In this document: in pieces, positions 1-64,000 of the stretch | How positions within the stretch are numbered: the stretch's first letter is position 1 | How the letters are laid out: each line of letters begins with the position of its first letter | Assembly: GCF_916858655.1 (NCBI RefSeq) | Contig: NZ_CAKASL010000001.1 | Coordinates: 1,116,001-1,180,000, forward strand | Direction: 5' to 3' | DNA length: 64,000 nt | DNA from: Aeromicrobium sp. Leaf350 | Lineage (GTDB): Bacteria; Actinomycetota; Actinomycetes; Propionibacteriales; Nocardioidaceae | Notes under the pieces: model-generated | What the model saw: only the letters and a program-made list of their open reading frames with translations | The model's database searches: none | Told to the model about the DNA's origin: nothing | Position numbers and translations under genes: made by a program

Positions 1-2
1 CC

Positions 3-809
3 CTACCCGTGCGTGACCAGGTGCTGCTCGATCAGGTCGCTCACGGCACCCGGCCGCTCGATCGTGCTGGAGTGCCCCGCCCCGGGGATCACCACGAGCC
101 GCGCGCCCGGGATGGCCGCCGCGATCACCTCGGCCTTCATGACCGGGGTCGCGACGTCGTGCTCACCCGTGGCCACGAGGGTCGGCGCCGTGATCGACCC
201 GATCTCGGCCAGGATCGGGTCGCGGTCGGTCACCCCGTAGATCGCCTGCTGCATGCCCGACCGGGTGACCTTCCTGAGCTGACTCATCCACTCCTCGATC
301 AGCGCCCGCTCGGCCGGCTCGTCGCCGTAGCCGGGCGCGAACATGATCGGCTCGACCTTCTTCGCGACGACACCCATGCCGAAGAGCCGGTAGACCCGGG
401 CGAGCAGCCGGTACCGCGAGACCTTGTCGGGGTCCTCCGGGCCGGCACTCGTGTCGAGCAGCGTGAGCGACAGGACCTTCTCGGGGTGCCGCGCCGCGAG
501 CCGCATGCCCACGAACCCGCCCATCGACAGCCCGACGTAGTGCACCGCGTCGAGCCCGAGGGCGTCGAGCACCCCGAGCAGGTCGTCGGTCAGCGTGTCC
601 ATGTCGTACCCGCCCGAGACGGCGGGCGGGCTCTGCCCCTGCCCACGCCAGTCGACCGTGACACAGCGGTACCGCCCCTGCAGTGCCTCCACCTGCGCGG
701 CGAACATCCACCCGCTGAACAGCAGGCCGTGGCCGAAGACGACGGCGGGTCCGTCGCCGCCGGAGTCGGTGACGTGGATGCGGGTCCCGTTAGCGTCGAT
801 GAGAGGCAT
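3..809 (-). CDS. alpha/beta-fold hydrolase
   Basis: A complete 268-residue alpha/beta hydrolase. The oxyanion-hole region FGHGLLFSG lies near residues 25-33, the nucleophile elbow GLSMGG near residues 93-98 (Ser), and a late GAGHSS supplies the likely catalytic His near residue 248. The substrate cannot be read from sequence; such proteins include esterases, lactonases and haloperoxidase-like enzymes of the cytosol. It is divergent from the TetR-MMPL pair with an 87-base gap holding a TetR-like dyad, so it may belong to the same regulon (inference). The start is ATG at 809; the stop is at the window edge, so the downstream neighbour is unseen. Confidence 0.85.
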   Translation of the reverse strand: MPLIDANGTRIHVTDSGGDGPAVVFGHGLLFSGWMFAAQVEALQGRYRCVTVDWRGQGQSPPAVSGGYDMDTLTDDLLGVLDALGLDAVHYVGLSMGGFVGMRLAARHPEKVLSLTLLDTSAGPEDPDKVSRYRLLARVYRLFGMGVVAKKVEPIMFAPGYGDEPAERALIEEWMSQLRKVTRSGMQQAIYGVTDRDPILAEIGSITAPTLVATGEHDVATPVMKAEVIAAAIPGARLVVIPGAGHSSTIERPGAVSDLIEQHLVTHG

Positions 810-859
810 GAGGTGCAGCGTGTCGTCTGGGTCACACGATGTCCATAGTCCGTCCGGTC

Positions 860-889
860 TTGACGTGGTTTGTGAGTCATCACTAACTT
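860..889 (+). promoter_or_regulatory. promoter of the TetR-MMPL operon
   Basis: TTGACG at 860-865 and TAACTT at 884-889 are separated by 18 bases. A start point 7-8 bases on would fall at or next to the ATG at 897, giving a leaderless message. The -10 element overlaps the dyad at 872-887. Confidence 0.5.
872..887. promoter_or_regulatory. candidate TetR operator
   Basis: GTGAGTCATCACTAAC is a 16-base imperfect palindrome of the form GTnAGTnATnACTnAC, symmetric at 12 of 16 positions. It overlaps the -10 region of the downstream tetR gene and lies between divergent genes, as expected for an autoregulatory TetR site. The link to this particular regulator is inference. Confidence 0.5.
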
Positions 890-896
890 GTCGAGC

Positions 897-1430
897 ATGT
901 CACCTCGCATGAGCGCCGACGACCGCCGAGAGGCGATCCTGCAGGCCGCGATCCTCGAGTACGGCCGATCCGGCATGCACGCGACCTCGACCGAGGTCAT
1001 CGCGGAGCGCGCGGGCATCAGCCAGCCCTACCTCTTCCGCCTCTTCGGCACGAAGGCCGAGCTCATCACCGCCGCGATCGAGTACCACACCGACGGCATC
1101 CGGACCCTGTTCCGCGAGGCCGTGGAGCAGCGCTCCGAGGGCACCAGCCCCCTGGTGGCGATGGGCACGGCCTACCTCGCCCTCCTGGAGCAGGACCCGA
1201 ACGACCTCCGCTGCCAGCTGCACACGTGGGCCGCGGCGTCCGACCCGGACATCAAGGAGGTCGCGCAGCGCACGTACCGCGCGATCTGGGCCGACGTGGC
1301 CGAGCTCAGCGGCGCGTCGCCCGACGAGGTCCGGCGGTTCATGTCCTACGGCATGCTCATGACGATCCTCGGCGCCCTCGACCTCCCCGACCTGTACGGC
1401 AACCCGCTCGAGACCCTCGAGGAGTTCTGA
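897..1430 (+). CDS. TetR/AcrR family transcriptional regulator
   Basis: The N-terminal helix-turn-helix is typical of TetR: RREAILQAAILEYG, then TEVIAERAGISQPYLFRLF near residues 31-49. The helical C-terminal ligand domain has no recognisable ligand signature. ATG 897 is preferred over TTG 888 because a -10 element (TAACTT) ends seven bases upstream, which suits a leaderless start; ATG 909 is the other option. The stop codon overlaps the start of the MMPL exporter gene (ATGA), so the two are co-translated, and the regulator most likely controls that exporter through the dyad at 872-887. Confidence 0.85.
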   Translation: MSPRMSADDRREAILQAAILEYGRSGMHATSTEVIAERAGISQPYLFRLFGTKAELITAAIEYHTDGIRTLFREAVEQRSEGTSPLVAMGTAYLALLEQDPNDLRCQLHTWAAASDPDIKEVAQRTYRAIWADVAELSGASPDEVRRFMSYGMLMTILGALDLPDLYGNPLETLEEF

Positions 1431-3529
1431 TGATCGACGCACTCGCACGCCTCGCCACCACCCGACCGTGGCGCGTGCTCGCCGTGACCGGCGTCTTCGT
1501 CGTGGTGGCCGCCGTGGTCGGCGGTCCCGTGACCGGCCTGCTCAACAGCGACACCGACTCGTTCTCCGACACCAGCTCGGACAGCTCGGTCGCGCTCGAC
1601 CGTGTCGCCGAGGCCAGCGGCCTGGACGCCACCCCCTCCGTCGTGGTGCTCGTCGACACCGACGACACCGACGCGCAGGCGGCGCTCCTGGAGGTCCTGG
1701 ACCGCGACGAGGCCGTGGGGCAGGTGGCCGGTGGAACCGAGGCAGGGCCGCCGTTCGTCTCCGACGACGGCGAGCGCACCTTCTACGCCGTCACCTACGC
1801 CGCCGAGGCCGACGGCGACCTCGCCACCGAGCACCTGCGGGACGAGCTGGCCCGCATCGACGGGGCCACCGTCGGCGGTGCCGCGGTCGCGTTCCAGCAG
1901 GTCAACGACCAGGTCGAGCACGACCTGGTCACCGCCGAGCTCCTCGCGTTCCCCCTCCTGTTCGTGGCCGCCCTGCTCGTGTTCCGGTCGGCCGTCGCGG
2001 CGCTGCTGCCGCTGCTGGTCGGCGGGCTGACGATCATCGGCTCGATGCTCGTGCTGCGCGGCGTCAACGAGGGCCTGGAGATGTCGGTCTTCGCCCTGAA
2101 CCTCATCACCGGCCTCGGTCTCGGCCTGGCGATCGACTACTCGTTGTTCATGGTCTCCCGGTTCCGGGAGGAGCTCGTGCGGGTCGGACCAGGGGCCGAG
2201 GCCGTGCGACGCACCGTCGCCACGGCCGGCCGGACGGTGTTCTACTCCGCCGTCACGATCGCCGGGGCCGGCCTGTCCCTGCTCGTCTTCCCGCTGCGCT
2301 TCCTGTACTCCATGGGGGTCGGCGTGGTCCTGGTCGCCCTGATGGCAGCCGCCGTCAGCCTCGTCGTCCTGCCCGCGATCTTCGCCGTGCTCCAGCTCCG
2401 AGTGAACGCCCTCGCCCCCGCGCGCTGGAAGCGGGCCGGCGAGGCCGAGGCGGACCCGGACCACCGCGGGTTCTGGTACTGCCTCTCCCAGTTCGTCATG
2501 CGCTTCCGGGTCGCGACCGCCGTCGTCGCCACCGTCGTCCTGCTGGGCGTCGGAGCCCCGTTCCTGAACGTCAGCTTCACGGGGGTCGACTCGGGCGTGC
2601 TCCCCGAGAGCGCCTCCGCACGGGTCGTCGACGACACGCTCCGCACCGAGTTCACCGACGCCGACTCCTCACCGGTCCTGGTCGCCGTCACGGCCGAGGA
2701 GGGTGAGGGCGCGCAGGTCGAGTCGTGGGCGCGCCAGCTCGAGGGGCTCGACGGCGTCGCGTCGGTCGTGCCGCCGCGCTACCTCGGCGACGACCTGTGG
2801 CAGCTCGACGTGCTCACCACCGGCGCGCCCCTCGACCAGCAGAGCAAGGCGCTCGTCGACGACATCCGTGCGCTCGACGCGCCCGGCGAGGTACTGGTGG
2901 GCGGCACCGCAGCCGACCACGTCGACCAGCTCGCGACGATCGCCGACCGCATCCCGTTGGCCCTGCTGATCCTCGGGCTGCTGACGTTCGTGACGCTGTT
3001 CCTGATGACCGGCTCGGTCGTCCTGCCCGTCAAGGCGCTGCTGATGAACCTGCTGACCGTGAGCGCCACGTTCGGCCTGCTCGTGATGATCTTCCAGTGG
3101 GGCCACCTGGAGGACCTGCTGGGCTTCACCAGCGTCGGAGCGCTGAACTCGACCCAGCCGGTCCTGATCTTCGCGCTCGTCTTCGGGCTCTCGACCGACT
3201 ACGCGGTCTTCCTCCTCACGCGCATCAAGGAGGCCCGCGACGCGGGCGCCAGCGACCGGGAGGCCGTCGCGCTCGGCCTGCAGCGCACCGGGCGCATCGT
3301 CACGGCAGCCGCCGTGCTGTTCGCGATCGCCCTCGGGGCCTTCGCCACCAGCGAGGTCGTGTTCATCAAGCAGCTCGGGGTGGGCGTCGCGGCTGCGGTG
3401 CTGATCGACGCGACGATCGTGCGGGCCTTCCTCGTGCCCTCGCTCATGGCGATGCTCGGCAAGGCCAACTGGTGGGCCCCGAGGCCGCTGCGTCGCCTGC
3501 ACGACAAGATCGGCCTGAGCGAGGGCTGA
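1430..3529 (+). CDS. MMPL/RND-type transporter
   Basis: A 699-residue integral membrane protein with the two-fold MMPL layout: one N-terminal helix, a large extracytoplasmic loop, a five-helix block with GLGLGLAIDYSLFMVSRFREE, then a second loop and a second block with FGLSTDYAVFLLTRIKEA. The paired D-Y segments in the central helices are the proton-relay region of the family. Proteins of this size (YdfJ/MmpL-like) export lipids, fatty acids or drugs using the proton motive force. It starts inside the tetR stop codon, so substrate-induced export under TetR control is likely. The actual substrate is unknown. Confidence 0.88.
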   Translation: MIDALARLATTRPWRVLAVTGVFVVVAAVVGGPVTGLLNSDTDSFSDTSSDSSVALDRVAEASGLDATPSVVVLVDTDDTDAQAALLEVLDRDEAVGQVAGGTEAGPPFVSDDGERTFYAVTYAAEADGDLATEHLRDELARIDGATVGGAAVAFQQVNDQVEHDLVTAELLAFPLLFVAALLVFRSAVAALLPLLVGGLTIIGSMLVLRGVNEGLEMSVFALNLITGLGLGLAIDYSLFMVSRFREELVRVGPGAEAVRRTVATAGRTVFYSAVTIAGAGLSLLVFPLRFLYSMGVGVVLVALMAAAVSLVVLPAIFAVLQLRVNALAPARWKRAGEAEADPDHRGFWYCLSQFVMRFRVATAVVATVVLLGVGAPFLNVSFTGVDSGVLPESASARVVDDTLRTEFTDADSSPVLVAVTAEEGEGAQVESWARQLEGLDGVASVVPPRYLGDDLWQLDVLTTGAPLDQQSKALVDDIRALDAPGEVLVGGTAADHVDQLATIADRIPLALLILGLLTFVTLFLMTGSVVLPVKALLMNLLTVSATFGLLVMIFQWGHLEDLLGFTSVGALNSTQPVLIFALVFGLSTDYAVFLLTRIKEARDAGASDREAVALGLQRTGRIVTAAAVLFAIALGAFATSEVVFIKQLGVGVAAAVLIDATIVRAFLVPSLMAMLGKANWWAPRPLRRLHDKIGLSEG

Positions 3530-3536
3530 AACCACC

Positions 3537-3595
3537 AGATGTGTGGACTTCCGCCCCACTCCTCGCGGAAAAAAGGGGCGGAAGTCCACACATCT
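3537..3595. repeat. long intergenic hairpin, copy 1 of the AGATGTG family
   Basis: Perfect 21-base arms at 3537-3557 and 3575-3595 flank a 17-base loop. The left arm begins AGATGTGTGGACTTCC and the right ends CCACACATCT. The hairpin sits between the convergent MMPL and opuC-type genes, eight bases after the MMPL stop, so it could act as a two-way terminator, though there is no clear T-run. Arm length, loop size and terminal AGATGTG match the copies at 16336 and 62151, while the inner arm sequence differs. Confidence 0.85.
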
Positions 3596-3620
3596 CGGTG
3601 GCCCAGCTCAGAGGCTCAGC

Positions 3621-4541
3621 TCAGAGGAAGCCCTTGTCGGTCAGCCACTGCTTGGCCAGGTCCTTGGGCGCGGTCTTGTCCGGACCCTGGTTCTGCGCGT
3701 TGAGGTCCAGCAGGTCCTCGGTCGTCAGCTCCGCGGAGACCTTGTTGAGGATCTCCTTGACCTCGTCGGTCGCCTTGTCGGAGTTGATGAGCGGGATGAT
3801 GTTCTGCGCCGCGATGAGGTTCTCGGGGTCCTCGAGCGTCACCAGGTCGTTCTCGACGATCGACGGCGTCGTCGAGTAGATGTCGGCGACGTCGATGTCA
3901 CCCGACAGCAGCGACTGCAGGGTCTCGGGACCGCCGCCGTCCGGGATCGAGACGAACTCGATGCCCGTGAGTCCGTAGACCGACTCCAGCCCCGGGATGC
4001 CGTAGTCGCGCTCGGCGAACTCCGGGTTGGCGCCGAGCGAGAAGCCGGGCACCTTGGAGAGGTCGGCGATCGTCGTCAGGCCGTTGGCCTCGGCGAACTC
4101 CGGGGTGACGTTGAGCGAGTCCTTGTCCTCGGCCGGCGCCGGGTCCAGGACCTCGTAGCCGTCGGGGGCCGCATCGGCGAGCGCCGTGACGATCTCGTCG
4201 GGTCCGGTGGCCGTGGCCTCCGGGTCGAGGTAGGACAGCAGGTTGCCGCTGTACTCGGGCACGAGGTCGAGCTCGCCGTTGGTCAGCGCGGGGATGTACG
4301 TCTCGCGCGGGCCGGAGCCGGTCTTGCTCTCGACCTTGATGCCCTCGGCGTCGAGCGCCTGGACGTAGATCTCGGCGATGATCTGGGCCTCGGGGAAGCT
4401 CGCGGAACCGACGACGATCGTGTCGGACGCGGCGGCCTCGCCCTCGGTGGGGTCACCGCCACAGGCGGCGAGACCGAGGCCGAGCACCGAGACGGCGGCG
4501 AGAGCCGTGATCCGTCGCAAGGGGGTACGGGAACGGGACAT
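3621..4541 (-). CDS. glycine betaine/choline-type ABC transporter substrate-binding lipoprotein
   Basis: A 306-residue lipoprotein of the OpuCC/OsmF family. The signal peptide ends in the lipobox LAAC with acylated Cys27. The mature part opens with IVVGSASFPEAQIIAEIY and carries GELDLVPEYSGN, the typical ligand-pocket stretch for quaternary amines. It is the last gene of an operon with an ATPase and two permeases; its start lies 24 bases after the preceding permease stop. It would capture betaine, choline or a related osmolyte outside the membrane. Ligand choice within the family cannot be fixed by eye. Confidence 0.88.
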   Translation of the reverse strand: MSRSRTPLRRITALAAVSVLGLGLAACGGDPTEGEAAASDTIVVGSASFPEAQIIAEIYVQALDAEGIKVESKTGSGPRETYIPALTNGELDLVPEYSGNLLSYLDPEATATGPDEIVTALADAAPDGYEVLDPAPAEDKDSLNVTPEFAEANGLTTIADLSKVPGFSLGANPEFAERDYGIPGLESVYGLTGIEFVSIPDGGGPETLQSLLSGDIDVADIYSTTPSIVENDLVTLEDPENLIAAQNIIPLINSDKATDEVKEILNKVSAELTTEDLLDLNAQNQGPDKTAPKDLAKQWLTDKGFL

Positions 4542-4565
4542 GGTGGTTCCTTCTTCTTCTCTCGG

Positions 4566-5243
4566 TCAGACGCGATCGGGGGTCGAGACGCGTCGGCGTG
4601 TGGTGAGTCGTTGGACGACCGCGAACAGCAGGTCGACGACGAGGGCCAGCACGATCACGATGACCGCACCTCCCACGACGCGCGGGTAGTCGCCGACGGC
4701 GAGCCCGCCGAGCAGGTAGACGCCCAGCCCGCCCGGGCCCGGCACCTGCGGCGCGATCGTCGCGGTGGCGATGACCTGCAGCGTCGCCGATCGGAAGCCA
4801 CCGACGAGCAGGGGGAACGCCAGCGGCACCTCGACCCGCCAGAGCACCTGCCAGTGGGTCATGCCGACGGCTCGGGCGGCGTCGACCGTGGCCGGGTCGA
4901 CGGACTCGAGACCGGCGTACGCCCCCGCGAGCAGCGGCGGGATGGCCAGCAGCACGAGCGCGACGAGCGTGGCGGTCAGGTTGATGCCGGTGTTGAGCGA
5001 GACGAGGGTCAGCACGCCGAGCGTCGGCAGCGCGCGCAGCGCCCCGGTCGAGGCGACCGCCAACCCACGGAACCGACCGGTATGGCCGATGTAGAGACCG
5101 AGCGGGATCGCGATGACCGCGGCGATCGCGATCGTGAGACCCGTGTACTGCAGGTGCTCGAGGGTGCGGTGCGGGATGCCGGCGTCCCCGCTCCAGTTCG
5201 CGGAGTCGGTGAGCCAGTCCCAGGAGTCCGAGGCGACGCTCAT
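4566..5243 (-). CDS. OpuC-type ABC transporter permease
   Basis: A 225-residue inner-membrane permease of the ProW/OpuCB-CD family. After about 40 soluble residues come membrane helices starting at TGLTIAIAAVIAIPLG. The coupling-helix region TVDAARAVGMTHWQVLWRVE contacts the ATPase. ATG 5243 is chosen because it overlaps the stop of the upstream permease (ATGA), the usual coupled arrangement; the open frame upstream of it is only the other permease's opposite reading. It forms the channel with the product of 5240-5899. Confidence 0.87.
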   Translation of the reverse strand: MSVASDSWDWLTDSANWSGDAGIPHRTLEHLQYTGLTIAIAAVIAIPLGLYIGHTGRFRGLAVASTGALRALPTLGVLTLVSLNTGINLTATLVALVLLAIPPLLAGAYAGLESVDPATVDAARAVGMTHWQVLWRVEVPLAFPLLVGGFRSATLQVIATATIAPQVPGPGGLGVYLLGGLAVGDYPRVVGGAVIVIVLALVVDLLFAVVQRLTTRRRVSTPDRV

Positions 5244-5899
5244 GCGACCCCTCCCCGCACACGACGGGCACCCGCGGACCACGGCAGCAGCGCCCGGCCG
5301 GCGATCACGAGGAGGAGGTCGAGCACCAGGGCCAGGGCCACGACGAGCACGATGCCCGTGAGGATCTCGGCGGTGTTGCCGGTGAACACGCCCTCGGTGA
5401 ACAGCCGGCCGAGGTTGTCGACGCCGGCGAGCGCCCCGACGCTGACCAGGCTCACGGTGCTGACCGACACGACCCGCAGGCCCGCGAGCAGCACGGGCCC
5501 CGCGAGCGGCAGCTCGACCCGCAGGGCGAGCCCCGCCGCACCGAAGCCGCTGGCGCGGGCGGAGTCGAGCACCGCCGGCGACACCGATGCGAAGCCGTCC
5601 GACGCGAAGCGGGCCATGACGGCCACGGCGTACACCGTCAGGGCGATGACGATGTTGAGCGGATCGAGGAAGCCGGTGCCGATCACGCCCGGGAGGATCA
5701 GGATGAACGCGAGCGACGGAATCGTGTAGAGCACGTTGCCGACGCTCAGCACCACGCCCCGGACCGCCGGCACGCGGTTGGCCCACCACCCGATCGGCAG
5801 CGCGAGCAGGAAGCCCAGGACCGTCGGGACGATGCTGAGCCACACGTGGCTCGCGAGGTACCCGAGGATCAGGTCGGTGTTGTTGCCGATCCACCTCAT
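5240..5899 (-). CDS. OpuC-type ABC transporter permease
   Basis: A 219-residue permease, the partner of the next gene. The first helix follows the start directly (GYLASHVWLSIVPTVLGFLLALPIG), and the family coupling motif appears as LDSARASGFGAAGLALRVELP. ATG 5899 sits ten bases after the ATPase stop, whereas the longer reading frame upstream would run into the ATPase gene. It is one of the two membrane subunits of the compatible-solute importer; which one corresponds to OpuCB or OpuCD cannot be told. Confidence 0.87.
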   Translation of the reverse strand: MRWIGNNTDLILGYLASHVWLSIVPTVLGFLLALPIGWWANRVPAVRGVVLSVGNVLYTIPSLAFILILPGVIGTGFLDPLNIVIALTVYAVAVMARFASDGFASVSPAVLDSARASGFGAAGLALRVELPLAGPVLLAGLRVVSVSTVSLVSVGALAGVDNLGRLFTEGVFTGNTAEILTGIVLVVALALVLDLLLVIAGRALLPWSAGARRVRGGVA

Positions 5900-5909
5900 G
5901 CCGACAGGC

Positions 5910-6722
5910 TCATCCCTTGAGCACGCCGGTGGCGCGGCCCTGGGCGTCGACCACGACCTGCACGCCGTCGCGCTCCTCGACGTGCAGCTCGCGACCGCCC
6001 TTGTCCAGGCCGACGAAGCTGCGCACGAAGTCGTTCGCGGGCGCCGCCAGGATGTCGGCCGGCGTGCCGACCTGGGCCCGCTGGCCACCCTTGGCGAGGA
6101 TCACGACCTGGTCACCGAGCAGGAACGCCTCGTCGATGTCGTGGGTCACGAACACGATGGTCTTGCCGAGCTCACGCTGGAGGCGCAGCAGCTCGGCCTG
6201 CAGCTCGTCGCGCACGATCGGGTCGACCGCGCCGAACGGCTCGTCCATCAGCAGGATGTTGGGGTCGGTCACGAGCGCACGCGCCACGCCCACGCGCTGC
6301 TGCTGACCGCCCGAGAGCTGGTGCGGGTAACGGTCGGCCAACGCCGTGTCGAGCCCGACGGTCTCCATGAGCTCGAGCGAACGACGTCGCGTCTCGGCAC
6401 GACTGACGCCCTGCAGGCGCAGCACGGTACCGACGTTGTCGAGGACCGAGCGGTGCGGCAGGAGCCCGGAGGCCTGCATGACGTAGCCGATGCTGCGGCG
6501 CAGCTCGACGGGGTTGCGCGACGCGACGTCGACGTCGTCGATCAGCACCTGGCCGCTGGTGGGCTCCACCATGCGGTTGACCATGCGCAGCAGCGTCGTC
6601 TTGCCGCAGCCGGAGGACCCGACGAACACCGTCGTGGTGTGCGACGGGATCACCAGGTCGAAGTCCGCGACGGCCGCGTTGCCGCCGGAGAAGGTCTTGC
6701 CGACGGATCGGTACTCGATCAT
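5910..6722 (-). CDS. ABC transporter ATP-binding protein, glycine betaine/choline type
   Basis: A 270-residue ATPase. The Walker A motif GSSGCGKT lies at residues 35-42, the signature LSGGQ at 136-140 and Walker B LLMDEP at 157-162, followed by the switch His in VTHDIDE. The short C-terminal extension (to GVLKG) is smaller than the paired CBS domains of OpuAA/ProV, so ionic-strength sensing through two CBS domains is unlikely. It is the first gene of the four-gene importer operon. ATG 6722 is the only start that gives the normal N-terminus MIEYRSVGKTF. Confidence 0.9.
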   Translation of the reverse strand: MIEYRSVGKTFSGGNAAVADFDLVIPSHTTTVFVGSSGCGKTTLLRMVNRMVEPTSGQVLIDDVDVASRNPVELRRSIGYVMQASGLLPHRSVLDNVGTVLRLQGVSRAETRRRSLELMETVGLDTALADRYPHQLSGGQQQRVGVARALVTDPNILLMDEPFGAVDPIVRDELQAELLRLQRELGKTIVFVTHDIDEAFLLGDQVVILAKGGQRAQVGTPADILAAPANDFVRSFVGLDKGGRELHVEERDGVQVVVDAQGRATGVLKG

Positions 6723-6747
6723 GCAGGCCTCACAGACGCCGGTGGGG

Positions 6748-6763
6748 CGAACCCACGGGTTCG
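6748..6763. promoter_or_regulatory. palindrome in the leader of the importer operon
   Basis: CGAACCCACGGGTTCG has 7-base perfect arms around AC. It lies between the predicted start point and the ATPase ATG. It could be an operator or an RNA hairpin; its function is unknown. Confidence 0.4.
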
Positions 6764-6775
6764 ACGGTCCCGGAC

Positions 6776-6804
6776 ATTCTGTGGTCGCCGGACCACGCTG
6801 GCAA
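6776..6804 (-). promoter_or_regulatory. promoter of the importer operon, with dyad in the spacer
   Basis: Read on the minus strand: TTGCCA (6804-6799), a 17-base spacer, then CAGAAT (6781-6776). The spacer and edge hold GTGGTCGCCGGACCAC (6781-6796), a perfect 6-base dyad around four bases. A repressor bound there would block the promoter. The same dyad could also form a weak terminator after the rhodanese gene. Confidence 0.45.
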
Positions 6805-6813
6805 CTGGAAGAC

Positions 6814-7230
6814 TCACGCCCGGACGACCTGCTCGATCGGGGTGGCGCCCGGCACGACGGGCAGGCCCGCGTCGCGCCAGCCGTACAGACCACCCTCGAG
6901 GTCACCCGCGCGGAGGCCGAGGGACGTGAGCGCGGCCGCGGCGAGCGACGACGTGTAGCCCTCCGTGCAGAGCACGATCCACTGCTGGTCGTGAGCCGCC
7001 TGCGGCAGCGCCGCACCCGACTCGGGGTGCAGGCGCCACTCCAGGTGGTTGCGCTCCACGATCAACGAGCCCGGGACCTCGCCGTCGTCCTCGCGCTGCC
7101 AGGCCGGCCGGATGTCGACCAGGAGCGCGCCGTCGGCGACGAGCCGCGCCGCCTCGGCCGGCGTGTAGCGGCTGATCGAGCTGCGGGCGTGCTCCAGGAG
7201 CGCGTCGACGGACTCGAACGGGCCGCTCAC
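6814..7230 (-). CDS. rhodanese-like domain protein
   Basis: A single 138-residue rhodanese domain. The active-site loop CTEGYTSS carries the sulfane-accepting Cys near residue 88, and LLVDIRPAWQRE matches the conserved N-terminal VDVR region. GTG 7230 overlaps the stop of the cysteine dioxygenase gene (GTGA), so the two are translated together. The pairing suggests sulfur transfer or persulfide handling during cysteine catabolism. Single-domain rhodaneses often act on persulfides or thiosulfate; which applies here is not visible. Confidence 0.82.
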   Translation of the reverse strand: MSGPFESVDALLEHARSSISRYTPAEAARLVADGALLVDIRPAWQREDDGEVPGSLIVERNHLEWRLHPESGAALPQAAHDQQWIVLCTEGYTSSLAAAALTSLGLRAGDLEGGLYGWRDAGLPVVPGATPIEQVVRA

Positions 7231-7748
7231 GAGGCGTGCCGCTGGGTGACGGCGGCCGGCGCGGGTGCCTCCGGGTCGTCGGTCCAGGCGGACGCCAGCT
7301 TGACGAGCTGGCCGTTCTCGGCGTCGTAGTAGTTCATCTGCGACAGCGGCGGCGAGTAGGCGTGCACGCTGACCGCGGTGCGCGACTCGACGTTGCGCAC
7401 GTCGTGCACGTAGTGCTCGCCGAACACGACGGTGTCGCCCGAGGTGCGGGAGGTCTCGCGCAGCTCCTGGGCGCCCGGGGTCCAGACGGCCTCGCTGAGC
7501 TCGCCCTCGACCACGGTGTACGCACCCGACGAACCGCCGTGGTCGTGCAGCTGCGTGCCCTGGTCGGTCGTCCAGCTGATGAGCCACACGTCGACGTTGT
7601 CGTCGCGGCGCAGGCGCACGTGCCAGCGGTCGTCGGAGTCCGCGTGCACCTCGTGACAGCCGCGACGCACCTCGTCGGCGACCTCCTGGGTGAGGTCGAC
7701 CAGCTCGGCGAGGCTGAGAGCGGGTGCGGTGACGCGGCGGACGGACAT
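7227..7748 (-). CDS. cysteine dioxygenase family protein (cupin)
   Basis: A 173-residue cupin of the cysteine dioxygenase type I family, which oxidises cysteine (or a related thiol such as mercaptopropionate) to the sulfinate using non-haem iron. The iron ligands are visible as H-D-H in QLHDHGGSSGAY near residues 73-82 and the third His in GEHYVHDV. A longer open frame upstream overlaps the tRNA on the other strand and is not coding; ATG 7748 gives the normal length. A -10-like TTCGAT lies six bases before it. It forms an operon with the rhodanese gene. Confidence 0.84.
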   Translation of the reverse strand: MSVRRVTAPALSLAELVDLTQEVADEVRRGCHEVHADSDDRWHVRLRRDDNVDVWLISWTTDQGTQLHDHGGSSGAYTVVEGELSEAVWTPGAQELRETSRTSGDTVVFGEHYVHDVRNVESRTAVSVHAYSPPLSQMNYYDAENGQLVKLASAWTDDPEAPAPAAVTQRHAS

Positions 7749-7853
7749 GGCCCCATCGAAACCTTTTCGCGGCGATCTCGGGGGCCGTCCCGCATCGTGG
7801 GACGGGTGTCCACGTCCACGCCGACGAGGTGCCCCGTTCACGAGGGGGTCGTT

Positions 7854-7883
7854 TTGATCCCGGCCGACCCCATGGGCTAATGT
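7854..7883 (+). promoter_or_regulatory. promoter of tRNA-Asp
   Basis: TTGATC (7854-7859) and TAATGT (7878-7883) with an 18-base spacer lie 27 bases ahead of the tRNA. Confidence 0.5.
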
Positions 7884-7910
7884 TGCCCCCGCGGTTCGCC
7901 GCATGCATGA

Positions 7911-7987
7911 GGCCCCGTGGCGCAGTTGGTTAGCGCGCCGCCCTGTCACGGCGGAGGTCGCGGGTTCGAGTCCCGTCGGGGTCGCCA
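7911..7987 (+). tRNA. tRNA-Asp (GTC)
   Basis: A full cloverleaf is visible. The acceptor strand GGCCCCG pairs with CGGGGTC (one G-U), the anticodon stem CCGCC/GGCGG carries loop CTGTCAC with anticodon GTC at 7945-7947, and the T-arm reads GGTTCGAGTCCCG. Discriminator G is followed by an encoded CCA (7985-7987). Confidence 0.97.
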
Positions 7988-7990
7988 TGA

Positions 7991-8025
7991 ACGACAGCCC
8001 ACACCACCACGGTGTGGGCTGTCGT
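7991..8025 (+). terminator. hairpin terminator after tRNA-Asp
   Basis: A perfect 15-base stem (ACGACAGCCCACACC, loop ACCAC, then its complement) starts three bases after the CCA end. The following CGTCTTCG is only weakly T-rich. Confidence 0.75.
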
Positions 8026-8083
8026 CGTCTTCGCCCCCGTCCGCCGGGCCCTCGTGTCGGTGGGCTCTGGCAGCCTTCTGGAC

Positions 8084-9382
8084 ATGAGTGACCCGGACCG
8101 CAGCACCACGTACGCCGCCGAGGACATGGTCACGGCGTGGCTCGACGCCGTCTCGCCCGAGACCGGCCAGGTGCAGGTCACGACCCGCCGCGACGGACGC
8201 TGCCAGCAGGCCACGTACACCCCCGAGGTCGAGCCCCGCTTCAGTCGACCGGCCGAGGTCGCCCAGTTCGTCGAGAAGGTCATGGATCGCCTGCAGGGCC
8301 TGTCGCGCCAGTACGGCTCCGGCTACCGCGGCCGCGAGAAGAAGCCGGTCCGCGTGGTGGCCCATGCGGGCTGGAAGAAGGCGACCTACAGCGACGGCCT
8401 GATCCGCCTCCCCCAGCGCGAGCGGGGCGGGGCGTGGGCGCTGCGCGGGTTCGTGGTGCTCCACGAGCTGGCCCACCACCTGAACACCGGGGTCGACGGC
8501 GCGATCATCGACGTCCACGGCGAGGGCTTCCGGGCCACCTTCGTGCAGCTGCTGGAGGACCTCGGCTGGGTCCAGGTCGCCGCCATGCTGCGCGAGGCGT
8601 ACGACCAGGTCGGGCTCGACCGCCGGCAGGGCGCCGACGACGGCATGCTCGAGAAGGTCGGCAAGCTGCTCCGGCACGCCGAGGGCGCCACCACCGAGGC
8701 CGAGCGCGAGGCCTTCTTCTCGAAGGCCCAGGAGCTCGCCTCGGTGCACTCGATCGAGCTCGCGGTCGCCCGGGCGGCCCACGAGCGGGGGGCCGCGGAG
8801 CGCACCCCCACGTTCGAGAGCATCCGGCTCGGGCACCGCGGCCAGCCCTCGAACGTCCGCTTCATCAACCTGGTGCTGGCCATCGCCCGTGCCAACGACC
8901 TGCGGTGCAGCATCCGGGGCGACAACACGGGAGTCACCCTCTACGGCTTCGCGAGCGACATCGAGGTGACCCGGGTGCTCTACGTGTCCCTCGCGGTGCA
9001 GATGGTCGCCGACGCCGACGCCTACATCCGTTCCGGGGCGCACCGCCCCGTGCACGGACGCACGGCCCGGGCCGCCTTCTACGCGGGCTGGACCAGCCGC
9101 ATCGGCCAACGGCTCCACGAGGCCAACCGCGCGGCGCGGGCGATCTCCGGCGTCGGTGGTGAACCGGGCGCCCCCGCCCCCGAGCGCCCCGGCACGAAGG
9201 CTCTGGCGCTGCTGGCCAAGGAGGTCGAGGTCGACGACTACTACGCCTCCATGGCGCGGCAGCACGGAGTCTCCGGCACCTGGAAGGGCAGCACCGTCGT
9301 CGACGACGCCCGGTCGACGTCCCGGGGTCGCGCCGCCGCCGACCAGGCGCGACTGGGCAGCCAGAAGGTCATCTCGGCCTGA
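8084..9382 (+). CDS. DUF2786-containing putative metallohydrolase (TIGR04338-like)
   Basis: A 432-residue soluble protein with two parts. The N-terminal half has a zinc-protease-like motif HELAHH at residues 127-132 with a further D-V-H-G-E-G near 146-151, the pattern of SprT-like/TIGR04338 metallohydrolases. The middle has the DUF2786 segment KLLRHAEGATTEAEREAF with AQELASVHSIE near residues 190-225. The family occurs in actinobacteria without a known substrate. ATG 8084 fits the N-terminus MSDPDRSTTYAAEDM; longer frames run into the tRNA terminator. It stands alone between two tRNA loci. Confidence 0.78.
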   Translation: MSDPDRSTTYAAEDMVTAWLDAVSPETGQVQVTTRRDGRCQQATYTPEVEPRFSRPAEVAQFVEKVMDRLQGLSRQYGSGYRGREKKPVRVVAHAGWKKATYSDGLIRLPQRERGGAWALRGFVVLHELAHHLNTGVDGAIIDVHGEGFRATFVQLLEDLGWVQVAAMLREAYDQVGLDRRQGADDGMLEKVGKLLRHAEGATTEAEREAFFSKAQELASVHSIELAVARAAHERGAAERTPTFESIRLGHRGQPSNVRFINLVLAIARANDLRCSIRGDNTGVTLYGFASDIEVTRVLYVSLAVQMVADADAYIRSGAHRPVHGRTARAAFYAGWTSRIGQRLHEANRAARAISGVGGEPGAPAPERPGTKALALLAKEVEVDDYYASMARQHGVSGTWKGSTVVDDARSTSRGRAAADQARLGSQKVISA

Positions 9383-9413
9383 GCCCGGGCTGCCCGCGGG
9401 AATGAGCCTCGCG

Positions 9414-9432
9414 CCCGTCGACGTTGGACGGG
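9414..9432 (+). promoter_or_regulatory. hairpin covering the ribosome-binding site
   Basis: CCCGTC (9414-9419) pairs with GACGGG (9427-9432), which is the G-rich ribosome-binding site just before ATG 9436. It is a short, uncertain structure. Confidence 0.25.
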
Positions 9433-9435
9433 GGT

Positions 9436-10047
9436 ATGAGCACCTCCACGACCTCCGACGCCTTCGTCCTCGACGACACCACGCTCGACCTGCTGTTCCG
9501 TGAGGCCCGCACGGCCAACACGTGGACCGACGAGCCCGTCTCGGTCGAGCAGGTGCGCGAGGTGTTCGAGCTGATCAAGCTCGGTCCCACGGCGGCGAAC
9601 AGCCAGCCGGTCCGCCTGCTCCTGGTCGAGCAGGGGCCCGGGCGCGACCGCCTGATCCCCCACATGTCGGGCAGCAACAGCGCCAAGACGGCGGCTGCCC
9701 CGCTGGTGGCCGTCGTCGCCGCCGACACCGACTTCCACGAGCGCCTGCCCGAGCACTTCCCGCACTCCCCCGGGGCCCGCGACTGGTTCAAGGACGACGC
9801 GTCCCGTGAGCGGAACGCGATCTACAACGCGGCCCTGCAGACGGCCTACTTCATCATCGGCCTGCGTGCCGCCGGCCTGGCGGCCGGACCCCAGTCAGGC
9901 TTCGACAAGGACGGCGTCGACGCGGAGTTCTTCGCGGGCACGACGTGGAAGAGCCAGCTCGTGGTCAACATCGGCCACCCGGGCGAGAACGCCTGGTTCG
10001 ACCGGCTCCCCCGGATCTCGGCCGACGACGCGATCCGCGTGGTCTGA
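9436..10047 (+). CDS. malonic semialdehyde reductase-like nitroreductase family protein
   Basis: A 203-residue FMN protein of the RutE/HadB-type nitroreductase family, which in E. coli reduces malonic semialdehyde to 3-hydroxypropionate. Family marks are FELIKLGPTAANSQPVR (FMN-binding N-terminus), NAALQTAYFIIGLRAAGL and late VNIGHPG. ATG 9436 is preferred over TTG 9424 because a strong G-rich ribosome-binding site stands directly before it. No other rut genes are nearby, so a pyrimidine-degradation role is not supported by context; it may act as a general aldehyde or nitro reductase. Confidence 0.82.
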   Translation: MSTSTTSDAFVLDDTTLDLLFREARTANTWTDEPVSVEQVREVFELIKLGPTAANSQPVRLLLVEQGPGRDRLIPHMSGSNSAKTAAAPLVAVVAADTDFHERLPEHFPHSPGARDWFKDDASRERNAIYNAALQTAYFIIGLRAAGLAAGPQSGFDKDGVDAEFFAGTTWKSQLVVNIGHPGENAWFDRLPRISADDAIRVV

Positions 10048-10118
10048 GCCCGCGCACCGATTCGTTCGCCCCGCCGGCCATCGAGTAGAGTGGCGGTCGC
10101 TCGCCGCGAGGCGGGCAC

Positions 10119-10192
10119 GGCCAGGTAGCTCAGTTGGTACGAGCGACCGCCTGAAAAGCGGTAGGTCGCCGGTTCGACCCCGGCCCTGGCCA
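10119..10192 (+). tRNA. tRNA-Phe (GAA)
   Basis: Acceptor GGCCAGG pairs perfectly with CCTGGCC. The anticodon stem ACCGC/GCGGT carries loop CTGAAAA with anticodon GAA at 10153-10155, and the T-arm is GCCGGTTCGACCCCGGC. Discriminator A10192 is followed by CGT, so CCA is not encoded, unlike the tRNA-Asp nearby. Confidence 0.97.
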
Positions 10193-10242
10193 CGTCATGA
10201 CGAAAGCCCCCGCGTTCTGTGCGGGGGCTTTCGTCATGACGT
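10192..10242 (+). terminator. very long hairpin terminator after tRNA-Phe
   Basis: A 22-base perfect stem (10192-10213 with 10221-10242) has a seven-base loop. The left arm starts at the tRNA discriminator base and reads ACGTCATGACGAAAGCC onward. It is self-complementary enough to act in both directions. Confidence 0.8.
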
Positions 10243-10268
10243 GAGAAGGGCCGGGGGCGGACCGGCGC

Positions 10269-10290
10269 AGCCTGGGGGTCCCCCCAGGCT
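10269..10290. repeat. small hairpin
   Basis: AGCCTGGGGG and CCCCCAGGCT are 10-base perfect arms around TC, in the non-coding gap between the tRNA-Phe terminator and the next gene. It may be a second terminator. Confidence 0.4.
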
Positions 10291-10363
10291 CGGGCGGTGC
10301 TCGGGATGCCGTCGTTCGCGCCACGAGGCACGATGGGAGTTTCCGAGGGCCGCAGGAGGATGC

Positions 10364-10669
10364 ATGCACGACACGGTGGAACGCCCGGCACGAGAGGTCT
10401 ACGTCGCCGCGCTCGAGACCCCTCCTGCCGACCGCCGCCGCCTCGACTGGCTGCGCTGGCCGACGCGGATGATCGGCGCGGCCCTGGGCGTCCTCGACGA
10501 GCCGTCGTTCGGCGACGTCGTGGTGCGCCGCATCGACGACGCCTCCGAGGTGCTGCGACTGCCGGTCACGGGCAGCGAGGAGACCGCGATCCTGCTCGAC
10601 GACGTCCGCGGCGACCTGGAGGCGCTCAGCGCCGACGAGTTCGCCGAGCGCTGGACCCTCGGGGACTGA
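10364..10669 (+). CDS. hypothetical protein, 101 residues
   Basis: A small soluble acidic protein (MHDTVERPAREVYV..., ending AERWTLGD) with no recognisable domain, signal or membrane segment. The start is well supported: AGGAGGA stands four bases ahead of ATG 10364. A much longer open frame upstream runs through the tRNA and is not coding. It stands between tRNA-Phe and a methyltransferase gene, with no clear functional link. Confidence 0.65.
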   Translation: MHDTVERPAREVYVAALETPPADRRRLDWLRWPTRMIGAALGVLDEPSFGDVVVRRIDDASEVLRLPVTGSEETAILLDDVRGDLEALSADEFAERWTLGD

Positions 10670-10740
10670 CCCGCCCCGATCGCTCGCGCTGCACCGCGGG
10701 GCTGCCATGCTCGAGGCACCCGACGAGAGAAGGCGCGACC

Positions 10741-11325
10741 GTGGCCAGGATGTCCGACCTGGAGTCCGTCTTCTGCCGCACGCCGATGTGGCGGGTCGCG
10801 GCACGCCGTCTCGTGGTGCCGCGCGTGCTGGAGGGTCCGGTCGGGCCACGCGTGCTGGAGATCGGGTGCGGCAGCGGCGCGATGGCGGTCGAGGTGCTGC
10901 GGGCGCGGCGCGACGTCACGCGCTACGTGGCGACGGACGTCGACCCGGCGATGGTCGAGCTCGCGTCACGCCAGCTCGCCGACCTCGGCGAGCGGGCCGA
11001 GGCGCGTCAGGTCGACGCCACGGGGCTGCCGTACGAGGACGCCACGTTCGACACGGTGTGCAGCTGGCTCATGCTGCACCACACGATCGAGTGGGAGCGG
11101 GTCGTGGCGGACGCCGTGCGGGTCCTCCGCCCGGGCGGCCGGTTCGTCGGCTACGACCTGCCGGACTCGCGGTTGAGCCGCGCGGTGCACACCCTCACCC
11201 GCTCGGAGGTGCGGATGATCGCCGCCGACGACCTGGTGGCCGAGCTGGGCCGCCTCGGGATGCGTGAGCTCGTCGTCGAGCCGCTCGGCGTCGCCGGTGC
11301 GTACCGGTTCTCGGCGACCCGCTGA
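10741..11325 (+). CDS. class I SAM-dependent methyltransferase
   Basis: A 194-residue methyltransferase. Motif I is VLEIGCGSGAMAVEV near residues 38-52, an acidic TDVDPAMVE follows near residues 65-73, and motif II/III appears as DTVCSWLMLHHTIEW with VLRPGGRFVGYDLP after it. This is the UbiE/Methyltransf_11 pattern; the acceptor is unknown. GTG 10741 has a GAGAGAAGG ribosome-binding site; ATG 10750 is the alternative. It stands as a single gene. Confidence 0.83.
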   Translation: MARMSDLESVFCRTPMWRVAARRLVVPRVLEGPVGPRVLEIGCGSGAMAVEVLRARRDVTRYVATDVDPAMVELASRQLADLGERAEARQVDATGLPYEDATFDTVCSWLMLHHTIEWERVVADAVRVLRPGGRFVGYDLPDSRLSRAVHTLTRSEVRMIAADDLVAELGRLGMRELVVEPLGVAGAYRFSATR

Positions 11326-11386
11326 GCGCCGGTCCGACCCGGATCCGAGCCCGTCATTCCGGCCCGAAAGTGTCGGTGCCAGGGCG

Positions 11387-11392
11387 TAGGTT
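11387..11392 (+). promoter_or_regulatory. -10 element, leaderless start
   Basis: TAGGTT stands exactly six bases before ATG 11399, with no ribosome-binding site between. Confidence 0.45.
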
Positions 11393-11398
11393 CGGGAC

Positions 11399-11935
11399 AT
11401 GAGCGAACACCTGAGCGCCGAGCGCGCCGACCTCCTGGAAGCCCTCGCCAAGCACCGTGAGCTCTTCCTCGGCACCGTCGAGGGACTCACCGACGAGCAG
11501 GCCCGCCTCACGCCGACCGCGAGCGAGCTCTCGCTCGGCGGGCTCGTCAAGCACGTCACCGCCACCGAGGCCGAGTGGCTCTCGTTCGTGACCGACGGAC
11601 CGGCCGACGGCCCCGAGGTCGACTGGGAGAACGTCGACTGGTCCGACCCGCCCGCCGAGGTGCTGGCCTACCAGGACCAGTTCCGCCTCACCGAGGGCAA
11701 GACCCTGGCCGGAGCCGTCGCCGAGCACCGCCGGGTCGCCGCCCGCACGGACGAGCTCGTGCGCACCGTCGACCTCGACGCCACGCAGCCGCTGCCGGCC
11801 GCGCCGTGGTTCGAACCGGGTGCGTCGTGGACCGCCCGGCGCACGTTCGTGCACCTCGTCGCCGAGATCTCCCAGCACGCGGGCCACGCCGACATCATCC
11901 GCGAGACGATCGACGGCCGGAAGTCCATGGGCTGA
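11399..11935 (+). CDS. DinB family protein
   Basis: A 178-residue four-helix-bundle protein of the DinB/DUF664 (mycothiol-dependent enzyme-like) superfamily. Metal-ligand histidines are likely in GGLVKHVTATE near residue 49 and in the C-terminal HLVAEISQHAGHADIIRE. Members include thiol S-transferases that use mycothiol or bacillithiol, and actinobacteria make mycothiol, so a thiol-dependent transferase or isomerase is plausible (inference). It is expressed from its own leaderless-type start (TAGGTT six bases before the ATG). Confidence 0.82.
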   Translation: MSEHLSAERADLLEALAKHRELFLGTVEGLTDEQARLTPTASELSLGGLVKHVTATEAEWLSFVTDGPADGPEVDWENVDWSDPPAEVLAYQDQFRLTEGKTLAGAVAEHRRVAARTDELVRTVDLDATQPLPAAPWFEPGASWTARRTFVHLVAEISQHAGHADIIRETIDGRKSMG

Positions 11936-11960
11936 GCCCACCCCGTCCGACCCGCCCGGG

Positions 11961-12170
11961 TCAGTCGCCTGCCGACACCGACTGACGCTGGCGACGCTGC
12001 TCGAACTCCTGGTCGATCCGCACCGGTGCGTACGCCAGCACCACGGCCACCACGGCGATCAGCAGGTGGTGCAGTCCCCCACCCACCAGCGCCAGGCACA
12101 GGGCCGTCAGCCCCGCAATCGTCCACAGTCCTGCCCACAGCAACAGCCCGAGCTCTCGCGTCTCCCGCAT
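11961..12170 (-). CDS. small two-helix membrane protein
   Basis: A 69-residue protein (MRETRELGLLLWAGLWTI...) with two predicted membrane helices, residues about 8-27 and 31-49, then a charged tail [17 protein letters not shown] ribosome-binding site precedes ATG 12170; a longer reading from 12248 lacks that support. No family is recognised. It is divergent from treZ and convergent with the DinB gene. Confidence 0.55.
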   Translation of the reverse strand: MRETRELGLLLWAGLWTIAGLTALCLALVGGGLHHLLIAVVAVVLAYAPVRIDQEFEQRRQRQSVSAGD

Positions 12171-12255
12171 CGTTCCCCTCGTCCCCGAACCGGCGGCCGA
12201 CGACCCCCAGAGGGCCAGGTTCCCCCGCCGGACCCCACTTCGCAGCATCGACCCG

Positions 12256-12273
12256 CCGTGACGTCCGTCACGG
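12256..12273. promoter_or_regulatory. dyad upstream of treZ
   Basis: CCGTGAC and GTCACGG form a perfect 7-base dyad around GTCC in the gap between the divergent small membrane gene and treZ, about 45 bases ahead of the treZ -10 element. It is a candidate operator for the glucan genes. Confidence 0.4.
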
Positions 12274-12315
12274 TCTCGCCGAGCCGCTCACGTCGCGGCG
12301 CAGAGGGCCCGCACC

Positions 12316-12321
12316 TAGCCT
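12316..12321 (+). promoter_or_regulatory. -10 element of treZ, leaderless start
   Basis: TAGCCT stands six bases before ATG 12328. The identical hexamer and spacing occur at 24429-24434. Confidence 0.45.
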
Positions 12322-12327
12322 CGAACC

Positions 12328-14004
12328 ATGGCGATTCGCGTGTGGTGCCCCGAGCTCGAGCGGGTCCGGGTGAGGGTCGACGGAGCGGACCACGAGCTCG
12401 CCCGCGACCCCGGCGGGTGGTGGTCGGTCGACGTCGACGCAGCCCACGGATCCGACTACGCGTTCCTGCTCGGCGACGACGACACGCCCCTGCCGGACCC
12501 GCGCTCGCGCTGGCAGCCGAACGGCGTGCACGAGGCCTCCCGCAGCTACGACCACGACCGCTTCGACTGGAGCGACGACGGCTGGACCGGTCGCGCCCTG
12601 CGCGGCTCGGTCGTCCATGAGCTGCACGTCGGCACGTTCACCCCGGGCCGCACGTTCGACAGCGCGATCGAGCGGCTCGACCACCTCGTCGACCTCGGGG
12701 TCGACCTGGTCGAGGTGCTGCCCGTCAACGCCTTCGACGGCCCGTACGGCTGGGGCTACGACGGCGTGCTGTGGGGTGCGGTGCACGAGCCCTACGGCGG
12801 ACCCGACGGGTTCAAGCGGTTCGTCGACGCCTGCCACGCGCGCGGGCTCGGCGTGGTGCTCGACGTCGTCTACAACCACCTGGGTCCCTCGGGCGCCTAC
12901 CTCGACCGCTTCGGGCCGTTCTTCGCCGGGACGACCGACTGGGGTGCCGGGCTCAACCTCGACGGCCCCGAGTCCGACGAGGTCCGCCGGTACGTGCTCG
13001 ACAACGCGCGCGACTGGTTCGAGCACTTCCACGTCGACGCGCTGCGGCTCGACGCGGTGCACGCGCTGCGCGACACCCGTGCGCTCACGCTGCTCGAGGA
13101 GCTCGCCGCGCAGACCGCCGACCTGTCCGAGCGACTCGGACGTCCGCTCTCGCTCGTCGCCGAGTCCGACCTCAACGACCCACGCACCGTCACCCCGCGC
13201 GGCGAGCACGGACTCGGGATGGACGCCCAGTGGGCCGACGACGTGCACCACGCCCTCCACGTGTGGCTGACCGGCGAGACCTCCGGCTACTACGCCGACT
13301 TCGCCGCACCCGACGCCGTCACGCGCACTCAGCGCGGCGCCTTCTTCCACGACGGCACGTGGTCGTCGTTCCGGGAGCGCTCCCACGGCCGACAGGTCGA
13401 CCGGTCGACGACCCCCGGATCCGCGTTCGTGGCCTACGTGCAGGACCACGACCAGGTCGGCAACCGGGCCACCGGCGACCGCCTGTCGGCCACCGCGACG
13501 CCCGGCCGGCAGGTGTGCGGCGCGGCCGTCGTGCTGCTCGGACCGTTCACGCCGATGCTCTTCATGGGCGAGGAGTGGGCGGCGAGCACCCCCTGGCAGT
13601 TCTTCGCGTCGTTCCCGGACCCCGAGCTGGCCGAGGCCGTGCGCACGGGCCGGCGGCGCGAGTTCGGTCGCCACGGCTGGGGCGAGTCGGACGTGCCCGA
13701 CCCGATGGACGTCGCCACCCTCGAACGCTCGACGCTGCGCTGGGACGAGATCGACGAGCCCCCGCACCGGCAGGTCCTCGACGCCTACCGCGACCTGGTC
13801 GCGCTGCGCCGCGAGCACCCCGAGCTGCGCGACCCGGACCTGTCCGCGGTCCAGGTCGAGCACGACGGCTCGCGACTGACGCTGCAGCGCGGACCGTTCA
13901 CGGTCGAGGTCGACCGCGACGCGGAGGCCGTGACCGTGCGCCGCGGTTCCGAGGTGGTCTGGACGTTCTCGGGAGGCGGACCGACCACGGCGGGGGCAGA
14001 GTGA
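12328..14004 (+). CDS. treZ: malto-oligosyltrehalose trehalohydrolase
   Basis: A 558-residue GH13 enzyme that cuts trehalose from maltooligosyl-trehalose in the TreY-TreZ route. An N-terminal CBM48-like beta domain (residues 1-95) is followed by the barrel. The TreZ hallmark GYDGVLWGAVHEPYGGP is present near residues 147-163. The catalytic residues are nucleophile D242 in LRLDAVHAL, acid/base E279 in LVAESDLND and D375 in QDHDQVGN. It is first in the glucan block and overlaps a tiny downstream gene. The partner treY (synthase) is not seen anywhere in the window, although treX, treY and treZ usually sit together. Confidence 0.93.
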   Translation: MAIRVWCPELERVRVRVDGADHELARDPGGWWSVDVDAAHGSDYAFLLGDDDTPLPDPRSRWQPNGVHEASRSYDHDRFDWSDDGWTGRALRGSVVHELHVGTFTPGRTFDSAIERLDHLVDLGVDLVEVLPVNAFDGPYGWGYDGVLWGAVHEPYGGPDGFKRFVDACHARGLGVVLDVVYNHLGPSGAYLDRFGPFFAGTTDWGAGLNLDGPESDEVRRYVLDNARDWFEHFHVDALRLDAVHALRDTRALTLLEELAAQTADLSERLGRPLSLVAESDLNDPRTVTPRGEHGLGMDAQWADDVHHALHVWLTGETSGYYADFAAPDAVTRTQRGAFFHDGTWSSFRERSHGRQVDRSTTPGSAFVAYVQDHDQVGNRATGDRLSATATPGRQVCGAAVVLLGPFTPMLFMGEEWAASTPWQFFASFPDPELAEAVRTGRRREFGRHGWGESDVPDPMDVATLERSTLRWDEIDEPPHRQVLDAYRDLVALRREHPELRDPDLSAVQVEHDGSRLTLQRGPFTVEVDRDAEAVTVRRGSEVVWTFSGGGPTTAGAE

Positions 14005-14009
14005 CCCGC

Positions 14010-14150
14010 ATGACCGACATCCCGCAGGAGGACCCCCGGATCTCCGAGGACCCGGAGGACGACCCCAAGCACAAGACCACGGACCCGCAGCGCCGGTCCG
14101 AGCCGGACGACCCCGACGCACCCGCGCCGTTCACGGGGCCGTACTCCTGA
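14010..14150 (+). CDS. small acidic disordered protein
   Basis: A 46-residue, strongly hydrophilic peptide (MTDIPQEDPRISEDPEDD...) rich in Pro, Asp and Glu and probably disordered. It starts five bases after the treZ stop; GTG 14001, overlapping that stop, is an alternative start. The composition (no Cys, few hydrophobics, clean stop) looks coding rather than a shadow of treZ, which ends before it. Its function is unknown; its place between treZ and glgX suggests co-expression with glucan enzymes. Confidence 0.5.
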   Translation: MTDIPQEDPRISEDPEDDPKHKTTDPQRRSEPDDPDAPAPFTGPYS

Positions 14151-14201
14151 CGAGACCCTGATCTCGTGCGACGGGTCCGGCGCTCCTGACACACTGGGCG
14201 G

Positions 14202-16328
<2,127 letters not shown>

Positions 16329-16335
16329 CGCACCA

Positions 16336-16395
16336 AGATGTGCTCCCGAATCCACCGTTCGCGAGCCCCGGTCCGGTGGATTCGGGAGCACATCT
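16336..16395. repeat. long intergenic hairpin, copy 2 of the AGATGTG family
   Basis: Perfect 21-base arms at 16336-16356 and 16375-16395 flank an 18-base loop. The left arm begins AGATGTGCTCCCGAATCC. It starts seven bases after the glgX stop. The left arm is identical to that of copy 3 at 62151, over 45 kb away, while the loops differ, so this is a dispersed repeat and not just a terminator. Confidence 0.88.
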
Positions 16396-16456
16396 GGGTC
16401 GGGGGCGTGGTGGTGGTCACGGTTTCGGGCTGGGACCGCTGGGGAACACTGGGGGC

Positions 16457-17137
16457 GTGACCAACCACGCCCGCCTCATCCCCGTGTCGGAGCCGCGTGA
16501 CGCGGAGGCCGCGGTGCTGGTGCTGCACGGTGGCGCGAGCCGCCAGGGCGACGCGATGGTGAGCCCGACACAGCTGTCGGTGCTGCGCATGATCCCGATC
16601 GCGAAGCGGCTCGCCCGCTCGGGTCGACGCCGCCTGGCGGTGTACCGCCTGCTCAACTCGACCCGCGGCTGGAACACGACCCACACGCCCGTCGACGACG
16701 CGCACTGGGCGATCGACCAGCTCCACGAGGGCCGCACCCAGAACCTCCCGATCGGGCTCGTCGGCCACTCCCTCGGAGGCCGCGCCGCGATCCTGGCCGC
16801 CGGCCGGGCCGAGGTGCGCAGCGTCGTGGCGCTCAACCCGTGGGTCTACCCGACCGACGGCGACCTCGACCTGACGGGGCGTCGGGTGCTGATCGCGCAC
16901 GGCACCGACGACCGCATCGCGGTCCCGGCGAGGTCGGAGTCCGCGGCCCGCAACGTCGCGCGCACGGCCGACGTGTCGTACGTCCGTGTCGAGGGCGGCA
17001 AGCACGCCATGCTGCGACGGCACCGCACGTTCGACGGGCTCGCCGCCGACTTCACCGCGACGACGCTGCTCGAGGGCGCGCGGCCCTCGGGGCTGCTGCG
17101 GCGCGTCCTGGAGTCGGACGCACCTCTCGAGGTCTGA
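16457..17137 (+). CDS. alpha/beta hydrolase (dienelactone hydrolase-like)
   Basis: A 226-residue alpha/beta hydrolase. [13 protein letters not shown] forms the oxyanion region near residues 18-30, VGHSLGG is the nucleophile elbow near residues 99-105, ALNPWVYP follows, and AHGTDDRI and EGGKHAM supply the likely Asp and His. The substrate is unknown. The GTG start is preceded at six bases by AACACT, a weak -10. It sits between the glgX hairpin and glgE, so it is either part of the glucan locus or a passenger. Enzymes of this type also act on acylated sugars, but nothing here proves it. Confidence 0.8.
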
Positions 17138-17246
17138 CTCCGACCGGCTGGGATCGCGCCGGGCACGGTCTCTCGGTACGTTCGAGGCGAGGGACACCGC
17201 GCAGCACCCACCGAACGACGACATCGACGAACGGGGAGGCTCGACC

Positions 17247-19243
17247 ATGACCGCACGCATCGGGATCGACGACGTCAGGCCGCTCGCGGGCGACGGCACC
17301 CATCCGACCAAGGCCGTCGTCGGCGAGCACGTGCCCGTCGTCGCCACGGTCTGGCGCGAGGGCCACGACGCCGTCGCCGCCAACGTGGCCTGGCGTGGGC
17401 CGGGCGAGCGCCGCGACCGCACGACGCGCATGACCGAGATCGGCACGGGCCTCGACCGCTTCGGGGCCACGATCGTGCCCGACGCCGAGGGGCTCTGGAC
17501 GTTCCGCGTCGACGCGTGGAGCGACCCGTGGGCCACGACGGCGCACGCGATCGAGGCCAAGCTCGCCGCCGGGCAGGGCGTTGCCGAGGTCGCCAACGAC
17601 CTCGAGCTCGCCGCGCGCCTGCTGGAGCAGGTGGCGGCACGCAAGGACCGACGGGCCGACCAGGCGGCGCTCCAGGGCGCGGCCGACGCGCTGCGCCACG
17701 CCGACCTGCCGCTCGGCGCCCGGGTGGGACCCGCCCTGTCTGCCGAGGTGCGCGCCGTGATGCACGAGCACCCCGTGCGCGAGCTCGTCACGAAGGGCCC
17801 GACCCGGCAGGTCTGGGTCGACCGCCAGCGGGCCGCGTTCGGCTCCTGGTACGAGTTCTTCCCGCGCTCCACGGGTGGAGTCGACGCCAGCGGCAAGCCG
17901 GTGCACGGCACGTTCCGCACCGCGTTCAGCGAGCTCGAGCGGGCCGCCGCGATGCAGTTCGACGTCGCCTACCTGACCCCGATCCATCCCATCGGCCGCG
18001 AGAACCGCAAGGGCCGCAACAACACCCTCACGCCCGGCCCGGACGACCCCGGCTCGGTGTACGCGATCGGCGCGGCCGAGGGCGGTCACGACGCGATCCA
18101 CCCCGAGCTGGGCACCGACGAGGACTTCGCCGCGTTCGTCGCGAAGGCTGCCGAGCTGGGCTTGGAGGTCGCGCTCGACCTCGCCCTGCAGGCTGCGCCC
18201 GACCACCCATGGGTCACGGACCACCCGCACCTGTTCACGACGCTGCCCGACGGCACGATCGCGTACGCGGAGAACCCGCCGAAGAAGTATCAGGACATCT
18301 ACCCGATCAACTTCGACAACGACCCGCCCGCGGCGCTGGCCGAGATGGTGCGCGTCACGTTGCACTGGGTCGAGCGGGGCGTGAAGATCTTCCGGGTCGA
18401 CAACCCACACACCAAGCCGCCGAGCTTCTGGACCGACCTGATCGCCACGGTCAAGGCTGAGCACCCGGACGTGCTCTTCCTGGCCGAGGCCTTCACCCGT
18501 CCGGCGCGCCTCTGGGGCCTGGCCCGGCTCGGCTTCACGCAGAGCTACACGTACTTCACCTGGCGCACGACCAAGGCGGAGCTCACCGAGTTCGGCGAGG
18601 ACCTGCGCGACCGCTGGGACGACGGCCGCGGCAACCTCTTCGTCAACACGCCCGACATCCTCCCCGAGCACCTGCAGGTGGGAGGGCCGGGCATGTTCGC
18701 GCTGCGCGCCGCGCTGGCGGCCACGCTGTCGCCCACCTGGGGCGTCTACGCCGGCTACGAGCTGTACGAGCACGAGGCGCTCAAGCCCGGGAGCGAGGAG
18801 TACCTCGACTCCGAGAAGTACGAGCTGCGCCCGCGCGACTTCCAGGCCGCCCTCGACGAGGGTCGTTCACTGGAGCCGTGGCTGACCCGCCTCAACGAGA
18901 TCCGCCGCGCCCACCCCGCGCTGCAGCAGATGCGCACGCTGCGCTTCCACCACGTCGACCACGACGCGCTGATCGCCTACTCCAAGCACGACCCCGCGAG
19001 CGACGACACCGTCGTCGTGGTGGTCTCGCTCGACCCGCACGAGACCCGCGAGGGCACGGTGTCGCTCGACCTGGCCGCCCTCGGGTTCGCGCCCGACGAG
19101 CAGCTCACGGCCCACGACGAGGTGACCGGCGAGACCTACACGTGGGGCCCCCACAACTACGTCCGGCTCGACCCGACGCGCGCCTGCGCGCACATCGTCA
19201 GCCTGACCCGACGCATCGCGTCCGACCTCGAGGAGCCGCCTGC

Positions 19244-19247
<4 letters not shown>
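17247..19247 (+). CDS. glgE: alpha-1,4-glucan:maltose-1-phosphate maltosyltransferase
   Basis: A 666-residue GH13_3 enzyme that extends alpha-1,4-glucan with maltose units from maltose-1-phosphate. Domains run: an N-terminal beta domain (to about 100), a helical insert (about 100-175), the barrel, and a C-terminal beta domain. The nucleophile is D385 in [13 protein letters not shown] and the general acid is E414 in [10 protein letters not shown]. The segment [12 protein letters not shown] contributes to the phosphate-side pocket. A GGGGAGG ribosome-binding site precedes ATG 17247. Its stop overlaps the treS start (ATGA). It is the key step of the trehalose-to-glucan route of actinobacteria. 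Confidence 0.95.
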
Positions 19248-21069
<1,822 letters not shown>

Positions 21070-21073
<4 letters not shown>

Positions 21074-22491
21074 GCACCGCACCGGGCTCGCACCGCGCGA
21101 GCGAATCCCAGACCCACGACGACCTGGTCACCCAGATCGCCGCCGCCCTGCCGGAGTGGCTGCCCACGCAACGGTGGTTCGGCGGCAAGGACCGCGCGAT
21201 CACGGCCGTGCGTCCGCTCGCCGCGACCGACCTGCCCGCCGGTGACGACGTGCTGCTCCTGCACCTCGTGGTCGAGGTCGAGCAGGGCGACCGCCGCGAG
21301 CCGTACCAGCTGCTGATCGGCCACCGCGACGACCAGGTGCCCGACGTGCCGGCGTCCGCCTCCATCCCCCTCGCCGACGGTCCGGCGGTCTACGAGGCGT
21401 CCGGCGACGCCGACCTGACGTGCCACCTGCTCGACCTCGTCGCCGGCAGCGCCACGGTCGACGGACTGCGCTTCGCGCCCGAGCCCGGCGCCGAGCTGGA
21501 GTCCGGCCTGCGGGGTCACCCGATCAGCACCGAGCAGAGCAACACCTCGATCGTCTACGGCGGCCAGTACATCCTCAAGCTGTTCCGGAAGCTGACCCCC
21601 GGGACCAACAAGGACCTCGTGCTGCACCGGGCCCTCCGCGAGGTGCAGTCCGAGCACATCGCCGACCCGCTCGGCTCGATCTCGGGCGAGCTCGGCGAGG
21701 AGTCCGTGACGTTCGGCATGCTGCAGCGCTTCATGCCCGACGCTGCCGACGGATGGGTCATGGCCACCACGAGCGTGCGCGACTACATGGCCGACCCGTC
21801 GGGCCTGCCGCCCGAGGACCTCGGTGGCGACTTCTCCGGCGAGGCCTACCGGCTCGGTCGGGCGGTGGCCGACGTGCACGCCGACCTGGCGCAGGCGCTC
21901 GGCACCCGCGAGGCCGACGCCGACGAGCTCGCCGAGACGGTCACCGCGATGGTCGACCGGCTCGAGCGGGTCGCGGCCGACGTGCCCGAGCTGGCCCAGC
22001 ACGTCGACGGCCTGGGCGCGGCCTTCCGCGCCGTCGCCGACGTGCCGCCGCCCGTCACGGCGCAGTCCGTGCACGGCGACCTCCACCTCGGCCAGGTGCT
22101 GCGCACGCTGCAGGGCTGGCTGCTCCTCGACTTCGAGGGCGAGCCCGCCGCGAGCGCCGCCGAGCGCTCGACGCTCCGCTCGCCGCTGCGCGACGTGGCC
22201 GGCATGCTGCGCTCGTTCGACTACGCGGCGCAGCAGCTGCTCGTCGGCCAGGGCGACGACGACCACGACCAGGCCGAGCGGGCCGACGCCTGGGCGCGGC
22301 ACAACCGGGCCGCCTTCTGCGACGGCTACGCCAAGGTCGCCGGGCGCGATCCCCGGGACGACGCCGTGCTGCTGCGGGCCTTCGAGCTCGACAAGGCCGT
22401 CTACGAGGTCGCCTACGAGCACGCGAACCGGCCGGACTGGCTGCTCGTGCCGCTGTCGTCGATCCGACGACTCATGACCGAGGGGAGCTGA
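21070..22491 (+). CDS. mak: maltokinase (Pep2/Mak)
   Basis: A 473-residue ATP-dependent maltokinase that produces maltose-1-phosphate, the GlgE donor. The N-terminal cap ends with [11 protein letters not shown] near residues 35-45, typical of this family. The aminoglycoside-phosphotransferase-like fold shows the catalytic loop [12 protein letters not shown] near residues 335-346 and the metal-binding LLLDFEGEP. It overlaps the treS stop. In some actinobacteria treS and the kinase are fused; here they are separate but translationally coupled. Confidence 0.93.
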
Positions 22492-22496
22492 TCACC

Positions 22497-24413
22497 GTGG
22501 CCGCACCAGTGACACCGACCGTGGGAGAGCTCGACCTCCACCTGTTCGCGGAGGGCCGCCACGAGCGCCTCTGGGAGGTGCTCGGCGCGCACGTGCGCGA
22601 CTCCACCGACGCAGGGGGAGGCACCTCGTTCGCCGTGTGGGCCCCGCACGCGCAGGCCGTGCAGGTCGTGGGCGGGTTCAACGGCTGGGACGGCGGCGGC
22701 CACGCGCTGCAAGCCGTCGGCGGGCCCGGCGTGTGGGAGATCTTCGTGCCCGGAGTCGGCGCCGGGGAGGCCTACAAGTTCCGCATCCAGGGGCCCGACG
22801 GCTCGTGGCACGAGAAGGCCGACCCGATGGCCTACGGCACCGAGGTGCCGCCCGCGACCGCGTCGATCGTGGTCGATCCGGCGCACCAGTGGCAGGACGC
22901 CGACTGGGTCGCGCGCCGCGACGCCACCACCTGGACCGACGCGCCGATGAGCATCTACGAGGTGCACCTCGGCTCGTGGAAGCAGGGGCTCGACTACCGC
23001 GAGCTCGCCGACGCCCTGGCCGACCACCTCGAGGCCACGGGCTTCACGCACGTCGAGCTGATGCCCGTCGCCGAGCACCCGTTCGGCGGCTCGTGGGGCT
23101 ACCAGGTCACGTCGTACTACGCGCCGACCTCGCGATTCGGCAGCCCCGACGACTTCCGCTGGTTCGTCGACCGGCTTCACCAGCGCGGCTTCGGCGTCAT
23201 CGTCGACTGGGTGCCCGCGCACTTCCCGAAGGACGAGTGGGCGCTGGCGCGCTTCGACGGCACGGCGCTGTACGAGCACCCCGACCCGCGCCGCGGCGAG
23301 CAGCCCGACTGGGGCACGTACGTGTTCGACTTCGGCCACCCGCAGGTGCGCAACTTCCTCGTCGCCAACGCGCTGTTCTGGCTCGAGGAGTTCCACCTCG
23401 ACGGGCTGCGCGTCGACGCGGTGGCCTCGATGCTCTACCTCGACTACTCCCGCAACGACGGCGAGTGGGTGCCGAACGAGCACGGCGGACGCGAGAACCT
23501 CGAGGCCGTGCAGCTGCTGCAGGAGCTCAACGCCACGGTCTACAAGCACCACCCCGGCGTGGTGATGGTGGCCGAGGAGTCGACCGCCTGGCCGGGCGTC
23601 AGCCGGCCCACCGAGGGCGGCGGGCTGGGCTTCGGCTTCAAGTGGAACATGGGCTGGATGCACGACACGCTCTCCTACCTGGGCAACGACCCCGTGCACC
23701 GCTCGTACCACCACGGCGAGATGACGTTCGCGATCGACTACGCGTTCACCGAGAACTTCGTGCTGCCGCTGTCGCACGACGAGGTCGTGCACGGCAAGGG
23801 CTCGCTGTGGGGCCGCATGCCCGGCGACGACTGGAACAAGGCCGCGGGCGTGCGTTCGCTGCTGGCGTTCATGTGGGCGCACCCGGGCAAGCAGATGCTC
23901 TTCATGGGCGGCGAGTTCGGGCAGGAGGGCGAGTGGGCCGAGTCGCGCTCGCTCGACTGGGACCAGGCCGCCGAGCCGCTGCACGCGGGCGTGCAGTCGC
24001 TGGTGTCGGACCTCAACGCGATCTATCGCGAGGCTCCGGCGCTCTACTCGGCCGACACGGTGCCCGAGGGCTTCGCGTGGATCGACGCCTCCGACACCGC
24101 GGGCAACGTGGTGCTGTTCCAGCGGATCGGTCGCGACGGGTCACGGCTGGCGTGTCTGGCCAACTTCTCCGGCAGCCCGCACCACGACTACCGCGTCGGC
24201 CTGCCGCTCGCGGGTCCCTGGCGCGAGGTGCTCAACACCGACGCCGAGGTGTACGGCGGCTCCGGCGTGGGCAACATGGGGCTCGTCGAGGCCGAGGGCA
24301 CGCCGTGGCACGGCCAGCCGGCGTCCGCGCTGGTGCAGCTGCCGCCGGCCGGCGTCCTGTGGCTCGTGCCGGACGAGGTCGACCCCACCGCCGGCAAGCG
24401 CCGCGCCACCTGA
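22497..24413 (+). CDS. glgB: 1,4-alpha-glucan branching enzyme
   Basis: A 638-residue GH13_9 branching enzyme. CBM48 lies near residues 35-125 ([20 protein letters not shown]), followed by the barrel with nucleophile D307 in [15 protein letters not shown], acid E360 in [11 protein letters not shown] and D428 in [13 protein letters not shown]. It lacks the extra N-terminal N1 domain of long GlgB forms. GTG 22497 is chosen because GAGGGGAG stands just ahead and the frame then begins [12 protein letters not shown]. It is the last gene of the glgE-treS-mak-glgB operon and branches the linear GlgE product. Confidence 0.94.
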
Positions 24414-24428
24414 CCCGGCGCCCCGGGC

Positions 24429-24434
24429 TAGCCT
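24429..24434 (+). promoter_or_regulatory. -10 element, leaderless start
   Basis: TAGCCT stands six bases before ATG 24441, with no ribosome-binding site. Confidence 0.45.
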
Positions 24435-24440
24435 CGGGGC

Positions 24441-25259
24441 ATGAGCCATGCACTGCTGATCGGGGCCGGTGACCTGGGGTCCGACGTGGGGCTGCGGCTC
24501 GCGACGCTGGGGCACGAGGTCACGGCCGTGCGGCGCCGAGGTGACCTGGTGTCCGCGCCGATGCGCGGGATCTCCGCCGACCTGACCCGGGAGGCACCAG
24601 ACCTCGCGGGCCTCGCCGTCGACCTGCTGGTCGTGGCCCTGACCGCTCGGCCCCGTTCGGAGGAGGCGTACCGGGCGACCTACGTCGACGGCATGACGCG
24701 GGCGCTGGACGCTCTGACCGCGACGGGGCAGGTGCCCGTGCGTTCCGTGCTCGTGTCGTCGACCGGCGTGTACGGCGACGCGGGGCCGGAGACCGTGCTC
24801 GACGAGGACTCCCCGGCCGTCCCCGGCGACGCCCCGGCACGCGTGCTGCTCGAGGCCGAGCAGACGTTCCACGAACGCCTACCGTCCGGCACCGTGCTGC
24901 GCCTCTCGGGCCTCTACCGCGGCGAGGGCGGACGTCTCGTCGACCAGGTGCGTAACGGGACCTTCGACGACCCGCACCGGTGGACGAACCGCATCCACCG
25001 CGACGACGCCGCGGCGGCCGTCGTGCACCTGCTGACCCGCGCCGAGCAGCCCGGACCGCTGTACGTGGGCACCGACGACGAGCCGTCCCTCATGGGCGAC
25101 GTCGCGGCGCACGTGGCTCGCCAGCTCGACCTGCCCGCGCCGCCGGCCGCCGAGGCGGCTCGAGGTCACGGCAAGCGACTCTCGAACGCCCGCCTCCGCG
25201 CGAGCGGCTGGCGACCGGTGCACCCGACCTACCGCGAGGGCTACGTCCTCCACCCCTGA
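24441..25259 (+). CDS. NAD(P)-binding SDR/epimerase-like protein
   Basis: A 272-residue Rossmann protein resembling atypical SDRs such as YeeZ. The dinucleotide site is GAGDLGSDVG at residues 8-17. VLVSSTGVYGDAG gives an S-x-x-x-Y-like region, and LRLSGLYRG and NRIHRDDAAAAVVHLL are typical of nucleotide-sugar epimerase relatives. No YxxxK catalytic pair is visible, so catalytic activity is uncertain. It is a single gene with a leaderless-type start after glgB, convergent with the aldo/keto reductase operon. Confidence 0.8.
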   Translation: MSHALLIGAGDLGSDVGLRLATLGHEVTAVRRRGDLVSAPMRGISADLTREAPDLAGLAVDLLVVALTARPRSEEAYRATYVDGMTRALDALTATGQVPVRSVLVSSTGVYGDAGPETVLDEDSPAVPGDAPARVLLEAEQTFHERLPSGTVLRLSGLYRGEGGRLVDQVRNGTFDDPHRWTNRIHRDDAAAAVVHLLTRAEQPGPLYVGTDDEPSLMGDVAAHVARQLDLPAPPAAEAARGHGKRLSNARLRASGWRPVHPTYREGYVLHP

Positions 25260-25282
25260 CCCGCCGGCGGGCGGGGGCGGGG

Positions 25283-27173
<1,891 letters not shown>

Positions 27174-27204
27174 GGCTTCAGCCTTTCTCGGGGGTGGTGA
27201 CGGG

Positions 27205-28245
27205 TCAGGGGGTGACGAGGACCTTGAGGGCCTCGCGGTCCTGCATCGCGGTGTAGCCGGCGGGGACGTCGTCGAGGCCGATCGTGCGGTCGAAGACCTT
27301 GCCGGGCTCGATCGTGCTGTCCAGGACGAGCGGGATGGCGTCCTCGATGTAGGCGCGGACCGGGGCGGGGCCGCCGGTCAGGGTGACGTTCTTGCCGAAG
27401 AGCGACCCGAAGCCGACGGGCGCGGCCTCGTACTGCGGGACGCCGACGCGGCTGATGGTGCCGCCGGGGCGGACGATGCCGTAGGCCTGCTCGTAGGCGG
27501 GCATGTGGCCGACGGCCTCGAGGACGACGTGACTGCCCTCGCCGCCGGTCAGGTCCATGACCTTCGCGATGCCCTCCTCGCCACGCTCGGCGACGACGTC
27601 GGTGGCGCCGAACTCGCGGCCGAGGTCGGTACGGCTCTGGTGGCGCCCCATGAGGATGATCTGCTCGGCGCCCATCTGCTTCGCGGCGAGCACCGCGGAC
27701 AGGCCGACCGCGCCGTCGCCGATGACGGTGACGACCTTGCCCGGGGCGACGCGGCCCGTGAAGGCGGCGTGGTGGCCGGTCAGGTAGACGTCGGACATCG
27801 TCAGGAGGCTCGGCAGGAGGTCCGAGGACTCCTCGACACCGGGCACGACGACGAGGCTGCCGTCGGCCTGCGGAACGCGCACGGCCTCGGCCTGGCCGCC
27901 GCCGACGCCGCCGTTGCCGTAGAAGCCGCCGTGAACGCACGAGGTGTGCACGCCCTCGCGGCAGAACACGCAGGTGTTGTCCTGGAACGCGAACGGCGCG
28001 ATGACGAGGTCGCCCTTGCGCAGGGTCGAGACGTCGCTGCCGAGCTCCTCGACGATGCCAAGGAACTCGTGGCCCATCGGCGCACCCGTGCTGGAGTGCT
28101 CCATCGAGGCGTAGGGGTGCAGGTCGGACCCGCAGATGCAGGAACGGGTGACGCGCACGATCGCGTCGGTGGGGTTCTGGAGGGTCGGGTCGGGGACGGT
28201 CTCGACGCGGACGTCGCCGGCGCCGTACATGAAGGTGGCTCGCAT
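27205..28245 (-). CDS. zinc-dependent alcohol dehydrogenase family protein
   Basis: A 346-residue MDR-family dehydrogenase. The catalytic zinc site includes Cys in SCICGSD and the GHEFLGIVEELG segment; the cofactor fold has VTVIGDGAVGLSAVLAAKQMG. The structural zinc lobe reads DNTCVFCREGVHTSC, where an Asp stands at the place of the usual first Cys, so that zinc may be bound by three Cys plus Asp or be absent. ATG 28245 (MRATFMYG) is preferred to ATG 28254. It is first in the ADH-AKR-AKR operon, divergent from an XRE regulator. Confidence 0.88.
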   Translation of the reverse strand: MRATFMYGAGDVRVETVPDPTLQNPTDAIVRVTRSCICGSDLHPYASMEHSSTGAPMGHEFLGIVEELGSDVSTLRKGDLVIAPFAFQDNTCVFCREGVHTSCVHGGFYGNGGVGGGQAEAVRVPQADGSLVVVPGVEESSDLLPSLLTMSDVYLTGHHAAFTGRVAPGKVVTVIGDGAVGLSAVLAAKQMGAEQIILMGRHQSRTDLGREFGATDVVAERGEEGIAKVMDLTGGEGSHVVLEAVGHMPAYEQAYGIVRPGGTISRVGVPQYEAAPVGFGSLFGKNVTLTGGPAPVRAYIEDAIPLVLDSTIEPGKVFDRTIGLDDVPAGYTAMQDREALKVLVTP

Positions 28246-28334
28246 GATCCCCATCAGACACCGATGTCAGCGCCCGTGGCAGTGTCCATCGTTCCGGGTA
28301 CTGGCAGGACCTCCCACCCCGCCCGCAACCGGCC

Positions 28335-28340
28335 TACCGT
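28335..28340 (+). promoter_or_regulatory. -10 element, leaderless start
   Basis: TACCGT stands six bases before ATG 28347. In the same divergent gap, TGGCAGT (28277-28283) and ACTGGCA (28300-28306) form a dyad with one mismatch that may be the operator. Confidence 0.4.
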
Positions 28341-28346
28341 GGGGTC

Positions 28347-29225
28347 ATGACGTCCATCGACCTGCGAGCCGAGATCCGGGAGTTCCTGAGCTCCCGACGC
28401 GCCCGCATCCGCCCCGAGGACGCCGGGCTGCCCGCCTACGGCGGCAACCGGCGGGTCAAGGGTCTGCGCCGCGAGGAGGTCGCGATGCTCGCCGGGGTGT
28501 CGGTCGACTACTACGTGCGCATGGAGCGTGGGAGCCTGGCCGGCGCCTCCGAGAGCGTGCTCGACGCACTTGCGAGTGCCCTGCAGCTGGACGACGCCGA
28601 GCGCGACCACCTCAACGCGCTGGCTCGCGAGTCCGGCAGCACGCCGGCCCGTCGCCGGAGGGCCCCGACCGCCTCGATCCGACCAGGCCTTCAGCAGGTC
28701 ATCGACGCGATCGGCGACGCCCCCGCCTGGATCCGCAACGGGCGCCACGACATCCTCGCGATGAACCCCCTGGCCGCGGCCCTGTACGCACCCGTGCTCG
28801 CGGATCCCCGCCGCCCGGCGAACACGACCCGCTTCGTCTACCTCCAGCCCGAGGCCGCCCGCGAGATGTTCGTCGACTACGACCAGATCGCCAAGGACGC
28901 CGCGTCGATGCTGCGGCTCGAGGCCGGACGCCACCCGCACGACAAGGCGCTGATCGAGCTCGTGGGCGAGCTGTCGACACAGAGCGAGCTCTTCCGGCAG
29001 CGCTGGGCGTCGCAGGACGTCCGCTACCACCGCAGCGGCCGCAAGCGCCTGCGTCACCCGGCGGTCGGCCAGCTCGACCTGGACTACGAGGCGTTCGAGA
29101 TGCCCGGCGAGCCGGGTCTCCACCTGAACGTCTACACCGCCCCGGTCGGGTCCCCCGCGCACGACGGACTGCGGCTCCTCGGCTCGCTCGTCGCGAGCGA
29201 CCAGGTCGCGGCCCCCCAGGCGTGA
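28347..29225 (+). CDS. XRE-family regulator with MmyB-like sensor domain
   Basis: A 292-residue regulator. The N-terminal helix-turn-helix (residues about 10-75) includes [28 protein letters not shown], the standard signature of the MmyB/'PYP-like' XRE group. The C-terminal ligand domain has AWIRNGRHDILAMNPLAAALY and later LRHPAVGQLDLDYEAFEMPG. Members near reductase genes are usually repressors of them, so control of the divergent ADH-AKR-AKR operon is likely. Its stop overlaps the following DUF998 gene (GTGA). A paralogue sits at 32355. Confidence 0.88.
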   Translation: MTSIDLRAEIREFLSSRRARIRPEDAGLPAYGGNRRVKGLRREEVAMLAGVSVDYYVRMERGSLAGASESVLDALASALQLDDAERDHLNALARESGSTPARRRRAPTASIRPGLQQVIDAIGDAPAWIRNGRHDILAMNPLAAALYAPVLADPRRPANTTRFVYLQPEAAREMFVDYDQIAKDAASMLRLEAGRHPHDKALIELVGELSTQSELFRQRWASQDVRYHRSGRKRLRHPAVGQLDLDYEAFEMPGEPGLHLNVYTAPVGSPAHDGLRLLGSLVASDQVAAPQA

Positions 29226-29878
29226 GCACCTCGCGACCCCTGCCCGTCGCCGCAGCCTGGTGCTGGATCGCGGCCGGCCTCGTCTACCTCGGCACCGAGG
29301 CGGTCTCGGCGGTGGCGTTCCCCGGCTACTCGTACGCGACGAACTACATCAGCGACCTCGGCATCCCCGAGGTCGGCACGTCCGGCGGCCGACCGATCGA
29401 CTCGCCGCTGGCCTGGGTCATGAACACGGGCTTCGTGCTGCACGGGCTGCTGTTCGCGGCGGCCGGCGTGCTGGTCGCTGCGAAGCGTGGAACGACGGTG
29501 TGGCGCCTCGTCGCCCTGCTCGCCGTCGTCCACGGGGTCGGGAACGTGCTGGTCGGCGTGGTCCACAGCGGCGACGGCCCGCTGCACGGCATCGGGGCCG
29601 CGATGGCGATCGTGGGCGGCGACCTCGCCGCGATCACCGCCGGCCTGGCCGTGCGCGCCAAGACGTCGCGACGACTCGGCGCGGCGTTCGTCGCCCTCGG
29701 CGTCGTGGGGATCGTCAGCGTCGTCGCCCTCGTGCTCGACAGCGGGTCGAGCAGCGTCGACCTCCTGCCCGACGGGGTGTGGGAGCGGCTCGCCGTCTAC
29801 ACGATCACCGCCTTCGAGCTCACCCTCGGCGCGACGATCCTCGCGCGGCGGCGGCGCAGCGCTCCGCGAGCGTCCTGA
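29222..29878 (+). CDS. DUF998-like membrane protein
   Basis: A 218-residue protein with about six membrane helices. The N-terminal part YSYATNYISDLGIPEVG is the DUF998 hallmark (S-D-L-G after a short periplasmic loop), and VHGVGNVLVGVVHSGDGPLH is the second conserved stretch. No activity is known for the family. GTG 29222 overlaps the XRE gene stop, so it is co-expressed. The last 59 bases overlap the end of the convergent WYL regulator gene. Confidence 0.82.
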   Translation: MSTSRPLPVAAAWCWIAAGLVYLGTEAVSAVAFPGYSYATNYISDLGIPEVGTSGGRPIDSPLAWVMNTGFVLHGLLFAAAGVLVAAKRGTTVWRLVALLAVVHGVGNVLVGVVHSGDGPLHGIGAAMAIVGGDLAAITAGLAVRAKTSRRLGAAFVALGVVGIVSVVALVLDSGSSSVDLLPDGVWERLAVYTITAFELTLGATILARRRRSAPRAS

Positions 29879-30785
29879 AGGCCTCCGACAGCTCGGGCGG
29901 GCCGACGACCTCGACCGGGGCGTCGAACCGCAGCAGGGAGGCAGCGAGCCCGGTCCACGACCACGATCCCGTCACGACGCGGGTGCGCCCGTCGCCGAGG
30001 TCCTCGACCGTGCCGTCGCCGACGTAGGGGACGACGTCAGCCGCCGGCAGGTCGAGCACCACCTCGCCCTGGTACGGCCACGCCGTCGATCCCGTGGCGC
30101 CGCGGAACCGGGCGACGAGGAACGACGTGACGTCGCCCTCCGGGAGGTCGCGCGGCGCGAACCGGGGTCCGTTCGGGATGCGCAGCGCGAGGCGATCGGC
30201 CCTGAACGTGCGCCAGTCCTCGCGGTCGAGGTCCCACGCGACGAGGTACCAGCGTCCCTGCCACGTGGCGAGGTGGTGCGGCTCGGCCCGGCGCACGGCG
30301 TCCGCTCCGTCGTACGTGAAGCGCAGCACCTCCCGCGCGTGGACGGCGCCCCCGAGCGCGACGAGCACCGCGCTGTCCACCTCCGCCTGCCTGCCCGGCG
30401 CGCGGACGGCGACGAGCGGCAGCGCGTCCAGCCGGTGGCGGATCCGCGACGGCATGACCTGTCGCATCGTGGTCAGCGCCCGGAGCGCTCCCTCCTCGAC
30501 CCCGGTCCCGGCCGTCGCGGCGAGCTGGAGCGCGACGGCCAGGGCGACCGCCTGCTCGTCGTCGAAGAGCAGCGGCGGAAGATCGGCGCCGGCCTCGAGC
30601 CGATAGCCGCCGTCGGGTCCCTTGACGGCCTCGATCCGGTAGCCGAGCTCGCGCAGGCGGTCGACGTCGCGGCGGACCGTGCGTCCGCTGACCTCGAGCC
30701 GCTCGGCCAGGACGCCGCCCGGCCAGTCGCGCCGCGTCTGCAGCAGCGACAGCATCGCGAGAAGGCGAGAGGACGTCGTGGACAT
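29820..30785 (-). CDS. WYL-domain transcriptional regulator
   Basis: A 321-residue regulator. A DeoR/HTH_11 domain (LLAMLSLLQTRRDWPGGVLAERLEVSGRTVRRD; residues about 8-45) is followed by a WYL domain, here with LATWQGRWYLVAWDLDREDWRTFRADR, and a C-terminal WCX region. Such proteins sense small ligands or nucleic acid. ATG 30785 gives MSTTSSRLLAML; ATG 30803 is possible but adds six residues and would start right at the operator edge. Divergent from a DUF1761 gene with a perfect 23-base dyad between; likely autoregulated. Confidence 0.87.
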   Translation of the reverse strand: MSTTSSRLLAMLSLLQTRRDWPGGVLAERLEVSGRTVRRDVDRLRELGYRIEAVKGPDGGYRLEAGADLPPLLFDDEQAVALAVALQLAATAGTGVEEGALRALTTMRQVMPSRIRHRLDALPLVAVRAPGRQAEVDSAVLVALGGAVHAREVLRFTYDGADAVRRAEPHHLATWQGRWYLVAWDLDREDWRTFRADRLALRIPNGPRFAPRDLPEGDVTSFLVARFRGATGSTAWPYQGEVVLDLPAADVVPYVGDGTVEDLGDGRTRVVTGSWSWTGLAASLLRFDAPVEVVGPPELSEAFRTLAERCAAAARGSSRRG

Positions 30786-30804
30786 GGCTCCATCATGCGC
30801 CACG

Positions 30805-30827
30805 TAGAGGACACATCCTGTCCTCTA
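30805..30827. promoter_or_regulatory. operator between WYL regulator and DUF1761 gene
   Basis: TAGAGGACA and TGTCCTCTA are perfect 9-base arms around CATCC. The dyad lies 20 bases upstream of the regulator ATG and about 60 bases upstream of the DUF1761 gene. Confidence 0.65.
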
Positions 30828-30888
30828 TGACTGCGAGCGTGGGTCCACCGGCGACCACGAGGGTCGCCGACCCGAGAAGAGGAACCCC

Positions 30889-31302
30889 ATGTTCGACGTG
30901 CTCTCCGACCTCAGCTGGCTGGGCTTCGCCCTGGCCACCCTCGCCTCCATCGCGCTGGCCGGCCTGTGGTTCCCGGTCCTCATCGCCAAGCCCTACGTCG
31001 TGGCCCTGGGCCGCGAGGAGGCTCCTGCCCCCGCGAGCAACCTCGTGACGAACCTCGGCCCGATCGTGTGCCTCGTCGTCGTGACGTTCACCAGTGCGGT
31101 GCTGCTCGAGGCGCTCCAGGTGACTTCGACCGGCGACGCCGTCCTGTTCGGACTGATCGTCGGCGTGGGCTACCTGTCCGCCATGACCTTCCAGATCGCG
31201 ATCAACCCCAACTTCCCGAGGCCCCTCTTCTACGGCGTGCTGAACGCCCCGTTCTTCGTGCTCTCGAGCGTGGTCAGCGCGGTGATCATCACGCGAACCT
31301 GA
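30889..31302 (+). CDS. DUF1761 family membrane protein
   Basis: A 137-residue protein with four predicted membrane helices: about residues 10-32, 52-72, 82-105 and 112-135. [14 protein letters not shown] and [21 protein letters not shown] fit the DUF1761 pattern. The family has no known function. A GAAGAGGAA ribosome-binding site precedes ATG 30889. It is probably the regulated target of the divergent WYL protein. Its last 14 bases overlap the convergent SDR gene. Confidence 0.78.
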
Positions 31303-32224
31303 CGCCGGTCATCTCCTCCGAGAGCGTCCACAGACGGGCGGCGTCGGCGGTGCTCCGCATCGGCTTCCAGAGCGTCTGCTCGCCGGGCGGGCCGCCGATG
31401 CCGCCGATCCCCTGCGGGCCGTAGAACCCGCCGTCCTTCGCCTCGGTCGACGTGGCCGCCATCAGGGCCGGGAGCTTCGCGCTCTCCATCGTGCCGGCGA
31501 CGATGCCGTGCTCGGACATCCAGCGGATCATCTTCACCGCGCGCGTGTCCTCGGAGCGCCCCATCTCGGGACGTGCCGCGAGCAGGCTGGTCGGGGCCAC
31601 GCCGGGGTGCGAGACGTTGCTCGTGATCCCCCAGCCGGCCGCGGCGCTGCGCCGGCTGAGCTCGAGACCGAAGAGGGCGACCGCCAGCTTCGACTGGCCG
31701 TAGGCGTTGGCGCCGTAGGAGCGCTCCCAGCTCACGTCGTCCCAGTTGATGCTCGCTCGCTTTGCGGCGACGCTCGACTGCGAGACCACCCGGGCCCGAC
31801 CCTCCCGCAGCAGCGGGAGGAGACGACCGGTCAGGGCGACGTGGCCGAGGTGGTTCGTGCCCATCTGCAGCTCGAAGCCGTCGGCGGTCTCTTGCCGCTC
31901 CGGCGGCGTCATGACGCCGGCGTTGTTGATCAGCAGGTGGATCGGAGCACCCTCGGCGAGCAGCCCGTCGGCCAGCTTCTCGACCGACGCGAGGGAGGAG
32001 AGGTCGAGGTCGGCGAGGACCACCGCCGCATCGCGGTGCGCCGCGCGGATGTGGGCAGCTGCCGCCTCACCCTTGCCGCGGTTGCGCACGGGCAGCACCA
32101 CCTCGGCACCGGCCGCCGCGACGCGCGTCGCGATGCCGAGGCCGATGCCGTCACTGCCTCCCGTGACCACTGCGCGGCGCCCGGTCAGGTCGGGCACGTC
32201 GATGTCGAACGTCTTGCGGGGCAT
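31289..32224 (-). CDS. short-chain dehydrogenase/reductase (retinol dehydrogenase-like)
   Basis: A 311-residue classical SDR. The cofactor motif TGGSDGIG is at residues 21-28, LLINNAG near residue 96, and the catalytic Y-x-x-x-K is in [10 protein letters not shown] near residue 180, with an upstream Ser in [10 protein letters not shown]. The long form with ENxW-like C-terminus resembles retinol/WW-domain oxidoreductase-like SDRs. AGGAG precedes ATG 32224. It is divergent from an XRE regulator with a nested dyad between them, so it is probably induced through that regulator. Confidence 0.87.
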
Positions 32225-32238
32225 GGGACCACTCCTGC

Positions 32239-32279
32239 GTCTCGTCGTCCGGCACCCGTCCGGTGCCGTGCAACGAGAC
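32239..32279. promoter_or_regulatory. nested dyad between SDR and XRE regulator genes
   Basis: Outer arms GTCTCGT (32239-32245) and ACGAGAC (32273-32279) enclose inner arms CGGCACC (32250-32256) and GGTGCCG (32262-32268), all perfect. It lies 15-55 bases upstream of the SDR start and is a good operator candidate; as RNA it would form a long SDR leader hairpin. Confidence 0.55.
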
Positions 32280-32354
32280 TCGCGCAGCGCCGAGAAGTTA
32301 TCCACGGCCTGACGATCCGTGGCTGGGCGGGACGATCTGCGGAACCATGGACGC

Positions 32355-33230
32355 ATGATCGATCGCGTCGGACTCGCCGAGTTCCTCCGCAGCCGCCGCG
32401 AGGCGCTGCAGCCGGAGGACGTCGGCATGCCGCGCGGACAGCGCCGCCGGACGAGCGGACTGCGCCGCGAGGAGGTCGCGGCGCTGTGCCACATGTCGGC
32501 CGACTACTACTCGCGGCTGGAGCGACAGCGCGGACCCCAGCCGTCGGAGCAGATGATGGCGTCGATCGCGCAGGGGCTCCACCTCTCGCTCGAGGAGCGC
32601 GACCACGTGTTCCGGCTCGCCGGCCACCAGCCGCCGGCGCGCGGGGCGGGGAGCGACCACGTCAGCCCGGGCATGTTGCGCATCTTCGACCGGCTCGCCG
32701 ACACCCCGGCCGAGATCGTGACCGAGCTCGGCGAGACGCTGCGCCAGACCCCGCTCGGCGTCGCCCTCGTGGGCGACCTCGGCCGCCACACCGGTCCGGC
32801 GCGGTGCATCGGCTACCGCTGGTTCACCGACCCGGCGGCGCGCGAGCTGCACCCGCCGGAGGACCACGACTTCTACTCGCGGATGTACGCCTCCGGACTG
32901 CGCGGCGTCGTCGCCCTGCGGGGCCCGAAGTCCCGCGCCGCATCGCTCCTGGCCGACCTGACCGACCGCAGCGCGGAGTTCCGCGAGGTGTGGCAACGCC
33001 AGGAGGTCGGCATCAAGCCGCGCGAGATCAAGCGGTACCTGCACCCGCAGGTCGGGCTGCTCGAGCTCAGCTGCCAGACCCTGGTTGACCCGGCCCAGTC
33101 GCAGCACCTGCTCGTCTACACCGCGGCGCCCGGGAGCGAGAGCCACGAGAAGCTGCAGCTGCTGTCCGTGATCGGACCGACCAGCACCTCAACCAGCGAA
33201 GCAGGGGCACCGCTGGCACCGCCGTCGTAG
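32355..33230 (+). CDS. XRE-family regulator with MmyB-like sensor domain
   Basis: A 291-residue paralogue of the regulator at 28347. The DNA-binding part has [31 protein letters not shown] near residues 29-59. The sensor domain includes [28 protein letters not shown] and later [19 protein letters not shown] 32355 ([11 protein letters not shown]) is preferred over the longer 32319 frame. Its stop codon (TAG 33228-33230) is part of the -10 element of the following MFS gene. It likely controls the divergent SDR gene and perhaps the MFS exporter. Confidence 0.87.
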
Positions 33231-33233
33231 GCT
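33228..33233 (+). promoter_or_regulatory. -10 element overlapping a stop codon
   Basis: TAGGCT stands six bases before GTG 33240 and contains the TAG stop of the regulator gene. Confidence 0.4.
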
Positions 33234-33239
33234 CCGGGG

Positions 33240-34619
33240 GTGACGGACCAGCGCGAGCGAACGGTGCTGGTGGTGGCGATCCTGGCGTCGTTCGTGGCGT
33301 TCCTGGACGGCTCGATCGTGACCGTCGCGCTCCCGGCCATCGCCGAGGAGCTGGGCGGTGACGTGACCCTGCAGCAGTGGGTCGTCGACGGGTACCTGCT
33401 GACGCTCGGCTCGTTGATGCTCGTCGCGGGCTCGCTGTCCGACACCTTCGGTCGTCTGCGCATCCTCACGGCAGGCCTCGTCGGTTTCGCGGCCACCTCA
33501 CTGCTGGCGGCCCTCGCCCCGACCTCCGAGCTGCTGATCGTGGCGCGGGCGCTGCAGGGCGTGGCGGGTGCGCTGCTCGTGCCCTCGAGCCTGGCGCTCA
33601 TCACCTCCACGTTCACGGGGGCGGCGATGTCCAAAGCGATCGGCACGTGGACCGCGTGGACCGGGGTCGCCTTCCTCATCGGCCCCCTGGCCGGCGGCGC
33701 GCTGGTCGACACGCTGAACTGGCGCTGGGTCTTCGGCATCGTCGTGGTCCCCGTGGTCGTGACCCTGGTGCTCGTCACCCGGCTCCCCGGCGACGCGCAC
33801 CGCGGCACCGACGGCCACGCCCACGTCGACGGCGTCGGCGCCGTGCTGGCGGCCCTGGGCCTGGCCGGTCCGGTCTTCGCCCTGATCGAGGGCCAGCGCA
33901 TCGGCTTCGACGACCCGTTCCTGCTGGCCGCACTCGTCGGCGGACTGGCCTGCCTCGGCGCGTTCGTCTGGTGGGAGTCGCGCGCACCGCACCCGATGAT
34001 GCCGCTGCGGCTCTTCCGCGTGCGCGCGTTCGCCGTCGGCAACCTCGCCACGGTCGGCATCTACGCCGCGATCGGCCTCGGCACGCTCGTGATCCCGCTC
34101 GTCGTGCAGGAGATCGCGGGCCTGTCGGCGACCGTCTCGGGACTCGTGATGGTGCCGACGACCCTGATCTCGCTCACCCTCGCGAGCCGGATCGGAGCCC
34201 TCGCGGGGCGGTTCGGGCCGCGGCCCTTCATGACCGTGGGCCCCCTCATCGTGGCCGCCGGGTTCCTGTGGATGCTGACGGTCCGGGAGCCTGTCGACGT
34301 GTGGTGGCAGATCCTGCCCGGGATCCTCCTGTTCGGGCTCGGCATCACGGTCACCGTGACGCCGCTGACGTCGACCGTGCTCGCCGAGGTCCACCCGAAC
34401 GAGTCGGGCATCGCCTCAGCCGTCAACAACGCCATCGCCCGGGTCGCCGGCCTGGTGTCGGTCGCGTTCATCGGCGTGATCACCGGCGGCACCCTCGACG
34501 TCGACGGATTCCACCGTGTCGTCGTCGTGACAGCGGGCTTGCTGGTGCTCGGGTCGCTGGTGTCGGCTGTCGGTCTGCCACGACGGCCGCGAGCCGGCCT
34601 CGATGCGGCTGCTTCCTGA
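33240..34619 (+). CDS. MFS drug exporter (DHA2, 14-helix type)
   Basis: A 459-residue transporter of the EmrB/QacA family. The first helix carries SFVAFLDGSIVTVALPAI (motif D1) and the 2-3 loop has GSLSDTFGRLRI (motif A, G-x-x-x-D-x-x-G-R). LVVPSSLALI-type motif C is seen as LLVPSSLALITSTF. Fourteen helices are expected from the length and spacing. It should export hydrophobic or cationic compounds by proton antiport. Nine bases separate it from the XRE regulator. Confidence 0.88.
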   Translation: MTDQRERTVLVVAILASFVAFLDGSIVTVALPAIAEELGGDVTLQQWVVDGYLLTLGSLMLVAGSLSDTFGRLRILTAGLVGFAATSLLAALAPTSELLIVARALQGVAGALLVPSSLALITSTFTGAAMSKAIGTWTAWTGVAFLIGPLAGGALVDTLNWRWVFGIVVVPVVVTLVLVTRLPGDAHRGTDGHAHVDGVGAVLAALGLAGPVFALIEGQRIGFDDPFLLAALVGGLACLGAFVWWESRAPHPMMPLRLFRVRAFAVGNLATVGIYAAIGLGTLVIPLVVQEIAGLSATVSGLVMVPTTLISLTLASRIGALAGRFGPRPFMTVGPLIVAAGFLWMLTVREPVDVWWQILPGILLFGLGITVTVTPLTSTVLAEVHPNESGIASAVNNAIARVAGLVSVAFIGVITGGTLDVDGFHRVVVVTAGLLVLGSLVSAVGLPRRPRAGLDAAAS

Positions 34620-34641
34620 CCCATCCGCCGGCTCCACGGCG

Positions 34642-34676
34642 TCGAACTCCTCTTGTTGAACACTTAAGGAGTTTGG
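34642..34676 (+). promoter_or_regulatory. leader hairpin hiding the ribosome-binding site
   Basis: AACTCCT (34645-34651) pairs perfectly with AGGAGTT (34667-34673). With G-U pairs the stem reaches ten pairs (34642-34651 with 34667-34676), with a 15-base loop. The right arm contains the AGGAG ribosome-binding site of the gene starting at 34682. Confidence 0.5.
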
Positions 34677-34681
34677 GAAGC

Positions 34682-34894
34682 ATGGCGGTGGGCACGGTGG
34701 ACTGGTACGACTGGCAGGCAGGAGAGGGGCGGATCGTCCCTGACGACGGCGGGCCGGACGTACCGGTCGATCATCACGGCATCACCGCGACCGAGCCGGT
34801 CCCCCTGCACTCGGGACAGCGTGTGAGGTTCGACGTGCTCCCGGGCCCGACCGGGCTCGCGGCCGACAACGTGCGCGGGGTCTGCGCTGCCTGA
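34682..34894 (+). CDS. degenerate cold-shock-like (OB-fold) small protein
   Basis: A 70-residue protein aligned by eye to bacterial cold-shock proteins: VGTVDWYDWQAGEGRIVPDD matches the start GTVKWFN..KGFGFI of the family. The RNA-binding motifs have changed: RNP1 KGFGFI is AGEGRI (residues 13-18) and RNP2 VFVHF is VPVDH (residues 27-31), so most stacking aromatics are gone. It therefore may not bind RNA normally. The AAGGAG site lies ten bases ahead of ATG 34682 and is sequestered in a hairpin. It is a single gene after the MFS exporter. Confidence 0.72.
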   Translation: MAVGTVDWYDWQAGEGRIVPDDGGPDVPVDHHGITATEPVPLHSGQRVRFDVLPGPTGLAADNVRGVCAA

Positions 34895-34998
34895 GGCAGG
34901 CGACTCCCCCGCGAGAAGTTGCGGACCCGTGACGGCGTGAGACCGTGAAGGTTCCTGGTTGGGCCGACAGCCGGGCGTACTGCCGTCCGTGAGGAATC

Positions 34999-35946
34999 AT
35001 GACGAGCTCGCCCCGCCGAACCCTTCGCCCTGAGGACCTGCGTCCACACACGGCGTCGCCGTGGCCCATTCCCGGCGCCGGCGACACCGCGACCCGGTGG
35101 TCGAGTCTCGCCGACCTCGCCGCGCGCGACCTCCCGCTCGTCAAGGTCGTCGAGCCCCACCACGATGCGGCGGCGATCCTGGCCGACCTCGGTGGACGAC
35201 CGCCCCAGGACGACGAGATCTGGGGCGTCTGGGCGGCCGAACCGCCGTTCGCGGTGCTCACCGCGAGCCGCGACGGCGACCGCTGGACCCTGTCCGGGAC
35301 CAAGGCCTTCTGCTCCGGCGCCTCCCTCGTGACCCACGCCCTCGTGACCGCCAGGACTGACGCCGGAAGCCGCCTGTTCGCCGTCGAGCTCACGGACGGC
35401 GTCCGAGCCGACGACACCGCGCCCCGCTGGTCGGGCGCCGGCATGGCGCGCGCCGACACGACGGCGCTCGCGTTCGACGCCGTCGCCGCCACCCCGGTCG
35501 GCGACGTCGGCGACTACGTGGACCGCCCCGGGTTCTGGCTGGGCGCGATCGGCATCGCGGCCTGCTGGCTCGGAGGTGCCACCGGAGTCGCCGCGACCCT
35601 CGAGAAGGTGGCGCCGCGGCTCGACCCGCACGGCCTCGCGCACCTGGGTGCCGTCCGCGCGGCGCTCGACACGGCGCAGCTGGCGATGACCGCCGCCGCC
35701 GACCTGGCCGACCGGGAGGACCTGACGACCGAACGGTCGGAACGACTGGCCCATGCGCTCCGCGCCCACGCCGCCGGGACGGTCGAGACCGTCGTCAGCC
35801 ACGTGGGCCGTGCCCTCGGCCCGGGCCCCCTGGCGTTCGACGCGGCCCACGCTGAGCACGTGCAGGACCTGCAGGTCTTCGTCCGCCAGCACCACGCCGA
35901 GCGCGACCTCGAGCGGCTCGGGTCCCTGGGGGCTCCCGATGCCTGA
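34999..35946 (+). CDS. acyl-CoA dehydrogenase-like protein
   Basis: A 315-residue protein with the acyl-CoA dehydrogenase fold, shorter than the usual 380-400 residues because the N-terminal helical domain is reduced. WGVWAAEPPFAVLTASRDG and RWTLSGTKAFCSGASLVTHALV match the middle beta domain (flavin-side W-x-L-x-G-x-K). The C-terminal helices contain GAVRAALDTAQLAMTAA. The usual catalytic Glu is not obvious. It is the first gene of a four-gene operon; its end overlaps the deacetylase gene by eight bases. In this setting it may desaturate or oxidise an acyl group on a sugar lipid (inference). Confidence 0.75.
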   Translation: MTSSPRRTLRPEDLRPHTASPWPIPGAGDTATRWSSLADLAARDLPLVKVVEPHHDAAAILADLGGRPPQDDEIWGVWAAEPPFAVLTASRDGDRWTLSGTKAFCSGASLVTHALVTARTDAGSRLFAVELTDGVRADDTAPRWSGAGMARADTTALAFDAVAATPVGDVGDYVDRPGFWLGAIGIAACWLGGATGVAATLEKVAPRLDPHGLAHLGAVRAALDTAQLAMTAAADLADREDLTTERSERLAHALRAHAAGTVETVVSHVGRALGPGPLAFDAAHAEHVQDLQVFVRQHHAERDLERLGSLGAPDA

Positions 35947-36634
35947 GACCTGGAGCGACGTCCTGCACGACCTGCCCCTGGAGCGCCCTCATGACCCGGG
36001 CGGCTCGGTGCTCGTGCTGTCGGCCCACCCTGACGACGAGGTGCTCGCGGTCGGCGCCTGGCTGGCCTGCCAGGTCGAGCGACCCGTCACCTTCGTGACC
36101 GCGACGGACGGCGAGGCCTCCCACCCGGACAGCAGCTCCATCACCCCCGACGAGCTGAGGGAGCGGCGCCCGCGTGAGCTCCACGCCGCGCTGCGCCGCC
36201 TGGGCTTCGACGACCCGGACGTGCGCCGGCTGTGCCTGCCGGACGGGGGCCTGGACGACGCCCGACCGCAGCTGCGTGAGGCACTCGCGCCGCTGGTCGG
36301 CCCGGTCGACCTGGTGCTGGCCCCGTTCGAGCGCGACGGTCACCCGGACCACGACGCCCTCGGAGATGTCTCCCGCGAGCTCTGCGGGGACCACACGACC
36401 CTGTGGCGCTTCCCGATCTGGACGTGGGTGTGGAACCAGCCCGACGACGAGCCGTGGCTCGCCTCGGCACGACGGCTGCCCTCGGTGCCCGCCGCCGTCG
36501 ACCTCAAGCGCCGCGCCCTGACCGCCTTCGAGACGCAGGTGGCCCCGGTCGGGACGAGCGGCGGCGACGGGGCGATCGTCGACGACGCGCTCCTGCACCA
36601 CGCGACGACGGCCCCCGAGGTCGTGATCGTGTGA
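35939..36634 (+). CDS. PIG-L family deacetylase
   Basis: A 231-residue zinc-dependent N-deacetylase of the LmbE/PIG-L family. The metal and catalytic motif is AHPDDE at residues 29-34, with the second ligand in GHPDHDALGDV near residues 129-139. Family enzymes remove N-acetyl from GlcNAc attached to inositol, lipid or another carrier (MshB, BshB, PIG-L). No mycothiol gene is adjacent, and the neighbours are a methyltransferase and a glycosyltransferase, so another aminosugar product is likely. It overlaps both neighbours (8 bases upstream, 4 downstream). Confidence 0.87.
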   Translation: MPETWSDVLHDLPLERPHDPGGSVLVLSAHPDDEVLAVGAWLACQVERPVTFVTATDGEASHPDSSSITPDELRERRPRELHAALRRLGFDDPDVRRLCLPDGGLDDARPQLREALAPLVGPVDLVLAPFERDGHPDHDALGDVSRELCGDHTTLWRFPIWTWVWNQPDDEPWLASARRLPSVPAAVDLKRRALTAFETQVAPVGTSGGDGAIVDDALLHHATTAPEVVIV

Positions 36635-37191
36635 CCGCGCCCGAGTACTTCACCGACATGTACGCACGCTCCGCGGATCCGTGGCACCTCGGCGAGCGCG
36701 AGTACGAGCACCGCAAGTACGGCATCACCGTCGCCAGCCTTCCGCACCGGAGCTACGGCCGCGCATTCGAGCCGGGGTGCTCGATCGGCCTGCTGACGGC
36801 GCTCCTGGCGCCGCGCTGCGACGAGCTGCTCGCCACCGACGCGGTCGCCGCGCCGCTCGAGCAGGCCCGGAGGACCGTGCCGGACCCTCACGTCAGGTTC
36901 GAGCAGGCGTCGCTGCCCCACGAGTGGCCGGACGGCGAGCTCGACCTCGTGGTGCTGTCGGAGGTGCTCTACTTCCTGTCGGCCGAGGCCCGCGCCCAGG
37001 TGCGGGCGCGCGTGCTCGAGGGGCTGAGCGCCGAGGGGCACCTCGTCGTCGTGCACTGGCGGCACCCCTTCGACGAGGCCGACTGCACAGGCGACGACGC
37101 CCATCGTGAGCTCGGCGACGAGCCGGGGCTCACCACGATCGTCAGCCACGTCGAGGACGACTTCCGACTGGAGGTGATGGGCCGTGCCTGA
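36631..37191 (+). CDS. NodS-like SAM-dependent methyltransferase
   Basis: A 186-residue methyltransferase with the N-terminal signature YFTDMYARSADPWHLGEREYEHRKY of the NodS group split over residues 6-30, motif I EPGCSIG at residues 47-53, TDAVAAPLEQAR next, and LDLVVLSEVLYFL later. NodS itself N-methylates a deacetylated chitooligosaccharide, which matches the deacetylase next door. GTG 36631 overlaps the deacetylase stop (GTGA) and the gene overlaps the glycosyltransferase by eight bases. Confidence 0.84.
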   Translation: MTAPEYFTDMYARSADPWHLGEREYEHRKYGITVASLPHRSYGRAFEPGCSIGLLTALLAPRCDELLATDAVAAPLEQARRTVPDPHVRFEQASLPHEWPDGELDLVVLSEVLYFLSAEARAQVRARVLEGLSAEGHLVVVHWRHPFDEADCTGDDAHRELGDEPGLTTIVSHVEDDFRLEVMGRA

Positions 37192-37906
37192 GCACGAGAT
37201 CGACCACGTGGTGGTCGTCATTCCCGCGCGGGACGAGGAGGCGACGATCGCCGTCGCCGTCGACGCCGTCCGCACGGCCGCCGTGAACCTGCCGGCACCC
37301 GCGACGGTGGACGTGGTGGTGGTCGCGGACGCGTGCTCCGACCGGACGGTCGAGCTCGCCTCCGAGGCCGGTGCGCACGTCATCGTCTGCGACGAGGGCA
37401 ACGTCGGAGCCGCGCGTGCCCTCGGGTGCGCCTGGGCCCTGGACCGCGCTCACGACGTCGGCGCGCTCTGGCTGGCCCTCACCGACGCCGACAGCATCGT
37501 GCCGGCCGACTGGCTGGCCCGGCACGTCGAGGAGGCACGGGCGGGGGCCGACGTCCTGCTCGGCACGGTCGAGCTCGAGGCCGCCGAGGCGCGCCGACAC
37601 CCGCGATGGCTGCTCGGCTACCGGCGGCGCCGCACGGGCGCGGACCACGGGCACGTGCACGGGGCGAACCTCGGCGTGCGGGCCACGGCCTACCTGGCCG
37701 TGGGCGGCTTCCTCGACCTCCCGCTGCACGAGGACGTCGACCTGGTGACACGACTCCTGGCCGACGGAGCCACGCCGGCCTGGGTCGACGACGTCGCGGT
37801 GACGACGTCGGCCCGGCACCTGTCACGGGTCACCGGCGGGGTCGCGTCCGATCTCGCCGCCGGCGCCGACGTGGACACGGCGCCGGGGCGGATCGACGTG
37901 GCCTGA
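37184..37906 (+). CDS. family 2 glycosyltransferase
   Basis: A 240-residue GT-A glycosyltransferase. VVIPARDEEATI opens the nucleotide-binding fold at residues 11-22, the metal-binding DADS is at residues 101-104, and HGANLGVRATAYLAVGGF with HEDVDLVTRL is the acceptor and catalytic-base region. No membrane helix is present, so it is cytosolic or peripheral. The GTG start overlaps the methyltransferase gene by eight bases. It is the final gene of the four-gene operon, ending ten bases from a convergent gene. Confidence 0.87.
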   Translation: MPEHEIDHVVVVIPARDEEATIAVAVDAVRTAAVNLPAPATVDVVVVADACSDRTVELASEAGAHVIVCDEGNVGAARALGCAWALDRAHDVGALWLALTDADSIVPADWLARHVEEARAGADVLLGTVELEAAEARRHPRWLLGYRRRRTGADHGHVHGANLGVRATAYLAVGGFLDLPLHEDVDLVTRLLADGATPAWVDDVAVTTSARHLSRVTGGVASDLAAGADVDTAPGRIDVA

Positions 37907-37916
37907 GCAGCTCGGC

Positions 37917-38378
37917 TCAGCAGGGGAACACTTCCCAGATACCGTCGGCGCGCTGTCGAAGGTCGAGGGACGTCGTGCCGGGTCCCGACATCGAAGCGGG
38001 CAGCCTGGCTTCCGCATGGTCGCCCTCGATGGTCACGTCGATGTCCGCGAGGTCGTGTTCGATCCAGCGAAGACCGGAAGCGATCGCGTCAGCAGCGGAC
38101 TGCTGGCATTCGGCCGGCAGCAGCGGTTGGACACGCGCTACGTCCCCGCTGCCAACCGCCTGGACCCAGGCCGAAGCCACGGAGGCCACCATGGTTTCAG
38201 GCACCGCTGGCTCGTAGTACCCCGCAGTGGGACCGCTGACCGCGGGACGGCTTTGCTTGGCGTCCGTATCGCTCTCGCTGGCGCCGGCCCCCAGCCCGAC
38301 CAGTGCGACGATCAGGACCGGCCCTAGCCTTCGAGCGGATTGGAGCAGTGACGGTCGTGGTCTTGGGTGTGGCGCCAT
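37917..38378 (-). CDS. hypothetical secreted protein
   Basis: A 153-residue protein with an N-terminal signal (hydrophobic LGPVLIVALVGLGAGASES, residues about 18-36) without a lipobox Cys. The mature part (VASAWVQAVGSGDVARVQPLLPAEC onward) resembles small export-associated NTF2-like or 'SnoaL-like' lumicrine folds only in general pattern, so no family is claimed. An AGGAAAG ribosome-binding site precedes ATG 38378. It and the next gene use A/T-ending codons more than the rest of the window, which suggests later acquisition. Divergent from the truncated protease. Confidence 0.6.
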   Translation of the reverse strand: MAPHPRPRPSLLQSARRLGPVLIVALVGLGAGASESDTDAKQSRPAVSGPTAGYYEPAVPETMVASVASAWVQAVGSGDVARVQPLLPAECQQSAADAIASGLRWIEHDLADIDVTIEGDHAEARLPASMSGPGTTSLDLRQRADGIWEVFPC

Positions 38379-38439
38379 GGGACTTTCCTGACCGGTCGAG
38401 GGTTGTGGGTTCGAAGGTTAGCCACGAGTTCCGACCAGT

Positions 38440-38453
38440 GTGACGATCGTCAC
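38440..38453. promoter_or_regulatory. 14-base palindrome upstream of the protease remnant
   Basis: GTGACGATCGTCAC is fully self-complementary. A second dyad TCCGTCTGACGGA follows at 38459-38471. Both lie in the gap between divergent secreted-protein genes. Confidence 0.45.
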
Positions 38454-38517
38454 TATTCTCCGTCTGACGGAGTGCCGCGTGCAACTCGGCCTACGCGCAC
38501 CGAAACGGAGATCCACG

Positions 38518-39312
38518 ATGAATCGACCGATCACTCGCCTCCTGCCGCACATCGCGCTTGCCGTTGTCCTCAGCGCCGCAGCCTCCCCGCCCGTCGACGC
38601 AGCAGAGCAGTCGGGATCACGCCCCACCACGGCGGTGGGGACGGAGGCCTCCGTCACACCTGAAGCCATGCAGCCGGAGCCGTTCTCCGATGAAGAGCTC
38701 GCGTGGGAGGAGATCCGTCCGATGGGCGATGCCATGTTCATCATCGAGACCGACTACGCCGCCGATTTTGCCTACGCCCACTTCGCGGGGACGACCGCGG
38801 TGATCGGATTCCGCGGCGCCGCGCCCGAGGAGGCCCTCACCATCTTGGAAGCTGCGTCGCAGGACTTCCGCGTGGAGGAGCACGTGACCTACACCTACAC
38901 CGACTACCAGTTGGCCGCTGAGCGACTCGGTGAGGACATCAAGGAACGCGCCGATGCGGCGGGACTGACGCTCGACGCCCTCCTGACCGGACCGGCCCCT
39001 CAGGACGGTGCCGGCGTCATCTCGGCCACCGTCGTGTCCACGGACGGAGCGGACCTGAGCGCTCTCGGCGAGATCGCCAGGACCACGCCGGTCGCGGAAC
39101 CGTTCAGGACCAACGTAGTAGAAGGCTCCGACCCGCCCGAGGATCTCCAGTACAACCGCCACGGTGGCACGTGGCTCGTGGATCCAACGGGGTTGGGAGC
39201 CTGCACGTCGTCCTTCGTGGCCAAGCAATCGTCCGGCCCCAGGCTCGGGGTGGTGACTGCGGGGCACTGTCCCAACAGTCTGCGTTACTACAACGACCTC
39301 ATGGGAGCCTGA
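38518..39312 (+). pseudogene. truncated chymotrypsin-like serine protease
   Basis: The 264-residue product has a signal peptide (HIALAVVLSAAASPPVDAA, cleavage near residue 34), a pro-region-like stretch, and then the start of an S1 protease domain: GACTSSFVAKQSSGPRLG followed by VVTAGHCPNSLRYY with the catalytic His. It stops at DLMGA, before the catalytic Asp and Ser could occur, so it cannot be an active protease. Either a deletion removed the rest, or only the pro-region has a function. No continuation of the domain is visible in any frame before the convergent tspO-like gene. Confidence 0.65.
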
Positions 39313-39437
39313 TCCTGCACTCGCCGCCCGCGGCTAGCGGCAGGTGCGCGCGATCGCAGCGGCGCGCCTGACGCCGCAAGCCTCGTCCGAGTCGTGGTCG
39401 TGACCGTCGCGCTCCCGACGATCGAAGTCCAGTGTCG

Positions 39438-39456
39438 GCCGTCGCACTGCGACGGC
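39438..39456 (-). terminator. terminator of the catalase-tspO operon
   Basis: GCCGTCGC and GCGACGGC form an 8-base perfect stem with loop ACT, immediately after the tspO-like stop codon on the minus strand. No clear T-run follows. Confidence 0.55.
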
Positions 39457-40230
39457 TCAGAGCACGGGCAGCGGTGCCTTGCGTCGGCGCAGGCCGAGGA
39501 CGATCGTGGCGACGACCAGCAGCACGATGCCGACGAGGGTGGCGCCGGCGACCTCGCCCGTGCCGTCCTCCTGGGCCGTCACGGAGATGCCGATCATGGC
39601 CCAGACGCCGGCGGCCGCGTAGGCCACCGACCCGTGGACGGCGGCGGTCACCCCCAGCAGCACCAGCACGGCCACACCGAGGACGACGACCTGCCAGGTG
39701 ACGTCGCCCGCCTCGAACGCACCGAGGTCGACGAGCGCCGTCGAGACGTTGAGGAAGAACGCGGCCGTCACCCAGCCGGCGTACAGACCGACCGCGGCGC
39801 GGGTGAGCGTGCCGAGCCACGACCGCTCGAACGTCTCCTGCTCGACGGCCAGCACCGCGACCAGCGCCGCCCCGAACATGACGGTCAGGGCGGCGGCGGT
39901 GGCGATGCTGCTGTCGAGCCCGGCGAGCGCGATCCACGCCGTGCCCCCGAGGTACAGCACGACCTGAGCGACCTGTCGACGCTCCGAGCCGGTCGCCCCG
40001 GTCACGAGGGCGGCGACCGCCTGCACGATGGCCAGCGTGTAGATCACGCCCCAGATCGAGAACGCCCACCCGACCGGCGTGATGAGCAGGTCGGGCCCCG
40101 ACCCGCCCCCGGGCGACGTGCCCGGGCCGGCGAGGGTCACGACGGGCGCGACCGCCTGCAGGACTGCCGTGACGAGCACGGCGACCGGCAGGAGCCGCGA
40201 CTGCCGGGTGGGGGTCGCCGTCGCCGTCAT
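39457..40230 (-). CDS. TspO/MBR-like membrane protein
   Basis: A 257-residue protein with about eight membrane helices. LLITPVGWAFSIWGVIYTLAI is the characteristic first conserved block of tryptophan-rich sensory (TspO/MBR-like) proteins; later helices include LTRAAVGLYAGWVTAAFFLN. The family binds tetrapyrroles or is linked to oxidative stress, which fits the catalase gene just upstream (one-base gap). It is longer than classical TspO (about 160 residues). ATG 40230 follows the catalase stop directly. Confidence 0.72.
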   Translation of the reverse strand: MTATATPTRQSRLLPVAVLVTAVLQAVAPVVTLAGPGTSPGGGSGPDLLITPVGWAFSIWGVIYTLAIVQAVAALVTGATGSERRQVAQVVLYLGGTAWIALAGLDSSIATAAALTVMFGAALVAVLAVEQETFERSWLGTLTRAAVGLYAGWVTAAFFLNVSTALVDLGAFEAGDVTWQVVVLGVAVLVLLGVTAAVHGSVAYAAAGVWAMIGISVTAQEDGTGEVAGATLVGIVLLVVATIVLGLRRRKAPLPVL

Positions 40231-40231
40231 C

Positions 40232-41755
40232 TCAGGCCTTGTCCTGCATGCTCGAGCGAGCCTCGTTGCCCTGCTCCCCGGCCTTCGGGTCGGTCTCGTC
40301 GGCCTTCTCACGCACACCCGACTCGATGGCTGCACCGACGTCGCCGTCGATGTTGCGCCAGTACTCGAACGCACGCTGCAGGATCGGCTCGCTGACGCCG
40401 TTCAGGAGGTGACCGACGACGTTGTCGACGAGTCGGCCCCGAGCGTCCTCGTCCATGACGTCGCGCACGAGGGTGCCGGCCTGGCTGAAGTCGTCGTCGT
40501 CCTCGCGCAGCGTGTACGCGGCGCGCACCATGTCACCATCGGCGGCCCAGCGTCCGCCATCGTCGGTGCGGGCCGGGTCGGCCGCGGGACCGCCGTAGGA
40601 GTTCGGCGCGTACAGCGGGTCCTTCGTGTTCTGCACGCGCATCGCGCCGGCCGTCGAGTAGCTGTGGACGGGCGAGGTCGGCGCGTTGACCGGGATCTGC
40701 TTGTAGTTGACCCCCAGGCGCGCGCGGTGGGCGTCGGCGTAGCTGAAGCCGCGAGCGAGCAGCATCTTGTCGGGCGAGAGGCCGGTGCCGGGCACGATGT
40801 TGTTCGGCTCGAAGGCGGCCTGCTCCATCTCGGTGTGATAGTCCTCGACGTTGCGGTTCAGCGTCAGCCGGCCGACCTCGTGCAGCGGGTAGTCGGCGTG
40901 CGGCCACACCTTGGTCAGGTCGAACGGGTTGAGCCGATAGGTCTTCGCGTCCTCGAACGGCATGACCTGCACGTGCAGCGTCCAGCGGGGGTGCTCGCCG
41001 GACTCGATGTGCTCGAACAGGTCGCGCTGGTGGTAGTCGGTGTCGGCGGAAGCCATCTGGTCGGCCTCGTCCTGCGTGAAGGTCTCGATGCCCTGGTCGG
41101 TCTTGAAGTGGTACTTGACCCAGGAGAGCTCACCGCCGGCGTTGATCCACGAGTAGGTGTGACTGGAGTAGCCGTTCATGTGGCGCCAGGTGCGCGGGAT
41201 GCCGCGGTCGCCCATCAGCCAGGCGACCTGGTGCGAGGACTCGGGGCTGAGGGTCCAGAAGTCCCACTGCATGTCGTGGTCGCGCAGGTTGTTGTCGGCG
41301 CGACGCTTCTGGGAGCGGATGAAGTGCTGGAACTTCATGGGGTCCCGGATGAAGAACACGGGCGTGTTGTTGCCGACCATGTCCCAGTTGCCCTCGGACG
41401 TGAAGAACTTCAGCGAGAAGCCGCGCGGGTCGCGCCACGTGTCCGGGCTCCCGCGCTCGCCGGCGACGGTGGAGAACCGGGCGAGCACGTCGGTCTTCGT
41501 GCCGGGCGCGAACACGGCGGCGCGGGTCAGGGACGTGACGTCCTCGGTGACCTCGAACGTGCCGAAGGCGCCGCCACCCTTGGCGTGTGGCTGCCGCTCC
41601 GGGATGCGCTCCCGGTTGAAGTTGGCCATCTGCTCGATCAGGTAGTGGTCCTGCAGCAGCAGGGGGCCGTCCGGCCCCACGGTCAAGGAGTGCTCGTCGC
41701 TGGCGACGGGTGCACCGCCGTCGGTGGTGGTGGGACGCTGGCCCTGGTCAGTCAT
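40232..41755 (-). CDS. monofunctional haem catalase
   Basis: A 507-residue catalase degrading hydrogen peroxide. The active-site His lies in [17 protein letters not shown] near residue 57, the distal Asn in [13 protein letters not shown], and the proximal haem-ligand Tyr in [17 protein letters not shown] near residue 333. The length matches small-subunit catalases (KatA type). It is first in an operon with the TspO-like gene. An ORF extending further upstream would run into the HNH gene; ATG 41755 gives the normal N-terminus. Confidence 0.93.
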
Positions 41756-41792
41756 GTGAGCTCCTCGATCGACAAGTTTCTGTGGAGGAGTA

Positions 41793-41807
41793 CCCACCTC
41801 TGGTGGG
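41793..41807 (-). terminator. short hairpin after the HNH endonuclease gene
   Basis: CCCACC and GGTGGG form a 6-base stem with a three-base loop, ten bases after the HNH stop on the minus strand and upstream of catalase. Confidence 0.4.
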
Positions 41808-41817
41808 CGCACACGCG

Positions 41818-43092
41818 TCAGGTGCGGAGCGGCGGTTCGTGTTCTCGGGCCCGCTGCGCGTTTCTGCGGATGGTGCGGAGTCGCTCGCGGGTGGTGCGCC
41901 TGAGGGTGAGGTCGATGGGTCGGCCGTCGCGGGTGGTCATGGTGAACTGACCCCCACCAGTGGCTTCGACCTTCAAGAGACCTTGGTGAATCAACATGTG
42001 GCAGCACTCGCAGTAGCCGACGAGCTCATCAATGTTGGTCTTGCCGCCCTGGGACCACCAGTTCACGTGGTGGATCTCGAGGTGGGTGTTGGTGCAACCC
42101 GGCGCGGCGCACTGGCCGGCCTGCTTCGCGATGACCGCCTTGCGCTGGGCGGGGGTAGCGAGGCGGATGGTGTCGCCGACGTTGAGGATCTGGGCCTGCT
42201 CGACGTCCCCGCACGAGGTGAGGATGGGGGTCGATTCGCCGGTGCAGGTGATGTAGGACAGGAGCTTCGGCCCGATGGGCCCAAACCCCTGGAGCTCGGC
42301 CGAATCCCCGCCGGCCATCGTCTGGCTGGTCATGGCGTCGTGCAGGGTGTCGACCGGCACGATGACACTGACCTGGGGCCGGACGCCCTTGCTGGTCGGC
42401 AGACCCGACTCGAGGATCGCCGTCATCATCTTGTCGAGGGATGCGACGCGGCGTTCGGCGCTGGAGCGGTCGTCATTCTTGGTGACGGGGATGGAGAACG
42501 AGTCGAGCACGGCCTTGAACTTCGCGCCCGTCAGCGTGTTGAGGAAGCCCGTCAGGTGCCACCCGTCCGGAACGGGCGAGAGCTGGAAGTCTTCCTTGGC
42601 CATCCCCTTGATCCACGCCTCGTCCAGCTCGTCGGGATACACAGCCTCCCGAAGCTTGCGCACCACACGCCGCAGCTCGACCGGCTCGTTGGTCTTGGCG
42701 ACGTCGAGCAGCCAGGGCTGGGCGTTGCTGATGATCTGCGGGCTGATGTGCTTCATCCCGAAGGTGAAGAGCTTGACGTGCTCCAGACGGATCTGGCCGG
42801 CCGTCGCGGCTTCGGCCACCAGCGGCAGGTCACGCATCGTCGCGTCGGCAGCGATGAGCGACTTGGTCTGCTTCGCATCCAGACGCAAGTGCAGACGCGA
42901 CCAGGCAGTGATGGTGGAGGAGCCGTCGAGCTCGAACTCGGCGGTGCGGTCCATCTCGGCCAGGTGGTGCGCCTTCGCCGCGTCCAACGCGTCCTGAGCG
43001 ACCTGGATGGCCCGCAGTGCGGTGCGGTGGTCGCCGGAGTTCAGGGCGTGCGCGGCTTCACGAAGCGCCTGCACCGTGACCGCTGAACTCAT
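41818..43092 (-). CDS. DUF222 and HNH endonuclease domain protein (13E12-like)
   Basis: A 424-residue protein with a helical DUF222 region (about residues 5-300) and a C-terminal HNH nuclease motif: [19 protein letters not shown] then [21 protein letters not shown]. These proteins occur in many diverged copies in actinobacteria (13E12 repeats of mycobacteria). The start is ATG 43092, at or next to the predicted transcription start, so leaderless. A perfect SOS box lies in the promoter spacer, so DNA damage should induce it. Its actual role in DNA metabolism or mobile-element biology is unknown. Confidence 0.9.
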
Positions 43093-43098
43093 GATCTG

Positions 43099-43127
43099 AT
43101 TCTACTCGAACAGGCGTTCGAGTACAA
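43099..43127 (-). promoter_or_regulatory. SOS-controlled promoter of the HNH gene
   Basis: On the minus strand TTGTAC (43127-43122), exactly 17 bases, then TAGAAT (43104-43099). ATG 43092 is seven bases further, so the message would start at the A of ATG. Confidence 0.65.
43103..43124. promoter_or_regulatory. LexA (SOS) box
   Basis: TCGAACAGGCGTTCGA (43106-43121) is a perfect match to the actinobacterial LexA site TCGAAC-N4-GTTCGA; the symmetry extends to 9-base arms. It lies wholly within the -35/-10 region. Confidence 0.85.
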
Positions 43128-43239
43128 GGGTCGGATCGCGATAATTCGCTGCGGTTCCAGTCCGAACGGACGGTTAGGATCGACCTCTCACCCTTCAGGG
43201 CCCGGGGTGGCCGGGTGGTCCATGCCGCCTGTCCCGCAC

Positions 43240-44190
43240 CTACGACGGAGCAGCATCCACCCGACGTCGGGCTTCGACTCCGGCGTCGGAGCAGAAGCCG
43301 AGTCCGGTCCGCTTCAGGCACAGCAGCCCCAGCAGGCGCCCGTCCTCCCCCACGACGGCCAGCCGACGCACTCCGTCGGCGACCATCCGCCGGCGCACCA
43401 GCTCCGCGTCGTCCGACGGCTCCACCGTGCGGCCCGCGAGCCGACCGAGGTCCGCCGCGCGGGCGCGATCGTCCGCGGAGCCCAGGTCGGACCGGAGGAC
43501 GACCGCCGTCAGCACCCCGGTGTCGACGATGAGGTCTGCGTGCACGTGATCGTCGACGAAGAGGGCACGCGCCGCGGCCACGTCGGCATCCGGAGGCAGC
43601 AGGTACGGCTTGGAGACCAGGTGGTCGGCCACGGTCCCGCACACCGCGAGGTCGTCCGGTCGGTCGACGTCGTCCGTCGTGCCGGGAGCGACGTCGTGCG
43701 GCGTGACCACCAGGCGCGACAGGAGCGCCCGCATCGACGCCCCGTCGGCGTCGACCCCGGCGGCGGCTGCCCGCAGCGCGTCGACACGGAACCTCGCGGC
43801 GAGCGGCTGCAGCCGATCGCGGTCACGCAGCAGCACGGCGTCCGCACCGCCGCACGTCTCCAGCTCGGCGACCACGCGGTCGACCAGCGGCATGTCGCAG
43901 GCCAGCACGAGGACGTCCCGCGCGCCGCCCTGGCCGTTCAGCGCCGACAGTCCGGCGACCACCCCGGCGACCGGCCCGCCGCCCGCGGGACTCTCACGCG
44001 TCTGCAGCACCCCGGGCGGCAGGTCGTCGCGCGGCGGACCCACGACCACGACGGTGCCGGCGTGCTCGACCGCGGCGAGCGTGCGCTGCAGCAGCGTCGC
44101 CCCGCCCAGGACCACGTCCTGCTTCGGTCGTCCGAGCCGCCGCGACTGCCCGCCGGCCAGCACGATCGCGTCGAACGGCTCAAGGCTCAT
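43240..44190 (-). CDS. MobA-like nucleotidyltransferase fused to a CBS-like domain
   Basis: A 316-residue fusion. The N-terminal part is a molybdenum cofactor guanylyltransferase-like domain (LAGGQSRRLGRPKQ at residues 11-24, ACDMPL later), which would add GMP to molybdopterin for the formate dehydrogenase-type enzyme encoded upstream. From about residue 205 the sequence looks like a CBS pair: DDHVHADLIVDTGVLTAVVL and VRRLAVVGEDGRLLGLLCLK. CBS domains usually bind adenine nucleotides, so activity may respond to energy state (inference). It starts at the last base of the fdhD stop. Confidence 0.75.
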   Translation of the reverse strand: MSLEPFDAIVLAGGQSRRLGRPKQDVVLGGATLLQRTLAAVEHAGTVVVVGPPRDDLPPGVLQTRESPAGGGPVAGVVAGLSALNGQGGARDVLVLACDMPLVDRVVAELETCGGADAVLLRDRDRLQPLAARFRVDALRAAAAGVDADGASMRALLSRLVVTPHDVAPGTTDDVDRPDDLAVCGTVADHLVSKPYLLPPDADVAAARALFVDDHVHADLIVDTGVLTAVVLRSDLGSADDRARAADLGRLAGRTVEPSDDAELVRRRMVADGVRRLAVVGEDGRLLGLLCLKRTGLGFCSDAGVEARRRVDAAPS

Positions 44191-45014
44191 CAGGCGCCCT
44201 CGACCCGTTGCGGGTGCGTGTAGACGTTGAAGGAGCCGCGACGCGAGAACCCGACGAGCGTGATGCCGACCGAGTCGGCCAGGTCGACCGCGAGCGACGA
44301 CGGTGCGCTGACCGCCGCGAGCACCGGGATCCCCGCCATCGCCGCCTTCTGGATGAGCTCGAAGGAGGCCCGGCCCGAGACCTGCAGCACGTGACCGCTC
44401 AGCGGCAGCGCGCCCCGGCGCACCGCGTCGCCCACGACCTTGTCGACGGCGTTGTGCCTCCCCACGTCCTCGCGGACGACCGCCGTCGCTCCCCCTGCGC
44501 CGAACAGGCCGGCGGCGTGCAGCCCACCCGTCGAGTCGAACACCGCTTGCGCCTCGCGCAGCCGGTCGGGCAGCGCCGCGATCGTCTCCGGCGAGACGCG
44601 GAGCTCGTCGCCGAGAACGTCGAAGCGCGACGTCGTGCGGACCGCGTCGATCGACGCCAGACCACAGACCCCGCACGAGCTGGTCGTGTAGACGTGGCGC
44701 TGACGGTCCATCGCGACGAGCGCTCCCGGACCCGCCACGGCGACGTCGACGACGTCGCCCTCCCCTCCCTCGAGGTCTCCTCCGCCGAGCACCTCGATCC
44801 CCGTCAGGTCCGCGGCCGAGCCGATGACACCCTCCGACACCAGGAACCCCGTGGCGAGGTCGAGGTCGTCACCCGGGGTGCGCATCGTGACGGCGTAGCC
44901 GCGCCCGTTGACCCGGATCTCCAGCGGCGCCTCGACGGCGACCTCGTCGTCGACGACCTCGGTCCCGGCGGCCGTGACGCGGCTCAGCGAGCGGTGCGTG
45001 ACCGCCTCGCTCAC
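44190..45014 (-). CDS. fdhD: formate dehydrogenase accessory sulfurtransferase FdhD
   Basis: A 274-residue FdhD protein, which carries sulfur from a desulfurase to the Mo cofactor of formate dehydrogenases. The sulfur-carrying pair is in SSCGVCGLASID near residues 104-115. ATGFLVSEGVIG and FNVYTHPQR are other conserved blocks. GTG 45014 overlaps the stop of the FdhF-like gene (GTGA), and the stop overlaps the mobA-like start, so three cofactor and enzyme genes are translated in series. Confidence 0.92.
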   Translation of the reverse strand: MSEAVTHRSLSRVTAAGTEVVDDEVAVEAPLEIRVNGRGYAVTMRTPGDDLDLATGFLVSEGVIGSAADLTGIEVLGGGDLEGGEGDVVDVAVAGPGALVAMDRQRHVYTTSSCGVCGLASIDAVRTTSRFDVLGDELRVSPETIAALPDRLREAQAVFDSTGGLHAAGLFGAGGATAVVREDVGRHNAVDKVVGDAVRRGALPLSGHVLQVSGRASFELIQKAAMAGIPVLAAVSAPSSLAVDLADSVGITLVGFSRRGSFNVYTHPQRVEGA

Positions 45015-47302
45015 GCCGGCCTCGGCTCGAGCCGGACGACGACGCTCTTGGAGGTCGGGGTGTTGCTGTGGATCGCGGTGGAGTCGAGCGGGACGAGCGG
45101 GTTGGTCTCCGGGTAGTACGCCGCCGCCGAGCCGCGCGGGGTGTCGTAGGCCACGACGCGGAACGCGGGCGCGACCCGGTGGTCGCCGTCGGACCACACC
45201 GAGCGGAGGTCGACCATCTGCCCGTCACGCAGGTCGAGCCCGGCGATGTCGTCGGGGTGCACGAAGACCACGCGTCGTCCGCCCTCGATGCCGCGGTAGC
45301 GGTCGGAGAACCCGTAGATCGTGGTGTTGTACTGGTCGTGGCTGCGCATCGTCTGCAGCAGCAGGTGCCCCTCGGGGACGTGCAGCACCTCGATGGGCGA
45401 GACGGCGAGCTCACCCCGACCGCTGGTCGTCACGAACGTGCGGGAGTCGCGCGGCGGGTGCGGCAGCACGAAGCCGCCCGGTCGCTCGGCCCGCCGGCTG
45501 TAGTCCTCGAATCCGGGGATGACGCGCGAGGCGTGGTCGCGCACGATGCCGTAGTCCTCGGCCATCTCGTCCCACCGGATGCCGTGCCGGTCGGAGCCGT
45601 CGGGGCCGCGCAGGGTCGCCGCCGCCAGACCGGCGACGATCGCGGTCTCGCTGCGCAGGTGCGGCGAGGCGGGCGCGAGGACACCGCGCGACGCGTGCAC
45701 GGAGGACATCGAGTCCTCGACCGTCACGAACTGCTCGCCCGTGGCGCGCTCGTCGACCTCGGTGCGGCCGAGCGTGGGCAGGATCAACGCCGTGTCGCCC
45801 GTCACGAGGTGCGAGCGGTTGAGCTTGGTCGAGATCTGCACCGACAGGTCGGTGCGGCGCAGGGCCGCCGCGGTGACCGAGGTGTCGGGAGCCGCGTGCA
45901 GGAAGTTGCCGCCCAGCCCCACGAACACCCGCACCGTGCCGTCGCGCATCGCGCGGATGGTCTCGACGGTGTCGAGGCCGTGCTCGCGCGGAACGGCGAA
46001 GCCGAACTCCCGCTCCAGGGCGTCGAGCAGCGCCTCCGGGGGCTTCTCGAAGATGCCCATCGTGCGGTCGCCCTGGACGTTGGAGTGCCCGCGCACGGGG
46101 CACACCCCGGCGCCGCGCTTGCCGATGTCGCCTCGCACCAGGGCGAGGTTCACGACTTCCTTGATCGTCGCGACGGAGTTGCGGTGCTGCGTCAACCCCA
46201 TGGCCCAGCAGTAGATCGTCGCGCTCGAGCCCCGGATCATCTCCGCGGCCTCGGTGATCTGCGCCCGGGTCAGGCCCGTGGCCTTCTCGACCGTGCTCCA
46301 GTCGACCGCCGCGACGTGCTCGGCCCAGGCCTCGTAGCCGGCCGTGTGGGACTCGACGAACTCGTGGTCGATCGCGTCCCACTCGACCAGGAGCGACCCG
46401 ATCGCCTGGAACAGGGCCAGGTCGCCGTTGATCCGGACCGGGAGGAACAGGTCGGTCAGGTCGGTGCCGCGACCCACCACGCCTCGCGGCTTCTGCGGGT
46501 TCCGGAAGTTGACCAGCCCCGCCTCGCGCAGCGGGTTGATCGAGATGATCTTCGCGCCCCGACGCTTGGCCGTCTCCAGGGCCGACAGCATCCGCGGGTG
46601 GTTGGTGCCCGGGTTCTGGCCCGCGATCACGATGACCTCGGCATCGTAGAGGTCGCGCAGGCTGACCGAGCCCTTGCCGATGCCGATCGACTCGCCGAGC
46701 GCGACGCTGGTCGACTCGTGGCACATGTTCGAGCAGTCGGGCAGGTTGTTCGTGCCGAGAGCCCGCACGAACAGCTGGTACACGAACGCCGCCTCGTTCG
46801 ATGCGCGACCGGACGTGTAGAACGTGGCCTGGTCCGGCGACTCGAGCCCGTTGAGGTGCTCCGCCACCAGCGCGTACGCGTCGTCCCAGTCGATCGGCTC
46901 GTAGTGCGTGCCGCCGGGGCGCTTGACCATCGGGTGCGTGATGCGCCCGGCCTGACCGAGCCAGTGCTCGTCGTGGGAGTCGAGGTCGGCGATCGAGTGC
47001 TCGGCGAAGAACTCGGGCGTCGCCCGGTCCGTCGTGCCCTCCTCGGCGACCGCCTTCGCGCCGTTCTCGCAGAACTCAGCGGTGTGACGGTGCTCCGGGT
47101 CGGGGTCGGGCCAGGCACAGCTCATGCAGTCGAAGCCGTCGGCCTGGTTGAGCTTCAGGAGCGCCTGCGTCGCGCGCGTCGGGCCCATGTGGCCGACGGC
47201 GCGCTGCATCGCGACCCGCACCCCGGTGACGCCGGCGGCGGCCGACTTCTGGTCGTGCACGTCCAGCTCGGTCTCGTCCTGCGTGCCGAAGAACTCCACC
47301 AT
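45011..47302 (-). CDS. FdhF/YdeP family molybdopterin oxidoreductase
   Basis: A 763-residue molybdopterin-dependent oxidoreductase of the formate dehydrogenase alpha/YdeP type. The N-terminal cysteines DCMSCAWPDPD and AEFCENG (about residues 57-83) may hold an iron-sulfur cluster. FYTSGRASNEAAFVYQLF and SNMCHESTSVAL follow; the Cys near 194 occupies the Mo-ligand place of formate dehydrogenase. There is no UGA readthrough, so Cys rather than selenocysteine. The C-terminal molybdopterin dinucleotide domain includes LLLQTMRSHDQYNTTIYGF. YdeP is linked to acid resistance in E. coli; true formate activity is unproven. Confidence 0.9.
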   Translation of the reverse strand: MVEFFGTQDETELDVHDQKSAAAGVTGVRVAMQRAVGHMGPTRATQALLKLNQADGFDCMSCAWPDPDPEHRHTAEFCENGAKAVAEEGTTDRATPEFFAEHSIADLDSHDEHWLGQAGRITHPMVKRPGGTHYEPIDWDDAYALVAEHLNGLESPDQATFYTSGRASNEAAFVYQLFVRALGTNNLPDCSNMCHESTSVALGESIGIGKGSVSLRDLYDAEVIVIAGQNPGTNHPRMLSALETAKRRGAKIISINPLREAGLVNFRNPQKPRGVVGRGTDLTDLFLPVRINGDLALFQAIGSLLVEWDAIDHEFVESHTAGYEAWAEHVAAVDWSTVEKATGLTRAQITEAAEMIRGSSATIYCWAMGLTQHRNSVATIKEVVNLALVRGDIGKRGAGVCPVRGHSNVQGDRTMGIFEKPPEALLDALEREFGFAVPREHGLDTVETIRAMRDGTVRVFVGLGGNFLHAAPDTSVTAAALRRTDLSVQISTKLNRSHLVTGDTALILPTLGRTEVDERATGEQFVTVEDSMSSVHASRGVLAPASPHLRSETAIVAGLAAATLRGPDGSDRHGIRWDEMAEDYGIVRDHASRVIPGFEDYSRRAERPGGFVLPHPPRDSRTFVTTSGRGELAVSPIEVLHVPEGHLLLQTMRSHDQYNTTIYGFSDRYRGIEGGRRVVFVHPDDIAGLDLRDGQMVDLRSVWSDGDHRVAPAFRVVAYDTPRGSAAAYYPETNPLVPLDSTAIHSNTPTSKSVVVRLEPRPA

Positions 47303-47314
47303 GTCTCCACGGTC

Positions 47315-48790
<1,476 letters not shown>

Positions 48791-48937
48791 CCCTCGATCC
48801 CACGCTGCCGCGCCTCCCGTGTCCACCCCTACCCGCGGGTCACCTCGGAATCGGACGATTCACACGCGGTATCGGCGACGCTGGCGAACTCCCGTCTACG
48901 GTTCGGTCACCACAATCCGCGTTGGGAGCGACACTCG

Positions 48938-49798
48938 ATGGACCTGGCCGAGACTCGCCGCGTGCTCGGCGACTTCGCCACCCGCCCGGTCAACGCCGTC
49001 GCCAACCTGGCCTCCATCCTCGGCCTCGTGCTGACCGTCCTCGCGACGATCGGCTGGAACTCCGCAGCCATCCCGATCGTCTACCTCTGCGCCCTGTCCT
49101 CTTTCCTGATCGTCAGGTACGTGCGACAGGAACGATGGTCCCGGTACTCCGAGGCCGCTCTCGTCATGGATCGCGCTCACCGCCGCCTCAAGGAGGTGAC
49201 GGACTCCGTGGTCTTCGGCGGGGTGCGCCTGGAAGACGCTCTTCACGGCCTGCACGACAGCCTTTCCGCGTTCGCCGAGGCGTTCACCCTCGTCACGGGT
49301 TCCAACTGTCGGGCGTCGATCAAGGAGATCTACGCCGAGGCCAAGGACGCGGGCACCGCTGCCGGGTCGACCGACCTGCGGTCCGAGCTCTTCGCGGCAA
49401 CGGTGTCGCGCAGCGACCGTGACGAGGTCCGCCGGATCGCGGAGGAGCGACCGGACCTCGTGCGCGAGAACAGCGACTTCGAGCTCGTGGTCGCGAACCG
49501 CGACGCCTTCCACAGCAACGACCTGCCGCGGCTGTGGTTGAACCGGGAGTACCGCAACTCCCACTGGCCCGACTCGCTCCGCAGCTCCGGCAAGTTCCCG
49601 TACACCGCGGCGATCGTGTGGCCGATCGAGGCCGACCGCGTCACGTCCGTCCGCAGTCCGATCTCGAACGAGAACGTGATCGCGGTGCTGTGCGTGGACA
49701 CCAGACGGCGCGGAGCGTTCCGTCCGCGCGTCGACGTTCCCTTCGGCATGGCGTACGCGCATGCCTTGTACGCTCTGCTCTACTTCGACCGATCCTGA
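48938..49798 (+). CDS. membrane-anchored protein with C-terminal GAF-like domain
   Basis: A 286-residue protein. Two membrane helices lie near residues 18-38 and 44-62 (VANLASILGLVLTVLATIGW, then IPIVYLCALSSFLIVRYV). After a helical linker, the C-terminal half has FELVVANRDAF, YTAAIVWPIEA and NVIAVLCVDTRRRGAF, a pattern like GAF sensor domains (a strand with I-A-V-L-C-V-D is typical). No enzymatic output domain is present. It is followed seven bases later by a 53-residue gene with a good ribosome-binding site. Its function is unknown. Confidence 0.7.
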   Translation: MDLAETRRVLGDFATRPVNAVANLASILGLVLTVLATIGWNSAAIPIVYLCALSSFLIVRYVRQERWSRYSEAALVMDRAHRRLKEVTDSVVFGGVRLEDALHGLHDSLSAFAEAFTLVTGSNCRASIKEIYAEAKDAGTAAGSTDLRSELFAATVSRSDRDEVRRIAEERPDLVRENSDFELVVANRDAFHSNDLPRLWLNREYRNSHWPDSLRSSGKFPYTAAIVWPIEADRVTSVRSPISNENVIAVLCVDTRRRGAFRPRVDVPFGMAYAHALYALLYFDRS

Positions 49799-49805
49799 GG
49801 ACACC

Positions 49806-49967
49806 ATGCGTGACACCGACGAGATGACCAGCGCCATCCTGAAGGTCGAGCCCACCAGCGCCCGATGGGCCGACGTCACCGTCCGCACCAAGACGGGCGA
49901 GGAGTCGGTCATCAAGGTCCGGCGCGGCTCCCGCATGACCGGGCGACCGAAGCCTGCTGCTCGCTAG
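49806..49967 (+). CDS. 53-residue basic small protein
   Basis: MRDTDEMTSAILKVEP..., then a strand-rich middle (WADVTVRTKTGEE) and a basic tail (KVRRGSRMTGRPKPAAR). No known family. TGAGGA stands just ahead of ATG 49806 and the gap to the membrane/GAF gene is seven bases, so the two form a bicistronic unit. It ends ten bases before the convergent surface-protein gene. Confidence 0.6.
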   Translation: MRDTDEMTSAILKVEPTSARWADVTVRTKTGEESVIKVRRGSRMTGRPKPAAR

Positions 49968-49977
49968 CCGGCCGGCC

Positions 49978-52900
49978 TCAGCCGTTCGTGAGCTGCCGTC
50001 CGCGGACGACGGCCAGGCCGCCGAGCAGGATCAGCAGCACCGCGATCGCGGCGATCCACCCGTCCGGGCCGCCGGTGCTCGGCAGCTCGAGCACCGCGTC
50101 GTCCGACGCCGTGGCGACGTCCGCGCCCCCGGCCTGGCCGTCGACGGTCGCGACGTTCGTGATCGTCGAGCCCGGCGCTGCCGTCACGTCGGTCACGACC
50201 GTGAGCGTCAACGAGGTGCCGACCGGGACGACCGCCGGGTAGGTGCACGTGACCTCCCCTGCGGCCTCGCCGCAGGTCCAGCCCGTGCCGCCCGCCGACC
50301 GGAATGTCAGCCCCGCGGGCAGGTCGTCGGTGACCACGACCGGGGCGAAGGTCGGTGTCGGCCCCGTGTTCACCACCGTCAGCGACCACGTGGCCGTGCG
50401 GTCGACGAGCGAGGTCAGCGACTTGTCGATCGTGAGCGCCGCCCGGCCACCGACCGGATCGGTCGTGGTCGAGCCGTTGCCGCCCGTGACCCCGTTGTCC
50501 TCCGACGGCGACGAGACCGTCGCGCTGTTGGTGGCGGTCGGGTAGGCCTGCGGCCCCACGGCCACGGTGAGCTCGATCGTCGTCGAGGCGCCGACAGCCA
50601 GGGGATCGTCCGAGAGGCACACCACGACCTCGTCGTCATCGGCCTCGCAGTCCCAGCCGCTGCCCTCGGCCGCCACGTAGGACAGGCCCGCGGGCAGGGC
50701 GTCGACCACGGTGATCGGGCCCGGGTCGGCCGTCGGTCCGGCGTTCGACACGGACAGGAGGTAGGTGGCCTGCGCCCCGACCTGCAGCGTGCCCTGGAGC
50801 TCCTTGACCAGGGTCAGGTCGCTCAGCGCCGGCACGGCGACGGTGTCGGTGTCGGAGTTGTCGTCGGTGTCACGGTCGGGCTCCGTGGAGCCGACGGTGG
50901 CCGTGTTGTCGATGCTCGGGTACGCGCCCGGCTCCACCACCACGGTCATCGAGACCACGGCGGCGTCGGTCTGCGGGGCGAGCGGGTCGTCCAACGTGCA
51001 GTCGACGGTGTCGTCGTCGCACGTCCAGCCGAGTCCGGAGACCGAGCCCGGCACCAGCGTCAGGCCCGCGGGAAGGACGTCCTGCAGACGCACGCCGGTG
51101 GCCGTCGAGGGGCCGTCGTTGCGCACGGCGAAGGTGAACGTGAGGTCGCTGCCGACCCGCACCCGACCCGTGTGGCTCTTGACGACCGAGAGGTCCACCG
51201 AGCCGGCGGGCGTCACCGTCGCGGTGTCCTCGGCGCCGTCGGGGTCCGTCGTCCCGGACGTCGCGGAGGCCTCGTTGACCAGCGCGTCACCCGTCGAGTC
51301 CGACGCCAGCAGCACGGTGATCGAGAGCAGGGGCGCCGCCGCGGTCGCGACGATCCCGGCGTCGTCGTCCAGCACGCAGACGACCTGCTGACCGGTCGGG
51401 CCGGCCGTCCCCGGCGTGCAGGTCCACGGACCGGCGGAACCCACGTACGTCATGCCGGCCGGGAGGTCGTCGGTGACCGTGACCGGCCCGGCCGCGTCCG
51501 ACGGACCCGTGTTGCTGACCTGGAGGTCGAACGTCAGCTGCTCGCCGGCCACCGGGGTCTGGTCGGGGGCGACCGTCTTGGCCAGCTCGAGGTCCGCCGA
51601 GGCCGTCACGGCCACCGAGTCCTCCCCGGAGTTGTTCGTCGTCGACACCTCGGTCGTGACGGTGGCGACGGTGGCCGTGTTCAGGATCGTGGATCCGGGA
51701 GCGACTCCGCTGCCGACCGTCGTCACGACGGTGAGCGTGGGCGCGGCGCCGGGGGCGAGCGTCGGGCGCGAGCAGGTGAAGGAGCCCGGACCCGGGTCGG
51801 GGCAGGTCCAGCCCGTGCCGGAGACCGACACCAGCGAGAGACCGGCCGGCAGCGTGTCGGTGACCGTCACGCTGTCCGCGTCGGACGGGCCGGCGTTGGT
51901 GACCACGACGTCCCACGTGACCGGCGCACCGGCATCGACGGACGCCACGCGCGCCTGCTTGGTGACGGTCAGGTCGACCCGGTCGACGACGTCGGTCGGG
52001 TCGAGCGCCACGTTGTTGCCGGGGGTCGGATCGGTGTTCTGGCCGTCGACCTGGACCCGGTTCGTCAGCGTCGAGGGACCCGCGTCGGACGCCACCGTGA
52101 AGGTGAGGTCCAGCGACGTCGAGTCGCCGCTCGTCAGGCCGTCGGTGCGGGCACACAGCACGGTTCCGGCGTCGGCCCCGGTGCCGGCCTCGCAGCTCCA
52201 GCCGTCGTCGCCGGGACCGTCGTCCGGGCCGCCGGTGAACGTCAGCCCCGCCGGGACGGTGTCCACGACCTCGAGCGGTCCCGGCTCGTCGGACGGTCCG
52301 TCGTTCGTGACCTCCACGGTGTAGGTGACGTCACCGCCGGCCACGACCTCGCCGGTGTGGGACTTCTCGATCGTCAGGTCGGACCGCTGGTCCGGGGTGT
52401 TGCTGTCGGTGTCGTCGTCGCCGGTCGGGTCCTCCGTGGCCGTCACCGACGCCGTGTTCTCGATGTCGCCCGTGTACCCGGAGGCGACCCGCACCCGCAG
52501 GTCGAGCTCCCAGGCCTCGTCGGCGCCGACACCCAGCTCGTCCGGTCGCTCGCACGTGACGGTCTGGCCGGCCGCCGAGCACGTGGCGTCGCTGCCCGTC
52601 CCCACGAAGGTGAGGTAGGTCGGGAGGACGTCCGTGATCGTCACGTCGGTCGCGGTCGAGGGGCCACTGTTCGTGACGGTCAGGCGGTAGGTGCCCTCTG
52701 CGCCGGAGACGAGCGGGTCGTCACCCGCCAGTGCCTTCTCGATCGACAGGACCGCGGTGCGGTCCGGCGTCGTGGTGACCGTCGAGGAGTCGTTGTCGGC
52801 GTTGGGGTCGTCCGGCGCGTCGACCGTGGCCGTGTTCACGACGTCGGCGGTGCGGTCGGCCGGGACGGCGACCTTCACCGTGACCTCGAAGCCACCGCCG

Positions 52901-55900
52901 AGCGGGAGCCCGTCGGCGAACGTGCAGGTCAGCACGCCGCCGGCCGGCGCCGGGCAGCTCAGTCCGGTCGGACCTGTCGCGCTGACGAAGGTCGTGCCGC
53001 TGGGCAGGGTGTCGGTCACGACGACCGGTCCCGCCGAGGCCGAGGGCCCGAGGTTCGTGACCGCGAGCGTGTAGGTCGCGGTCTCGCCGGCGACGAGTGC
53101 ACCCGTGAGCGACTTGACCATCCGGACGTCGGCCTGGACGTCCACGGCCTCGTCGACCGACGACGTGTTGTCGCTGGTGTCCGGGTCGTGGGTGCGCGCC
53201 GTGACGGTCGCGGCGTTCGTGATCACCGCGTCGGCGGCGACCGTCGAGGCGACCGTGCCGGTCAGCGTGACGACCGGGAGCGTCTGGTTCTTCGTGACCG
53301 GACCCGGATGCGTGCAGGTGGCGGAGCCGGCGCTGATGCTGCAGCTCCAGCCCGTGCCGCCTGCCGTGACACCGGAGAGCTGCGCGGCCGGCGGCAGGGT
53401 GTCGGTCACGGTGACCGGCCCCACCGCTGCGTCGGGTCCGCCGTTGGCGACGGTCAGCGTCCAGCTGAAGGACGTGCCGGCCACGGGATCGCCCACACCC
53501 GCCTTGACGACCGAGAGGTCGGCGCTGTGGATCTGGGCGGAGGCCGACGCCGCGGGTCCGGCGTAGCTGCCGGACTGGTTCGCGGTCGCACCGGTCGCGT
53601 CCTCCGCGAGGACCGACACGGTGTTCGTGTGGTCGACGCGGGTGCCGTCGGGCGCGGTCACGCCCGGCGTCTCGAGCGCGTCCGCGCTCGGCACCGCCGC
53701 GTAGGAGACGACGATCGTCGCGCCGACGGGGAGGCCGGCCGGGGCCAGGTCGTTCCACGCCAGCGTGGCGGGGTCGGCACCGTCGTCGGTCGGCACGAGC
53801 ACCGCCCCGGTGAGCGGCACGCCGGCGACCGAGATCTGGGCGCTGCCGTCCTGGAAGCTCCAGCCCTCGGGCAGCACGTCCGTCAGGTCGACGTCGAAGG
53901 CCGGAGCCGTGCCGTCGTTGACGGCCGTGATGGTGAACGACGTCGGATTACCGGCATACGCGACCGGGTCGGCCACGCTCTTGGAGACCACGACGTGCGG
54001 GAAGCGCGGGGTCACGGTCGCGGTGGCCGTCGGCACGGGGTCACCGGCCTCCGGGTACGTGCGCCCACCCGTCGCCAGGCTCTCCCACGAGGTCACCTGG
54101 ACCGTGTTGGTGCGAGCGGCCGTGTCGATCATGCTGCTCGCCGCGAGGCTCGCGCCGTACGTGAACGTCTGCGTGGCGCCGACGGCCATCGGCGAGGGCA
54201 CCGTCCAGGTGATCGTCCGCTGCAGGGGGTCGTAGGCGCCGCCGGACGCGACGAGCGTCGCGGTGTCGACGACGATGCCGAACGGCACGCGGTCGACGAC
54301 CTGCACGTCGTGCGCCGGGGCCCGGTTCGGTCCGGTCTGGTTCGTCACGGTCACGGAGTACGTGAAGGGGGCGTCGCCCGGCGCGGGACTGGGGTTGCTG
54401 ACCGTCTTCGCGACGCCGAGCTGCGGCTCCAGCACCGTCGTGGTGACGGTGTTCGAGGCGACCGGGGGCCGGTCGCTCGTCGCCGTGACCGAGGTCGGGT
54501 CGGTCTTGTTCGTGTAGTTCCACGCCACGCTGGCGGTGTTGGCGACGGCCGTGCCGGCCTGGTTGGACGCCACGTCGGCGATCTTCGCGGTGAAGGTCAC
54601 GACGACCGTGCGGACGCGCGTCTGGCTGGTCAGGTCGCCGAGGAACCACCCGACCGTGCGGTCCGAGGACGTCAGCGGCGTGCTGCCGACCGTCGGCGTC
54701 GCGCACGCGGTCTGATCGGGGTAGCGGCAGACGACCGAGACGGTCTGGAGCGAGCCGACGTCGAGGCCGGCCGGGAGCGTGTCGAGGACCCGGGCGTCGT
54801 AGAAGTTGATGTTGGCCGCGAACGGCACGGTCACCGTGTAGGTCACGGTGTCGCCGACGGCCTTCGCCTCGCTGCCGGGAGCCAGTGCCTTGACGGGCGT
54901 CGCACCGGGCACCGTCACGGTGGCGTTCGCGCTCGTGGTGATGACGCGCTCGACGGTGGTGTCGTTGACGTCGTTCGGAAGGGTGCTGCCGGTCAGCGCA
55001 GCACGGTTCACGTAGGCCTGGTTGCCGGCCGCGGCCGCCGAGACGGTCGCGAGGTAGGTGATCGAGCGGTTGCCGGGCGGCAGGTCTCCGATCGTCCACA
55101 CGAGCTTGGTGCCGGTCCCGGTGGCGCATCCAGACGTGTCGGCGGCGATGGCCAGGCCCGGGGGGAGCGTCGCAGGATCGACCGTGAGCCCGGTCGGCAC
55201 GCAGTCGACGACGCTGGTGTCGTGCAGGACCGGTCGCCCGGCGGTGTTGAAGGCCGTCAGCGTGTACGTGACCGCCTGACCGGCGACGGGTGCGGCGACG
55301 CTCGCCGCCTTGGCGAGCGACGGGCTCGGCTGCACGATCGTCGTCAGGACCGACGCCGACTGCGGCGTGACGGCCGGGCTGAGGATCGACGGGCCGCTGG
55401 TGCTCGTGACGGTCGCGGTGTTGGTGCGGGCCTGGTTGTGGGACGCGTAACCGACCTGCACCCGGGCGGTGACGGTGAAGACGAAGGTCTGGTCGAGAGA
55501 GGTCGCGTTCGTGTAGGTCGTCGGGAACGTGAGCCGGACGACCGCCGCGCTGGACGTCAGCGTGGTCCCGGGGGGCGTCGCGGTGGTCGTCGCGGCCGAC
55601 ACGAACGTCAGGTTCGCCGGGAGGGGATCGGTGACCGCGCCGTTGTAGAGGGTGGTCCCCGCCTTCACGGTGGTGGAGACGGTGTAGGTGACGGTCTCGC
55701 CGGGCACCGCCTGCGCGGCACTGTTGCCGGTCTCGTTCAGCGAGGTCACGGCGGTCTTGCTGACGGTCGCCGCCGGCAGCGAGATCGCGGCGGTGTCGGA
55801 CGCGGCGGTCGTGTCGACCGCGGACGCCGGCACGGCCCGGTCCACGTTCGAGGCCGGGAAGTGCGGCGCGGTGCCGCCGGTGTTGGTCGGCGTCACGTAC

Positions 55901-58593
55901 GTGCGCACGGCTGCCGTGTTCGTGTGGGTGACGCCCTGGCTCGTGCTCACCGGCACGAGGACGTCGTACTCCAGACGGAGGCGGTTGGCGGCACCCTGCT
56001 CGAGCGGGGCGATGGTCACCGGGACGGTCCAGCGCACGACGGAGCTGGTGGCCGCACCCGTCACGTCCGGGTGCCCGGCCTGGCCCGGGTTGGTGCACAC
56101 CACGGTGGGCGTGACCGTCCCGGACGGACTGGTGGCGGTGTACGACCCCGCGACGACGTCACCGCAGCGCAGCGGCTGCGGCAGGACGTCCCAGACCTCG
56201 GGGTCGCGGACGCCGATCGCGTTGCCGACGGCGGCCGTGCCCCCATTGGTGACGTCCACCGAGTAGCGGACGACGGTGCCGTGGCGGACCTCCTCGAGGT
56301 CCTTCGGGGTCGTCGGGGTCGGCGTGACGGTGCGGACCTGCTTGACGACCGCGACGGGCGGCGGCGGGGGCAGCACGAAGTCGACCTGGTCGCGCGAGGA
56401 CACGGCGCGGCCCTGGCGGTCGACCCACCGCAGCTTCGCGAGGTTGCCGGGCATGTCGACCGAGGGCGACGTGTCGTTCGCGACGACGCCCGAGAGCGTC
56501 ACCTCGAAGACCTCGCCGGGCTGCACGTAGCGGTGGGCACCGACGGTCGTGCCGAGCTGGAACGTGACCGAGTCGGCCGCCTCGGCGACGACGATCTCGG
56601 CCGGGGTCAGGGTCGACGCAGCGGTCGGGGTGACCGACCCGGTCTCGTAGGTCACGCCGTCGGGCAGGAAGTCGGTCAGCACGGCGTCGCGCGTGGAGGA
56701 GCCCGCCGGGAAGGCGACCCGCAGGCGGAAGCAGACGCGGTCGCCCTCACGGAACGACCGCTGCCCGTCGGTCAGCGCGCCCGGGCCGGAGCTGTTGCCG
56801 TACGTCGCGGAGCCGCACGCGGCCGGGTCGGCGTAGGCGCCGATGGTCTTGTCGAGCACGGGCGCGCCGGAGCCGAGGGTGTGCTCGGAGGCGTCGGCGA
56901 CCGTGACGGGGCCCGTCGGGCCGGGTGGCAGCTGGGCGGGCAGCGTCGAGGTCACGCCGGTCAGCGAGACGGAGTTCTTGTAGGCGTCGCCGGCCGAGGT
57001 CGGCTCGGAGTCGGCGGCGTAGCCGTCGCGCATGCCGGCGCGGTAGACGACGTCGGTGACCTGGTTGGCGCCGAGGCTGATCGGGGCGAACACGACCGTG
57101 AACCCGGCGGCACCGTTGTCGGTGACCGACGCGAAGGCGACGGACGGCGCGAGCCCCGCGCCCGGGGCGCACGCCGGAGCGCCGGGCGCCGGGGTGTGGT
57201 TCGTGGTCGCGTCGAGCGGGCAGAGCCCGTCCTGCATCTGGTCGGTCAGCACGACGTCGGCGGCGCTGGCGTACTCGCCCGTGCGCACGCGCAGCGTGTA
57301 GGTCACCCGCTGGCCGTCGACGAAGGTGCCCCGGTCGGCGATCTTCTGGACCGCGAGGTCCTCGATCGACACGGTGTGGGTCGTGGCCGCCGAGACCAGC
57401 ACGTTCGTCTGGCCCGCGAGGGTCGTTCCCTGGAACAGGCCCTCGGCCCGCACCCGGTTGACGGCGGAGGTCTCGCTCGACCCCTCGCGCGTCGGCGCAC
57501 CCGTGTTGTTGTCGAGGTTCGCCGTGGAGACGAACGCGGCCGGGTTCGCTGGCATCACGTTGGACCGCATCGGCACGCCGGCGCGGTAGAGGATCTGGAC
57601 GCTCTGGCCGGGCGCCAGGGTGCCGACGTTCCACTGCACGCGGGTGTAGACGCCCGCCGGGTACCCGGTCGGCAGGTCGCTGTCGACCGTCGTGACCGAC
57701 GCCGGCGACGCGCAGCTCGGCACGTCCTGGGTCGAGACGTCGAGGCGCGGCGCACCGGGGTACTCGACGGCGCTCGAGCTGTCGGTCGTGCCGCAGCCGA
57801 GGAACTCCAGGCTCGCCGGCAGGTGGTCGGTGACCGTCACGGCGTTCGTGGGGTGGATGCCGTTGTTCGTGACGGTCAGCGTGTAGACCGTGTCGTGGTC
57901 GTGCACGCCGCGGAGCAGCTCGCCCTCGGGGCTCGGCTCGGACTTCGTGACCTGGATCGCGGTGACGGAGGTCGAGGCGTCGTCGGTCGCTCCCGCGGAG
58001 TACGTGGACGCACGGGGCTGCCCGATCGACGGTCCACTCGTCTCGAAGCGGGGCATCGTGCGGGGGTTCTCGTGGGTGTACGCGCCGGCCGTGTTGAGCA
58101 GGGTGTCGCCGACGGGACGAGCCTGGGGGCCGGTGCCGGCGACGGACGCCTTGAAGGTCAGGGCCTGGGTCTGGTCGACCGCCAGGTCGGCCACGTTCTG
58201 CCAGACGAGCACCTGGCCGCCGGTCACGGGATCGGTCAGGACGACGGGCTCACCGAAGGCGGCGGGCGAGGTCGACCCGCCGACGTAGGTGACGCCGAGG
58301 GGCAGCACGTCGCGGAAGCCGAGGTTGTACTGCGGGACGGCGCCCGGCGCGGAGGGGTTGCTCGCGGTCAGCGTGTACGACACCTGGCCGCCCTGGAGGA
58401 CCGACTCGTCGGCGGACTTCGAGAACGTGATCGAGCCCGCGGCCTGCGTCGGGCTCGTGAGCACGGCGACCACGCCCGAGGCGACGAACAGCGTCGAGAT
58501 CCCGAGCGCGACGGCTCGCCACGCGCCCCGGCGCGTCCGGACAGCACGATGCGTGCGGGCAGCACGATGTGCTGCCGAATGGCGTGACGCCAT
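49978..58593 (-). CDS. giant DUF11-repeat surface protein with LPXTG anchor
   Basis: A 2871-residue cell-wall protein. A long signal peptide with TRRGAWRAVALGISTLF ends near residue 51. About ten diverged, isopeptide-type repeats fill residues about 52-1690. Nine more regular DUF11 repeats of about 127 residues follow (residues about 1690-2830), each with a VTNxGPSxAxGPVxVTDxLPxG core. The C-terminus is a sortase signal: LPSTG at residues 2837-2841, a hydrophobic stretch, then RGRQLTNG. AGGAGGG precedes ATG 58593. Such proteins form stalks for adhesion. No sortase gene is in the window. There is no frameshift across 8.6 kb. Confidence 0.92.
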   Translation of the reverse strand: MASRHSAAHRAARTHRAVRTRRGAWRAVALGISTLFVASGVVAVLTSPTQAAGSITFSKSADESVLQGGQVSYTLTASNPSAPGAVPQYNLGFRDVLPLGVTYVGGSTSPAAFGEPVVLTDPVTGGQVLVWQNVADLAVDQTQALTFKASVAGTGPQARPVGDTLLNTAGAYTHENPRTMPRFETSGPSIGQPRASTYSAGATDDASTSVTAIQVTKSEPSPEGELLRGVHDHDTVYTLTVTNNGIHPTNAVTVTDHLPASLEFLGCGTTDSSSAVEYPGAPRLDVSTQDVPSCASPASVTTVDSDLPTGYPAGVYTRVQWNVGTLAPGQSVQILYRAGVPMRSNVMPANPAAFVSTANLDNNTGAPTREGSSETSAVNRVRAEGLFQGTTLAGQTNVLVSAATTHTVSIEDLAVQKIADRGTFVDGQRVTYTLRVRTGEYASAADVVLTDQMQDGLCPLDATTNHTPAPGAPACAPGAGLAPSVAFASVTDNGAAGFTVVFAPISLGANQVTDVVYRAGMRDGYAADSEPTSAGDAYKNSVSLTGVTSTLPAQLPPGPTGPVTVADASEHTLGSGAPVLDKTIGAYADPAACGSATYGNSSGPGALTDGQRSFREGDRVCFRLRVAFPAGSSTRDAVLTDFLPDGVTYETGSVTPTAASTLTPAEIVVAEAADSVTFQLGTTVGAHRYVQPGEVFEVTLSGVVANDTSPSVDMPGNLAKLRWVDRQGRAVSSRDQVDFVLPPPPPVAVVKQVRTVTPTPTTPKDLEEVRHGTVVRYSVDVTNGGTAAVGNAIGVRDPEVWDVLPQPLRCGDVVAGSYTATSPSGTVTPTVVCTNPGQAGHPDVTGAATSSVVRWTVPVTIAPLEQGAANRLRLEYDVLVPVSTSQGVTHTNTAAVRTYVTPTNTGGTAPHFPASNVDRAVPASAVDTTAASDTAAISLPAATVSKTAVTSLNETGNSAAQAVPGETVTYTVSTTVKAGTTLYNGAVTDPLPANLTFVSAATTTATPPGTTLTSSAAVVRLTFPTTYTNATSLDQTFVFTVTARVQVGYASHNQARTNTATVTSTSGPSILSPAVTPQSASVLTTIVQPSPSLAKAASVAAPVAGQAVTYTLTAFNTAGRPVLHDTSVVDCVPTGLTVDPATLPPGLAIAADTSGCATGTGTKLVWTIGDLPPGNRSITYLATVSAAAAGNQAYVNRAALTGSTLPNDVNDTTVERVITTSANATVTVPGATPVKALAPGSEAKAVGDTVTYTVTVPFAANINFYDARVLDTLPAGLDVGSLQTVSVVCRYPDQTACATPTVGSTPLTSSDRTVGWFLGDLTSQTRVRTVVVTFTAKIADVASNQAGTAVANTASVAWNYTNKTDPTSVTATSDRPPVASNTVTTTVLEPQLGVAKTVSNPSPAPGDAPFTYSVTVTNQTGPNRAPAHDVQVVDRVPFGIVVDTATLVASGGAYDPLQRTITWTVPSPMAVGATQTFTYGASLAASSMIDTAARTNTVQVTSWESLATGGRTYPEAGDPVPTATATVTPRFPHVVVSKSVADPVAYAGNPTSFTITAVNDGTAPAFDVDLTDVLPEGWSFQDGSAQISVAGVPLTGAVLVPTDDGADPATLAWNDLAPAGLPVGATIVVSYAAVPSADALETPGVTAPDGTRVDHTNTVSVLAEDATGATANQSGSYAGPAASASAQIHSADLSVVKAGVGDPVAGTSFSWTLTVANGGPDAAVGPVTVTDTLPPAAQLSGVTAGGTGWSCSISAGSATCTHPGPVTKNQTLPVVTLTGTVASTVAADAVITNAATVTARTHDPDTSDNTSSVDEAVDVQADVRMVKSLTGALVAGETATYTLAVTNLGPSASAGPVVVTDTLPSGTTFVSATGPTGLSCPAPAGGVLTCTFADGLPLGGGFEVTVKVAVPADRTADVVNTATVDAPDDPNADNDSSTVTTTPDRTAVLSIEKALAGDDPLVSGAEGTYRLTVTNSGPSTATDVTITDVLPTYLTFVGTGSDATCSAAGQTVTCERPDELGVGADEAWELDLRVRVASGYTGDIENTASVTATEDPTGDDDTDSNTPDQRSDLTIEKSHTGEVVAGGDVTYTVEVTNDGPSDEPGPLEVVDTVPAGLTFTGGPDDGPGDDGWSCEAGTGADAGTVLCARTDGLTSGDSTSLDLTFTVASDAGPSTLTNRVQVDGQNTDPTPGNNVALDPTDVVDRVDLTVTKQARVASVDAGAPVTWDVVVTNAGPSDADSVTVTDTLPAGLSLVSVSGTGWTCPDPGPGSFTCSRPTLAPGAAPTLTVVTTVGSGVAPGSTILNTATVATVTTEVSTTNNSGEDSVAVTASADLELAKTVAPDQTPVAGEQLTFDLQVSNTGPSDAAGPVTVTDDLPAGMTYVGSAGPWTCTPGTAGPTGQQVVCVLDDDAGIVATAAAPLLSITVLLASDSTGDALVNEASATSGTTDPDGAEDTATVTPAGSVDLSVVKSHTGRVRVGSDLTFTFAVRNDGPSTATGVRLQDVLPAGLTLVPGSVSGLGWTCDDDTVDCTLDDPLAPQTDAAVVSMTVVVEPGAYPSIDNTATVGSTEPDRDTDDNSDTDTVAVPALSDLTLVKELQGTLQVGAQATYLLSVSNAGPTADPGPITVVDALPAGLSYVAAEGSGWDCEADDDEVVVCLSDDPLAVGASTTIELTVAVGPQAYPTATNSATVSSPSEDNGVTGGNGSTTTDPVGGRAALTIDKSLTSLVDRTATWSLTVVNTGPTPTFAPVVVTDDLPAGLTFRSAGGTGWTCGEAAGEVTCTYPAVVPVGTSLTLTVVTDVTAAPGSTITNVATVDGQAGGADVATASDDAVLELPSTGGPDGWIAAIAVLLILLGGLAVVRGRQLTNG

Positions 58594-58726
58594 GATTCCC
58601 TCCTGCTGCCCCGCGGGGCACGGCTCCCTCCCGTTGGCCGTGTGGCCAGGAGCTCGGGAGTCAATCTCTCACAGGAAAGGGTCAGTCGTGGCCCGTTCAA
58701 CTACGTCGCGGCTCCAGCGGGCCGGG

Positions 58727-59173
58727 CTACCAGGCGTCGGCCGCAAAGGTGGCGCGCAGCTCGCGACGAGTGACTTGCTCCTCGCAGTGCGGGCACCGCA
58801 GCTGCAGCTCGGGGCGGTGGCCGCAGGCGCGGTGGCTGAGCGCCATCGGCGGCGTCTCGCTCTTCCACCGGTCGCCCCACTCGATCAGCGCCACGAGGAG
58901 CGGGTAGAGGTCCTCGCCCTTCGGCGTCAGGCGGTACTCGTGCCGCGCCGGCGAGTCCTGGTACTGCACGCGCTCCAGGACGCCCTCGCTCGTCAGCATC
59001 ACCAGGCGGTCGGCCAGCACGCTGCGTCCGAGTCCGAGCGTCTCCTGGATCGCGTCGAACCGGCGCTGGCCGCGGAAGAGCTCGCGCAGGACCAGCATCG
59101 TCCAGCGCTCACCGACGACCGACCAGGTCTTCGCGACCGAGCAGTTGACGTCGGCGAGGTCGTCGTGGCGCAT
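58727..59173 (-). CDS. HxlR family transcriptional regulator
   Basis: A 148-residue winged-helix regulator. NCSVAKTWSVVGERWTMLVLREL with RRFDAIQETLGLGRSVLADRL is the HxlR pattern (residues about 10-55), and YRLTPKGEDLYPLLVAL the wing and helix. A C-terminal extension has CGHRPELQLRCPHCEE, three Cys and a His that could bind zinc. The leaderless -10 TAGCAT lies six bases upstream of ATG 59173. It is divergent from an MFS gene by 78 bases, so it probably controls that exporter. Confidence 0.88.
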   Translation of the reverse strand: MRHDDLADVNCSVAKTWSVVGERWTMLVLRELFRGQRRFDAIQETLGLGRSVLADRLVMLTSEGVLERVQYQDSPARHEYRLTPKGEDLYPLLVALIEWGDRWKSETPPMALSHRACGHRPELQLRCPHCEEQVTRRELRATFAADAW

Positions 59174-59179
59174 TCGTCC

Positions 59180-59185
59180 ATGCTA
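59180..59185 (-). promoter_or_regulatory. -10 element of the HxlR gene
   Basis: TAGCAT on the minus strand stands six bases before ATG 59173. Confidence 0.45.
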
Positions 59186-59239
59186 CCCGAACTCCGTCTT
59201 GAATCGTGACCCAGCAGGTCAGAGGCACGCTTTTATTGG

Positions 59240-59245
59240 TACGTT
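59240..59245 (+). promoter_or_regulatory. -10 element of the MFS gene
   Basis: TACGTT stands six bases before ATG 59252; no ribosome-binding site is seen. Confidence 0.45.
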
Positions 59246-59251
59246 GCGATC

Positions 59252-60631
59252 ATGACCTCCCCTGCAGCGCCCGCCGAGCGGGCCGTGGTGCCCGTCGTCG
59301 CGGCCGGGACGCTCGTCACGCTGATGACGTTCACGGCACCGCTGGCGACGATCGGATCGATCAGCAAGTCTCTCGAGACGGGCGCGGGCGGACAGGCCTG
59401 GATCCTCAGCTCGATGAGCGTCGGGCTCGCGGCCCTGCTGCTCTCGGCCGGCGCCGTGGCGGACGACGTCGGGCGACGGAGGACGTTCGTGATCGGCCTG
59501 GCCGTGATCGCCGTCGCCTCGCTCGTGTGCGTCGCCGCGCCGGACACGCTGACGTTCGTCCTGGCCCGCGTCGCGCAGGGCGTCGGCGGCGCAGCCGTGA
59601 CGGCGGCCGGTCTCGGCACGATCGCCCATGCGATCCCGGTCGGCCCGGCGCGCGCGGCGGCGACCGGCGTGTGGGGCGCGAGCGTCGGCGCCGGCATCGC
59701 GATCGGACCGCTGCTCTCCGCGGTCAGCGACCGGTGGGCCTCCTGGCGCGACGTGTACGTGCTGCTGGCGGTCGCGTCGGCGCTCCTCGCGTGGCTCGCC
59801 CACCGCTACGTCGAGGAGTCCCGCTCGCCCACGCCTCGGGGCATCGACGTCTGGGGATCGGTCCTGCTCGGGTCGTCGCTCAGCTGCCTGCTGGCCGCCC
59901 TCGTCGAGAGCCGGACGGGTGAGGTCGGCCCGCAAGTCTGGGCCCTGGCCGCCGTGGGGCTGGCGCTGCTGGTGCTGTTCGTGGTGGTCGAGCTCCGATC
60001 CGCGGCCCCCATGATCGACCTCGGGCTGCTGCGCGTGCCCCGGTTCCGCGCGGCGACGATCGGTGCCGTCGCGACGGGCCTCGGTCCGATCGCCCTGTTC
60101 TCGTACCTGATCGGCTTCGCGGGAGCCGCGCTCGACGACTCGGTCCTGGCCTCGGCCCTCCTGCTGCTGGGGTGGTCGGGCACCAGCGTGGTGTTCGCGC
60201 TGCTGGCGCGTCGACTGCCGCCGACCTGGTCGGGGAGCGCGCAGCTCGGGTGGAGCCTGGTCGCGGTCGCCGTCGGGCTGGTCTCGCTGACGGGCCTGAC
60301 GACCGACGCCGCCTGGTGGCGGTTGCTGCCCGGTCTCCTGCTGGCGGGCATCGCGACCGGCGTGCTCAACGCCGCCCTCGGACGCGAGGCCGTGGCGAGC
60401 GTGCCGCCCGGACGTGGCTCGATGGGCAGCGGCGCCAACAACACGGCCCGCTACCTGGGCGCCGCGATCGGCGTGACGATCGTCGCCGTCGTCGTGGCCG
60501 GCGGTGCGAGCACGCCCCAGGACCTGGTCTCGGGGTGGAACGTGGCAGCCGTCGTCACGGCGGGATTCTGCGCGCTGGGGGCGCTGACGATCGCCGTCAC
60601 GGGTCGCACACCGGCGAACCAGCCGGTCTGA
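59252..60631 (+). CDS. MFS transporter
   Basis: A 459-residue major facilitator. Motif A is seen as LSAGAVADDVGRRRTF near residues 68-83, ARVAQGVGGAAVTAAGLGTI forms helix 4, and GVWGASVGAGIAIGPLLSAV matches the antiporter motif C region (G-x8-G-x3-G-P). Fourteen helices are likely. It is an exporter of unknown substrate, divergent from the HxlR regulator. Confidence 0.86.
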   Translation: MTSPAAPAERAVVPVVAAGTLVTLMTFTAPLATIGSISKSLETGAGGQAWILSSMSVGLAALLLSAGAVADDVGRRRTFVIGLAVIAVASLVCVAAPDTLTFVLARVAQGVGGAAVTAAGLGTIAHAIPVGPARAAATGVWGASVGAGIAIGPLLSAVSDRWASWRDVYVLLAVASALLAWLAHRYVEESRSPTPRGIDVWGSVLLGSSLSCLLAALVESRTGEVGPQVWALAAVGLALLVLFVVVELRSAAPMIDLGLLRVPRFRAATIGAVATGLGPIALFSYLIGFAGAALDDSVLASALLLLGWSGTSVVFALLARRLPPTWSGSAQLGWSLVAVAVGLVSLTGLTTDAAWWRLLPGLLLAGIATGVLNAALGREAVASVPPGRGSMGSGANNTARYLGAAIGVTIVAVVVAGGASTPQDLVSGWNVAAVVTAGFCALGALTIAVTGRTPANQPV

Positions 60632-60699
60632 CAGTTCCCGCCCGGCATCGCGAGACCCCTTGCCAAGAGGCGCGACATCCCGCCATCCTGGTCGAGACC

Positions 60700-60716
60700 G
60701 ATACGTCTGATGTATC
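60700..60716. promoter_or_regulatory. 17-base dyad upstream of the AhpD-like gene
   Basis: GATACGTCTGATGTATC has 8-base arms with one mismatch around a central T. The shape resembles TetR-family operators. It lies 20 bases ahead of ATG 60736. Confidence 0.45.
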
Positions 60717-60735
60717 CGAATCGAAGAGGTGCCCG

Positions 60736-61299
60736 ATGGCCGTGCCCGACCTGCCCCTGCTCGACGCCGCCGACGTCCCCGCCGCTCTGACCGCACAGGT
60801 GGAGCGGCTCGAGGGCCTCGACGCCGACACCTCCTTCCATCGCTACATCTCGCACGCCCCGCACATGGTCGACTTCTTCTGGCGCGACTTCTACACCCAC
60901 GTCTTCCACGAGGGGATCGTGCCGCTGCGCACCAAGGAGGTCGTGCGCCTGGCGCTGGCGGCCCTCAGCGGCTGCACCTTCTGCCGCATCGGCGACATCG
61001 ACTCGGCGCTGAAGAACGGGCTCACGCAGGAGCAGGTCGACGGCGTCCTGGCCCTGGACCCCTCGAGCCTGCCGGCCGACGAGCAGGTCGCCTTCGCCCT
61101 GGCCGTCCGACTGTCGCCCTTCGCGTTCTCCGACGAGATCATGGACCCCGCCGACTGGAGCGAGCTGCGTCAGCACTTCACCGACGCGCAGGTCTCGGAG
61201 CTGCTCCTGTGCACCTCGGTGCTGGCCGGCGTCGGACGCATGCTCGTGATCAGCGGCTTCGTCCCGCGGGTGTGCGAGCTGCCCGCCCCCCAGGCCTGA
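60736..61299 (+). CDS. carboxymuconolactone decarboxylase/AhpD-like protein
   Basis: A 187-residue all-helical protein. The redox pair is in LSGCTFCRIGDID near residues 77-89 (Cys-T-F-Cys). In AhpD the motif continues to a His four residues after the second Cys; here that place is Asp, so peroxide chemistry may differ. ALAVRLSPFAFSDEIMD and SELLLCTSVLAGVGRML complete the domain. It is followed five bases later by a nitroreductase gene, so a redox function in one operon is likely. Confidence 0.8.
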   Translation: MAVPDLPLLDAADVPAALTAQVERLEGLDADTSFHRYISHAPHMVDFFWRDFYTHVFHEGIVPLRTKEVVRLALAALSGCTFCRIGDIDSALKNGLTQEQVDGVLALDPSSLPADEQVAFALAVRLSPFAFSDEIMDPADWSELRQHFTDAQVSELLLCTSVLAGVGRMLVISGFVPRVCELPAPQA

Positions 61300-61304
61300 C
61301 GAGC

Positions 61305-62129
61305 GTGCACGACGGCACGGACCGCCTCCTGGAGCACCGCTACGGCGGACAGCCCCACGCCCCGAAGGTCGCGTGGACACCCGCGGTCGAGACCATGCTG
61401 CGGCACCGCTCGGTCCGCTCGTTCCTGCCGGATCCCTTGCCGGCCGGCACGCTCGAGACGATGGTGGCGGCGGCCCAGTCGGCGTCGACCTCGTCGAACC
61501 TGCACCAGTGGTCCGTCGTGGCGGTCACGGACCCGGCCACGGTGAGGGACCTGCGGCACCTGTCGCGCAGTGACGCTGCGGGCACCTCGATGTCGCTCGT
61601 CGAGGAGGCGCCGCTGATGCTCGTGTGGGTCGGGGACCTCTCGCGCACGCGGTCCGTCGTGGGCACCGCGGAGACCTTGGAGCACCTCGACTCGTTCATG
61701 GCGGCGACGATCGACGTCTCGCTGGCCGCGCAGAACGCGGCGATCGCGGCCGAGTCGCTGGGGCTGGGGGTGGTCTTCCTGGGCTCGATGCGCAACCACG
61801 CGGCAGAGCTGGCCGACCTGCTCGGGCTTCCGGACCTCAGCTTCGTCGCCTTCGGCATGGCGGTGGGGCACCCTGATCCGGACCGGGTCACGGGCGTCCG
61901 CCCTCGACCCGCCCAGTCGGTCGTCCTGCACCACGACCGCTACCGAAACCCCGCGGACGAGGACTGGGTCGACTCGCTCGACGCCGCAACACGTGCGTTC
62001 AGGGCGCGCGAGGGCTTGCGGGACTCGTCGTGGCGCGATGCTGCTGCCCGGGCAACGAGCCTGGCGTACCTGGACGGACGCGAGCACCTGCGCAGCACGA
62101 TCGGGTCGCGGGGCCTCCCCCTCCGCTAG
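61305..62129 (+). CDS. NfsA-like flavin nitroreductase/oxidoreductase
   Basis: A 274-residue FMN-dependent oxidoreductase. HRSVRSFLPDPLPAGTLETMVAAAQ and SASTSSNLHQWSVVAV are the typical N-terminal flavin-binding blocks (residues about 30-75), with LAAQNAAIAAESLGLGVVFLGSMRN later and FGMAVGHPD. It probably reduces nitro compounds or flavins with NAD(P)H. It uses a GTG start five bases after the AhpD-like gene. An AGATGTG hairpin follows 21 bases after the stop. Confidence 0.85.
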   Translation: MHDGTDRLLEHRYGGQPHAPKVAWTPAVETMLRHRSVRSFLPDPLPAGTLETMVAAAQSASTSSNLHQWSVVAVTDPATVRDLRHLSRSDAAGTSMSLVEEAPLMLVWVGDLSRTRSVVGTAETLEHLDSFMAATIDVSLAAQNAAIAAESLGLGVVFLGSMRNHAAELADLLGLPDLSFVAFGMAVGHPDPDRVTGVRPRPAQSVVLHHDRYRNPADEDWVDSLDAATRAFRAREGLRDSSWRDAAARATSLAYLDGREHLRSTIGSRGLPLR

Positions 62130-62150
62130 ACGTCACGACCCGCCTCCCCC

Positions 62151-62210
62151 AGATGTGCTCCCGAATCCACCGATCGGGGTGACCCCAAAGGTGGATTCGG
62201 GAGCAATTCT
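62151..62210. repeat. long intergenic hairpin, copy 3 of the AGATGTG family
   Basis: The left arm (62151-62171) begins AGATGTGCTCCCGAATCC and equals that of copy 2. The right arm (62190-62210) has two mismatches near its outer end; the loop is 18 bases. It lies between the convergent nitroreductase and DUF2277 genes. Confidence 0.85.
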
Positions 62211-62223
62211 GGGCGCGCGGTCG

Positions 62224-62520
62224 CTACGAGGCGCCCGTGCGGATGCGGACCTCGCGCTCCATCCGCTTCTCGTGGCGCTCGCGCCCCTTGACCGCCTCGC
62301 GCTCGCGACTCTTGGGCGGTGCCTTGGTCACGAGGTCGTCGAGCATCCGACGGGTCGCCTCCGCGATCTCGTCGATCGCCCGCTCGAAGGGCTCGGTGTT
62401 GGCCTGCGAGGGACGGGTCGAGCCACTGACCTTCCGCACGAACTGCAGGGCGGCCTCCCGGACCTCGTCGTCGGTCGTCGGCGGGTCGAAGTTGTGAAGA
62501 ACACGAATGTTGCGGCACAT
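62224..62520 (-). CDS. DUF2277 family protein
   Basis: A 98-residue protein starting MCRNIRVLHNFDPPTTDDEV, the conserved start of DUF2277, with EAALQFVRKVSG next and a basic, charged tail. No function is known for the family. A leaderless -10 (TACCGT) lies six bases before ATG 62520, in the 32-base gap after the fbiD-type gene, so it may have its own promoter. Confidence 0.82.
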   Translation of the reverse strand: MCRNIRVLHNFDPPTTDDEVREAALQFVRKVSGSTRPSQANTEPFERAIDEIAEATRRMLDDLVTKAPPKSREREAVKGRERHEKRMEREVRIRTGAS

Positions 62521-62526
62521 GCTCCG

Positions 62527-62532
62527 ACGGTA
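62527..62532 (-). promoter_or_regulatory. -10 element of the DUF2277 gene
   Basis: TACCGT on the minus strand stands six bases before ATG 62520. Confidence 0.45.
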
Positions 62533-62552
62533 ACCCCGGGGATCGGACTGAG

Positions 62553-63188
62553 TCAGCCGGTGGCGCGAAGTCTCGGGGCGGTCGCGCGCCGGGTGTGCCG
62601 ACCGGTGCCGAGCTGCGCGGCGGCCTGGAGGTCCAGCACTGTGTCGACGTCGCGGCGGGCCCGTGGGTCCACGTCGAACAGCGGGTGCGCCCCTGCGGCC
62701 CGGTGCAGGTCGGCCGACCCCGGCCCGTAGGCGATGGGCAGGACGCGCGGGATGCGAGCGGCCAGCAGCGTGGTCCCGTCGCCCTGAGCGTCGGGCACGA
62801 AGGAGGTCGCCGGCTCGGCCGCCTCGGCCAGGACGCCGTCGAGGACCTCGGGCGTGAGGCACGGCAGGTCGGCGGGGACGACCACGATCGGCTCACCCGG
62901 GAACCGGCTGACCGCCCAACGTCGTCCGAGGTCGACGGCGGCCGCCAGCCCCCCGGCGCCCTTGAGCGGGTGGTCGGCGACGATCGCGGCACCCAGGGAG
63001 CGGGCCGGCAGGATCAGGCCCGCCTCCGACGAGACGACCACGACGCGTCCGACGCTCGGCGTCGCGGCGGTGGCCTCCAGGGTGTCGAGGGCGAACGCGC
63101 GCGCGAGGGTGATGCGCCGTGAGCTGTGGAGCCGACTCTTGCCCAGCCGCCACGGCTTGACCGGGATGACGGCAGTCCAGCCGCTCAC
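62553..63188 (-). CDS. fbiD: phosphoenolpyruvate/2-phospholactate guanylyltransferase (FbiD/CofC)
   Basis: A 211-residue nucleotidyltransferase of coenzyme F420 biosynthesis that joins GMP to phosphoenolpyruvate or 2-phospholactate. The motif [13 protein letters not shown] (residues about 8-20) and [13 protein letters not shown] (metal-binding D) are family marks, with [10 protein letters not shown] near the end. GTG 63188 overlaps the stop of the FO synthase gene (GTGA), so both F420 genes are in one operon. Confidence 0.92.
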
Positions 63189-64000
63189 GACACGACCGCC
63201 TCGAGGGCGCGCGGGTGCGCGAGCGTCGCGGGCAGGTGCGCGTAGCCGGTGGTGCGCTGGACGGCGGGGCGGTCGGCGAGGTGGGCCATGGCGACGAGCT
63301 CGTCGACCTCCTTGCGGCTGCCGTTGACCGAGCCGGCCATGCGACTGATGGTCTCCTCCATGAGGGTGCCGCCGAGGTCGTTCACGCCGCCGTTGAGCAC
63401 CTGGGTGCACTGGTCCGGTCCGAGCTTGACCCAGGAGCACTGGATGTTGTCGACGAGTCCGTGCAGGCGGATGCGGGAGACGGCGTGGACGGCGCGGTTG
63501 TCGCGGACCGTGGGTCCGGGGCGGGCGACGCCGGCGAGGTAGATCGGGCTGGACTGGTGCACGAACGGCAGCGGCACGAACTCGCTGAAGCCGCCGGTCT
63601 GCTCCTGGATGCGCGCGATCACCCCGAGGTGGGTGGCCCAGTGGCCGGGGTGGTCGACGTGGCCGTACATCATCGTCGCCGTGGTCGGCAGCCCGACGGA
63701 GTGGGCGGTGGTGACGACGTCGATCCACTGGGCGGTCGGGAGCTTGCCCTTGGTGAGGATCCACCGGACCTCGTCGTCGAGGATCTCGGCGGCCGTGCCC
63801 GGCAGGGAGTCGACGCCCGCCTCCTTCAACGACACCAGGAACTCGCGGACTGACAGTCCCGTACGGGACACGCCGTTCATGACCTCCATCGGGCTGAACG
63901 CGTGCACGTGCATGTCCGGGTCGGTCTGCTTGACCGTCTGCGCGATGCGCGCGTAGGTGTCGGCCGGCAGCTCGGGGTCGATGCCGCCCTGGATGCAGAC
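63185..64000 (-). CDS. fbiC: 7,8-didemethyl-8-hydroxy-5-deazariboflavin (FO) synthase, partial
   Basis: The 3' part (271 residues) of a radical-SAM FO synthase, matching the CofH half of the fused FbiC protein. The first visible residues [16 protein letters not shown] are in the middle of the barrel. [26 protein letters not shown], and [12 protein letters not shown] with [15 protein letters not shown] are conserved CofH blocks. The 5' end, including the CxxxCxxC clusters, lies beyond the window, so the fused FbiC form is inferred from the phylum. It makes the F420 chromophore for the pathway with FbiD. Confidence 0.93.

What the first reader, a model, noticed from the sequence alone, without database searches (positions are those of the whole stretch)
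34999..37906. Overlapping four-gene operon: acyl-CoA dehydrogenase-like, PIG-L deacetylase, NodS-like methyltransferase, GT2
The genes overlap by 8, 4 and 8 bases, so their products are made together. Deacetylase + N-methyltransferase of the NodS type + glycosyltransferase parallels NodB-NodS-NodC of Nod-factor synthesis, and an acyl-CoA dehydrogenase could alter an acyl chain. I know of no characterised pathway with this set. The prediction is a modified aminosugar conjugate (lipid or thiol). This is my best candidate for an undescribed system.
Basis: partly seen in the sequence, partly recalled or inferred. Interest (0 to 1): 0.75.

Follow-up and report, generated by a model that had tools for sequence, protein, structure and literature searches.

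The report
Stress-linked Nod-like amino-sugar operon
Four overlapping genes, found side by side in bacteria of four phyla and sometimes next to stress-defence genes, are predicted to attach an amino sugar, strip its acetyl group and N-methylate it, much as rhizobia do for their plant signal; the product is unknown and a role in stress is only likely.

Summary
In detail: four co-directional genes overlap by 8, 4 and 8 bases at 34999-37906. It occurs in Actinomycetota, Pseudomonadota, Deinococcota and a cyanobacterium, patchily within the window's own family (methyltransferase in 37 of 120 genomes, flavoprotein in 34, both in 33). The best new evidence for the amino-sugar reading is an exchange: in 8 Rubrobacter-type loci PIG-L is absent and an unrelated NodB-family deacetylase is encoded just upstream. 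The methyltransferase's nearest characterised relative is NodS, PIG-L's is diacetylchitobiose deacetylase. The 'acyl-CoA dehydrogenase' has no acid at the usual base position and its profile matches flavin monooxygenases best. A SigB/SigF-type promoter motif lies upstream in 9 of 79 actinobacterial regions (shuffles 0.2), and catalase genes are over-represented nearby. Most likely: a stress-induced N-methyl-aminosugar glycoside pathway. Donor, acceptor, product and the flavoprotein's reaction are not shown. It is neither mycothiol synthesis nor a Nod-factor system.

The parts
34999..35946 (+). ACAD-fold flavoprotein (acyl-CoA-dehydrogenase-like), first gene of the operon
   Evidence: Pfam Acyl-CoA_dh_M; model pLDDT 94.5; profile best to DszC, MsuC; no acid at position 298 in 60 of 60 rows
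35939..36634 (+). PIG-L family deacetylase
   Evidence: Pfam PIG-L 81.4 bits; H30, D33, H135 and neighbours invariant in 25 of 25 rows; profile near diacetylchitobiose deacetylases
36631..37191 (+). NodS-like SAM-dependent methyltransferase
   Evidence: Pfam NodS; profile to 4isc 1.5e-60 and NodS 4.6e-31; sister of NodS in the tree
37184..37906 (+). Small GT-A family 2 glycosyltransferase
   Evidence: Pfam Glycos_transf_2; TDAD invariant in 47 of 47 rows; model pLDDT 91.0
40232..42007 (-). Catalase, 2.3 kb downstream, the only PF00199 match of this genome (neighbour, not part of the operon)
   Evidence: Pfam Catalase 610.6 bits; one match in G000; catalase in 12 of 122 operon neighbourhoods

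Best explanation
The four genes form one conserved operon that likely makes an N-methylated amino-sugar glycoside as part of a general stress response: the GT2 is predicted to add a GlcNAc-type sugar to an unknown acceptor, the PIG-L (in Rubrobacter-type loci probably a NodB-type enzyme instead) would remove the acetyl group, the NodS-like enzyme would methylate the freed amine, and the ACAD-fold flavoprotein would oxidise or N-oxygenate it. Shown here: the operon, its spread, the deacetylase exchange in the gene neighbourhood, the nearest relatives of each enzyme, and the enrichment of promoter motifs and catalase genes. Inferred: donor sugar, acceptor, order of steps, the flavoprotein's reaction and the protective role.
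For: Conserved gene set in four phyla. Exchange of PIG-L for a NodB-family deacetylase in 8 of 121 loci, one clade in the methyltransferase tree, CE4 motifs TFDDGPD and RPPW kept in 8 of 8. PIG-L profile nearest to diacetylchitobiose deacetylases among characterised proteins. Methyltransferase profile: NodS next after the unnamed 4isc, then phosphoethanolamine N-methyltransferases. GT-flavoprotein fusion in Methylobacterium aquaticum. Flavoprotein profile and Foldseek put flavin monooxygenases first, KijD3 (amino-sugar N-oxygenase; function recalled) among them. SigB/SigF-type motif 9 of 79 upstream regions, shuffles 0.20, reverse strand 0. Catalase in 12 of 122 neighbourhoods against about 0.3-0.45 expected. 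Trehalose genes otsA/otsB in or beside the operon in 4 loci.
Confidence: 0.45

Rival explanations
1. The operon decorates a surface polysaccharide or glycolipid (deacetylated, N-methylated aminosugar residues), and the stress link is incidental.
For: Extra glycosyltransferases beside the operon in Novosphingobium, L156, L159, L160 and some Aeromicrobium; single proteins with GT2, NodS-like and NodB-like domains lie among polysaccharide genes in R. leguminosarum; glf beside it in D. gobiensis.
Against: 82 of 121 loci show just the four genes in the canonical order (extra genes were not scored locus by locus); none of the four proteins has a membrane-helix-like segment; no flippase or polymerase was seen in the annotated minimal loci such as Sulfitobacter or Pandoraea.
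Confidence: 0.3
2. The first gene is a true acyl-CoA dehydrogenase and the operon makes an acylated amino-sugar lipid.
For: Overall fold; structural Z to acyl-CoA dehydrogenases is as high as to monooxygenases; a conserved acid lies three residues past the usual base.
Against: The usual base position carries H, S, P, Q, A, G or F, never an acid, in 60 of 60 rows (by gap-free extension of the alignment); the family profile ranks DszC and MsuC above acyl-CoA dehydrogenases; no acyltransferase is among the four genes.
Confidence: 0.12
3. It is a variant thiol (mycothiol-like) pathway.
For: PIG-L enzymes act in mycothiol and bacillithiol synthesis; weak matches to BshB1, BshB2 and MshB models.
Against: Scores are 37.3, 34.8 and 24.4 bits against cut-offs of 182.5, 195.25 and 224.35; the genome has a separate MshB at 343.3 bits; no ligase gene is among the four.
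Confidence: 0.04

Closest known systems
Rhizobial Nod-factor genes nodB-nodC-nodS
   Same: Deacetylase + NodS-type methyltransferase + GT2; the MT family is sister to NodS; in Rubrobacter-type loci the deacetylase is itself NodB-family
   Different: No NodA or NodC among the four genes, small GT without membrane helices, added ACAD-fold flavoprotein, PIG-L in most loci, non-symbiotic hosts
Trifunctional GT2/NodS-like/polysaccharide-deacetylase proteins (R. leguminosarum, Gloeothece)
   Same: Same three activities predicted, in one protein
   Different: No flavoprotein in the two annotated neighbourhoods, different branch of the methyltransferase tree
Diacetylchitobiose deacetylase (Dac), MshB, BshB (PIG-L family)
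   Same: Zinc-motif residues kept; profile E 3.2e-25 to Dac
   Different: Below equivalog cut-offs for MshB and BshB; genomic setting differs
Flavin monooxygenases of the ACAD fold (DszC, MsuC; nitrososynthases KijD3, DnmZ, ORF36)
   Same: Best profile and Foldseek matches; K-x-F-C-S-G-A stretch shared with DszC
   Different: About 20% identity, shorter N-terminus, no oxygenase activity shown; an FAD oxidoreductase gene was found only in the 7 Rubrobacter-type operons
4isc, solved 'Methyltransferase' (P. syringae as recalled)
   Same: Closest solved relative of the methyltransferase (1.5e-60)
   Different: No function recorded in the entry name; its gene neighbourhood was not examined here

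Membership tests
NodS (NCBIfam NF041650) | Score over the curated equivalog cut-off (300 bits) | tested here: not met
   55.7 bits
NodS (NCBIfam NF041650) | Groups with rhizobial NodS in a tree | tested here: not met
   Operon MTs part from NodS + trifunctional proteins at 99/97; only 2 NodS rows after thinning
Nod-factor system | NodA acyltransferase and membrane chitin synthase NodC with NodB | tested here: not met
   None among the four genes; GT without membrane-helix-like segment. The rest of the genome was not searched for NodA.
PIG-L deacetylase (PF02585) | Pfam gathering score and zinc-site residues | tested here: met
   81.4 bits against 28.2; H30, D32, D33, H135, D137, H138 invariant in 25 of 25 rows
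Mycothiol pathway (MshB, TIGR03445) | Score over the equivalog cut-off | tested here: not met
   24.4 of 224.35 bits; genuine MshB elsewhere in the genome
Acyl-CoA dehydrogenase | Catalytic Glu in the C-terminal Y/F-E-G position (role recalled) | tested here: not met
   0 of 60 rows have an acid at aligned position 298; alignment extended without gaps
ACAD-fold flavin monooxygenase | Closer to monooxygenases than to dehydrogenases | tested here: inconclusive
   Profile and Foldseek favour DszC/MsuC; VIA-align Z tied
ACAD-fold flavin monooxygenase | Oxygen-dependent turnover with reduced flavin | not testable with these tools
   needs the enzyme
GT2 glycosyltransferase (PF00535) | Pfam gathering score and D-x-D type motif | tested here: met
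   57.5 bits against 23.3; TDAD invariant in 47 of 47 rows
General stress (SigB/SigF-type) regulon | GTTT-N~15-GGGTA promoter upstream (consensus recalled) | tested here: inconclusive
   9 of 79 regions against shuffle mean 0.20; the window has no strict match

The most novel reading that the evidence does not exclude
The operon makes an unknown class of stress metabolite, an N-methylated or N-oxygenated glucosaminide of a small sugar such as trehalose, assembled with Nod-factor chemistry by non-symbiotic bacteria; the flavoprotein is an amino-sugar N-oxygenase, and the rhizobial NodB-NodS pair shares its origin with this older tailoring pair.
Probability: 0.12. Interest if true: 0.85.

Novelty: new variant of a known kind. 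Interest (0 to 1): 0.62.

Why it matters
If right, a biosynthetic pathway shared by four phyla has gone unnamed, and the deacetylate-then-N-methylate step known from plant-symbiont signals is much wider, with a likely role in surviving oxidative or osmotic stress. It turns a vague gene set into a test with four purified enzymes and one deletion strain, and it would give a setting to a solved structure that carries no function in its name (4isc).

Tried and rejected
Paper searches: ten, on PIG-L/LmbE, NodS, acyl-CoA dehydrogenase, glycosyltransferase, stress, desiccation, nitrososynthase and 4ISC. Nine returned zero papers; one search returned 113 for two of three terms, of which I saw only the listing of 10, none on this set by title and abstract start. 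I read no paper. The library is partial, so 'not in print' is not claimed.

Mycothiol/bacillithiol route: rejected. Membership in the Nod-factor system: rejected. EcfG-type promoter: 2 of 12 loci, no support. Relaxed Streptomyces SigB motif: 10 forward, 4 reverse, shuffle mean 1.02, weaker. The 400-residue N-terminus of the Deinococcus flavoprotein gave no Pfam match and no credible PDB match. A first script missed PIG-L in five Microbacteriaceae loci and one Streptomyces locus; reading the slot showed divergent PIG-L genes, and the rebuilt profile found them. The GT fold search gave only general GT-A matches. The canonical reference set was four ORFs picked by a motif; one of them (L173) does not look like an acyl-CoA dehydrogenase, so the base position rests on the other three.

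Full report
CHECK OF THE OBSERVATION. Pfam matches are Acyl-CoA_dh_M (marginal), PIG-L, NodS and Glycos_transf_2. The genome has three PIG-L matches in all.

SPREAD. The methyltransferase was the probe. In plasmid records 161 of 72,556 match it; many of the weaker ones are annotated nodS. Of the annotated neighbourhoods I opened, Kitasatospora, two Deinococcus, Sulfitobacter, Novosphingobium, Bradyrhizobium, Komagataeibacter, Acinetobacter soli, Pandoraea and Comamonas show flavoprotein, PIG-L and methyltransferase in that order (in D. radiodurans with a helicase gene in between); Cupriavidus has its PIG-L on the other strand; Rubrobacter has none; Paraburkholderia D15 has only methyltransferase and GT there. 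Unannotated Nostoc and Methylobacterium loci carry the set. In an even draw of 149 Actinomycetota genomes, own included, 14 have the methyltransferase at E <= 1e-10. In 120 genomes of the window's family it is in 37, the flavoprotein in 34, both in 33; 32 of those 33 pairs lie on one contig within 1,777 bases and the 33rd (G178) is cut by contig ends. The five unmatched genomes: G211 and G175 have the methyltransferase with no core partner in the stretch fetched, G241 has PIG-L and methyltransferase, G187 a broken match on a short contig, and in G221 the flavoprotein lies at a contig end. In an even draw of 200 Pseudomonadota genomes 19 match: the centre genome itself, chosen because it has the operon; 12 of operon type, all 12 with the flavoprotein near the methyltransferase and 9 of 12 with PIG-L; and 6 with long open frames of 880-1,131 residues, of which the one I opened carries GT and methyltransferase in one frame. 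The cluster is ancient or much transferred, and patchy.

ORDER. Of 121 loci (window apart), 82 have ACAD-PIGL-MT-GT in that order on one strand, 117 have the flavoprotein within 5 kb of the methyltransferase, 107 have PIG-L on the operon strand, 8 have a NodB-type gene instead and 6 neither (L022, L026, L126, L154, L155, L160; in L026 a PIG-L gene lies on the other strand). The loci were chosen by methyltransferase similarity and 80 are the top of one scan, so these are not population frequencies. Left out of this count: trifunctional loci L027, L028, L165, the NodS loci and the duplicate L130. In Methylobacterium aquaticum GT and flavoprotein are one 788-residue frame.

THE DEACETYLASE EXCHANGE. 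Eight loci of a Rubrobacter-type group (L023, L117-L123) have no PIG-L match. A polysaccharide deacetylase of the CE4/NodB family is encoded upstream of the flavoprotein (in L122, which has no flavoprotein match, upstream of the methyltransferase), and seven have a pyridine-nucleotide FAD oxidoreductase between methyltransferase and GT. For the Rubrobacter protein the best NCBIfam model is NodB (113.4 bits, cut-off 240). TFDDGPD and RPPW are kept in 8 of 8; a pattern for the usual second motif found nothing, but the five I then printed have H-C-x-x-H-x-x-H in its place. Their methyltransferases form one clade (4 rows after thinning, 96/87), so one exchange suffices; its direction is not settled. 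Two unrelated folds with one known chemistry in one operon is the strongest evidence here for de-N-acetylation of a sugar.

THE METHYLTRANSFERASE. The family profile finds 4isc (1.5e-60, named only 'Methyltransferase'), NodS (4.6e-31), then phosphoethanolamine N-methyltransferases (8.5e-18). A tree of 62 rows (137 before thinning at 65% identity) parts the operon family from NodS and trifunctional proteins at 99/97. It is a sister family of NodS, not NodS; the equivalog score is 55.7 of 300.

THE PIG-L. The motif residues are invariant in 25 of 25 rows. The profile is nearest to 1uan (uncharacterised, 2.6e-25) and diacetylchitobiose deacetylases (3.2e-25), then glycopeptide deacetylases, BshB1 and MshB. 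The genome's MshB is another gene.

THE GT. A GT-A model (pLDDT 91.0) with an invariant TDAD; matches are general, maximum 19-residue hydropathy 1.37. Not NodC-like.

STRESS CONTEXT. In up to 450 bases before the first conserved domain, GTTT-N13-17-GGG[TA]A occurs in 9 of 79 actinobacterial regions (window included; 4 of 83 were dropped as too short), on the reverse strand in 0, and in dinucleotide shuffles 0.20 on average, maximum 1 in 60 rounds; the form G[TG]TT-N13-17-GGGTA in 11, 0 and 0.15. The 9 lie in 5 genus labels and the 11 in 7, so they are not independent cases. The window has no match; three other Aeromicrobium loci (L042, L043, L062) match one of the variants. That this is the SigB/SigF consensus is recalled. 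Catalase genes lie in 12 of 122 neighbourhoods (1.80 Mb, 8 genus labels); densities of 21 per about 85 Mb in 20 relatives and 26 per about 149 Mb in 40 Pseudomonadota would give about 0.3-0.45 (my arithmetic on rounded sizes; Streptomyces densities were not measured). In the window's genome the single catalase is 2.3 kb from the operon. otsA/otsB enclose or precede the operon on its own strand in Comamonas antarctica, L157 and L161, and lie opposite in Acinetobacter soli. Single annotated loci also show Ku/LigD, CsbD, a 'general stress protein', ferritin-like proteins and spore photoproduct lyase.

MECHANISM. A GT2 places a GlcNAc-type sugar on an acceptor, the deacetylase frees the amine, the methyltransferase N-methylates it, the flavoprotein oxidises it, under stress control. 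Shown: gene set, exchange in the neighbourhood, family relations, motif and catalase enrichment. Inferred: everything about substrates, product and role.

NOVELTY. Each enzyme family is known and the deacetylate-methylate logic is known from Nod factors (recalled). The set, its flavoprotein partner, the non-symbiotic hosts and the stress context did not appear in my ten searches of a partial library. I call it a new variant of a known kind.

Noticed in passing
L021 181-1380 and L020 2899-4098 (Deinococcus plasmid records): The Deinococcus flavoprotein has an extra 400-residue N-terminus shared by the two species, with no Pfam match and no credible PDB match.
   Followed up: partly
L036 2860-5226 (Methylobacterium aquaticum): GT2 and flavoprotein are fused in one 788-residue frame.
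   Followed up: partly
L035 2948-7944 (Comamonas antarctica plasmid): The four genes sit inside an otsA ... otsB trehalose operon.
   Followed up: partly
L040 5128-6339, L041, L025 6543-7394, L126, L156, L159, L160 6829-7719: A second glycosyltransferase-like family recurs beside the operon in several genera.
   Followed up: partly
   Followed up: no
window 34682-34894 (+): A cold-shock-domain protein (Pfam CSD) is encoded just upstream of the operon.
   Followed up: no
window 38440-39312 (+): An ORF with a trypsin-like AGHC stretch ends soon after it; it may be a truncated protease. Seen by eye only.
   Followed up: no
protein hit P0101: A flavoprotein 60% identical to the window's is named by its source as from Cytobacillus oceanisediminis; possibly contamination or a wrong label.
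   Followed up: no
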